Shown piece after piece: positions 1-40,211 of a stretch of 40,211 bases of DNA. Source of the DNA: Clostridia bacterium. GTDB lineage: Bacteria > Bacillota > Clostridia > Christensenellales > Aristaeellaceae. The position numbers and the translations under genes were made by a program. The notes beneath the pieces were generated by a model that made no database searches, was not told where the DNA came from, and saw only the letters and a program-made list of their open reading frames with translations. The stretch is from positions 1 through 40,211 of the forward strand of contig JAFUFB010000011.1 in assembly GCA_017470145.1 (NCBI GenBank), read 5' to 3'. Numbering within the stretch: the first letter of the stretch is position 1; each line of letters opens with the position of its first letter.

Positions 1-112
1 ATCTGAGCCTGAAAGTGTTGATTTTCCTTATGTTTGTGTGAAATTTTCAAGGTGCAGGTTCGGAACTGCGCCGGATTATGTCAACGGTCGTACTGATGGT
101 CTTGTGATGCCT
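1..112. other. Unassigned left edge
   Basis: There is no open frame and no recognisable RNA. The sequence begins just where homology of the neighbouring sensor gene ends, so it could be the end of a mobile element or a rearrangement junction. No terminal repeat can be tested because the window stops here. Confidence 0.3.
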
Positions 113-526
113 TCAGGATGACCTTTTGACCCTAACATCATAAATACTGGTGGATGAATAAACATAGTCATCGCCCTCAAAATGAATATATATTTCTTTG
201 ATGGTATCATTCACCGCGCGATAGGATGCCAGCTTTCCTGAAAAGCGAGAAGCCTTCACGGGATCGTTAGCGTAGGCCACGGGCGTAATATCATTGTTGG
301 TCATTTGTCCCGCGATAGAAACCAGCGTAGAAACCAAATGCGACTGGGCGTCCTGTACCAGGTTCAGGTTGGACTGGTGAGTGTTGAGCAAAATCTGGGT
401 ATGCAAGCGGGAGAAGGAGCGATAGGCATACGAAACCATCACGATCATCACAATCAGCAAAATCACCAGGTAGGAAGCAAAGTTTCTTAACAGCAGTTTG
501 CTGATCCTTCTTTGTTTGTTCTGCAT
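113..526 (-). pseudogene. Truncated N-terminus of a membrane sensor of the AraC-type regulator family
   Basis: The 137-residue product has a short basic N-terminus, one membrane helix at about residues 13-33, and the start of an extracellular sensor region. It resembles the first part of the full-length 746-residue regulator at 5838-8078: both run from a membrane helix to a 'VYSSTS'/'MYTSAS' segment. The reading frame stops there, so the second membrane helix, the linker and the DNA-binding domain are missing. I could not find a continuation in the other two frames of the remaining 112 bases. The start is the ATG at 526 behind GAGGAG; the longer upstream frame has no ribosome site. It lies downstream of the importer 1 binding-protein gene, where a matching regulator is expected. 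Either an insertion or a rearrangement has cut it, or the rest lies outside the window in another frame. That it is a broken gene is inference. Confidence 0.6.
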
Positions 527-559
527 GTGTATAGCTCCTCGTATCTGAAATGTACAATG

Positions 560-589
560 CGCACCTCGACCCAACAGGATCGAGGTGCG
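560..589. repeat. 10-bp hairpin between the importer 1 binding-protein gene and the truncated regulator
   Basis: CGCACCTCGA and TCGAGGTGCG form a perfect 10-bp stem around a 10-base loop. There is no T-run on the minus strand, so it is more likely an mRNA-stabilising or partial-termination structure than a strong intrinsic terminator. Confidence 0.6.
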
Positions 590-603
590 TATCCCGCACG
601 CGA

Positions 604-634
604 ATTATACCATGCGGGAAGAGGCGGAATCAAC
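604..634 (-). promoter_or_regulatory. Possible promoter of the truncated regulator
   Basis: On minus, TATAAT (609-604) is preceded by a weak TTGATT (634-629) with a long 19-base spacer. This would give the regulator its own start downstream of the importer genes. The -10 is perfect but the -35 and spacing are poor. Confidence 0.35.
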
Positions 635-643
635 CTATGGATT

Positions 644-2179
644 TTACTGATTCGCTTCTACGTACCGATTGTAAACGGTTTGATACAGTGCAATATAATC
701 ATCCAGGCGGATGTTCTGCAGTGTGCTCTCATAGGTTGCCCAGCTTTCATCGGTCACGCCCTTGACAATGAAATTGGCCAGGGATTCCTTGGCGTACTTG
801 TCGATTTCAGCATGCAGCAGGGAACGCTGCGTGGATTCATCCACATCGAAGGTGATCAGCTTGGAAAGAATGTTCCAGCTATTCTTTTCAATGACGCCCG
901 CGGCCTCATACGCTTCGCAGTAGGCTGTCTTTTCAACGCGGTGAGAGGGCATGTTCACCTTGGCGAAATATTCGGGACCAGAGCAATACATCATGGCGGA
1001 CTGACCGGGCACTGTGCGGGTACCATCGCTCATGGGGAAAATCTCCACCTTGCCATCTTCATCATAACCCCAGAATTCATCCTTGGCGCCATTGTAACCG
1101 GTAATCATGTTTTCCCAGGCAAACTGGGTATCGAGCCACTTGGCGGCCGCTTCCACGTCCTTGCAGCCAGCAGTGATCGCCGCGCCAAAGGAGGGAATCT
1201 CCAGATACCGCTGCAGGGTAGCCTGATAGCCATCGGCGGAGAAAGGAATTACGCACTCATATTGCTGCCAGATCGCATCGTCGGTACCCATGGCAGACAT
1301 CCGCCAGCGCCAGGTAACGCCCACGTTGCCAGCATTGATCTTTGCTTCGGAAGCGTTGGAATCCTGAGAAATGGCTTCCACATCGATCAGGCCTTCGTTA
1401 TACCAGCGGCTGACGGTCTCCAGGGCCGGCCGCAGGCCTTCCGCCTGGAGAGGAGAGTACACATTGCCTTTCTCGTCCAGAGCAACATGGATTTCGTTGT
1501 TGGCCACGCCCCAGAAGTTAAGAAGGTGAGCGATGCCATCCGTCAAATTACGCAGGGTGCCGCCCATGGGGATTTCATTGGAGGAATCGCCATCGCCATC
1601 CGCGTCCTGATCCCGGAAGGCAATCAGCACCTTTTCAAAGTCTTCCACCGTGGTGGGGATTTCCAGGCCCAGATTGTCCAGCCATACCTTGTTGATGAAC
1701 AGATGGGCATCCGTGTTGATATTCTGAGGGATCAGCCAACCTAGCTGATAGGTTTTGCCGTCGGAGGACTTGAGGCTCTGGGCGGTTTGAGGATCATAAT
1801 CCAGATACGCCTTGTAGTTGGGCATATACTGCTCAATGATGTCATCCAGGGGAATCAGGATCTCCTGGTCCACGCCATACATTTCCAGATCCAATCCACC
1901 GCGGACGATGACATCGGGGTATTCGCCACTGGCCAGCATCAGGTTCACCTTGGTACTCCAGTCCGAACCCTTGATCTGGTTAAAGGTGGCGTGTACGCCG
2001 CTCTGGGCGGTGATGCCGATATCAGGATCGTTGAAATAGGGCATGTTGGCAAAGTCCAGGTCATCGATGTCACGATACTCAACCATGACGCTGATTTCCT
2101 TCACGTCGTCCGCGAAGGCGGTGGGGATGCAGGCCAGCAGCATGATGGCGGCCAGCAGGAGAGAAAGGGTCTTTTTCAT
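644..2179 (-). CDS. Extracellular solute-binding protein of a carbohydrate ABC importer (importer 1)
   Basis: This 511-residue protein has a signal peptide (two Lys at positions 2-3, hydrophobic core, 'AFA' before Asp24-25) and the layout of the large LplA/YtcQ-type oligosaccharide-binding proteins. It contains 'SGEYPDVIVRGG', the order of conserved blocks seen in its two paralogues in this window, and a 'GVTDESWATYE' segment near the C-terminus. It should capture an oligosaccharide outside the cell and deliver it to the LplB/LplC permease encoded just upstream. Cys17 in 'LLAC' could be a lipobox, but the hydrophobic stretch before it is short, so lipid anchoring is uncertain. The start at 2179 follows AAGGAGG. 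The neighbouring GH28 enzyme hints at pectin-derived sugars; the exact ligand cannot be read from sequence. Confidence 0.9.
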   Translation of the reverse strand: MKKTLSLLLAAIMLLACIPTAFADDVKEISVMVEYRDIDDLDFANMPYFNDPDIGITAQSGVHATFNQIKGSDWSTKVNLMLASGEYPDVIVRGGLDLEMYGVDQEILIPLDDIIEQYMPNYKAYLDYDPQTAQSLKSSDGKTYQLGWLIPQNINTDAHLFINKVWLDNLGLEIPTTVEDFEKVLIAFRDQDADGDGDSSNEIPMGGTLRNLTDGIAHLLNFWGVANNEIHVALDEKGNVYSPLQAEGLRPALETVSRWYNEGLIDVEAISQDSNASEAKINAGNVGVTWRWRMSAMGTDDAIWQQYECVIPFSADGYQATLQRYLEIPSFGAAITAGCKDVEAAAKWLDTQFAWENMITGYNGAKDEFWGYDEDGKVEIFPMSDGTRTVPGQSAMMYCSGPEYFAKVNMPSHRVEKTAYCEAYEAAGVIEKNSWNILSKLITFDVDESTQRSLLHAEIDKYAKESLANFIVKGVTDESWATYESTLQNIRLDDYIALYQTVYNRYVEANQ

Positions 2180-2203
2180 GGGGAAACCTCCTTATATTTT
2201 TTG

Positions 2204-2222
2204 ATCGGGACCAACTCCCGAT
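2204..2222 (-). repeat. Intercistronic hairpin between lplC and the binding-protein gene
   Basis: ATCGGGA and TCCCGAT form a 7-bp stem with a 5-base loop, followed on minus by CAAAAAA and then the ribosome site of the binding-protein gene. It may protect the downstream message so that the binding protein is made in excess over the permeases. Confidence 0.55.
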
Positions 2223-2247
2223 GGGAAACGGGGAAAAAGCAAGGGCC

Positions 2248-3180
2248 TTAGCCTTTCACAGAACCAATCATGACGCCCTTTACAAAGAACCTCTGCATGC
2301 AAAGGTACAGCACCACAGCCGGGGCAGTCGATACCACAATGATGCAGTATTTTGCAATTTGTGCCCGGTTCAGCAATTCCGCGTCCTGTTCCGCCGTATC
2401 GCTGACCATGCTCATGAGCAGCTCTCGACTGGATTCCAAGGATGCCAGGATTTCCTTCAAGATGGTTTGCAGGGGCAAAAGCGACCGGGTTTGCAGGTAA
2501 ATCAACCCTGTCCAGTAGTCATTCCATTTGGCGACGCCATAATATACGGACAGAACCGCAATGATCGTGCCGCTGAGCGGAATGACGATCCGGATAAAAT
2601 ATTGCAGCTGGGAAGCGCCATCCAGATTCGCCGCCTCATACAGCGCTTCGGGAATTGTGGAGGTGATGTATGTGCGGGCCACCATCACGTTCCACACAGA
2701 CACGCAGCCCATCAGAATACAAACCCAGGCTTTGTTGTACAACCCCACATCCCGAACAGTCAAGAAGGTAGGAATCAAGCCGCCGTTGAAAAACATCGTG
2801 AAAGCGAATAGGAAGGAAAGCAGTTTCTTGCCAGGAAACTTCCTGGACAGGGTAAAGGCCGCGCCCATGGTGACCACCAGGCTGATGGCGGTGCCCACCA
2901 CGGTGTACACCACAGAATTAAAGAAGGAATGAATCAATTCCTGATTCTGGAACACCGCGTTGTAACCCAGCAGGGTCATTCCCCGTGGATAGAGCGTTAC
3001 CTGGCCGGATGTCACCAGCGTCGCGTCAGAAAAGGAGCAGATGATGACTAGATAAATAGGATACAAGGTAACGATCAGCACCAAGGCCACCATAATGCCA
3101 ATGAAAATATTGAAGGCCCTGTCGGCTTTGATGATCTTCTGTTTCGCGGGCTTCATGTTCTGTTTCGCAAGGGCTGTCAT
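2248..3180 (-). CDS. Carbohydrate ABC importer permease, LplC/YtcP type
   Basis: This 310-residue inner-membrane protein has about six transmembrane helices. The permease EAA loop that docks the ATPase is visible as 'EALYEAANLDGASQLQYF' at about residues 190-207. The N-terminal 'DRAFNIFIGIMVALVLIVTLYPIYLVIICSFSD' block and the C-terminal 'FFVKGVMIGSVKG' are hallmarks shared with its paralogue at 10878-11813. It pairs with the LplB-type protein encoded 17 bases upstream to form the translocation channel. No ATPase gene is adjacent, which is usual for this family, where one shared MsmX-like ATPase serves several importers. The start at 3180 follows GAGGAGG. Confidence 0.93.
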   Translation of the reverse strand: MTALAKQNMKPAKQKIIKADRAFNIFIGIMVALVLIVTLYPIYLVIICSFSDATLVTSGQVTLYPRGMTLLGYNAVFQNQELIHSFFNSVVYTVVGTAISLVVTMGAAFTLSRKFPGKKLLSFLFAFTMFFNGGLIPTFLTVRDVGLYNKAWVCILMGCVSVWNVMVARTYITSTIPEALYEAANLDGASQLQYFIRIVIPLSGTIIAVLSVYYGVAKWNDYWTGLIYLQTRSLLPLQTILKEILASLESSRELLMSMVSDTAEQDAELLNRAQIAKYCIIVVSTAPAVVLYLCMQRFFVKGVMIGSVKG

Positions 3181-3197
3181 GTGAGTTTCCTCCTCTC

Positions 3198-4154
3198 TTA
3201 AAACAGCGTTTCTCCATTCATTCTGGCAGAAATCCGATTGGTAGACAACACCAGAATGAAGTTCACGACATTAACAAACAGGCCGATGGCCGCGGTATAG
3301 GAGAATTGGCCAGAGCCGAGGCCCATGCTATAGACATATGTCCCGATGATGTCTGAGGTAGCCATGTTCCCCCCGGTTTGCAGCAACAGTGTTTTCTGAG
3401 TCGAGGAAGAAAGCAGGGAGCCGCTGTTCAAAATCAACATCATGGTCGCGGTGGGAATGATATGGGGCAAATCAATATAGCGAACCTTCTGCCACTTGTT
3501 GGCGCCATCGATAGTCGCGGCCTCGTACAGCTCTGGATCCACGCCCGCCAGCGCGGCAATATATAGGATGGAATCCCAGCCCGCGTTTTGCCAGATGCCG
3601 GAGATGATGTACACAGGGCGGAACCAGCTGGCTTCATTCATGAAGTAGATGGATTTACCTCCCATGGCGGTGATCAAATGATTCACGATACCATTGGTGG
3701 GTGAAAGCAGGATATAGAGGATCCCGGCCAGAACCACCGTGGAAATGAAGTGAGGCACGTAAATGGCTGTTTGGGTGAATTTCTTCAGCCGCTGGGAACG
3801 AATGTTGTTGACAATCAGCGCCAGGGCAATGGGCATTGGAAAGGTAAAAAGCAATCCCAGTACATTCAGCAGCAGCGTATTGCTAATCAGGCGTCTAAAG
3901 TAATAAGCATTGAAAAAGGTGTAAAAATGCTTGAATCCGTTCATGCTGGTCCAGGGGCTTCCCGAGATGCCCCGCACAGCCTTGTAATCCTTGAACGCGA
4001 TTTGAATGCCGTACATCGGCAGGTAATTAAAGATGATCAGATAGACCAGTGCTGGAAGAATAAGCACATAGAGCCAGCGATTCTGGAGTATCCCTTGCCC
4101 GGTTTTCTTCATCCGGGTTCCCATGGATACCTTTCTTTTTTCTACTTGTTGCAC
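3198..4154 (-). CDS. Carbohydrate ABC importer permease, LplB/YteP type
   Basis: This 318-residue membrane protein has about six helices, beginning with 'WLYVLILPALVYLIIFNYLPMYGIQIAF', and an EAA loop 'DPELYEAATIDGANKW'. I chose the GTG at 4154 because AGGAGG lies 7 bases upstream and it gives a length (318) that matches the paralogue at 9910-10863 (317). The ATG-initiated frame reaching 4322 would overlap the divergent promoter and has no ribosome site. It is the first gene of importer 1 and is transcribed divergently from the GH28 gene. Two copies of a 14-bp palindrome lie in the shared intergenic region and may regulate both. Confidence 0.92.
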   Translation of the reverse strand: MQQVEKRKVSMGTRMKKTGQGILQNRWLYVLILPALVYLIIFNYLPMYGIQIAFKDYKAVRGISGSPWTSMNGFKHFYTFFNAYYFRRLISNTLLLNVLGLLFTFPMPIALALIVNNIRSQRLKKFTQTAIYVPHFISTVVLAGILYILLSPTNGIVNHLITAMGGKSIYFMNEASWFRPVYIISGIWQNAGWDSILYIAALAGVDPELYEAATIDGANKWQKVRYIDLPHIIPTATMMLILNSGSLLSSSTQKTLLLQTGGNMATSDIIGTYVYSMGLGSGQFSYTAAIGLFVNVVNFILVLSTNRISARMNGETLF

Positions 4155-4232
4155 GGACACCCCTCCTTTTTCTTTTGGTCGGTATTTTTCCGACGAGAAC
4201 ATTTTTGCATGAAAGGAGTCAAAGCGCAATTG

Positions 4233-4246
4233 GCAGAAATTTCCGC
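4233..4246. promoter_or_regulatory. Candidate operator, copy 1 (GCNGAAATTTCNGC)
   Basis: GCAGAAATTTCCGC is an inverted repeat with consensus GCNGAAATTTCNGC. It lies 79 bases before the lplB start and 66 bases (centre to centre) from a second copy. An AraC-family regulator is encoded nearby, so it is a plausible binding site, but this is inference. Confidence 0.45.
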
Positions 4247-4298
4247 ATTGGCTTGAAACGGGAAAGAAGTAAGCGGCGCCGGGTTTTTGCCACGTTGT

Positions 4299-4312
4299 GC
4301 AGAAATTTCGGC
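4299..4312. promoter_or_regulatory. Candidate operator, copy 2 (GCNGAAATTTCNGC)
   Basis: GCAGAAATTTCGGC ends two bases before the weak -35 of the GH28 promoter. That is where an AraC-type activator would touch RNA polymerase. Confidence 0.45.
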
Positions 4313-4314
4313 AT

Positions 4315-4343
4315 AGTTTCATTCGAACAAATTGTGATAAAAT
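4315..4343 (+). promoter_or_regulatory. Probable activator-dependent promoter of the GH28 gene
   Basis: TAAAAT at 4338-4343 lies 17 bases after AGTTTC, which is a poor -35. A weak -35 directly beside a palindromic site suggests dependence on an activator. Confidence 0.4.
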
Positions 4344-4380
4344 AGAGCGCAGAAAAGCAAGACAGAACGGAGGAAAAGAA

Positions 4381-5895
4381 ATGAATCTGTATGCCCCATT
4401 CGAAGCCAGAACGTCTGAAACCCTGCTGATCTACTGGGACAAGTTCCGGGAGGGTCCAAACACGATTCAATACAAAGTATATGTAGACGAGAAATGGTTC
4501 TCCTCCGTTTTTTGCACGGATGAGACGATCACCGGTCTGGAACCGGACAGAGAATACAGCCTTCGGGTCACCGCGGAGGAGAATGGGCAGCTGTTGCGCA
4601 CAGCTGGGCCAATCTTCGTCCGCACGAAGCCCGCTGGAGAAAGACTGGATGTGACGGAGTTTGGCGCCGTGGGGGATGGCTGCAGGCTAAATACCTTGGA
4701 AATCCAACAGGCCATAGACGCCTGCCCTGAAGCCGGCACAGTGTACGTGCCAGACGGGGTTTTCCGAACCGGCGCACTGTTTTTGAAAAGCCATATGACC
4801 CTGTGGCTTTCTGAGAAAGCGACGCTGTTGGGCAGTGAGAATCTGCGGGATTATCCAGTGTACATGTATCGCTACGAAGGACGGGAAAAGCCGCGCTTTG
4901 CCAGCCTGATCAACATGCCCATCGTCCTGCCTGCAGATTGCGCGACAGCGCCGGCATGGACGGATGTGACTATTCGAGGAGGCGTCTTCAACGCGAATGG
5001 CATGGCGCTATTCCAACAGGAATTGAATCATCCGGAGGGAAATCGGGGAAGCGCGGTGGCTCTCCGGAACATTGACGGGCTATACCTGTACGATACCACG
5101 ATTCGCCAAGCGCCTTTCTGGTGCCTGCATATCATTTACAGCAACCACGTAACCATGAATCGAATCAAAATTCGCAATAAGTTTGACGAAAATGGAAACC
5201 GTTACCAGGGTCTGTACAACGGCGATGGCATCGACCCTGATTCCTGCGGATTTGTGAACATCCTGCATTCCAGCATTGAAAGCCAGGATGATTGTGTAGC
5301 GATTAAATCCGGACGGGATGAGGAAGGCCGTCAAGTAGGCATCCCTTCCCACGATATTCGGATAACGAATTGTGAGTTTTCCCATGGCTTCGGTGCGGCC
5401 ATCGGCAGCGAAATGTCCGGCGGCGTCTGGGATGTGCTGGTGCAGGACTGCGTCTTTCATCAGTCCTTCAGCCTGGGCAGCGTAAAAAACTGCCGCGGCC
5501 GCGGCAGTATCATCAAAAGGGTTACCTATGAAAACATTCACATGATCAATACCTCTACAGAGCATGATATGACCAAATGGTTCAAAGGGGCGATCAACGT
5601 GGATCAATCCTATGGTTTGGATAGCTTCACCGTGGATGAGTTGCACCCCGTGACGGAAGGAACGCCTTCTATTCGTGAAATCGCTTTTCGGAATATCACG
5701 ATCGACACCGCAACTGGATACGCGGTTTTTCTTTGCGGGCTGCCGGAAAACCACATGCAGCAGATTCTTCTGGAAAACATCACAGCCCGGGCGCCCCACG
5801 GCATCCTCGTTGAAAACACGGATGCGGTTTTCCTGAATCAGGTGGCGGTCGATCCCTCCCCACGGGAGGAATCGGCCGTTTCCTTCCGATATTGA
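4381..5895 (+). CDS. GH28-family polygalacturonase-type glycoside hydrolase with N-terminal FN3-like domain
   Basis: This 504-residue protein has no signal peptide and so probably acts in the cytoplasm on imported oligogalacturonides or rhamnogalacturonides. Residues 1-84 look like a fibronectin-III-type domain. A pectin-lyase-like beta-helix follows from 'DVTEFGAVGDG' (about 90). The GH28 signature motifs are present: 'NGDGID' at 280-285 (Asp282), 'SQDDCVAIKSG' with Asp303-Asp304, 'SHGFGAAIGSE' with His335, and 'SVKN' with Lys369 in the position of the usual R-I-K. The start ATG follows GGAGG at a normal distance; the frame is open upstream but without a ribosome site. It is divergent from importer 1. 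Its last 58 bases overlap the 3' end of the convergent regulator gene. Exo-acting polygalacturonase is my best guess; substrate specificity is unknown. Confidence 0.9.
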   Translation: MNLYAPFEARTSETLLIYWDKFREGPNTIQYKVYVDEKWFSSVFCTDETITGLEPDREYSLRVTAEENGQLLRTAGPIFVRTKPAGERLDVTEFGAVGDGCRLNTLEIQQAIDACPEAGTVYVPDGVFRTGALFLKSHMTLWLSEKATLLGSENLRDYPVYMYRYEGREKPRFASLINMPIVLPADCATAPAWTDVTIRGGVFNANGMALFQQELNHPEGNRGSAVALRNIDGLYLYDTTIRQAPFWCLHIIYSNHVTMNRIKIRNKFDENGNRYQGLYNGDGIDPDSCGFVNILHSSIESQDDCVAIKSGRDEEGRQVGIPSHDIRITNCEFSHGFGAAIGSEMSGGVWDVLVQDCVFHQSFSLGSVKNCRGRGSIIKRVTYENIHMINTSTEHDMTKWFKGAINVDQSYGLDSFTVDELHPVTEGTPSIREIAFRNITIDTATGYAVFLCGLPENHMQQILLENITARAPHGILVENTDAVFLNQVAVDPSPREESAVSFRY

Positions 5896-8078
5896 AGCGG
5901 CGTCTCTCCCACCACCTGCTTAAACCGCCGAATAAAGCTGCCGGAATCGTAGTATCCCACCTGGACGCTGATTTCCCGAATGGTCAGCTCCGTCTCCCGC
6001 AGCAGCTCCTTCGCCTTCTCGCTGCGCAGCAACGTCAGATAATCCGAGGGCGTCAAGCCCATCCGCTCCTTAAAGCTCAGGCTCAGCTTCGCGGTGGAAA
6101 GATCGAAGGATTCCGCGATGGCCGCCATGGAGATTTCCGGATCGGTAAAATGGGCGTCGATGTACCGCGCCGCCTGGGAGATGGGATCCTCCGCCGGCGG
6201 CGTCTGCCCCTGGGGCTCCGCCTCCTCCCGCATCAGCTGATCGCAAAGGCGGCGCAGCAGCTCGTCCAGATCGTCAATGGTCTGGCAGGAGGTCAGGGTA
6301 AAGATATCATAGAAATCCCGCGCCTCCCGCCCGTCCGCCAGCTTGGCCGCCTGGGAGCGAGTCAGGGTATCAATGACGTCATTATAGATCATGCGGAAGG
6401 CGAAGGGAGACATGCTGGTGTTCTTCAGGAAGCGCAGCAGCTCGCTGATTTGTTCGTCCAGCCGTTCCCGATTGTTCAGCGCCAGGGCCTGGCTGATGCC
6501 GTTGGTAATCTTCTGGGCCCGGGGCAGCACATCCTCTAAATTGGCGGACAAATCCCCATAGGTCACCACCCGTTCCCGCCCCATAACAAACCGATTCTCA
6601 TAGGCCGCGGCGGCCTCCAGATAGGCCGTGGGCGCCTCCGTATAGGAGGTGTGCAGGGCGGACAGGGCGGTGACTCCATTGTTTCCCTCCCCGCTGTCCT
6701 TCCGGCGAATCCGCTCCGCCAGGTCATAAATCAAGGCCGGTTCCTCCGCGAAGGCCAGGAAAAGATAGGCCTTCATGGCCACCAGCTCCGCCCCCACGGC
6801 GCTGCCGCCCCGCAGGGAGGCGAAGGGTTCCTGATTGATCTCAAAGGGCCGATCCCACTCCTCGGAAGCGGAGCACAGAATCACCCCGTAATATTTCTTG
6901 TCAATGTCCAGTCCCAGCCCCGCCGCGGCCCGCGCGATTTCCCCCTCCTCCGCGAAGCGCCGCTTGATGAACCGGAACACAAAATACCGCCGCCGCATGG
7001 GCAGGGATTGCTCCAGCTGGCTGGCCAGTTCGCTGTTCCGGGCCGTCAGCTGCCGAATGCCGCTGGAAATCTGGGTCAGCTCATCCTTCCGCTCCGCCGC
7101 CTCCGGCGCCAGCAGGCTGGAAATTTCCTCAATGGGCCGGGCATGGCGCCGGGCGATCCAAAGGATCAGCGCCACCGAGGCCGTCAGCAGCGCCCCCAGC
7201 ATAATCATGACATTGCTGAGGCTGCGCCAAACCGCCGCGTTCACCGTGCTCATCCGCAGCGCAGTCATGTACCGCATGCCCCAGCTCCGATCCTCCAGCG
7301 TCACCGCCAGCCACTTCTCTCCCTGGCTGGAAAGGACACGGCTGTACTCCCCCTCCTTCGGGGTCCAGTTGACCTCCTGGGCAGACAGGGGCAGATCCTC
7401 CGCCTGGGTCAGCAGCTGATCCCCATAAAAAATATAGGTGTTCAGCTCCGTGTCGATGGCGTCCGCGAACAGATTGCGATAGCTGCTTTCCTTCACCAGG
7501 AAAAACAAGCTCCCCTTGCTGGCCCCCGGGTTCGACCCTAGGGGCAAAATGAAGCCCACCATGCGGGATTCCGTGCCGTCCATCAGGCTGGACCGAATCC
7601 GCTGGGCCGGCAGCACCGTGATTCGATCCTGCCCCTGCAGCTGCTGGCGCAGGGTATCCGGATCCGTGCTTTCGAATTCCGTCATCCGGAGGAACCGGTC
7701 AATGGTCATGGAGGAGGCCGAGGTATACATCCGGTCCTCCCCCCGGAAGGTCAGATACATCTGGTCGCAAAAGGTGTTGATGGCCGTATAGGGCACCAGC
7801 TGCATCTGCAGCTCGTAAGCCTTCCAGGGCTCCTTTTCATAGGAAAAGCCCTCGATCTGAGGCGAAAGCCCCATCTCCTCCGCCGTGCTGATCATGGCGG
7901 AGATCGCGCTTTCATGCTGCATGGCGATGCGGGTCAGGCGGTTGATCTGCGTCTCCACCATCCGCTCCTGAATCTGACGCTGGGAGGTATACAGCAGATA
8001 GGCGGAGATGCCGGAGAACAGCACCAGCAGCACCAGGGTATAGGACAGCGCGTAGCGAATAAAGATCGATCTTCGCAT
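5838..8078 (-). CDS. Membrane-bound sensor-regulator with C-terminal AraC-type DNA-binding domain
   Basis: This 746-residue one-component regulator has a first membrane helix at about residues 8-30, an extracellular sensing region to about 280, a second helix ('VMIMLGALLTASVALILWIA'), and a cytoplasmic linker. An AraC/XylS double helix-turn-helix occupies roughly the last 110 residues ('SMAAIAESFDLSTAKLSLSFKE' then 'IREISVQVGYYDSGSFIRRFKQ'). Such YesN/YtdP-like proteins sense a sugar or binding protein outside and activate importer genes. The start at 8078 follows AAAGGAGG, which lies just behind the stop of the upstream binding-protein gene, so the two are co-transcribed. Likely targets are importer 2 and perhaps the GH28/importer 1 region. 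Its 3' end overlaps the GH28 gene. Confidence 0.9.
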   Translation of the reverse strand: MRRSIFIRYALSYTLVLLVLFSGISAYLLYTSQRQIQERMVETQINRLTRIAMQHESAISAMISTAEEMGLSPQIEGFSYEKEPWKAYELQMQLVPYTAINTFCDQMYLTFRGEDRMYTSASSMTIDRFLRMTEFESTDPDTLRQQLQGQDRITVLPAQRIRSSLMDGTESRMVGFILPLGSNPGASKGSLFFLVKESSYRNLFADAIDTELNTYIFYGDQLLTQAEDLPLSAQEVNWTPKEGEYSRVLSSQGEKWLAVTLEDRSWGMRYMTALRMSTVNAAVWRSLSNVMIMLGALLTASVALILWIARRHARPIEEISSLLAPEAAERKDELTQISSGIRQLTARNSELASQLEQSLPMRRRYFVFRFIKRRFAEEGEIARAAAGLGLDIDKKYYGVILCSASEEWDRPFEINQEPFASLRGGSAVGAELVAMKAYLFLAFAEEPALIYDLAERIRRKDSGEGNNGVTALSALHTSYTEAPTAYLEAAAAYENRFVMGRERVVTYGDLSANLEDVLPRAQKITNGISQALALNNRERLDEQISELLRFLKNTSMSPFAFRMIYNDVIDTLTRSQAAKLADGREARDFYDIFTLTSCQTIDDLDELLRRLCDQLMREEAEPQGQTPPAEDPISQAARYIDAHFTDPEISMAAIAESFDLSTAKLSLSFKERMGLTPSDYLTLLRSEKAKELLRETELTIREISVQVGYYDSGSFIRRFKQVVGETPLQYRKETADSSRGEGSTAT

Positions 8079-8095
8079 CCCCGGAACGCCTCCTT

Positions 8096-9637
8096 TCAGT
8101 TCTCCGCCTGCCAGCGGTCATAGATCTGCTGGTAGATGCTTCGATATTCCTCGCTGCCCGCCTCCCGCAGCTTGCCCGCCAGCGAAGTCAGTTTTTCCTC
8201 CGTAACCCCGGTGGTCACCATGTCCACAATGGCCCCGTTGATCAGGGGCTTCAGCGCCGCCTGCAGCCGGGTCAGCCTGGCGTCCTCCTCCCCGGTCTTC
8301 CGGGCCGTGGCCGTCAGTATTTTGGAGGAGGTTTCCTCCAGCACCCCCGCCTCCTCATACAGCGCACAGTAAGCCGACTTCTCCTGACGATGGCTGGCCG
8401 GCACGTACACCTGGGCGTAATATTCCGCCGGGGCGAAGAATTGCCCGCAGATCACCGGCACCTTCCGGTACAGCTCGTTATCCTCCGGCACATAAGCCAC
8501 CGCGTATCGGCCGTCCTCCTGGCGCAGCAGGGTATCCCCCACCTCGCCATTCTGGGACACCAGCATGTTTTCCGTCTCAAACTGAGCGTCCAGCCACCGC
8601 AGGGACGCCTCGATATCCCGGTTATCCGTCGTCAGCGCCGCACCGAACTCCACCAGGTCAATGAGTCTCGGCAGGCAAGCCCGGTGGCCCTCCGCCGCCA
8701 CGGGCTTCATGACGCGATACATGCTGATGACCTGGGGCGACAGCGCCGTGTTCTGCAGCCGCCAATAGCTAAACATCCCCACGTTGCCCTCGTTCACCTT
8801 GTCTGCCCAGATATTGCTGCCCTGGGAGATGAAGTCAATATCCAGCAGCCTCTCCTCCGCCAGCTGGTGCATCCACTCCAGCGTCTCGGCGAAGGCTGCC
8901 TGCTCCGGCGCGAAGCAGACCTGCCCCGCCTGGTCCAGATACACGAACTCCTCGTTCAGGGGCAGGCCAAAGAAGGAAAACAGATTGTAGATGCCGGTAT
9001 TGTTATCGTCGAAGGTAAACTCCATGGGGATTTCATCACGCAGACCATTTCCGTTCGGGTCCTCCTCCCGGAATTTGCGCAGCGCCTCCGTCAATCCCTC
9101 CACCGTGGTGGGAACCGCCAGGTTCAGGGCGTCCAGCCAGTCCTGATTGATGAAGAAATGCCCATTGGTGTTCACGCCCTGGGAGATCAGGAAGCCCAGC
9201 TGATACATGTGCCCATCCGAGGCCGTCAGCTGCTCCCGCAGGTTCCCCTCCGCCAGCCGGGAGGCGTAATTGGGCAGGAAGCCCTGGGCCATGTATTCAT
9301 CCAGGGGAACCAGCATATGCCGGGACACCCCGTATTCCTCCACATCCAGGGAACCCCGCAGGATCAGATCCGGCATGTTTCCCCGGGCGAAGGCCAGGGA
9401 CAGGGCGCTGGTCCACTCCGAATCCTTGACATCGGTAAAGGTTACCTCCACATCCGTCTGCTCCGCGATGCGGTCATAGAACCACAGATCATTGAAATCC
9501 ACCGCCATGTTCTCCAGCTCATATTGCAGGGCGGTCAGCTCCGTTTTTTCCGGCGCCTGGGCCTGCTTCACCCCGCAGCCGCCCAGCAGCAGCACACAGC
9601 TTAACGCCAGCGCGCCCAGTTTCCCCTTCCGTTTCAT
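8096..9637 (-). CDS. Solute-binding lipoprotein of importer 2 (first binding protein)
   Basis: This 513-residue protein has a clear lipoprotein signal peptide ending in 'LGGC' (Cys21), so it should be lipid-anchored on the outer face of the membrane. The body is of the large LplA/YtcQ type and closely follows the protein at 11994-13505 ('LTALQYELENMAVDFNDLWFYD' versus 'LTAFQYALENQNTDFNNLWFFD'). The ATG at 9637 is chosen because GGAGG lies 7 bases upstream; the start at 9661 lacks a ribosome site. It forms an operon with the AraC sensor-regulator downstream, so it may report substrate to the sensor as well as feed the permease. The permease genes lie divergently on plus. Confidence 0.9.
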   Translation of the reverse strand: MKRKGKLGALALSCVLLLGGCGVKQAQAPEKTELTALQYELENMAVDFNDLWFYDRIAEQTDVEVTFTDVKDSEWTSALSLAFARGNMPDLILRGSLDVEEYGVSRHMLVPLDEYMAQGFLPNYASRLAEGNLREQLTASDGHMYQLGFLISQGVNTNGHFFINQDWLDALNLAVPTTVEGLTEALRKFREEDPNGNGLRDEIPMEFTFDDNNTGIYNLFSFFGLPLNEEFVYLDQAGQVCFAPEQAAFAETLEWMHQLAEERLLDIDFISQGSNIWADKVNEGNVGMFSYWRLQNTALSPQVISMYRVMKPVAAEGHRACLPRLIDLVEFGAALTTDNRDIEASLRWLDAQFETENMLVSQNGEVGDTLLRQEDGRYAVAYVPEDNELYRKVPVICGQFFAPAEYYAQVYVPASHRQEKSAYCALYEEAGVLEETSSKILTATARKTGEEDARLTRLQAALKPLINGAIVDMVTTGVTEEKLTSLAGKLREAGSEEYRSIYQQIYDRWQAEN

Positions 9638-9680
9638 TCGGATTCCTCCACCTGTATTCATCTCCCTAAGTTCTATGGGA

Positions 9681-9710
9681 ATTATATCATTTTCCTTCCT
9701 TCCCTTTCAA
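9681..9710 (-). promoter_or_regulatory. Promoter of the binding-protein/regulator operon
   Basis: TTGAAA (9710-9705), an 18-base spacer and a perfect TATAAT (9686-9681) lie 44 bases before the start at 9637. Confidence 0.65.
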
Positions 9711-9718
9711 GAATTCAG

Positions 9719-9748
9719 CCCCTTTTTCCCCAGGGAAAAGGGGTTTTT
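9719..9748 (+). terminator. Terminator-like hairpin in the divergent importer 2 region
   Basis: A stem of C4-T4 and CCC against GGG and A4-G4 (one bulged T) is followed by five T on plus. No plus-strand gene lies upstream, so if transcribed it would act as a leader attenuator or block readthrough towards the importer genes. Confidence 0.45.
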
Positions 9749-9756
9749 CAACATGT

Positions 9757-9769
9757 TCAAAATTTCTGC
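9757..9769 (-). promoter_or_regulatory. Degenerate copy of the candidate operator
   Basis: On minus it reads GCAGAAATTTTGA. This matches one half and the centre of the palindrome found twice upstream of importer 1. It lies about 95 bases before a TATGAT -10-like sequence (9863-9868) of the importer 2 genes. Confidence 0.3.
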
Positions 9770-9909
9770 ATATCCTATTTGGCCATTCTTTCGCCCGAAA
9801 ATACATGTTTATCGCCGTAATTCGCAAGATTTTCGCTTCTTCCCTTTCCCAGCCGCCGGGGGTATGATTCTGGTAACGAAACCGAAAACCGAAAGAAAGG
9901 AACAGTCAT

Positions 9910-10863
9910 ATGTCTACAATCTCCTCCCGCACCTCCCCTCGCCGGAGCCTGCGCTACCGCGCCGCCCTGGCCCTCCGGCGGGATTGGCAGCTGTGGGTGC
10001 TCCTGCTGCCGGCGCTGGCCTTCTTCCTTATCTTCTGCTATTTCCCCATGTATGGCGTGCAGATCGCCTTCCGGGATTACAAAGCCGCCCTGGGCATCAC
10101 CGGCAGCAAATGGGTGGGGCTGAAGTTCTTCGAAAAGTTCTTCAATTCCTATTACTGCGGCCGGATGTTTCTGAACACCTTCCTGCTGAACCTCTATGGG
10201 CTCATCTTCGGCTTTCCCATTCCCATCCTGCTGGCCATCATGCTCAACCAGCTGAACCGGAAGCGGTTCAAGGGCTTCGCCCAGACGGCCATCTACGTTC
10301 CCCATTTCATCTCCACCGTGGTGCTGGCTGGCATGATCTACCTCTTCTTCTCCCCCACCAACGGCATCATCAATCACCTGATCACCGCCGCCGGCGGAAA
10401 ATCCATTTACTTCATTATGGAGCCCGGCTGGTTCCGGCCCCTCTTCATCGGATCCGAAATCTGGCAGAACGCCGGTTGGAACACGATTCTGTACATCGCC
10501 ACCCTGACGGGCATCGATCCTCAGCTCTATGAGGCTGCCACCATCGACGGAGCCACCCGATGGGATAAGATCAAGCATATCGACATTCCCCATCTGATCC
10601 CCATCGCCGTCATGATGCTGATTCTGAACTGCGGCAGCCTCCTGTCCTCCAACACGGATAAGGCCCTTCTGCTCCAGACCTCCGGCAACATGGCCACCTC
10701 CGATATTCTCGGGGTCTATGTTTACAGCGTGGGTATCGCCGCCTCCAAGGCCCAGTATTCCTACGCCTCCGCCATCGGCCTGTGCCTGAACGTCATCAAT
10801 TTCGCCATCATCATGCTGGTCAATTTCATCTCCCGCCGTCTCAGCGAGATCAGCCTGTTCTGA
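9910..10863 (+). CDS. Carbohydrate ABC importer permease, LplB type (importer 2)
   Basis: This 317-residue membrane protein is a close paralogue of the protein at 3198-4154. The first helix is 'LWVLLLPALAFFLIFCYFPMYGVQIAF', there is a 'GFAQTAIYVPHFISTVVLAGMIYL' block, and an EAA loop 'DPQLYEAATIDGATRW'. It forms the transmembrane channel with the LplC protein encoded 14 bases downstream. The start at 9910 follows AAAGGA. It is the first gene of a plus-strand operon that is divergent from the regulator operon. Both paralogues have the same C-terminal 'S-x-R' and 'S/T-L-F' ending. Confidence 0.93.
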   Translation: MSTISSRTSPRRSLRYRAALALRRDWQLWVLLLPALAFFLIFCYFPMYGVQIAFRDYKAALGITGSKWVGLKFFEKFFNSYYCGRMFLNTFLLNLYGLIFGFPIPILLAIMLNQLNRKRFKGFAQTAIYVPHFISTVVLAGMIYLFFSPTNGIINHLITAAGGKSIYFIMEPGWFRPLFIGSEIWQNAGWNTILYIATLTGIDPQLYEAATIDGATRWDKIKHIDIPHLIPIAVMMLILNCGSLLSSNTDKALLLQTSGNMATSDILGVYVYSVGIAASKAQYSYASAIGLCLNVINFAIIMLVNFISRRLSEISLF

Positions 10864-10877
10864 AAGGAGGGCCCGCC

Positions 10878-11813
10878 ATGTCCGTGCTTGCCGCGAAGCA
10901 TAAATCCACGCCCATCCGGGAGACCCGGGCGGATCGCGTCTTCAATGTCATCAATCTCATCTTCTGGGTGCTGGTGCTGTTCATCACCCTGTATCCCCTG
11001 TGGCTGATCCTCATCGCCTCCGTTTCCGATCCGGACGCGGTGCTGCAGGCCAAGGTGCTGCTCTGGCCCGTGGATTTTTCCCTCATGGGATATGAAGCGG
11101 TTTTCCAGTACAAGGAGCTCTGGGGCAGCTATCTGAATTCCGTTTTCTACACCGTGGCCGGCTCCGCCCTCAGCGTCATGGTCACCCTGGCCGCGGCCTA
11201 CGCCCTGAGCCGGAAATTCGCCGGCAAGCGGATCGTGAACCTGGCCATCACCTTCACCATGTTCTTTAGCGGCGGACTGATCCCCATCTTCCTGAACATC
11301 CGGGACCTGGGGCTGTATGATACCCGCACGGTGATGATCGTCATGAATCTGGTGTCCGTCTGGAACCTGATGGTAGCCCGGACCTATATCCAAACCACCA
11401 TCCCCAACGACCTGTACGAGGCCGCGGTCATGGACGGGGCAGGTCATTTCACCTATTTCTTCCGCTGCATTCTGCCCCTTTCCGGCACCATCGTCGCCGT
11501 GCTCTCCGTGTATTACGGCGTCGCCCGCTGGAACGATTACTTCACCGGCCTGGTCATGCTCCGCTCCCGGAAGCTCTATCCCCTGCAGCTGGTGCTGCGG
11601 GAAATTCTGGCTTCCCTTACCTCCACCGGCAATTCGGACACCTTCTTCGCCGCCTACGCCGATAACCTGGGCGGCTTGCAGGAGGCCCTCCGGAAGGCCG
11701 AGGTGGCCAAGTATTGTTGTATCGTCGTTTCCACCGTCCCCGCGGTGCTCCTGTATGTGTTCATGCAGAAATACTTCGTCAAAGGGGTCATGATTGGGTC
11801 ACTAAAGGGTTAG
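10878..11813 (+). CDS. Carbohydrate ABC importer permease, LplC type (importer 2)
   Basis: This 311-residue protein is a paralogue of the one at 2248-3180, with the block 'FITLYPLWLILIASVSDP', an EAA loop 'NDLYEAAVMDGAGHF', and the C-terminus 'YFVKGVMIGSLKG'. The ATG at 10878 is preceded by AAAGGAGG; the longer frame would overlap the upstream gene. Its TAG stop codon lies inside the 5' arm of a large hairpin element that separates it from the second binding-protein gene. Confidence 0.93.
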   Translation: MSVLAAKHKSTPIRETRADRVFNVINLIFWVLVLFITLYPLWLILIASVSDPDAVLQAKVLLWPVDFSLMGYEAVFQYKELWGSYLNSVFYTVAGSALSVMVTLAAAYALSRKFAGKRIVNLAITFTMFFSGGLIPIFLNIRDLGLYDTRTVMIVMNLVSVWNLMVARTYIQTTIPNDLYEAAVMDGAGHFTYFFRCILPLSGTIVAVLSVYYGVARWNDYFTGLVMLRSRKLYPLQLVLREILASLTSTGNSDTFFAAYADNLGGLQEALRKAEVAKYCCIVVSTVPAVLLYVFMQKYFVKGVMIGSLKG

Positions 11814-11964
11814 AATTCGACGACCGCCAGTGGCGGAAATTTCGTCGAATTCTAACAGAGTCCGCACAGAGCGGTCTCCACAGTGTGGAGCCGCAACAAT
11901 GCGGACGACCGGTACTATTTTCGCTGATTGCTATCCTTCGGTTCTCCGCGGTCTGACAGGCCGC
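11810..11964 (+). other. Stop-codon hairpin element, copy 1
   Basis: The outer stem TTAGAATTCGACGA (11810-11823) pairs perfectly with 11842-11855. Inside it sit CCGCC-AGT-GGCGG and an AAATT bulge on the 3' side. A second structure follows: GTCCGCA/TGCGGAC (11860-11866, 11900-11906), GCGG/CCGC, then CTCCAC-AGT-GTGGAG. GACCGGTAC comes next, and a third hairpin GCGGTC-TGACA-GGCCGC lies at 11948-11964. The stop codon of lplC (11811-11813) is in the first arm. The ribosome site of the next gene lies just beyond the element. Related copies are at 19196-19295 and 15129-15364. Whether it acts as RNA or as a mobile DNA palindrome is unknown. Confidence 0.8.
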
Positions 11965-11993
11965 TGAACATAATAAAAAAAGGAGGTCACCCC

Positions 11994-13505
11994 ATGAAAA
12001 CCAGAAGAATCGTTTCCCTGTTCCTCGCCCTGTGCCTGATGCTGGGCCTCTCCAGCGCCTTCGCGGAGGAAAAAATCAACCTCACCGCCTTCCAGTACGC
12101 TCTGGAAAACCAGAACACCGACTTTAATAACCTCTGGTTCTTTGATGAGCTGGAAGAAGCCACTGGCATCCATGTGGATTTCGACATGGTGAAGGACGCG
12201 GACTGGGCCACCAACGTGAACCTGATGTTCGCCGTGCCGGACCAGATGCCCGACATGATCCTGCGGAATCCCGTGGACGTGGAAGAGTATGGCGTGAGCC
12301 AGGGCCTGCTGCTGCCCCTGGATGAATATCTGACCGAGGACATCATGCCCAACTACATCAGCCGCCTGGACATCAACCACGCGGGGGATTCCATCCCCGC
12401 CAGCGATGGCAAGACCTATTACATCGGCTATCTGATGGCCCAGAACGTAAACCACACCGGCACCTGGTATGTGAACCAGAAGGAGCTGGACAAGTTGGGG
12501 CTCAGCGTGCCCACCACCATCGACGAAGTGACCGAAATGCTGCGGGCCATGAAGGCCGACGGGCTGGAGTATCCCTTCTCCGCCAGCTATACCCAGTTCG
12601 GCCCGGAGACCATCTGGAACCAGTTCGCCTCCTTCGGCGTGCCGGAGAACACCTATTACTACTATATCGACGAGAACGAGCAGGTTCAGTTCACCGGCGC
12701 CCAGGACGGCTATCGGGCTTGCCTGGAGTGGCTGCATCAGCTGTATGAAGAAGGCCTGATGGATCCCGAATCCCTGACCCAGGACTCCAACCTCTGGGCC
12801 AACAAGGTCAACGACGGCCAGGTGGGCTTCTTCTGCTACCTGCGGCTGATCAACACCGCCATCTCCGCCGAGAACGTAGAAAACTTCAAGGCCATTCTGC
12901 CCCCCGTGGCGGATGGATACAAGGCCGCTGTTTCCCAGATTCTGGAAATCCCCACCGCCGGCGCTTATCTGACCAAGAACTGCAAGGACCCCGTAGCCGC
13001 CCTGAAGTGGATCGACGCTCAGCTGGAAACCGAAACCATGATGGTCGCCCTGAACGGCAAGGTGGGCGAGCAGATCGTCCTGAACGACGAAGGCAAGTAT
13101 GAAGTCATCGACATTCCGGAAAACAACGGCCTGTACGACTTCGTGCCCGTCACCATGGGTCAGTTCTTCGCCCCCGGCGACTATTACACCTCCATCTATC
13201 AGATGGCGCCCCATCGCGTGGAGCGCTATGAAGACTCCAAGGCCTATGAAGCCGCGGGCGTTCTGGAATACAAGAGCTTCCAGTACCTGCGGGATCTGTC
13301 CAAGATGTCCAATGAGGACGCCACCGAAGCCGCGGATATCTACACCGAGCTGCAAAAGCTGATGGAAGAAAACTTCGCAAACTTCGTCCGCAACGGCGTG
13401 ACCGATGATTCCTGGGCCACCTTCCAGGCGCAGGCCAAGGCCGTGGGCGCGGATCGTTACATCGAGCTGTATCAGAACGCCTATGACGCCTATCTGGCAA
13501 AGTGA
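11994..13505 (+). CDS. Solute-binding protein of importer 2 (second binding protein)
   Basis: This 503-residue protein has a signal peptide ('RRIVSLFLALCLMLGLSSAFA' region, cleavage expected before Glu-Glu at about 25) and no convincing lipobox near the end of the hydrophobic core. The rest is a large LplA/YtcQ-type binding protein, similar to those at 644-2179 and 8096-9637 ('MPDMILRNPVDVEEYGVSQGLLLPLDEY'). AGGAGG precedes the ATG at 11994. It is the last gene of the plus-strand operon. Since 8096-9637 encodes another binding protein next to the same permease pair, importer 2 may use two receptors with different ligands or roles. Confidence 0.9.
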   Translation: MKTRRIVSLFLALCLMLGLSSAFAEEKINLTAFQYALENQNTDFNNLWFFDELEEATGIHVDFDMVKDADWATNVNLMFAVPDQMPDMILRNPVDVEEYGVSQGLLLPLDEYLTEDIMPNYISRLDINHAGDSIPASDGKTYYIGYLMAQNVNHTGTWYVNQKELDKLGLSVPTTIDEVTEMLRAMKADGLEYPFSASYTQFGPETIWNQFASFGVPENTYYYYIDENEQVQFTGAQDGYRACLEWLHQLYEEGLMDPESLTQDSNLWANKVNDGQVGFFCYLRLINTAISAENVENFKAILPPVADGYKAAVSQILEIPTAGAYLTKNCKDPVAALKWIDAQLETETMMVALNGKVGEQIVLNDEGKYEVIDIPENNGLYDFVPVTMGQFFAPGDYYTSIYQMAPHRVERYEDSKAYEAAGVLEYKSFQYLRDLSKMSNEDATEAADIYTELQKLMEENFANFVRNGVTDDSWATFQAQAKAVGADRYIELYQNAYDAYLAK

Positions 13506-13522
13506 GTCATAATCCAAATGCA

Positions 13523-13549
13523 GGGCCTGCCGTCGGGCAGGCCCTTTTT
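13523..13549 (+). terminator. Intrinsic terminator of the importer 2 operon
   Basis: GGGCCTGCC (13523-13531) pairs with GGCAGGCCC (13536-13544) and is followed by five T. It lies 17 bases after the stop codon. Confidence 0.9.
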
Positions 13550-13588
13550 GTTGATAAATTTGTCTACTTGTAAATCTGTCTGCTTGGA

Positions 13589-13607
13589 GCGAAGGGATGT
13601 TTCACTC
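13589..13607 (+). repeat. 19-base repeat shared with 23255-23273
   Basis: GCGAAGGGATGTTTCACTC occurs here on plus and again on minus within the structured region before the DUF554 gene. Here it stands without the long downstream structure, so it may be a remnant of a dispersed element. Confidence 0.6.
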
Positions 13608-13636
13608 CCGCACGCTTTTTGCTGCTGAATATTTGC

Positions 13637-13825
13637 TTACTTAAACAGCGTACACCCAGCCTGGCGGAAGGCCTCCGCCATTTCCCGCAGCTGATCCTCA
13701 GTCACCCGAAACCTCTCCGCCAGGCAGGTCAGGCAAAAGCATTCCACCGCTGCCCGGTTGATCAGCTTCCGGGTCAGCCCCGTCTCCATCCCGGTCAGCT
13801 CCCGGCCGCATTTCGCGCACCTCAC
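13637..13825 (-). CDS. Small zinc-ribbon-like protein of unknown function
   Basis: This 62-residue protein has Cys3-x2-Cys6 near the N-terminus and Cys31-x2-Cys34, with an extra Cys29, spaced as in a treble or ribbon zinc site. The middle is 'GLTRKLINRAA'. The GTG start overlaps the TGA of the GH27 gene (GTGA), which suggests translational coupling. I think similar small two-CxxC proteins occur in other Clostridia, from memory only. Its function is unknown; metal binding is inferred from the cysteine pattern. Neighbouring intergenic sequence on its 3' side carries the 19-base repeat. Confidence 0.7.
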   Translation of the reverse strand: MRCAKCGRELTGMETGLTRKLINRAAVECFCLTCLAERFRVTEDQLREMAEAFRQAGCTLFK

Positions 13826-14958
13826 GCCTTCTCCAGCGTGCCCAGATACACCGCGCAGTCATGGGCCGGCACCTTCACCCGATAATACTCCCGATAGAAC
13901 CCCGCATCCTCGCCGGTGAAAGCGTCCTGTAGCCGCAGGCCCAGTCCGGAGGAAGCCGTCAGCCCGCCGTCGGCAAACAGCATGAACAGCTCCCGCTCCT
14001 CCTCCGCGAAGTTGAAGAAACCCAGGGCATACCGGCCATCCGCCAGGAATTTCAGGCATACGATGCGATCCAGATCCTGCTCATAGCGGTGATGGAAGAA
14101 GATGGGCGGCCGGGCCTCCTCATCCTGATCGATGGCGATCAGCCGGGGATTGGTCACCAGGCTGTGGATGAAGGGCGTCATTTTCCGCACATCGCAGCCC
14201 AGCATCAAGGGAGAGGAGAACATGCACCACAGGGCGAACTGGGACCGATAATCCGCGTCGCCGCAGCCGCTGGTGCCCACCAGGCCCTTGCCATACATGC
14301 CCACCGTCAGCATGTCTAAGTCGTTAAAGCACCCCGGGGCGGACGTGCCCAGCTTTTCCATCTGGCTGATGGCGATGTTCCGATAGCTCTGGGCGTTGTC
14401 GAAAATATCCCCGGTGGAGCGGTACATATGAGCACCGGTGGAGCGAATCCAGCTCCACACATCCTCCGAGCCCCAGTTGCAGGCGGAGAAGAGAATTTCC
14501 CGCCCCGTAGCCCGCAGCGCCATGCCCATCCGGCGATACAGGGTAGGTCCGTCCACGGACAGGGGATGATAGCAGTTGTCGTATTTCAGATAGTCCACCC
14601 CAAATTCCGCGAAGGTCTGGGCGTCCAGGAATTCATGGTCGAAGGAGGCGGGATAATCCCCGCAGGTCCGCACGCCGCAACAGGAATACATGCCAAATTT
14701 CAACCCTTTGCTGTGCACATAGTCCCCCACGGCCTTCATGCCGTTGGGGAATTTTTCATGATGGGCCACCAGGCGCTGGGTCACCGGATCCCGCAGATAT
14801 TCGGACCAGCAGTCGTCGATCACCAGATACTCATATCCAGCCTGGGGCAGGCCCTGGTCCACTATGGCGTCGGCGGATTCCCGAATCAAAGCCTCGTTGA
14901 TCTCGCTGCCAAAGGTGTTCCAGGTGTTAAAGCCCATGGGGGGTGTTTTTGCTAACAT
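13822..14958 (-). CDS. GH27 alpha-galactosidase (or alpha-N-acetylgalactosaminidase)
   Basis: This 378-residue cytoplasmic enzyme has the GH27 opening 'PPMGFNTWNTF', 'VIDDCW' at 47-51, the nucleophile Asp127 in 'YLKYDNCY', the probable acid/base Asp184 in 'STGDIFD', and 'CFNDLDML' at about 210-217. It should remove terminal alpha-galactose from imported oligosaccharides. The ATG at 14958 is chosen because AAGGAGAG precedes it; the start at 15045 has no ribosome site. It has its own promoter and lies behind a terminator, so it is probably not simply co-transcribed with importer 3. The next gene (zinc ribbon) overlaps its stop codon. Confidence 0.93.
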   Translation of the reverse strand: MLAKTPPMGFNTWNTFGSEINEALIRESADAIVDQGLPQAGYEYLVIDDCWSEYLRDPVTQRLVAHHEKFPNGMKAVGDYVHSKGLKFGMYSCCGVRTCGDYPASFDHEFLDAQTFAEFGVDYLKYDNCYHPLSVDGPTLYRRMGMALRATGREILFSACNWGSEDVWSWIRSTGAHMYRSTGDIFDNAQSYRNIAISQMEKLGTSAPGCFNDLDMLTVGMYGKGLVGTSGCGDADYRSQFALWCMFSSPLMLGCDVRKMTPFIHSLVTNPRLIAIDQDEEARPPIFFHHRYEQDLDRIVCLKFLADGRYALGFFNFAEEERELFMLFADGGLTASSGLGLRLQDAFTGEDAGFYREYYRVKVPAHDCAVYLGTLEKA

Positions 14959-15012
14959 GGTTGTTCTCTCCTTGATGTTTGATCGCCCGCTGACGCGGAG
15001 CTTGCTGGGTTG

Positions 15013-15041
15013 ATTGTACACGCTGGGCGGGGGAGATGCAA
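15013..15041 (-). promoter_or_regulatory. Promoter of the GH27 gene
   Basis: TTGCAT (15041-15036), a 17-base spacer and TACAAT (15018-15013) lie 55 bases before the start codon and just after a terminator. Confidence 0.7.
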
Positions 15042-15051
15042 GCATATGAGT

Positions 15052-15083
15052 AAAAAATGCCCTCCGAGGTTGGTTCGGAGGGC
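15052..15083 (-). terminator. Intrinsic terminator after importer 3 and its hairpin element
   Basis: On minus, GCCCTCCGA pairs with TCGGAGGGC around a 7-base loop, followed by A and six T. It separates importer 3 from the GH27 gene. Confidence 0.9.
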
Positions 15084-15128
15084 GGGAGGAGTAAGCTATG
15101 CGTTTGGAAAACTTATCCCCCGGGTTTT

Positions 15129-15364
15129 GCGGCTTCGCCGCTAGTTAGATTTTTTCTGCGCTCATGTTACGGGGTACCGGTCGCCCGCATTGTCGCGGCT
15201 GCCCTGCGTCCGCCGTTACCCGCGCTGAAGCGCGGACGGCTTGCGCATGGGAGCTGTTACCCAAATCAAAGATTTGGACAGCTCCTCAACTGGGCAGACC
15301 GCTCTGTGCGGGCTCAGATAAAATTTTCCGCAATTTCCCCCACTGGGGGGCGGAAAATTTTATC
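15129..15364 (-). other. Stop-codon hairpin element, copy 3 (expanded)
   Basis: On minus, GATAAAATTTTCCGC (15364-15350, containing the TAA stop of the permease gene) pairs perfectly with 15331-15317. Inside are CCCCC-AGT-GGGGG and the AAATT bulge. Then come GCCCGCA/TGCGGGC (15313-15307 with 15189-15183), GCGG/CCGC and CTGCCC/GGGCAG. These enclose two extra arms: GGAGCTGT/ACAGCTCC around CCAAATC-TTT-GATTTGG, and GCCGT/ACGGC around CCGCGCT-TC-AGCGCGG. Each extra arm has a GTA bulge on the 3' side. GACCGGTAC (15182-15174) and a GCGGC/GCCGC hairpin follow, as in copy 1. This fills most of the roughly 400-base gap between importer 3 and GH27. Confidence 0.8.
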
Positions 15365-16232
15365 CCTTTACCGCTCCCGAAGTCAATCCACCCATAAAGT
15401 AGCGGCTGAAGCAGATGAACACGATCAGAATCGGGATAATGGCGATGGTGGCACCCGCGAACATGATGTTCCAGGCCGCCGCGCCGTCGCCGGCGTTCTT
15501 CAGCATGTTGACGCCGACGGTCAAGGGCCGCAGGCTGTCATTGGTCATGGTGAAGACCCGGGGCATGATGTACTCGTTCCATCCCTGGCGGAAGCTCAGA
15601 ATAGCGATGGTGGCCATGACGGGCTTCAGCATAGGGATAATCACCTTGTAATAGGTCTGGAAGAAGGAGCAGCCGTCGATGCGGGCCGCTTCGTCCAGTT
15701 CCCGGGGCACGGAGTTCACATACCCGCGGCAGAGGAAGATGTAGGTTGCCTGGCCGCCACCGGCGGAGAACAGGATGACCGGCCACAGGCTGGTGTTGAT
15801 CTTCAGGTTGGTAGCCAGCTCATACAGGGGCCGCAGGGACACGGAACCTACATTGATGAACATAAAGGCGGTGAAGATGCCATAGATGATTTCCTTGCCG
15901 GGGAAGGTCTTCCGGGAGAAGACATAGCCCGCCATGGAGGACACGAACAGGGAAATCAGCATCACGCCCACGGACAGGAACAGGCTGTTCTTGGTATAGA
16001 CCGCGAAGTTGGCCTGATTCCAGGCGTCCACGTAGTTCTGGGTAACCCACCTGGCGGGAAAGATGTTGGATCCGCCCACCAGCAGCTCCTGATTCTCCTT
16101 AAAGGAGCCCAGGATGATATATAGCACCGGGAAAATGACGATGACGCTGATGCACACCAGCAGCACCCACAGCAGGACCCGGATGGCTTTTTGCGCCGGG
16201 GAATAAACGATTTGCGCTTTGTTCTTTGCCAT
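15360..16232 (-). CDS. Carbohydrate ABC importer permease, MalG type (importer 3)
   Basis: This 290-residue protein has about six transmembrane helices. It contains the EAA loop 'RELDEAARIDGCSFFQTYYKVIIPML' at about residues 180-205 and the typical MalG ending 'FICFSRYFMGGLTSGAVKG'. It forms the channel with the MalF-type protein encoded 16 bases upstream. The ATG follows AGGAGGGG. The family imports di- and oligosaccharides. As with the other importers here there is no ATPase gene nearby. Its stop codon lies in the first arm of the expanded hairpin element. Confidence 0.93.
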   Translation of the reverse strand: MAKNKAQIVYSPAQKAIRVLLWVLLVCISVIVIFPVLYIILGSFKENQELLVGGSNIFPARWVTQNYVDAWNQANFAVYTKNSLFLSVGVMLISLFVSSMAGYVFSRKTFPGKEIIYGIFTAFMFINVGSVSLRPLYELATNLKINTSLWPVILFSAGGGQATYIFLCRGYVNSVPRELDEAARIDGCSFFQTYYKVIIPMLKPVMATIAILSFRQGWNEYIMPRVFTMTNDSLRPLTVGVNMLKNAGDGAAAWNIMFAGATIAIIPILIVFICFSRYFMGGLTSGAVKG

Positions 16233-16248
16233 AATTCATTCCCCTCCT

Positions 16249-17220
16249 TTACACCACATCGTCCAGCTTCTTCGCCACGATGTTGTACACGATGGTGACC
16301 GCGCCGACGATCACCGCCGCCATCAGGCTCAGCAGCGCGCCATAACCGATCTGGCGGGTGGCGTTGGAGCCAGTGCCGAAGATCAGGTTGTAGATATACA
16401 GGAACATGACGTTGGTCCGGGTACCGGGGCCGCCGTTGGTCAGCACCATGATGGCTTCATAATCCTTGAAGGCGCCGGTAATGGCCAGCATCAGCACCAC
16501 CTTCAGCACCGGGGCCAGCATGGGCAGGGTCACCCGGAAGAAGGTCTGCACCGCGTTGGCGCCGTCGATACGGCTGGCTTCGTATACATCCTCCGAGATG
16601 GAGGTCATGCCCGTAACAAAGTACAGCATATAGTTACCAAAGCCGGCCCAGACCGACATGATGATGACCGAGGCCATGACCACGCTGGTGTCCGTCAACC
16701 AGCCGATAGGCTGGGCGATGAGACCCAGCTTCTGAAAAATGCCGTTGAGAATACCATTGCCGGTGGCAAAGATGAACATGAAGATCATACCGGAAATGGA
16801 GGAGGAAATCACCGTAGGCATGAAGAACACGCCCCGGAAGAAGGAGGAACCCCGCAGCTTCTGATTCAGCAGCACCGCCATGATCAGCGCCAGCGGAATG
16901 ATGAAGACCAGCTTCCACAGCGCGTATTCAAAGGTGGTGCCCACGCTGGACCAGAACTTCGCGTCCGCGAACATGTTGGTAATATTCCGCATGCCCGTGA
17001 ACCGCGTATGGGCGGGAATTCCGTCATAATTGTACAGGACGTACCGGAAAATCCAGATGAAAGGATAAATGGAACACACCGCCAGGAAAATCAGCGACGG
17101 CGCCAGCATTACCCAGGCTGCCACTCCGCCGCTTTCCTTCAGGCGCATCTTCTTATCCGCGGGCCGAGGCGTACGGGTGGTAGGCGCCAGCTGCGGATTC
17201 ACATAAGGCTTGGTGGACAC
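16249..17220 (-). CDS. Carbohydrate ABC importer permease, MalF/UgpA type (importer 3)
   Basis: This protein is 323 residues from the GTG at 17220, which has GAGGGAGG upstream; the ATG at 17253 has no ribosome site and would begin inside or close to the preceding hairpin. Six or so membrane helices start at 'AAWVMLAPSLIFLAVCSIYPF', and the EAA loop is 'EDVYEASRIDGANAVQTFF'. It is the partner of the MalG-type permease in one operon with the upstream binding protein. Confidence 0.92.
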   Translation of the reverse strand: MSTKPYVNPQLAPTTRTPRPADKKMRLKESGGVAAWVMLAPSLIFLAVCSIYPFIWIFRYVLYNYDGIPAHTRFTGMRNITNMFADAKFWSSVGTTFEYALWKLVFIIPLALIMAVLLNQKLRGSSFFRGVFFMPTVISSSISGMIFMFIFATGNGILNGIFQKLGLIAQPIGWLTDTSVVMASVIIMSVWAGFGNYMLYFVTGMTSISEDVYEASRIDGANAVQTFFRVTLPMLAPVLKVVLMLAITGAFKDYEAIMVLTNGGPGTRTNVMFLYIYNLIFGTGSNATRQIGYGALLSLMAAVIVGAVTIVYNIVAKKLDDVV

Positions 17221-17262
17221 GGAAGCACTCCCTCCCTCGTTCATCAATTTCATTCAAAATGA

Positions 17263-17286
17263 TCCGGGCGGCAATTACCGCCCGGA
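17263..17286 (-). repeat. Intercistronic hairpin between the importer 3 binding-protein and permease genes
   Basis: TCCGGGCGG and CCGCCCGGA form a 9-bp stem with a 6-base loop and no T-run. It is probably a message-stabilising or partial-termination structure that keeps binding-protein expression above that of the permeases. Confidence 0.7.
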
Positions 17287-17342
17287 CACGAGTTTTTTAC
17301 CAATTTGAGCGGATCAGATTTCCTTCTGAAACCCGACGCGAA

Positions 17343-18686
17343 TTACTTATCCTGCCAAACCACCGTGCCAGCGGAGGGATGCAGCGGATCGTAATCTTCC
17401 ACAACCAGTCTCTGGATGAAGCCCAGGGAGATGTCATCGTCATAAGCGGCGTTGTAACGGGTGTTCAGGTCTTCGATGGCCGCGTCGATGTCCACATAAC
17501 CCATGATGGCGTTCCACAGGGTGGTGCGATAGTCGTCGCCCATCAGGTTGATGGTGGGCACAGCGGGATACACGGATTCATAGTCCAGCAGGGAGAAATC
17601 GCCCATGCGGCCCATCTTGGACTTGTCAACCTTCTCATCGATGTAGGAGGTGATGGGCAGATCGTAGCCGCCTTCCATGTAGCCCACCAGGAACTCTTCG
17701 CTCTGGAAGTACTTGATTACTTCCCAGGCCGCGTCCTTATTCTTGCTGGAGTTCAGCATCAGATAGCCCTTGTTGGGGTTCACCTGCAGCGCGCCCTTGA
17801 TTTCGCCATCCAGGGAGGGCACAGGGGATACGCCCCACTCGAACTTCTCGATGGGGAACTGATTGGTGAACACGCCCGCTTCCTGAGAGGCGTTGCCCCA
17901 CAGGGCGAAGGTGCCTTCCGCAAACATGGCGCGCATGTTGTCCACGCCCTGCTGATCCGGATAGGCCACAGCCACCAGCTCACGGCCCGCTTCCAGGAAG
18001 GGCTTGTAGCCTGAGAAGTCGAACTTGCCGTTGGCGTAGTCATAATAGAACACGCCGGAAACCTGGGCCATCATCTCCAGCTGCCGCTCGAAGGGGGAGG
18101 AGGAGGTGAAGCCGATGCCGTAGGTCACAGGATCGTTGGCCTTGCCATCTTCCGTGATCTTCTTGGCCATTTCGATGTACTCAGGCAGGGACGCGGGAAT
18201 GCCTTCGAAGCCGGAAGCAGCCAGCAGGTCCTTGTTGTACTCGATGCGGACGCCGGAGCGCTGGCCGGAGGGCACCCAGTAGATAGCATCGCCGATGGCG
18301 TTCAGGCCTTCGAACTTCAGGTTCAGCGCATCGGTGACCTTCTGGAACTCTTCATCCGCCTCGATGTAGGGGGTCAGATTCACCAGCGCGTCGTAGTCAA
18401 CCATGTTCTTCAGGGTCACGGACTGGCCGATGATGTCCGGGGCCGTGCCGCCGTCGATGGCCAGCAGGATGGAGTTCTCGAAGTCGTCCGTCATGATGAC
18501 CATGTTGATCTCGATATCATCATGGGCGGCGTTGAACTTCTCGATCATTTCATTGAGATAAACCTCGTCATGGCGGTCATTGGACCAATAGGTGACGACC
18601 GTCTTGTCGGCCAGCGCGGGGATGGCGGACAGCACCATAACGACCACCATCATCAGGGCTACCAACAGGGATACCTTTCTCTTCAT
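17343..18686 (-). CDS. Extracellular solute-binding protein, family 1 (importer 3)
   Basis: This 447-residue protein has a long hydrophobic signal peptide ending 'AIPALA' before Asp-Lys, then a classic family 1 sugar-binding fold: 'VTYWSNDRHDEVYLNEMIEKFNAAHDDIEINM' and 'DGGTAPDIIGQ'. There is no lipobox Cys, so it may be freely secreted, or held in the wall by a mechanism not visible here. AAGGAGG precedes the ATG at 18686; the ATG at 18716 lacks a ribosome site. It is first in the importer 3 operon. A neighbouring alpha-mannosidase (divergent) and alpha-galactosidase (downstream) suggest galacto- or manno-oligosaccharides as ligands, but that is inference. Confidence 0.93.
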   Translation of the reverse strand: MKRKVSLLVALMMVVVMVLSAIPALADKTVVTYWSNDRHDEVYLNEMIEKFNAAHDDIEINMVIMTDDFENSILLAIDGGTAPDIIGQSVTLKNMVDYDALVNLTPYIEADEEFQKVTDALNLKFEGLNAIGDAIYWVPSGQRSGVRIEYNKDLLAASGFEGIPASLPEYIEMAKKITEDGKANDPVTYGIGFTSSSPFERQLEMMAQVSGVFYYDYANGKFDFSGYKPFLEAGRELVAVAYPDQQGVDNMRAMFAEGTFALWGNASQEAGVFTNQFPIEKFEWGVSPVPSLDGEIKGALQVNPNKGYLMLNSSKNKDAAWEVIKYFQSEEFLVGYMEGGYDLPITSYIDEKVDKSKMGRMGDFSLLDYESVYPAVPTINLMGDDYRTTLWNAIMGYVDIDAAIEDLNTRYNAAYDDDISLGFIQRLVVEDYDPLHPSAGTVVWQDK

Positions 18687-18897
18687 AGGGGAAACCTCCT
18701 TATTCTTTTTTCCCAAAGGTTATTGGGGGTGAAATTATCTAACAAAGCGCCTTTTTGCAATAGTTTTTGATAAAAAATTCACACATTTTTGTTACAAATT
18801 TATGAAATCCAGTTTAGATTTTGCTCAGGAATTGATCAAAACGGGATGAAATCATATTCTTTCCGCTATGAATTTTGTTTTGAGCCTCAATTCGATG

Positions 18898-18927
18898 TTG
18901 CGAATCCCCCTCCCCTCATGATACAAT
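18898..18927 (+). promoter_or_regulatory. Promoter of the NifU-like/GH38 unit
   Basis: TTGCGA (18898-18903), 18 bases and TACAAT (18922-18927) lie 43 bases before the start. The 284-base stretch from 18687 also holds the minus-strand start region of importer 3, for which I see only AT-rich sequence and no convincing spaced hexamers. Confidence 0.6.
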
Positions 18928-18970
18928 ATCCCCACGAAAATCTAATCAAACAGGGAGGGCATGGCATCAA

Positions 18971-19207
18971 ATGAAGGAATATATCGAGCAAACCCTGGCT
19001 CCCCGGGTACAGGGGGATGGCGGCTGGGTTGAGTTTGTCTCCCTAGAGGGGGATCAGCTGACGCTGACCTTCCGGGGGGAATGCTCCAAATGCTTTATTC
19101 TCGACCGCTGCATAGACTGGATCGCAAAGAAAATCCAGGAAGACCTGGGGCAGAAGGTGGAGATCAAAGCGGTAAGGAAAAAGCCTTTTTTCTGGGACAA
19201 CAACTGA
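18971..19207 (+). CDS. Stand-alone NifU C-terminal-domain-like protein
   Basis: This 78-residue protein matches the NifU C-terminal iron-sulfur scaffold domain: 'LAPRVQGDGGWVEFVSLEGDQLTLTFRGECSKC', with Cys38, Cys41 and Cys47. The usual motif is C-x2-C; the third Cys is extra. It could carry or transfer an Fe-S cluster in the cytoplasm, or be a degenerate relative. AGGGAGG lies 11 bases upstream. The last three codons and the TGA are part of the first arm of a hairpin element, so its C-terminus ('FFWDNN') may have been reshaped by the element. It precedes the mannosidase gene by 119 bases; a functional link is not evident. Confidence 0.8.
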   Translation: MKEYIEQTLAPRVQGDGGWVEFVSLEGDQLTLTFRGECSKCFILDRCIDWIAKKIQEDLGQKVEIKAVRKKPFFWDNN

Positions 19208-19295
19208 TGACCGCCAGTGGCGGAAATTTCATCAGTTGTTGTCTCAACCGAAAAGGAGGGAGCTCCCCAGTGGGGAGTCCCGACTATTGAGGTTG
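19196..19295 (+). other. Stop-codon hairpin element, copy 2
   Basis: GACAACAACTGATGA (19196-19210, including the TGA stop) pairs perfectly with 19229-19243 around CCGCC-AGT-GGCGG and the AAATT bulge. The second structure has GGGA/TCCC, then CTCCCC-AGT-GGGGAG (19263-19277), closed by CTCAA/TTGAG or CAACC/GGTTG. The 22-base core from 19209 to 19230 is identical to copy 1, while the outer arms are unrelated to it. Confidence 0.8.
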
Positions 19296-19326
19296 CGGAT
19301 ACAACAATTGACGAAAGGAAATACCT

Positions 19327-22305
19327 ATGGCACATGTAAAAGTCGTTCGCCGCTCCATGCGGCCAGAAGAATGGACCGACCTCCGCTTCACCTGGTTGCA
19401 GCGGGGCATCTATGAACAAAAGGAAGAAATCATCGGATGGCGGATTCGGGACGCCCGCCAGATCGCGGAAAACGAATATGAATTCCTGGACGGGGAGGAG
19501 CGGGACCTCCATCGGGGCGAGCTCTACTTCACCCCGGACGGCACCGCCTTTCTCCACGCCCACGCCACCATCCCGGACAAATTCGACGGCCGGAATGTCT
19601 ATCTCTCCCTGAAGACCTCCGCAGAGATGATTGTCCAGGTTAACGGCAAGTTCGTCGGCGGCATCGACCCCAACCGGGAGCGCATCCTGCTGAATCCCTA
19701 CATCGACGGGAAGGAGCTGGATATCCAGATCGAGGCCTACAACCGCTCCAAGCCCGACGATGAGCGCAACCCCGCCTCCCTGAACATCCGGGGCTGCCGA
19801 CAGGTCTTCGAAGGCGCTTATCTGGCCACCATCCGGGAGAACGTCCAGTCCCTGGTGTATGACTACATCCTCCTGATGGACATCGCCCACAGCGAGTATT
19901 TCAACGAGGATTATCGCAAATTCCTTTTCGTGGAGCTGAGCCACGCCCTGGATCGGGTGGATTTCGACACCTGGGAAGGGGTGGACGAGGCTGCGGAATA
20001 CGTACAGAAGGTCATCTATGAAAACACCGACTTCCACGGCAGCGGCGACGTGGCCCTGGTGGGCCACTCCCATCTGGACATCGCCTATTACTGGCGGCGG
20101 ATCCACGCGGTGCAAAAGAACGCCCGTACCATTCTGATCCAGCTGCGGCTGATGGACCAGTATCCCGAATTCCGCTATACCCACACCCAGGCCTACACCT
20201 ATGAAACCCTGGAGAAATATTATCCCGAGCTCTTTGCCGAGCTGCAGGAGAAAGTCAAGGCCGGCCAGTTCGAGCCTGTGGGCTCCATGTACGTGGAGCC
20301 GGACTGCAACATTCCTGCCGCCGAGAGCCTGATCCGTCAATTCCTTTACGGGCAGCGCTTCTTCCGCCGAGCCTTCGGCAAAACCCTGGATAACGCCTGG
20401 CTGCCGGATGTGTTCGGCAACAGCTGGATCATGCCCCAGATTTTGAAAAAGAGCGGCATGGATTATTTCGTGTCCAACAAGATGTCCACCTGGAACGATA
20501 CCAACCGTTTTCCCCATAATAACTTCATCTGGAAGGGGATCGACGGCAGCGAGGTATACGCCTCCGTGCCCCCGACTCATTTCATCAGTTGGAACATGCC
20601 CAGCCAGATTCAAGAAAACTGGGAGGCCTATCAGGATAAGGAAACCGGCGGTCAGACCCTGTCCATGTACGGATACGGCGATGGCGGCAGCGGCGTGACG
20701 GAGGAGATGCTGGAAATGGTCCGCCGCTTCCCGAAGGTCTCCGTCATGCCGAAAACGGAAATCACCGGCGGGGCAGATTTCCTGCATAAGAACCTGAAGG
20801 ACAATGACAAGCTGGCGGTCTGGGACGGAGAGCTGTACCTGGAGATGCACCGGGGCACCTTTACCACCAAATCCAATCTGAAAAAAGCCAACCGCGCCCT
20901 GGAATTCAAGCTGCGGGAGGCGGAAATGGCCTGCGCCCTGGGAGCCCTGGCCGGGGAAGCCTATCCCGCCGAGGAGCTGCGGGAATGTTGGAAAAAGCTG
21001 CTGCTGAACCAGTTCCACGATATCCTGCCCGGCTCCCACATTCATCCCGTGTACGAGGACGCCATGGCGGATTACGCGGAGATCGACGCAAAGCTGAGCG
21101 CTCTCCTGTCTGCCAAGAAAGCCGACGGCTGGTTTAATTCCCTGCCCTTCCCCCGGGAGGAGGTAACCTTCCTGCCGGATGAAAAGGGCAATATCACGCG
21201 GGATGGAGTCAAGGGCTTCTGGGCCATTCCCCACCTGCCCGGCCTTACCGCGGGCCCCATCTCTCCTCTGGAAGGAAAGGCCGGCTGGCTGCGGGCGGAG
21301 CAAAATGAGCAGGGCCAGTGGCAGGCGGAGACCCCCTTCTATACCCTGACCCTAAACCCGGATGGCAGCTTCGCCTCCCTCTTTGATCGGCAGCTGAACC
21401 GGGAATGGGTGCGGCCCGGCTGCGGCTTCAACAAGCTGCACCTCTGGGCGGATCATCCCGGCATGTACGACGCCTGGGACATCCTGCCCAATTACAAGGA
21501 TGTGGCTCGGGATCTGCCCATCGCTCAGGGCCTACGCCTGACCTACCAGGACGATGTTTCCTCGGAATTCACCGTGGATTTCGCTACGGAAAAGAGCGCC
21601 TGGACCATGATCCTCCGCCTCTTCGCTTATAGCCGGCAGATCGAGGTAGAGCACCTGTGCGATTGGCAGGAGAAGCACACCCTGGCCAAGGTCAACTTTG
21701 GCGCGGATGTGCTGACCCGGGACCTGCTCTGCGACACCAGCGCCGGCTTCATTCGCCGCAGCCTCACCAAGAACACCACCTGGGAGGAAGCCCGCTTCGA
21801 GGTTTGCCACCACAAGTGGTTCGACATGAGCGAGACGGACGCGGGCCTGGCCGTCATCAACAGCGGCAAGTATGGCGTCGGCCTGGAGGGGAAGGAAGTC
21901 AGCCTGAGCCTACTGCGCTCCACCATCCGTCCCGATATTACCAGCGATATGGGCCGCCACGATCTGCGCTATGTGATCCTACCCCATGCCGGAGACGCCG
22001 TAGCCGCCGGCGTGAATCGCCTGGCTTTCGCCTACAACGTGCCCCTGACCCAGGCCGCGCCCCAAGTACCGGAGGATTGGAAAAAGGCCATCTGCGACAG
22101 CGGACTGTGGCTGCAGTCCCTGAAGCTCTCCGAGGAGGGAGGTTCCCTGGTACTCCGTCTCAGCGAGCAGGACGGCCGCCGGGCCAGCGTTGCCTTCCCC
22201 GCCCCCGTCCAGCTGCTGAACATGTTGGAGGATCCGGAGGGCGAGACCCAAACCCTGTCCGTCAAGCCCTTTGAGATCGTCACGGTCGGCATTCCTCTGA
22301 AGTAA
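19327..22305 (+). CDS. GH38 alpha-mannosidase
   Basis: This 992-residue enzyme is full length for bacterial GH38. The zinc-binding motif 'GHSHLDIAYYW' gives His247/His249 and Asp251. The probable nucleophile is Asp361 in 'WLPDVFGNSW', and another conserved His is in 'NQFHDILPGSHIHPVYEDA'. The N-terminal 230 residues look like a beta-sandwich. There is no signal peptide, so it should act in the cytoplasm on imported alpha-mannosides, for example from N-glycans or yeast mannan. AAAGGA precedes the ATG at 19327. Codon use is more GC-rich than in the neighbouring importer 1 genes. A terminator follows. Confidence 0.95.
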   Translation: MAHVKVVRRSMRPEEWTDLRFTWLQRGIYEQKEEIIGWRIRDARQIAENEYEFLDGEERDLHRGELYFTPDGTAFLHAHATIPDKFDGRNVYLSLKTSAEMIVQVNGKFVGGIDPNRERILLNPYIDGKELDIQIEAYNRSKPDDERNPASLNIRGCRQVFEGAYLATIRENVQSLVYDYILLMDIAHSEYFNEDYRKFLFVELSHALDRVDFDTWEGVDEAAEYVQKVIYENTDFHGSGDVALVGHSHLDIAYYWRRIHAVQKNARTILIQLRLMDQYPEFRYTHTQAYTYETLEKYYPELFAELQEKVKAGQFEPVGSMYVEPDCNIPAAESLIRQFLYGQRFFRRAFGKTLDNAWLPDVFGNSWIMPQILKKSGMDYFVSNKMSTWNDTNRFPHNNFIWKGIDGSEVYASVPPTHFISWNMPSQIQENWEAYQDKETGGQTLSMYGYGDGGSGVTEEMLEMVRRFPKVSVMPKTEITGGADFLHKNLKDNDKLAVWDGELYLEMHRGTFTTKSNLKKANRALEFKLREAEMACALGALAGEAYPAEELRECWKKLLLNQFHDILPGSHIHPVYEDAMADYAEIDAKLSALLSAKKADGWFNSLPFPREEVTFLPDEKGNITRDGVKGFWAIPHLPGLTAGPISPLEGKAGWLRAEQNEQGQWQAETPFYTLTLNPDGSFASLFDRQLNREWVRPGCGFNKLHLWADHPGMYDAWDILPNYKDVARDLPIAQGLRLTYQDDVSSEFTVDFATEKSAWTMILRLFAYSRQIEVEHLCDWQEKHTLAKVNFGADVLTRDLLCDTSAGFIRRSLTKNTTWEEARFEVCHHKWFDMSETDAGLAVINSGKYGVGLEGKEVSLSLLRSTIRPDITSDMGRHDLRYVILPHAGDAVAAGVNRLAFAYNVPLTQAAPQVPEDWKKAICDSGLWLQSLKLSEEGGSLVLRLSEQDGRRASVAFPAPVQLLNMLEDPEGETQTLSVKPFEIVTVGIPLK

Positions 22306-22335
22306 AAAATTCGCCCTCCCCGGCCGGGGAGGGCG
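22306..22335 (-). terminator. Terminator for the DUF554 gene
   Basis: CGCCCTCCCC (22312-22321) pairs with GGGGAGGGCG (22326-22335) around GGCC. On minus it is followed by AA and six T. Confidence 0.8.
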
Positions 22336-22355
22336 TGTATGGATACTTTGCTATG

Positions 22356-22377
22356 CTCCCCGAAAGGGGAGTTTTTT
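22356..22377 (+). terminator. Terminator for the GH38 gene
   Basis: CTCCCC-GAAA-GGGGAG is followed by six T on plus. Together with the neighbouring minus-strand terminator it insulates the convergent genes. Confidence 0.8.
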
Positions 22378-23094
22378 CTACAACACCAGCGCCCAGGCCA
22401 CCGCAAAAATCAGAGAGGGCAGCAGATTGGCGGTTTTGATTTTCGCCCCGAAAATCAGATTCAGGCCTACGCAGAAGATCAGGATAGAGCCCACCAGGCT
22501 CAGATTGGCGCTGGCGGCCGCCGTCATAATGGGGGCCAGCAGCCGGGAAAGCAGGGTAAAGGTTCCCTGGAAGACGCCTACAGGGATAAAGGAGAAGAGA
22601 CATCCCTTCCCCAAGGAGGCGGACATGACCAGGATGATGACGAAGTCCAGAATCGCCTTGGTCACCAGGGTGCTGTGGTCCCCATACAGTCCATCCTGAA
22701 TGGCGCCCACCACAGCCATGGCCCCGATACACACCGTGAGGGAGGCGGTGACGAACCCGCCGATAAAGCCGGAATCATTCTCGTTGCCGGTTTTCTGCTT
22801 CAGCCAGGCCCCCAGGCGCACCATGCGGCCATCCAGGTCCAGCAGCGCTCCCAGGAAGCCGCCCAGCGCCAGGCTCAGCACCACCATCAGGGAGCCACCG
22901 CTGGCCAAATCTTCCCCAGGAATTGTCAGCATTTTGCCCATGGCGCCAGCGATGCCCAGAAACATGGTGGCCACGCCGCAGGCGGCGTTCAGGGTCTCCT
23001 GCACCCGCTCCGGCAGGCGCTTGCCAAACAGCAGCCCCGCCAGTCCGCCGACGATGATGGCGGCTACGTTGATGATGGTTCCTAACCCTGGCAT
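22378..23094 (-). CDS. DUF554 family membrane protein (YqgA/YdfK-like)
   Basis: This protein is 238 residues from the ATG at 23094 and very hydrophobic, with about seven membrane segments. The family N-terminus 'PGLGTIINVAAIIVGGLAGLLFGKRLPERVQETL' and the 'GGFVTASLTVCIGAMAVVGAIQDGL' block are recognisable. The family has no established function; a transport role has been guessed. A TTG at 23100 is an alternative start, since GGAGG lies 4 bases from TTG and 10 from ATG. It has its own promoter and an unusually long, structured leader of about 190 bases. Confidence 0.9.
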   Translation of the reverse strand: MPGLGTIINVAAIIVGGLAGLLFGKRLPERVQETLNAACGVATMFLGIAGAMGKMLTIPGEDLASGGSLMVVLSLALGGFLGALLDLDGRMVRLGAWLKQKTGNENDSGFIGGFVTASLTVCIGAMAVVGAIQDGLYGDHSTLVTKAILDFVIILVMSASLGKGCLFSFIPVGVFQGTFTLLSRLLAPIMTAAASANLSLVGSILIFCVGLNLIFGAKIKTANLLPSLIFAVAWALVL

Positions 23095-23107
23095 AAGCAA
23101 TCGTCCT

Positions 23108-23273
23108 CCCTATCCTGACTCCACTATTTGCGCGCGGGAGTTCCCCTCCGGGGCACGGCTCTCGCCTCCGTTCCAGACGTAGCGGCACAAAGCGGCTGTC
23201 TTCACGCGTGCGCGCTCGCCACCCGCTAAGTGCCGACGTCTTCCAAGGGCCCCTGAGTGAAACATCCCTTCGC
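23108..23273 (-). other. Structured leader or dispersed element before the DUF554 gene
   Basis: On minus the region starts with the 19-base repeat (23273-23255). A nested structure follows: AGACGT/ACGTCT, then CGGCAC/GTGCCG, then GCGG/CCGC, enclosing a GC-rich loop. A second hairpin region contains CCCCGGAGGGG. It is transcribed from the promoter at 23321-23294 if that promoter is used. I recognise no known riboswitch. It accounts for most of the 331-base gap between the DUF554 and MutS-like genes. Similar intergenic stretches may exist in other Clostridia, but I cannot check. Confidence 0.55.
23255..23273 (-). repeat. Second copy of the 19-base repeat
   Basis: GCGAAGGGATGTTTCACTC on minus is identical to 13589-13607 on plus. 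Confidence 0.6.
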
Positions 23274-23293
23274 ATAGCTGGTAGGTCACGCCT

Positions 23294-23321
23294 ATTTTAC
23301 AAAAAAAGCGATTGAAGTCAA
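23294..23321 (-). promoter_or_regulatory. Promoter of the DUF554 transcript
   Basis: TTGACT (23321-23316), 16 bases and TAAAAT (23299-23294) on minus. Confidence 0.65.
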
Positions 23322-23331
23322 GGGGATTTGC

Positions 23332-23359
23332 TTGCTCATTCCATGAATTTGGGTATAAT
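23332..23359 (+). promoter_or_regulatory. Promoter of the MutS-like gene
   Basis: TTGCTC (23332-23337), 16 bases and TATAAT (23354-23359) on plus. Confidence 0.65.
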
Positions 23360-23425
23360 TACGGGCAAGAGGTTTTGACACATCAATGCCGTGGGCGGTA
23401 TGTACCGCCCGGGAAGGAGCCGCCC

Positions 23426-25135
23426 ATGAGCGCGACGCGCGACAAACTGACGATCCTCTTCCCCTTTCAGGATCGGGTGGAGTATCGCTCCCTGTCCGAC
23501 GAAACCATGCACGATCTGGGGCTGGACGCCTTATGCCAGGCGGTAACGGCCGATGGCAAGGAGCAAGCCCTGCTGATGCAGGTGCTGCGCAGCGTGACGC
23601 CTGATTCCGAGGTAGCGCGATATCGAGCGGAGGTCTTCGATGATCTGTATCACCATCCGGAGATTCGGGAAAAGCTGCTGTCCCTGCTGGATCATGTGAA
23701 ATTCCTGAACGATTTCGGCGCTGTGCGGCGCTCCTCCGACGAGGGGGTGGGCGTCTGGGATCTAATTCATCGGATGGATGAGCTGCGGGATTATATCGCC
23801 ACGGTGGAGGCCATGGAGGAATGCCTGCGGGAGGCCAGCCTTCAGTCCCAGGGCCTGCGGGAGCTGCGGGCCGGAATTCATGCCATCTGGGAGGATAGCG
23901 GCTTCGACGGGCTAAAGCAGGATATTGCCGCCTTGAAGGCCACCACCGACAGCGTCAAAAGCGTGACCATCGGCATGAATTTAAATGAGCGCTTCGAGCC
24001 CGTGCAGGCGGGGCTGGTGTCTGTCAACAGCAAACCCTTCTCCCGCTCCAATCTCATTCAGCATTTTGCTGACGCCCTGGTGCGGCGGGAGGCCATCCGG
24101 GGGACGGATGAATGGGACGGCAGCATGAACTGGCAGCCCGCGGACAGCGGGAGCTCCTTCCTGGCGGACAAGGTGAACGAAATCGCCGGCACCACGGTAC
24201 GGATGCGCAATCCCCTGCTGGCCATGACCCTTTCCAGTGTGCCGGACAGCGATGGCGGGCGGGAGATTCCCCGGACCATGGATTCCGCCCTGACCCATAC
24301 CCTCTCCAGCCTGGTCAGAAAGCTGCGGGAGGTGCTGAATCGACACGCGGCTATTAGCATCAGGGAGGTTTCGGACCTGATTCCCGAGCTGGTGTTCTAT
24401 GTCCGCTGGGCGGAATACTGGCAGAAGCTGACGACGGCGGGCTGGCCCTGCTGCAAGCCCCAGCCGGGGGAATCCGCTGAGCAGGGGATGAAGGCCCGGG
24501 GCTTCTATAATCTAAAGCTGACCCAGGTGGAATCTCCGGCCTCCACGGTGCGGAACGATCTTTCCTTCGGCGAGGAGGGCCGGGTCTATCTGCTGACAGG
24601 GGCAAACCGGGGCGGCAAAACCACCGTGACGCAGGCGGTAGGGCAGCTGTTCCTGATGGCCCAGAGCGGACTGTACGTGGCGGCGGAGGAGTTTTCCTAT
24701 GCCCCGGTGGATGGGGTCTATACTCATTTCCCAGCGGACGAGGATAAGACCCTGGACCTGGGGCGGCTGGGAGAGGAATGCCAACGCTTCCGGGAGCTGT
24801 TCCAAGCCTGCTCGGAAAGCAGCCTATTGCTGTTGAATGAATCCTTCTCCACCACCTCCTTCGAGGAAGGATACTACATTGCTACCGATGCGGTGAAAGC
24901 CATCGCCCACCGGGGCATCCGCTGCATCTATAACACCCATATGCATAAGCTGGCCCAGGATTTGACCCAAGAGGGCGGCGGAAGCTTGCGGGAGGTTCGA
25001 TCCCTGATTGTCCGTTCCCAGGGACATCAGCGGTCCTTCCAGATCCAGGTGGCGCCGCCGGAGGGTTCCTCCTACGCCCGGGACATCGCGGAAAAGTACG
25101 GCGTCACCTATGATTGCCTTTTAGAGAAGGACTAA
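23426..25135 (+). CDS. MutS-family ATPase lacking the mismatch-recognition domain
   Basis: This 569-residue protein has a C-terminal MutS-type ATPase: Walker A 'GANRGGKTT' at about 428-436, a Walker B-like 'LLLLNESFSTTSFEEG' and a switch 'YNTHMHKLAQDL'. The first 400 residues are a helical lever region. The MutS N-terminal mismatch-binding and connector domains are absent, and the usual D-E of Walker B reads N-E. Proteins like this are annotated as MutS-like but are not expected to do ordinary mismatch repair; a role in handling unusual DNA structures or RNA is possible. AAGGAG precedes the ATG at 23426. Confidence 0.85.
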   Translation: MSATRDKLTILFPFQDRVEYRSLSDETMHDLGLDALCQAVTADGKEQALLMQVLRSVTPDSEVARYRAEVFDDLYHHPEIREKLLSLLDHVKFLNDFGAVRRSSDEGVGVWDLIHRMDELRDYIATVEAMEECLREASLQSQGLRELRAGIHAIWEDSGFDGLKQDIAALKATTDSVKSVTIGMNLNERFEPVQAGLVSVNSKPFSRSNLIQHFADALVRREAIRGTDEWDGSMNWQPADSGSSFLADKVNEIAGTTVRMRNPLLAMTLSSVPDSDGGREIPRTMDSALTHTLSSLVRKLREVLNRHAAISIREVSDLIPELVFYVRWAEYWQKLTTAGWPCCKPQPGESAEQGMKARGFYNLKLTQVESPASTVRNDLSFGEEGRVYLLTGANRGGKTTVTQAVGQLFLMAQSGLYVAAEEFSYAPVDGVYTHFPADEDKTLDLGRLGEECQRFRELFQACSESSLLLLNESFSTTSFEEGYYIATDAVKAIAHRGIRCIYNTHMHKLAQDLTQEGGGSLREVRSLIVRSQGHQRSFQIQVAPPEGSSYARDIAEKYGVTYDCLLEKD

Positions 25136-25211
25136 AAAAGCTCCCATGGAGCAGGAGAAAATAGAGATTTTTCAATCAGTGTATTCATCGTTTGATAGGA
25201 GGTTTTGGCCC

Positions 25212-25997
25212 ATGGAAGTATTGGTACTCAATGCCCAGGGAGAATACCTGGCCCAGGGCAGCCATCCACAGGAGATATCCCTTTGCGTGGATCGGGTATG
25301 GGAAGAGGGCGATCGGATGGAGATCCAGGCCGACCCCGGCAGCCATGTTGCCTTCCGCCTGGTGGGGGCGGTGCTGGAAAGCCGGGTCTATCTTCCCCAG
25401 GGAAGGATGACCTGGCGGGTTCCCTTCGGAGAGCATCGCCGGGGATATCAGGACGGTGTCTTTGAGGGGAAACGCCAGGTGGTTACTGCGCGACTCCTGG
25501 AGGCGGCGGAGCTGGAAGGAGAATATGATCTGGCCCGGAATCCTGCGGACCTGCGGGGGGACACGGATTTCTATCCTCATTGCACCGCCAATGTGGAAAC
25601 CCGGGATGAATCCGTTTTCGCCGCCCGGAATGTCATCGACGGCCTACGGCTGAACACCTATCATGGAGAATGGCCCTTTGAAAGCTGGGGCATCGGCGCC
25701 CGGGAGGACGCCTGGTGCAAGATTGACTTTGGCCGGGAGGTGATTGTCAATCGCATGGCCTTAACCCTGCGGGCAGACTTCCCCCATGACGCCTATTGGG
25801 TGGCCGGGCATGTGGTCACCTCCGATGGCGCGGAAATCGCCTATTCCCTGGAGAAGACAGGGGAACGGCAGTGGATCGATCTGGGGGACCGAAAGGTTTC
25901 CTGGCTGCGGCTGGAAAGAATGCAGAAAAGCGACGATCCTTCCGCTTTCCCCTCCCTGCGGAGCTGGGAGGTTTTCGGTACGGAAGCTGGAGAATGA
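25212..25997 (+). CDS. F5/8 type C (discoidin-like) domain protein, cytoplasmic
   Basis: This 261-residue protein has no signal peptide. The second half (about 135-258) looks like a galactose-binding or discoidin beta-sandwich: 'FAARNVIDGLRLNTYHGEWPFESWGIGAREDAWCKIDFGREVIVNRMALTLRADFPHDAYW' and 'SLRSWEVFGT' at the end. Such domains bind sugars when attached to hydrolases. Here there is no catalytic domain, so it may be a stand-alone sugar-binding protein. AGGAGG is 9 bases before the ATG at 25212; a start at 25146 would add 22 residues but has a poor ribosome site. It follows the MutS-like gene by 76 bases, which contain a short GCTCC-CAT-GGAGC hairpin. Confidence 0.7.
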   Translation: MEVLVLNAQGEYLAQGSHPQEISLCVDRVWEEGDRMEIQADPGSHVAFRLVGAVLESRVYLPQGRMTWRVPFGEHRRGYQDGVFEGKRQVVTARLLEAAELEGEYDLARNPADLRGDTDFYPHCTANVETRDESVFAARNVIDGLRLNTYHGEWPFESWGIGAREDAWCKIDFGREVIVNRMALTLRADFPHDAYWVAGHVVTSDGAEIAYSLEKTGERQWIDLGDRKVSWLRLERMQKSDDPSAFPSLRSWEVFGTEAGE

Positions 25998-26042
25998 CAG
26001 TCTCGACGCGCGAAAATGTGATCGAAACAACAATATTTCCCC

Positions 26043-26071
26043 TTGAAATCCAAGGGAAAACAAGATACAAT
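26043..26071 (+). promoter_or_regulatory. Promoter of the DUF3048 gene
   Basis: TTGAAA (26043-26048), 17 bases and TACAAT (26066-26071). A CCCTTG-AAATC-CAAGGG hairpin overlaps the -35. Confidence 0.65.
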
Positions 26072-26169
26072 CTTTTTTGGAGCTTCCGTGAGGGGAAAGA
26101 GGATTCAGCTTTTCCTGATCGGAGAGAATGGAGAATAGGATAGCACGTGGGAGAGAAAGGATAGGGAGC

Positions 26170-27249
26170 ATGAAGAAAATAACGATCTGGTTGTTGGCGC
26201 TCATGATTACGCTGGGATGCTTGAATTTCGCGGCCGCGGATCTGACGGTGATTGAGCCGGACATGGAGCTGGATATCAGCGGGCAGGTGCAGGATATTGA
26301 GAAGACTCACCCGATGCAGGAGGGGATCGCTCCCCTGACGGGGCTGCCCGCCAGCGGCGAGCCCTATACGCCCATTGCCCTGATTTTGGATAACTCCCCG
26401 GAGGTGTATCCCCATTGGGGTGTTTCCGAGGCGGACTGGATTGTGCAGGTGCCCCTGCGCAAGGACGGCGGCACTCGGCTGATGGCCATCTATGGCAACG
26501 AATATCCCGAGCAGGCTGGCGGCGCTCGCTCTTCCCGGATGACGAATCTGCCCGTGGCGGTCATGTTCCACGCGGATCTCGCCTATGCCGGCCATGCGCC
26601 CATCTGGGGGGAGAATATCGATGTAGATAAGTGGATCAATGAATGGGATTATAACAAGCCCATTCGCTATGTTGATCTGCTGGGGAACAGATTCCGGGAG
26701 AGGGTGGACTTCTTGGAAAAGCCCCTGAATCTGAGCGCTCATATCAAAGAGATTCATGAATCCCTGGTGGAGAGAAAGGTTAAATTCGAAAACCGCGGTC
26801 CTCTGTTTACGGATGAGCCCCTGACGGCAGGAGACGAAGCCCGGGTAGTGCACCTCCAGTTCATGAGCCTGGATCCGGAGGAGCCCGTGGAAAACACGGT
26901 CAGCGATTGCGACCTGGTGTATTCGGAAAACAAGGGCTATGTGCGGGCTTCCAAGAGCGGCATCTTCTCCGACCGGTTTACCGGGGAAGAGGTTACCTTC
27001 GCCAATGTAATCATCATGCGCACCGGGGTGGAATGGGATGGCAACTATCCATTTTATACCAACCACCTGAAGGTTTGCGGCCAGGCGGAGATTTTCCAGA
27101 ATGGCCGGCATTTCACTGGCGCCTGGTATCGGGCGGGACGGCTGACCCGACTGGTGGTGTTGGATGAAAACGGGGAAGAGATTGCTTTCCAGCGGGGCCG
27201 GACGTATCTGGCCATTGGAGAGGAACATATGATCGTTTCCTACGAATAA
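26170..27249 (+). CDS. Secreted DUF3048 (YerB-like) protein
   Basis: This 359-residue protein has an N-terminal signal peptide (Lys-Lys, hydrophobic core to 'LGC' at about 15-17, then 'AAADL'). Whether the Cys is lipidated is unclear because the lipobox is imperfect. The DUF3048 landmarks are 'PLTGLPASGEPYTPIALILDNSPEVYPHWGVSEADWIVQVPLRKDGGTRLMAIY' and a second lobe ending 'FQRGRTYLAIGEEHMIV'. YerB-type proteins are cell-surface proteins of unknown function in spore-forming and related Bacillota. The chosen ATG gives a normal signal peptide; the frame is open from 26128. Confidence 0.88.
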   Translation: MKKITIWLLALMITLGCLNFAAADLTVIEPDMELDISGQVQDIEKTHPMQEGIAPLTGLPASGEPYTPIALILDNSPEVYPHWGVSEADWIVQVPLRKDGGTRLMAIYGNEYPEQAGGARSSRMTNLPVAVMFHADLAYAGHAPIWGENIDVDKWINEWDYNKPIRYVDLLGNRFRERVDFLEKPLNLSAHIKEIHESLVERKVKFENRGPLFTDEPLTAGDEARVVHLQFMSLDPEEPVENTVSDCDLVYSENKGYVRASKSGIFSDRFTGEEVTFANVIIMRTGVEWDGNYPFYTNHLKVCGQAEIFQNGRHFTGAWYRAGRLTRLVVLDENGEEIAFQRGRTYLAIGEEHMIVSYE

Positions 27250-27260
27250 ACAGAATGAAA

Positions 27261-27298
27261 AGCTCGCGCCGGGAGGATGAACCGGCGCGAGCTTTTTT
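27261..27298 (+). terminator. Terminator of the DUF3048 gene
   Basis: AGCTCGCGCCGG pairs with CCGGCGCGAGCT (27282-27293) and continues into a T-run to 27298. Confidence 0.95.
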
Positions 27299-27359
27299 AT
27301 GTTGACGAAAGTTTCCTCGCAAAACAGGGAAGAAAATTTTTCTGTCAGCCAGGAGTTTT

Positions 27360-27418
27360 AAAGCTTATTTTAAGCTTTGGGCGTTATGCTGTTCTCGTCG
27401 AAAGGGAAACCTCGACGA
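27360..27418 (+). promoter_or_regulatory. Two small hairpins in the leader of the secreted-protein gene
   Basis: AAAGCTTA-TTT-TAAGCTTT (27360-27378) and TCGTCGA/TCGACGA (27395-27401 with 27412-27418). The second has a 10-base purine-rich loop. No known riboswitch is recognised. Confidence 0.4.
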
Positions 27419-27484
27419 AATACGGAAACACGAATTCGATCAACAATGACCGAAGGATGGGAAATGAAAAGGAGGTTCATCTTG

Positions 27485-28984
27485 ATGAAGAAGTTTTTAG
27501 CACTCCTAATGGCAGCACTGCTTTTGTGCACAGCGACCTTGGCTGGGGCGGAAGCGCCCCAGGGCGCCCCGCCCGGCGATCCGCCAACCGGCGACTTTGG
27601 CGGCGGCCCCGGTGGAACTCCTCCGGATGGAACCCCTCCCGGTGACCCACCCTCCGGTGATTTCGGCGGTGGCCCGGGCGGCAATGGCGGCACGCCTCCC
27701 GATGGCGCCCCCGGCGACTTCGATGGGGGAAACGGCGGGCCCGGCGGTGGATTTGGGGGCGGACCCGGCGGTAGCAGCGCGGATATTACCTATACCGCGG
27801 CGACAGAAATCACCGATGCGGATACCCAGATGGATGGCATCTACACCTCCGACACCGTGGACGAGAGCGCTTTGATCATAAACACAGATGAGGCCGTTAC
27901 CATCACCAATCCCACCGTGTCTAAGACCGGCGATTCCAACGGAGGCGATAACTGCAACTTTTACGGCCTGAACGCGGCCGTGTTGGTCATGGGCGGCAGC
28001 ACCACCGTCATTGCGGGAGGTACCATTACCTCCGACGCGGACGGAGCCAACGGCGTTTTCAGCTATGGCGGAAACGGCGGCCAGAATGGCGCGGCAGGGG
28101 ATGGCACCACAGTGGTCATCTCTGACGCCACCATCACCACCACCGGGGACGGTTCCGGCGGCATTATGACCACCGGCGGCGGTACCACCTACGCCAACAA
28201 CCTGACTGTGGAAACCAGCGGACGTTCCTCCGCGGCTATCCGGACGGACCGGGGCAGCGGCACGGTGGTGGTGGACGGCGGCAGCTATACCACCAATGGT
28301 CTGGGCTCTCCTGCCATTTATTCCACCGCAGATATTACTGTCAGCAATGCCACCCTGACCTCCAACCTGTCCGAAGGCGTGTGCATTGAAGGGAAGAACT
28401 CCATCACCCTGGAGGACTGTGACCTGACTGCCAGTAACACCCAAACCAACGGCAACGCCACCTTCCTGGATACCATTATGATCTACCAGTCCATGTCCGG
28501 CGATGCGGACAGCGGCACCTCCGCCTTCACCATGACCAGCGGCAGCCTGACCAGCCTCAGTGGCCATCTGTTCCATGTTACCAACACTCACGCCATCATC
28601 ACCCTGAACGGGGTGGAGCTGATCAACCAGGGCAGCGACATCCTGCTGTCAGTATGCGCGGATGGCTGGAACGGTGCCAGCAACATTGCCGAGCTGAACG
28701 CCACCAATCAGCAGCTGGTGGGCACCATCCTGGTGGGCGATGATTCCACCTTCACCCTGACCCTGACAGAGGGCTCCACCTTCGAAGGAACCTTCAGCGG
28801 CGAAATCACCAACGCCAAGGGCACGGAAGTCTCCACAGAACTGAGAACCGTCAGCGTTACCCTGGATGATACCAGCACCTGGACCCTGACGGCGGATACA
28901 TATGTAACAGACTTCACCGGCAGCCTGGAAAATGTCATCAGCAACGGCTATACCCTGTACGTGAACGGCACCGCTGTGAACTAA
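27485..28984 (+). CDS. Secreted Gly/Pro/Asp-rich linker plus beta-helix protein
   Basis: This 499-residue protein has a signal peptide (1-22, 'LLCTATLAGA'). Residues about 23-97 are a repetitive low-complexity segment with alternating PPGDPP/PPDG and GDFGGGPGG units. The remainder is rich in Thr, Ser, Asn and Gly, with short beta-strand repeats ('VVISDATITTTGDGSGGIMTTGG', 'VVDGGSYTTNG', 'ITLEDCDLTAS'), as in a right-handed parallel beta-helix of an adhesin or carbohydrate-active surface protein. There is no LPXTG anchor and no catalytic motif I can name. AAGGAGG is 9 bases before the ATG at 27485. A surface or extracellular-matrix role is inference. Confidence 0.8.
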   Translation: MKKFLALLMAALLLCTATLAGAEAPQGAPPGDPPTGDFGGGPGGTPPDGTPPGDPPSGDFGGGPGGNGGTPPDGAPGDFDGGNGGPGGGFGGGPGGSSADITYTAATEITDADTQMDGIYTSDTVDESALIINTDEAVTITNPTVSKTGDSNGGDNCNFYGLNAAVLVMGGSTTVIAGGTITSDADGANGVFSYGGNGGQNGAAGDGTTVVISDATITTTGDGSGGIMTTGGGTTYANNLTVETSGRSSAAIRTDRGSGTVVVDGGSYTTNGLGSPAIYSTADITVSNATLTSNLSEGVCIEGKNSITLEDCDLTASNTQTNGNATFLDTIMIYQSMSGDADSGTSAFTMTSGSLTSLSGHLFHVTNTHAIITLNGVELINQGSDILLSVCADGWNGASNIAELNATNQQLVGTILVGDDSTFTLTLTEGSTFEGTFSGEITNAKGTEVSTELRTVSVTLDDTSTWTLTADTYVTDFTGSLENVISNGYTLYVNGTAVN

Positions 28985-29039
28985 TCCCCAAATAAAAGCC
29001 CCGCCCTCAACGAGAGGGCGAGGAAACCTCTATCCACAT

Positions 29040-29063
29040 CCTCCCCGGAAGGGGAGGTTTTTT
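29040..29063 (+). terminator. Terminator of the secreted-protein gene
   Basis: CCTCCCC-GGAA-GGGGAGG is followed by six T. A GCCCTC/GAGGGC hairpin precedes it. Confidence 0.9.
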
Positions 29064-29076
29064 CGAGAACGCTGAC

Positions 29077-29105
29077 AAAAGCTCCCCCGCATGGAGCGGA
29101 GGAGC
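29077..29105 (-). terminator. Terminator of the trpBA operon
   Basis: On minus, GCTCCTCCGC pairs with GCGGGGGAGC (one G-T pair) around TCCAT and is followed by four T. Confidence 0.75.
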
Positions 29106-29156
29106 GAAAAAATATTATCTGGTGTTTATTATGCCCTCAATTCACAAAACGGCCGC

Positions 29157-29927
29157 TCATTTCAGAGCATCCGACATGGCCCGGACATATTTCCCCACAT
29201 GGGCGGGAGCCTCCCGACCGTATTCCCCAATGATCTTCATAATGGCGGAGCCCACGATGGCCCCGTCGGAAACCTCCGCCATCTGCCGGGCCTGCTGGGG
29301 GTTCGAGATGCCAAAGCCCACCGCGCAGGGGATCTTCGTGTTTTCCCGAATGACCGCCACGATGCTGCCCAGATCCGTGGTGATTTCGCTGCGGGTCCCC
29401 GTGACCCCCAGGCTGGATACAATGTAGATGAACCCCTCCGCCTCCTGGGCAATGCTGGCGATGCGGTTCTGAGAAGTGGGAGCGATGAGAGACACCAGAT
29501 CCACCCCATACTGGTGACAGATCTCCAGGAATTCCTCCTTCTCCTCATAGGGGATGTCCGGCAGGATCAGCCCGTCGATACCGATCTCCTGGCAGGTACG
29601 AATAAACCGCTCCGCCCCATAAGAGAAGACCACATTGGCGTAGGTCATGAACACCATGGGCACCGTCACATCCCGCCGCAGGTCCCGCACCAGGTCGAAG
29701 ATCTTGTCCGTGGTCACCCCGCCGGTCAGGGCCCGCAGGCTGGCCGCCTGGATCACCGGGCCCTCCGCTGAAGGGTCGGAGAAGGGAATCCCCAATTCCA
29801 CCAGATCCGCCCCGTTTTCCACTGCGGCCCGAACCGCGGCGGCGGTGGTCTCCAGATCTGGATCCCCGCAGGTGATGAAGGGAATGAAAGCCTTCCCGTG
29901 GTCAAATGCTTTGGCAATGTTACTCAT
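29157..29927 (-). CDS. trpA: Tryptophan synthase alpha subunit
   Basis: This 256-residue TIM-barrel enzyme splits indole-3-glycerol phosphate into indole and glyceraldehyde 3-phosphate, and indole tunnels to the beta subunit. '[11 protein letters not shown]' opens the barrel. Catalytic Glu44 is in '[10 protein letters not shown]'. The position of the second catalytic acid is Glu55 ('AEGP') instead of the Asp found in enterobacterial TrpA; I believe Glu is common in clostridial TrpA. '[12 protein letters not shown]' and 'VGFGISNP' form the phosphate region. The start overlaps the end of trpB by 8 bases, so the two are translationally coupled. Confidence 0.97.
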
Positions 29928-31110
29928 GCAGATCCTCCCCTCTATATCGGGCGATGGCGGCGCAGTCCTTGTCCCCCCGGCCGGAGATGGTAATCACCAG
30001 AATCTGATCCTTCCTCATCTGGGGCGCCAGCTTCTGGGCGTAGGCCACGGCATGGGCGGACTCGATAGCGGGGATGATCCCCTCCGTGCGGGATAGATAC
30101 TCGAAGGCATTCACCGCCTCGTCGTCCGTCACGGGCACGTATTCCGCCCGGCCAATGTCGTGCAGCCAGGCATGCTCCGGCCCCACGCCAGGGTAATCCA
30201 GCCCGGCGGAGATGGAGTACACCGGGGCGATCTGGCCGTATTCATCCTGGCAGAAGTAGCTCTTCATGCCGTGGAAGATGCCTACCCGGCCCACATTCAT
30301 GGTGGCGGCAGTTTCGAAGGTATCCGCCCCCCTGCCCGCAGCCTCGCAGCCGATGAGCCGAACCTCCTTGTCCTCGATGAAGTGGTAGAAGGAGCCGATG
30401 GCGTTGCTGCCTCCGCCCACGCAGGCCAGCACCGCGTCGGGCAGTCGGCCTTCCTTCTCCAGGATCTGGGCCTTGATCTCCCGGGAGATCACCGCCTGGA
30501 AATCCCGCACGATGGTGGGGAAGGGGTGGGGCCCCATGACGGAGCCCAGGCAGTAATGGGTGTCGTCTATGCGGCGAGTCCATTCCCGCATGCATTCGTT
30601 CACCGCGTCCTTCAATGTGGCGGTACCGGTAGTCACGGGGATCACCGTCGCCCCCAGCAGCCGCATGCGGTAGACGTTCAGGGCCTGGCGGCGGGTATCC
30701 TCCTCGCCCATGAACACCACGCACTCCATGTCCATCAGGGCAGCGGCGGTGGCGGTGGCCACTCCGTGCTGCCCCGCGCCGGTCTCGGCGATGAGCCGGG
30801 TCTTGCCCATCTTCTTGGCCAGCAGCGCCTGGCCCAGCACGTTGTTGATCTTGTGGGCCCCGGTATGGTTCAGATCCTCCCGCTTCAGGTAGATCTTCGC
30901 CCCGCCCAGCTCCCTGGTTAGCTTCTCGGCGAAATACAGCCGGGAGGGCCGGCCGGCGTACTCGTTCAGCAGGGCTGTCAGCTCCCGGTTAAACTCCGGG
31001 TCCTCCTTGTAGTGGTTGTAGGCCTCCTCCAATTCAATGACGGCGTTCATCAACGTCTCCGGGATATACTGGCCGCCATGGATCCCGAATCGTCCCCTGG
31101 ATTTGGACAT
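29920..31110 (-). CDS. trpB: Tryptophan synthase beta subunit
   Basis: This 396-residue PLP enzyme condenses indole with serine. The PLP lysine is Lys87 in 'HTGAHKINN', catalytic Glu109 is in 'AETGAGQHG', and 'GGGSNAIG' binds the PLP phosphate. It is the canonical TrpB1 type that pairs with TrpA. GGAGG lies 10 bases before the ATG. A Trp-specific T-box leader precedes it. No other tryptophan-pathway genes (trpE, G, D, C, F) are in the window, so they are either elsewhere or absent, in which case indole could be salvaged. Confidence 0.98.
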
Positions 31111-31143
31111 GCTTCCTCTTCCTCCTTCGCTTTCCGTGGATAC

Positions 31144-31422
31144 AAAAAATCCCTGACAGAATTGCTCTGTCAGGGACGAAAGAACTATTTCGCTTCCTTC
31201 GCGGTGCCACCCTGATTCACGGCGAAAAGGCCGTGCCCTCTGCGGAGGACCATCATCCTCCCGGCCATGACGGAGGCCTCCCCGTCGCGGAATACTCGTC
31301 GCCTTTCCTCCGCGCCCTCAGCGGTCCATCGTTCAGCTGCCTTCCGCCCGGATCTCACCCTCCCGGACTCTCTGCAGGGGCTAAGCTGCCTTCCTCCCGC
31401 CTCAACGGTTTCGTCTGAAACT
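31144..31422 (-). ncRNA. T-box riboswitch (tryptophan) in the trpBA leader
   Basis: On minus the leader contains the T-box sequence AGGGTGGCACCGCG (31213-31200), which pairs with the tRNA acceptor end through its TGGC bases. A terminator follows: TCCCTGACAG/CTGTCAGGGA (31176-31150) and six T (31149-31144). Stem I has a GGGTGAGA segment, and the candidate specifier is TGG (31328-31326) in 'AACGATGGACC', the codon for Trp. Uncharged tRNA-Trp should favour the antiterminator and so switch on trpBA when tryptophan is short. It fills the 380-base gap between trpB and the TtcA-like gene. Confidence 0.92.
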
Positions 31423-31428
31423 AGCTTT

Positions 31429-31457
31429 ATTCTAATCACGCCTGTCCACTTTGTCAA
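31429..31457 (-). promoter_or_regulatory. Promoter of the T-box/trpBA transcript
   Basis: Perfect TTGACA (31457-31452), 17 bases and TAGAAT (31434-31429) on minus, 34 bases after the end of the upstream gene. Confidence 0.9.
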
Positions 31458-31490
31458 TCTTTCCGCCCAGGAAATACAGTGTAAAAACAA

Positions 31491-32627
31491 TCATTCAAAA
31501 TTCTCTAAAAAGCTGTGCTCTTCTCCATGGAGCTTATATCCCAGTACCGTATCCAGATTGACGCATCGGGCGCTGTTGAACAGATGGGCCTCTATATCCG
31601 GGTTCGTTTCATGCAGCTTTTTGATCAGCTGCTTGGTCTCCATCCGCTTGGAAACCGGCGCTCCATCCTCCCGGCAGGAGGAGCATGTGTCCGTAAAGTG
31701 GCAGGCACACTGGATAAAATGCAGCCCATGATAATCCCGCCAGGCCTTGATCTCGTCCTCCCGGATCAGGGTCATGGGGCGAATCAGCTCCATGCCCGGA
31801 AAATTCTTGCTATGGACCCGGGGCATCATGGTCTGGAACTGGCCGCTCCACAGCATACCCATGAGGATGGTCTCAATCACATCATCATAATGATGCCCCA
31901 GGGCAATCTTGTTGCAGCCCAGCTCCTGGGCCTGCTTATACAGATGGCCCCGACGCATCCGGGCGCAAAGATAGCAGGGGGATTTGGGAATATTGTCCAC
32001 AATATCGAAAATATCGGATTCGAAGATGGTGATGGGGATCCCCAGGGCCGCCGCGTTGGTTTCGATCATCAGGCGATTCAGCTCATTGTATCCAGGATCC
32101 ATCACCAGGAACCGCAACTCAAAAGGATACTTTTTATGCCGCTGCAGCTCCTGAAACAGCTTGGCCATCAGCATGGAATCCTTGCCCCCGGAGATACACA
32201 CCGCCACCCGATCTCCAGGCTGCAGCAGCTCGTAGGTCCGGATGGCCTTGGTAAAGGGCGTCATCAGGTTTTCCCGGAACCGGCGCACCCGGCGGATGGA
32301 ATTCTCAATTTCCAGGGAGCGATCCTCCCGGGCCAGGTTTTTTCGCAGCCAGGCGCTGTACCCCTCCCGCAGGCTGCAGGCGTCGTACCCCATCTCCCGC
32401 AGGTCCTCCGCCAGACCGTAGCTCTGGCTACCATGCATGCAGAAGAGCACCAGCTTCTTCTCCTTCGGCAGCCGGCCCGCCTGAGCCTCCGCCATCAGGT
32501 CCGGATAATTCACCGCGCCTGGCATGGTGCCATAGGTATAGGAAATATCATCCCGGGTATCGATCAGGACCCGGGCCCCTTCGGGGATATCCGCCAGATC
32601 CTCTAAGGTTATTTCTATCTCTTCCAA
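31491..32627 (-). CDS. Rhodanese-TtcA fusion, putative tRNA sulfur-transfer enzyme
   Basis: This 378-residue protein has two parts. Residues 1-100 are a rhodanese domain with Cys63 in the active-site loop 'LFCMHGSQS', which could carry a persulfide. Residues 105-378 are a TtcA-type PP-loop ATPase with 'SGGKDS' at 146-151, C-x2-C at 218-221 ('CYLC'), 'LGHHYDDVIET', and further Cys at 307, 309, 315 and 318. TtcA makes 2-thiocytidine at tRNA position 32 using an Fe-S cluster. The fusion would hand sulfur to the PP-loop part. The start is TTG at 32627 with GGAGAT upstream. The actual tRNA base modified is not proven; the extra cysteines could hold a cluster. Confidence 0.85.
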   Translation of the reverse strand: MEEIEITLEDLADIPEGARVLIDTRDDISYTYGTMPGAVNYPDLMAEAQAGRLPKEKKLVLFCMHGSQSYGLAEDLREMGYDACSLREGYSAWLRKNLAREDRSLEIENSIRRVRRFRENLMTPFTKAIRTYELLQPGDRVAVCISGGKDSMLMAKLFQELQRHKKYPFELRFLVMDPGYNELNRLMIETNAAALGIPITIFESDIFDIVDNIPKSPCYLCARMRRGHLYKQAQELGCNKIALGHHYDDVIETILMGMLWSGQFQTMMPRVHSKNFPGMELIRPMTLIREDEIKAWRDYHGLHFIQCACHFTDTCSSCREDGAPVSKRMETKQLIKKLHETNPDIEAHLFNSARCVNLDTVLGYKLHGEEHSFLENFE

Positions 32628-32729
32628 ATTCTATCTCCTCAAGCACGCTGATATCTATACTAATCCGCGTGAAAGCATCCTGCTTGCCTCATTGATTGAT
32701 CTGACCCTTTTCACGCCTCCGCGGTTCCC

Positions 32730-34766
32730 TTAATCGTACAACCAAACCCGCATCTCCCCGGGCTGACGATTGCACCAGGCGAAATAGGGAATCAGGGTCA
32801 GGGTTGTTTCTTCCTCCTGCGGTGGCTGCCAGGGACTATACAGCGCGGAAGCCGCGTTCCCCAGCCGACGGCCCTTCACCTGCAGGGCGGGCAGCTTCAC
32901 GCCGCCAATCTCCCGCCAGGAAAGCACCGGCTCCTCCTGGGGCAGGGCCCGCAGCAGGTGCAGGGCCAGCCCATTGTCCGCCTCCTCAACACAATAGACC
33001 ATGGGCCCCCGGGCATAGCACAGCTGATGCCGGATTTCCCGCACCCGAGGATCCCCCTGCAGCCGCTGAATCGGCATCTCAAAGGCCAGGGAAACCACGT
33101 CTCCCTCCTGCCAGTCTCCCGTCAGGTAGAGATATCCCTCCGCCTCCCTGCATTCCTTCCCGGGGCAGGAGATTTGCCGCCCCGCGGCCCATCCGGGGAT
33201 CCGGAAAGCCAGGGTGCCATGAGTCGCGCCGGAAAGCACCTTCACCGCGATCTTTCCATCCCGCATCAGGTCCGCTTCCATCCCCAGGCGCAGGGATTGC
33301 CCCTGCCATTCCGTCTCCGCCATGCAGCTGATGTACAGATGGAAATAGAGGGTATCCGGCCCCTGGGTCATGACATAATTTCCCAAGGAGGACAGCAGCC
33401 GGGCCACATTGGGCGGGCAGCAGGCGCAGCCAAACCATTTCTGGCGCACGGGCTTCACATGAGCCAGCCGCTCATCGCTTTCACAGGCGGCGGGGTCCAC
33501 CTCCAGGGGGTTGACATAGAAAAAGCTCTTCCCATCCATGGCCATGCCCGCCAGCACGGTGTTATTCAGCGCCCGCTCCATGACGTCGCCATATTCCGCC
33601 CGAGGGACGGCCTGCAGCATGCGCCGGGCAAAGAACACCAGCCCGATAGCCGCGCAGGTTTCGGAATAGGCAGTGTCAGAGGGCAGATCGAAGGGGCGGG
33701 AGAAGGCTTCCCCCACATGGGTGGCGCCTACGCCCCCGGTGACATACATCTTTTCCCGAGCCGTGGAATGCCAAATTTTTTCGCAGGCAGCCCACATGTC
33801 TTCATCCCGGTTCACCCGGGCGGCGTCCGCCATGCCACTGGCCAGGTACATCTGGCGTACCGCGTGGCCCACCGCCTCCGCCTGCTCCCGGACGGGCTGA
33901 TGGGCCTGATAATATCGATATCTTTCGCCAGACACTGGCAGGGGAGGCTGCCCTTCCGCCGCCCGCCGGGTGTTCTCCTCCAGGGCAAAGGTGTTAGGCG
34001 CTGCGCCCCGCACGTCCAGGAAGAAATTCGCCAGCTCCAGCCACTGCCGCTCCCCCGTAGTTTCATACAGGCGCAGCAGCGCCATTTCCGCAATCTCGTG
34101 GCCTGGGCAGCCCCGTTCCTTCCCCGGGGCGAAGCGACGCCCGATGCAGGCGGCAAAGCGCCGGGCCGCGTCCAGCAAATCCTCCCGGCCCGTGGCTTCC
34201 CGCCAGGCGATGGCCCCCTCCACCAGATGTCCAAAGCAATAAAGCTCATGGTGATCCTTCAGATTGGTAAAGGCCCGCTCCCGACCCGTCAAGGTATAGA
34301 AGGTGTCCAGATAGCCATCCTCCTCCTGGGCGGCGATGATGGCTTCCACCGCCTGCTGCACCTGGGCCTGCAGCGCCGCGTCCGGCTGCAGAATCAGCTG
34401 ATAGGAGGCCGCCTCGATCCACTTATATCCATCGCTATCCTGGAAGGCCCAGCCATAGAAGAAATCCGGTTCCGCCTCCGCCAGATCCGGCCCCTCTACC
34501 ACCATGCCGGTGATTTTTTGCCGAATGTGAACCTCCTGGCCCGCCTTTCGCGCCGCCACGACCTTCGCCGCCGCCCGCATGTTATGCATCCACCAGCTGG
34601 GGGCCGCGCCGGGAATCCGATCATTCAAGGCCTCCCACTGGTAGGGGATCACCACCTGGCGCACCAGGTTCATCTCCCTTTGCCAAAAAGCGTCCGTGAT
34701 CCGCACCCGGTTCAGGGGTAGGGGAGCGCTGAACGCCGTTTCATTCATTCCATTCGTCGTTGCCAT
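32730..34766 (-). CDS. GH127 beta-L-arabinofuranosidase
   Basis: This 678-residue cytoplasmic enzyme has the GH127 catalytic set. Glu353 in 'HVGEAF' is the acid/base, 16 residues before Glu369. Glu369 and Cys371 ('SETC') and Cys449-Cys450 ('CACCPPN') match the zinc site and nucleophile of characterised GH127 enzymes. The family removes terminal beta-L-arabinofuranose from arabino-oligosaccharides of pectin or plant glycoproteins. The start at 34766 follows AAAGGAGAG; the open frame continues to 34910 without a ribosome site. It has its own promoter and follows the exporter operon's terminator. It fits the pectin theme of the GH28 region. Confidence 0.93.
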   Translation of the reverse strand: MATTNGMNETAFSAPLPLNRVRITDAFWQREMNLVRQVVIPYQWEALNDRIPGAAPSWWMHNMRAAAKVVAARKAGQEVHIRQKITGMVVEGPDLAEAEPDFFYGWAFQDSDGYKWIEAASYQLILQPDAALQAQVQQAVEAIIAAQEEDGYLDTFYTLTGRERAFTNLKDHHELYCFGHLVEGAIAWREATGREDLLDAARRFAACIGRRFAPGKERGCPGHEIAEMALLRLYETTGERQWLELANFFLDVRGAAPNTFALEENTRRAAEGQPPLPVSGERYRYYQAHQPVREQAEAVGHAVRQMYLASGMADAARVNRDEDMWAACEKIWHSTAREKMYVTGGVGATHVGEAFSRPFDLPSDTAYSETCAAIGLVFFARRMLQAVPRAEYGDVMERALNNTVLAGMAMDGKSFFYVNPLEVDPAACESDERLAHVKPVRQKWFGCACCPPNVARLLSSLGNYVMTQGPDTLYFHLYISCMAETEWQGQSLRLGMEADLMRDGKIAVKVLSGATHGTLAFRIPGWAAGRQISCPGKECREAEGYLYLTGDWQEGDVVSLAFEMPIQRLQGDPRVREIRHQLCYARGPMVYCVEEADNGLALHLLRALPQEEPVLSWREIGGVKLPALQVKGRRLGNAASALYSPWQPPQEEETTLTLIPYFAWCNRQPGEMRVWLYD

Positions 34767-34812
34767 GGGGCTCTCTCCTTTGATCAAAATAAAGGGGATA
34801 TTGTTGAAAAAC

Positions 34813-34841
34813 AGTATACCCGTTTCCAGGCAAGGCTTCAA
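34813..34841 (-). promoter_or_regulatory. Promoter of the GH127 gene
   Basis: TTGAAG (34841-34836), 17 bases and TATACT (34818-34813) on minus. Confidence 0.75.
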
Positions 34842-34846
34842 GAGGC

Positions 34847-34873
34847 AAAAAATCCTCCCCCGAAGGGGAGGAG
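34847..34873 (-). terminator. Terminator of the ABC exporter operon
   Basis: On minus, TCCTCCCC-TTCG-GGGGAGGA is followed by six T. A weaker CCCC/GGGG hairpin lies at about 34889-34906. Confidence 0.85.
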
Positions 34874-34919
34874 CCGTTGTCCTTAAATTCTCCCCGAAGG
34901 GGGAAGGCAAAGAAATCCG

Positions 34920-36731
34920 TTATGCTAACACGCTGTGGGTCGCCTCGTCCTCATACTGCCGGGTATACAGGCGATAATAGTATCCTTTCGCCTTCAGCAG
35001 CTCGCCGTGGGTTCCCCGCTCGACGATCTTGCCATCGTTGACCACCAGGATCAGGTCCGCGTTCTTCACGGTGGACAGCCGATGGGCGATGACCAGGCTG
35101 GTGCGCCCGGCGATGACCGTCTCGATGGCGGACTGAATCTTCTGCTCCGTCAGGGTATCCACGGAGGCGGTGGCCTCGTCCAACACCAGGATGCGGGGAT
35201 CCGCCAGGATGGCCCGGGCAAAGGAAATCAGCTGCTTTTCGCCGGTGGAGAGCAGGTCGCCCCCCTCGCCCACGTCCGCGTCCAGGCCCTTCTCCATGCG
35301 GTTGACCACCTCCTCGGCGGATACCAGCTTCAGGGCCCGCCAAATCTCCTCCTCCGTGGCCTTCGGGTTACCGTAAAGCAGGTTTTCTCGAATGGTGCCG
35401 GAAAACAGGTGCGGCGTCTGCAGCACATAGCCGATGGCGCTGTGGAGCCACAGCTGGCTCCGCTCCCGGGCGTCCCGTCCGTCGATCAGCACCTGGCCCT
35501 CCGTGGGCTCGAAGAAGCGGCACACCAGGTTCACCAGGGTGCTTTTGCCCGCGCCGGTCTCGCCGACGATGGCGATATTGCTGCCGAAGGGAATCCTCAG
35601 GTTAAAGTGCTCCAGCACGTATTCGTCGCCGTCCGGATACCGGAAAGAGACGTCCTTGAACTCGATATCCCCCCGAATGGGCTCCCAGTTTTCCTTCTTC
35701 GGGTCGAAGCTGTCGCCGTATTTAGCAATGATTTCCTCCGAATCCCGCACATCCGGCACGGTACCCAACAGTCGGGTCAGCCGCTCGATGTTCACCTGCG
35801 TCGTAATGACATCGGAAATGGCATCCACAATCCAGCGGACGGGCTCCATCATGCCCTGGGCATAGGTCATGAACAGGGAGAAGGTGCCCACCTCGTTTTC
35901 CGCGATGTAGCCCCCCTTCCACAGGACGATGGCCAGGGCCAGGGAGGAGGCCAGATGCATGGTCAGGGCAAACATACCCCGCAGGCGGGAGGCGTGGATG
36001 CCCTTGCGGCGCATCTCCCCGGTGTCCGCCACGAAATCCCGGCCCATCTTGTCCTCAATGACCAGGGTTTTGATGGTTTTCGCCCCGGTAATGCCTTCGT
36101 TGAAATCCCCGGTGATCTTGCTGTTCAGCTCCCGAATCTGGCGGTTGGCCTTGATCAGCCGGCCCTGGAACAGGGAAAACAGCAGCACAATCAGGGGCAG
36201 AATCAACATCACCATCAAGGCCAGGCGGGCGTTGATGGCCAGCATGACGACGATGGAACCAATCAGATAGCTGGTGTGCCAAACGGAGTCCATCATGGTC
36301 CAGGACACCAGGGATCCGATGCGGCTGGTGTCGCTCATGACCCGGGAATGGATGTATCCCACGGCGTTCTGGTTAAAATAGCTGAAGCTCAGCTTCTGCA
36401 AATGGTCGAAAGCGCTGGAGCGCAGATCCCGGTTCACCCGCACCTCCGTGGCCATGGCGCCCCGGGTGGCGATGTAATTCACCACCGCGCCGTAAAGGAT
36501 GATCAGCACGTACAGCACGATATACAGGGGCAGGGTATCCAATGTCCGCTCCGCGATGTAATGATTCAGAGCGTAGCGCTGCAAAAGGGGCAGTGCCAAA
36601 TCCACCCCCGTGCCGGCCAGGCCGCAGATCAGCATGATCAGCAGGGTTTTGCGATATTTCTTGATGTAGGGGAAAAGCCTCGGGATGCCGAAGAAGGGCA
36701 GGTAAGCCTTATATTCATTTTGCTGTTCCAT
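34920..36731 (-). CDS. Heterodimeric ABC exporter subunit with canonical Walker B and degenerate signature
   Basis: This 603-residue half-transporter has six membrane helices in residues 1-310 and an ATPase domain at 355-600. Walker A is 'GETGAGKST' (390-398), and Walker B 'ILVLDE' has the catalytic Glu519. The signature motif, however, reads 'LSTGE' (494-498) instead of LSGGQ. It therefore complements its partner, which has LSGGQ but lacks the Glu: one active and one degenerate ATP site, as in BmrCD/TmrAB-type exporters. Substrate is unknown: drug, lipid or peptide. Its ATG overlaps the partner's TGA by one base (TGATG). Confidence 0.92.
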   Translation of the reverse strand: MEQQNEYKAYLPFFGIPRLFPYIKKYRKTLLIMLICGLAGTGVDLALPLLQRYALNHYIAERTLDTLPLYIVLYVLIILYGAVVNYIATRGAMATEVRVNRDLRSSAFDHLQKLSFSYFNQNAVGYIHSRVMSDTSRIGSLVSWTMMDSVWHTSYLIGSIVVMLAINARLALMVMLILPLIVLLFSLFQGRLIKANRQIRELNSKITGDFNEGITGAKTIKTLVIEDKMGRDFVADTGEMRRKGIHASRLRGMFALTMHLASSLALAIVLWKGGYIAENEVGTFSLFMTYAQGMMEPVRWIVDAISDVITTQVNIERLTRLLGTVPDVRDSEEIIAKYGDSFDPKKENWEPIRGDIEFKDVSFRYPDGDEYVLEHFNLRIPFGSNIAIVGETGAGKSTLVNLVCRFFEPTEGQVLIDGRDARERSQLWLHSAIGYVLQTPHLFSGTIRENLLYGNPKATEEEIWRALKLVSAEEVVNRMEKGLDADVGEGGDLLSTGEKQLISFARAILADPRILVLDEATASVDTLTEQKIQSAIETVIAGRTSLVIAHRLSTVKNADLILVVNDGKIVERGTHGELLKAKGYYYRLYTRQYEDEATHSVLA

Positions 36732-38584
36732 CAGGCGCTCTCCTCCTCTCGGCTCATGCTCTGGATGCGGTCAATCTCCTGGAACAGGCCCGGCTGATTC
36801 CGCAGTTGCTCCGGCGTGCCCAATTGAGCCACCCGGCCATGGTCCAGCACCAGCACCTGATCCGCCTTGGACAGGGTGGTCATGCGGTGGCTGATGAGAA
36901 TAATGGTGGCCTGGCCGAATTTCTTCTCCAGGGCCTGGCGAATCCTCGCGTCGGTTTCCGTATCCACGGCGGAGAGGGAATCGTCGAAGATCATGATAGG
37001 GGCCTTCTGGGTCAGCATCCGGGCGATGGCCGCCCGCTGCTTCTGACCGCCGGAGAGGGTCACGCCCCGCTCGCCCACGAAGGTTTCGTATCCCTTGGAG
37101 AAGCCCAGGATGGTCTCCTCCAGGCAGGCCGTGCGGCTGGCCTCCGCCAGATCCTCCTCCTCCAGGTCCGGGGAGGTGATCTTCAGATTCTCCCGCAGGG
37201 TCCGGGAGAACAGAAAGGGCTCCTGCAGCACGATGCCAATGCCGCCCCTCAGGTGGCTCAGGCGCATTTTCTGAATATCCTGCCCGCCGATGGTGATGCG
37301 TCCGCCGCTTTCCGGCAGGGGATAAAGCCTGTCCAGCAGGTACATCATGGTGCTCTTACCGGAGCCCGTGCCACCCAGGATGCCCAGGGTAGTGCCCGCC
37401 GGGATGGTCAGATTGATGTCATGCAGCATCTCCGAGGCCGCGCCATCGTAGGCGAAGGACACATGCTCGAAGCGGATGTCCCGGTCCAGGGGCGGCGTGG
37501 CGCCCGCGGGGTCGTCCACTTCCTCCTCCGCGTCCATGATCTCTCCGATGCGCTCCATGGACACCCCAGCCTTGCTCATCTCGCTGATCATCCGGCCCAG
37601 CTGCCGAATGGGCCAGACCAACATGCCGTTGTAGCTCAGGAAGGCGATGTATTCGCCGCTGGTCATCTGGTCCCGCAGGCAGAAGACCACCCCGAACACC
37701 ACCACCAGCATGACCTGAATGCCGGAGAGCACATCGCTGGTGCTCCAGAAGCGGGACATAATTTCCCCCATCCGGACCCACAGGGAGGTGTAGTATTCAT
37801 TCTGGACGTCGAACCGGTCCCGCTCGTACCGCTCCCGGCCGAAGGCCCGCACCACCCGCACACCGGTCAGGTTTTCCTGCACCATGGCGGAGAGCTTGCC
37901 CTCGTTTTCGTCGCATTTCTGGAAGCCTTCCCAGATCTGGTGATGGAAATGAATCGAGTATCCGATGATGGCCGGCACGGGGATCATGGCGATCAGGGTC
38001 AGGGGGATGTTCATCCCCAGCATGAACACCAGGCTCAGCACCAGCAGGATCAGGATCCGGATCAGCCCCGTCAGCTGCTCGGAGATGAAGTTCCGGGTGG
38101 TTTCGATATCGCTGGTGCACCGCTGAATGATGTCCCCCGTGTGGTGCTCCATATGCCATTGGAAGGGGAGACGCTCGATGTGGGTATACAGGGTGTCCCG
38201 CATGGTCTTCACCAGGGTTTCCCCGCCCCAGGCGTTGAACACCCGGAAGCCGTACTGGGAAACCGCCTTCACCACCGCCACGACCATGATGGCCCCGGCC
38301 AGGATCCACAACCGCTCCCGCAGATAGGCCGGCCCGCCGGCGGTGGCCAAAAGCCGCTGGACAAAGGGGCTCAGGGATTTCGTCCCCGCCCCGCCGATCA
38401 CCTGATCCACCGCCACGCGGATGATCTGGGGCGTCACCATATCCGCCAGGGCGGAGAACACCGCCGCCAGCATGCACAGCAGGAAGAACCCCCGGCTGCC
38501 CTTCAGAAATTTCCAGATGAGCCCGCTCCGCCCGGAGCGGGAAGAATGATTCGGGGTAGTGTTGTTGTTATTCGCTTCGCTCAT
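36731..38584 (-). CDS. Heterodimeric ABC exporter subunit with canonical signature and degenerate Walker B
   Basis: This 617-residue half-transporter has membrane helices in residues 30-335 and an ATPase domain at 370-610. Walker A 'GGTGSGKST' is at 404-412 and the perfect signature 'LSGGQ' at 510-514. Walker B 'IMIFDD' ends in Asp535 where Glu is needed for fast hydrolysis. The first 20 residues are hydrophilic and Asn/Ser-rich. The start at 38584 follows GGAGG. It is the first gene of a two-gene operon. Confidence 0.92.
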   Translation of the reverse strand: MSEANNNNTTPNHSSRSGRSGLIWKFLKGSRGFFLLCMLAAVFSALADMVTPQIIRVAVDQVIGGAGTKSLSPFVQRLLATAGGPAYLRERLWILAGAIMVVAVVKAVSQYGFRVFNAWGGETLVKTMRDTLYTHIERLPFQWHMEHHTGDIIQRCTSDIETTRNFISEQLTGLIRILILLVLSLVFMLGMNIPLTLIAMIPVPAIIGYSIHFHHQIWEGFQKCDENEGKLSAMVQENLTGVRVVRAFGRERYERDRFDVQNEYYTSLWVRMGEIMSRFWSTSDVLSGIQVMLVVVFGVVFCLRDQMTSGEYIAFLSYNGMLVWPIRQLGRMISEMSKAGVSMERIGEIMDAEEEVDDPAGATPPLDRDIRFEHVSFAYDGAASEMLHDINLTIPAGTTLGILGGTGSGKSTMMYLLDRLYPLPESGGRITIGGQDIQKMRLSHLRGGIGIVLQEPFLFSRTLRENLKITSPDLEEEDLAEASRTACLEETILGFSKGYETFVGERGVTLSGGQKQRAAIARMLTQKAPIMIFDDSLSAVDTETDARIRQALEKKFGQATIILISHRMTTLSKADQVLVLDHGRVAQLGTPEQLRNQPGLFQEIDRIQSMSREEESA

Positions 38585-38618
38585 TTCTTTCCTCCAGTAG
38601 TCGCGCTTTTTTTATAGA

Positions 38619-38641
38619 GGAGGAGGGCGCAGCCCTCCTCC
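38619..38641. repeat. GC-rich hairpin upstream of the exporter operon
   Basis: GGAGGAGGGC-GCA-GCCCTCCTCC, a perfect 10-bp stem, 35 bases before the start codon. It would lie in the leader of the exporter message. Confidence 0.6.
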
Positions 38642-38651
38642 CAACTCTCTC

Positions 38652-38678
38652 CCCCCTCTCCCGTGGCGGGAGAGGGGG
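38652..38678. repeat. 12-bp hairpin upstream of the exporter operon
   Basis: CCCCCTCTCCCG-TGG-CGGGAGAGGGGG. It is of a type often seen as dispersed intergenic palindromes; no T-run follows. Confidence 0.6.
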
Positions 38679-38736
38679 ACAGGGGGTGAGGGGCCCTCGC
38701 AGCGCGAAACTACATGTTCCTTATTAGGGATTTAAA

Positions 38737-38815
38737 GGCATAAAAGGAGCCCATTCTCCTTTTATACCGGAAGAATGGGCTCCTTAGACATCTGAATGAA
38801 GATTCCTTTTATGCC
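38737..38815. repeat. Nested inverted repeat with alternative pairings
   Basis: GGCATAAAAGGA (38737-38748) pairs perfectly with 38804-38815. AGGAGCCCATTCT (38745-38757) pairs perfectly with 38772-38784. The first arm can instead pair locally with 38756-38768 (one mismatch). The pairings exclude each other in part. It lies in the 306-base gap between the exporter and gap genes. Confidence 0.7.
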
Positions 38816-38842
38816 TCTCAGGCGGAAAGAATCTTGTTAGCT

Positions 38843-38878
38843 CGCACGCTTTTTCAGCGGTGCGGGGCGAAGCCCCGC
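38843..38878 (-). terminator. Hairpins after the gap gene
   Basis: GCGGGGC-TTC-GCCCCGC (38878-38862) lies 12 bases after the stop codon, and a CGCAC/GTGCG hairpin follows. There is no T-run on minus, so termination here is probable but not textbook. Confidence 0.5.
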
Positions 38879-38890
38879 ATCCCAATCAAA

Positions 38891-39961
38891 TTACTTCAGC
38901 TCTGCGAAGTACTTGATGGTGCGGACCATCTGGCTGGTATAGCTGTTCTCATTGTCATACCAGGACACAACCTGCACCTGATAGGTGTCGTCGTCAATCT
39001 TGGTCACCATGGTCTGGTTGGCATCGAACAGGGAGCCATAAGTCATGCCGATGATGTCGCTGGAGACCAGCTTCTCGGTGGTGTAGCCGAAGGACTCAGA
39101 GGACTGGGCCTTCATGGCGGCGTTGATGGATTCCTTGGTCACGTCCTTGCCCTTGACAACGGCCACCAGGATAGTGGTGGAGCCAGTGGGCACGGGCACG
39201 CGCTGGGCGGAGCCGATCAGCTTGCCGTTCAGTTCCGGAATCACCAGGCCGATAGCCTTGGCAGCGCCGGTGGAGTTGGGAACGATGTTGGCAGCGCCAG
39301 CGCGAGCACGCTGCAGGTCGCCCTTCCGATGAGGACCATCCAGGATCATCTGGTCACCAGTGTAGGCATGCACGGTGGTCATGATACCGGAAACGATCGG
39401 ATAAGCATCGTTCAGCGCCTTGGTCATGGGGGCCAGGCAGTTGGTGGTGCAGGAAGCGGCGGAGATGATGGTATCTTCGGCCTTCAGCACTTCGTTGTTC
39501 ACGTTGTAGACGATGGTGGGCAGGTCATTGCCCGCGGGAGCGGAGATAACGACCTTCTTGGCGCCAGCGTCGATATGGGCCTGGCTCTTGGCCTTGGAGG
39601 TGTAGAAGCCGGTGCACTCCAGCACCACGTCCACATCCAGGGCTTTCCAGGGCAGGTTCGCAGCCTTGGGCTCGGCGTAGATGGTGATTTCCTTGCCGTC
39701 CACGGTGATGGAGCCGGGAACCTTCACGGTCTTGCCATCTTCTTCGAAGACGGGCTCCTTGGATTCGACGGTGTGCTTATTTTCGCCGATGACGCCGCAG
39801 AAGCCCTTCTGCGCGGTGTCGTACTTCAGCAGGTGCGCCAGCATGGCGGGAGAGGTCAGGTCGTTGATCGCGACGATCTCGTACCCCGGAGCGTTGAACA
39901 TCTGACGGAAAGCCAGACGGCCGATACGGCCAAAGCCATTGATTGCAACTTTCACTGCCAT
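38891..39961 (-). CDS. gap: Glyceraldehyde-3-phosphate dehydrogenase, type I
   Basis: This 356-residue glycolytic enzyme oxidises glyceraldehyde 3-phosphate with NAD. It has 'INGFGRIGR' at 7-15 and Asp34 in 'AIND', which favours NAD over NADP. The active-site Cys171 is in 'SCTTNC' and His198 is in 'VHAYTGDQ'. The C-terminal '[14 protein letters not shown]' is typical. I chose the ATG at 39961 because AGGAGGG lies 8 bases upstream; the frame starting at 40045 begins upstream of the -10. It is slightly longer than the usual 335-340 residues, with the extra in the '[13 protein letters not shown]' region and surface loops. Confidence 0.98.
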
Positions 39962-40016
39962 TGGAAAATCCCTCCTGTAATAATTCATCCATTGGGTCCT
40001 ATCGAACCCAACCCTT

Positions 40017-40045
40017 ATGATAACTGTTTTTTCTTTGTTTGGCAA
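40017..40045 (-). promoter_or_regulatory. gap: Promoter of gap
   Basis: TTGCCA (40045-40040), 17 bases and TATCAT (40022-40017) on minus. A TTGGGT/ACCCAA hairpin lies in the leader. Confidence 0.75.
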
Positions 40046-40126
40046 CCTTTTTTTCGAAAATTTCCATTATTTTTGGTTCAATGCAAAACCTTGGGGGTGA
40101 CTGGTAGGTAGAACTGTACAAAAGAA

Positions 40127-40190
40127 GGAATCTCCTTCATAATATGGAAGCATCTGGCAGGATGCAAACTTCCACATAAAAGGAGATTCC
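40127..40190 (+). promoter_or_regulatory. Long hairpin that would sequester a ribosome site at the right edge
   Basis: GGAATCTCCTT (40127-40137) pairs perfectly with AAGGAGATTCC (40180-40190). Inside are TGGAAG/CTTCCA and CATC-TGGCAG-GGATG-type pairing. The 3' arm contains AAGGAG, which would be the ribosome site of a frame starting at 40194. Such a fold would hold translation down. Confidence 0.55.
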
Positions 40191-40193
40191 GTA

Positions 40194-40211
40194 TGTATTG
40201 TATAGGAAACC
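40194..40211 (+). CDS. Possible start of a gene running off the right edge
   Basis: An ATG follows AAGGAG at a suitable distance and the frame stays open for the six codons (M-Y-C-I-G-N) before the window ends. The product cannot be identified. A transposase gene with a hairpin-masked ribosome site is one possibility. Confidence 0.3.

Follow-up and report, generated by a model that had tools for sequence, protein, structure and literature searches.

The paired features that overlap three stop codons in a 40,211-nucleotide stretch of Clostridia bacterium DNA (hereafter the window) are, in the reading that we favour, copies of one non-autonomous, REP/BIME-like palindromic DNA repeat spreading in the genus. 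The core pattern occurs exactly 11 times in this genome (G000) and 0 times in a reversed control, and a covariance model built from ten copies yielded 30 matches in the genome; together these counts rule out a chance origin. Across the genus the model matched at least 577 times, in 45 of 45 genomes, a lower bound because the best 89 candidates per genome were scored. Family-wide, matches were found in 86 of 308 genomes and 10 of 50 genera, many of those outside the genus being weak; a second genus, g48, is also rich in them. The search of related genomes proposed in the preliminary description thus extends far beyond three copies and yields, with covariation, a single family.

Outside the family the pattern tested was an exact 20-mer (the 18-nt core plus two bases of the 3' arm), which occurred in the named genome collection in 44 stretches, each with a Clostridia or Clostridiales title; a gut sample of goat, roe deer, buffalo or yak is named in 25 of these 44 titles. 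The 20-mer was also present in one viral contig. Carriage by phages or plasmids was considered and rejected, element 2 (131 bases) having no match in either collection. In one locus of the genus (L060, 1596-2564) a gene with a Major_capside domain precedes a gene-end copy, so that a prophage-like region carries the repeat there. A known RNA family, which the preliminary description had named as a possible counter-explanation, was likewise rejected: Rfam 15 gave 0 matches in the window at gathering score, and at E up to 1 two matches in window positions 11700-19400, neither on an element. A sub-threshold isrJ match at 13480-13546 (31.1 bits; gathering score 37) is probably due to chance. In the open-licence full-text literature, the only literature searched, we found no description of the repeat family.

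Copies in the window and anatomy of the unit

All three elements of the preliminary description are present, and each overlaps a stop codon; the stop lies inside the 5' arm, not at its first base as had been described (Table 1). The outer stem, reported as 14, 15 and 15 bp, is perfectly paired over 15 bp in all three elements, element 1 starting one base earlier than had been given. The arms are GTTAGAATTCGACGA, GACAACAACTGATGA and GATAAAATTTTCCGC in elements 1, 2 and 3, respectively; the chance of 15 perfect pairs at one given place is ∼1e-9 under equal base use. RNA folding z-scores of the three elements are -6.56, -5.98 and -7.17. The inner part is not fixed: it is CCGCC/GGCGG in two copies and CCCCC/GGGGG in the third, and both the AGT loop and the AAATT bulge vary family-wide. 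Element 2 is the top-scoring covariance-model match in the genome (117.9 bits) and also one of the ten sequences from which the model was built.

Table 1. Positions of the three elements, their hairpins and the adjoining gene ends in the window.
Feature	Position	Strand	Remarks
Element 1, hairpin 1	11809..11856	+	15-nt 5' arm, CCGCC-AGT-GGCGG-AAATT core, 15-nt 3' arm; model match 11809-11911
Element 1, hairpin 2	11857..11912	+	type A, ends GACCGG
BPD_transp_1 permease gene	10782..11813	+	ends GSLKG-stop inside 5' arm of element 1; stop TAG 11811-11813, arm positions 3-5
Element 2, hairpin 1	19196..19243	+	NifU-domain gene stop TGA 19205-19207 inside 5' arm, arm positions 10-12
Element 2, hairpin 2	19244..19298	+	type B, TCAACCG...GAGGTTGCGG
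Imperfect direct repeat of 5' arm	19299..19314	+	adjoins element 2; ATACAACAATTGACGA
Open frame with NifU domain	18887..19207	+	start codon not chosen; ends WDNN-stop in arm
Element 3, hairpin 1	15317..15364	-	permease stop TAA 15362-15360 inside 5' arm, arm positions 3-5
Element 3, hairpin 2	15177..15316	-	type A, carries nested insertion
Nested repeat, 84 nt	15205..15288	-	at AGT loop of element 3 hairpin 2
Second gene-end copy	15106..15118	-	downstream of element 3; GGATAAGTTTTCC

The unit measures ∼104 nt, consists of two hairpins and begins directly after GG. It occurs singly or in head-to-tail arrays, and it is found at gene ends, where the 5' arm comprises the last codons and the stop, in composites at tRNA tails, and elsewhere. 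Running the model on 108 of 157 loci gave 129 matches and 117 distinct elements, from which 10 were dropped for want of a recognised 3' end and 14 as duplicate, cut or out of register. The remaining 93 fall into 23 elements of type A (arms such as GNTAA... or GTGAG..., end GACCGG), one row being a lone hairpin 1, and 70 of type B (end TGCGG). A subclass of 36 of the 93 has RCGAA...TGAGR arms with tandem G·A mismatches, and in hairpin 2 of type B the CANNC/GNNTG pairs covary at both N positions. The base preceding the arm is G in 70/70 type-B and 21/23 type-A elements, and the second base before it is G in 68/70 and 23/23, respectively. By inspection, the arms mostly start with G or A after this GG and lack a fixed tetranucleotide head. 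Both inverted arms lie within hairpin 1, and the 3' end of the unit (GACCGG or TGCGG) is not their complement.

Inspection of the sequence after hairpin 1 showed AGAG/TGAG or a TCA-type sequence in place of a T-run. A hammerhead-like motif was considered and dismissed, since inspection showed CTGATGA in only a subset of the arms, where it is paired. Partial and extended forms were also observed: locus L142 carries hairpin-2-like units in tandem without hairpin 1, L060 has a unit made of hairpin 1 only, and the type-A copies at L023, L031, L039 and L047 share a further 3' stretch after GACCGG (approximately CCCGCTGGG...ACGCAGAAAAA...GCGGCGAAGCCGC). A nested repeat of ∼84 nt enters AGT loops; the one in hairpin 2 of element 3 also interrupts hairpin 1 of the orthologue of element 1 (L149, near 5600).

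Pairing, module turnover and a guaA end

Near-perfect pairing without sequence conservation, as claimed for the three copies, holds across the genus. In an alignment of 62 distinct rows (A2), both partners have changed in 14 of the 15 pairs of the outer stem. Compared with the commonest pair, 306 cells of helix 1 depart from it at both bases and 2 at a single base, these cells counting sequences rather than events in an alignment that was fitted to the structure; such concerted two-arm variation with few single-side states is as for a hairpin maintained by template switching. The covariation score of the whole structure was 0.561, compared with 0.160 for shuffled and at most 0.116 for slid alignments.

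The composition of the pairs bears on the level at which the stems are kept. Across the 93 elements, 1255 of 1287 outer-stem pairs are Watson-Crick, 7 are G·T/T·G and 7 are A·C/C·A, a count that sets aside mismatch positions 1, 3 and 4 of the G·A subclass and comes from a covariance search favouring paired copies and missing strongly decayed ones. Over all distinct rows of alignments A2 and A3, G·U and A·C are equally frequent in the outer stem (11 vs 11 of 1691) and number 1 and 3 of 575 in the inner stem, and hairpin 2 has a slight excess of G·U (16 vs 9 of 1073). As a control, 11 tRNAs from the same loci contained 12 G·U in 237 pairs, a small set called by ARAGORN, which accepts G·U and not A·C. 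We favour the reading that the outer stem is maintained at the DNA level. Hairpin 2, with its slight excess of G·U, speaks against a purely DNA-based reading, and a role in RNA is possible. Badly matched arms have been kept in two copies (L222 and L045), and a third (L026) contains one mismatch.

Orthologous copies in G000 and G043 differ by whole modules, with flanks that are ∼92-95% alike (∼5-8% divergence). At one locus (L035/L212) hairpin 1, including the gene's stop codon, differs and hairpin 2 is kept; at another (L043/L211) hairpin 1 is kept and hairpin 2 differs. A further pair, L031/L222, shows module turnover as well, and the L222 copy resembles a junction of two units, with the 5' arm from one and the 3' arm from the other. 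In L048/L226 (99.4% alike), one base differs, in the 3' arm.

The repeat overlaps gene ends and seems to have captured some. GuaA chains end in IEWE in three PDB alignments for L073, and the guaA elements there and, judged by the translated end, in L065 start within TGG|GAA-stop, the arm beginning with the codon of the conserved C-terminal Glu. Elements at L058, L064, L077 and L110 (the genome of the last is listed with 8% contamination) are likewise headed by the guaA sequence GAGTGGGAATGA, and their upstream frames are, by eye, not guaA. Because the guaA end is conserved, we take the direction to be from guaA to the element, and the guaA end thus seems to have been captured.

Gene ends and relatives without the element

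The genes ending in the window elements are two BPD_transp_1 permeases and one NifU-domain protein. The claim that the preceding genes are unrelated is borne out to this extent; most type-A gene-end copies, however, follow permeases ending in KG, and most type-A host genes end in VKG or LKG, as permeases do. Of 85 elements, 34 have within the 5' arm the stop of a frame of at least 90 codons (19/23 type A, 15/62 type B). In the others such a stop lies 14-59 nt upstream (8 type B) or is not in reach (4 type A, 39 type B). The count covers those of the 93 elements with at least 330 nt upstream, omits window element 2, whose frame is shorter than 90 codons, and takes in a lone hairpin-1 unit that follows another element. 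Since the arms themselves contain stops, an interrupted gene would end there anyway, and the 34 of 85 alone are no proof of gene-end targeting; the comparison of orthologues bears on that question.

These with/without comparisons were made without a tree, so that they do not tell gain from loss. At the NifU locus, the gene end is shared through GACAACAACTGAT by two relatives lacking the element (G010 and G050), which match 14 and 13 of the 15 arm bases, respectively, and have no 3' arm; G009, G006 and G059 are empty with other gene ends, and G043 shows a degenerate stretch, with a different element close by. Among 19 fetched orthologues of an FGGY kinase gene, which we take to be glycerol-kinase-like, the element is present in G007, G024 and G017 and as a remnant in G001. 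Each of these arms encodes the gene's own WAxx-stop end, close to the end in element-less relatives, in which ∼9-10 of 12 coding bases match the 5' arm and the 3' arm is absent. Among the 19 orthologues fetched for the AA_kinase/ACT gene of L036, the element is present only in G060, as a tandem of type B where G000 has type A. Further genomes match these genes outside the fetched sets, and the match of G008 in one search, and those of G001 and G008 in another, run into the element region. Element 3 is absent from L119 (taken as G043, which has the same matches), where GGATAA and a T-rich stretch stand alone.

Other sites look different. An intergenic composite repeat exists in three copies with and three without the element, and the empty form has neither arm. 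The arms at tRNA-tail loci are unlike the target, and 15 of 80 distinct arms recur behind at least two different upstream flanks, orthologues or tandem units accounting for some of the cases. The proposal that the outer stem derives from the host gene therefore fits a subset of loci and is not a general rule. Likewise, the empty-site comparison called for in the preliminary description revealed a 5'-arm-like end without a 3' arm at those two genes and neither arm at the intergenic composite.

The tRNA tails have an organisation of their own. About 100 nt 3' of the tRNA genes (farther in L108), past a terminator-like hairpin, a more or less decayed antisense copy of the tRNA 3' half precedes a sense copy, in which the repeat lies near the variable loop at L051, L061, L063, L071, L075, L098, L108, L132 and L151; ARAGORN called no tRNA in L151.

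A direct repeat resembling a target-site duplication lies 3' of the element at NifU and FGGY kinase. A first test that included tandem units gave a strong result for type A (with 22 elements, no permutation out of 200 reached the observed value; for type B, 4 of 200 did), and the type-A result owed its strength to the inclusion of those units. In the 19 non-tandem gene-end elements a right-hand direct repeat is neither general nor significant overall (mean 3.84 vs 3.61, 125 of 601 random draws as high). Several type-A right flanks, perhaps that of NifU too, could be leftovers of tandem units. The copy ATACAACAATTGACGA next to element 2 may be either the displaced old gene end or the remnant of a tandem unit.

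Candidate mechanisms and known systems

With moderate confidence we attribute these features to a DNA-level process that combines arm correction by template switching with the exchange of modules between copies. The repeat would insert after GG; fold-back template switching (quasipalindrome correction) would then rewrite one arm from the other, restoring pairing, and recombination between copies would swap hairpin modules. At gene ends the 5' arm would be held to the codons of the gene, so that the 3' arm would become an inverted copy of the gene end, and such an arm could then travel with the element, as proposed for the guaA end. Extracts of PMC8794818 state that template switching creates, and possibly maintains, perfect stems in RNA genes, and call the evidence for maintenance circumstantial. 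No arm-correction event was caught among the copies examined. Against this proposal, the tandem G·A mismatches conserved in 36 of 93 elements should have been erased by correction, and the mismatched copies that survive (L222, L045, L026) argue against template switching. Nor would G·U be preferred if a protein selected for perfect hairpins in DNA, a reading that would fit the outer stem equally well.

Covariation in a stem is commonly taken as proof of selection on RNA structure, and it is strong here, as are the predicted folds (z about -6 to -7). Together with the sense orientation just 3' of stops, often behind permease genes, and the G·U excess of hairpin 2, this would suit an RNA 3'-end element, be it a stabiliser, terminator or processing site, with compensatory mutation preserving its stems under ordinary selection on RNA. 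We nevertheless consider such an element unlikely, given that outer-stem G·U pairs are rare and no commoner than A·C, unlike in tRNAs of the same loci, that hairpin 1 is not followed by a T-run, that modules are swapped at 5-8% divergence and that Rfam holds no match at gathering score. With few outer-stem G·U pairs and swapped modules, strong covariation may in this family be the product of a DNA process. Alternatively, insertion itself might copy the gene end inversely by fold-back synthesis, every insertion making its own 3' arm. The element-less relatives with a 5'-arm-like gene end and no 3' arm point in this direction, as does a second gene-end copy to the right in the cases of NifU, FGGY kinase and element 3, which gives the order T, inverted T, T. 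As a rule for all insertions this is quite unlikely: the empty intergenic composite has neither arm, tRNA-tail arms are unrelated to their target, identical arms occur with different flanks and the direct repeat is not general. For the gene-end copies, copying at insertion is possible. A specific version, which we regard as rather doubtful, is that an inserting hairpin templates its second arm on the last 9-15 bases of the gene, so that gene end, core, inverted end, hairpin 2 and old end come to follow one another, and later carries captured ends (guaA) elsewhere.

Perfect arms could also be expected of a REP whose mobilisation depended on a Y1 (RAYT-type) transposase requiring a perfect hairpin of single-stranded DNA, so that only perfect copies spread. 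Location at gene ends and the supply of stop codons resemble REPs, and long Y1 frames are present in G043 and in six further members of the genus from the fetched set. Y1 transposase matches were found in 7 of 8 genomes searched and were absent from G000, which holds 30 copies (genome 84% complete). None of 16 long Y1 frames examined, out of 17, is flanked by repeat copies; in the 15 stretches containing these 16 frames the model matched 3 times, weakly or strongly, within 2 stretches, and ∼1.6 kb lies between a Y1 frame and the nearest of these matches. The spread of perfect donors would also leave unexplained why arms follow the local gene end, and we judge mobilisation of this kind to be improbable. 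The RAYT-like frames at L237-L251, from several genomes of the genus, are 245-341 aa long. A link to reverse transcriptase was rejected: of 8 genomes, 2 had RVT_1 matches with E no higher than 0.001 and 1 had a match above the cut-off, the one match in G000 lying below it. The Y1 and RVT_1 searches of the 8 genomes thus revealed no mobiliser.

Among the closest known systems are REP/BIME sequences (GTAG/CGTC): in extracts of PMC3733652 they are short, high-copy palindromes near gene 3' ends, clustered or in tandem, whose termini can supply stops, and GTAG REPs are reported to provide TAG stops to flanking frames. The overlap with stop codons is therefore not new. RAYT genes, according to extracts of PMC2817692, are flanked by two inverted REP copies. 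The present repeat differs in having two hairpins in ∼104 nt, hypervariable 15-bp arms and GG before the arm, and in lacking both a fixed GTAG/CGTC head and, in the stretches tested, a RAYT beside it. Unlike MITEs, it has no terminal inverted repeats at both element ends, and unlike in an intrinsic terminator, no T-run immediately follows hairpin 1. A tandem inversion duplication has the order T, inverted T, T, which resembles element 2 with its flanks; here, the junctions consist of the conserved core and hairpin 2. With its hundreds of copies, the family provides natural replicates on which template-switch repair of hairpins can be tested. Palindromes in coding sequences of Nematomorpha mitochondria are likewise perfect inverted repeats, but they are mitochondrial, and extracts of PMC6649704 mention no shared core element. 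Hairpins ascribed to template switching share with the repeat perfect stems and multi-base compensatory change; in extracts of PMC8794818 they are described for RNA genes, whereas here they form a dispersed repeat whose arm overlaps coding sequence.
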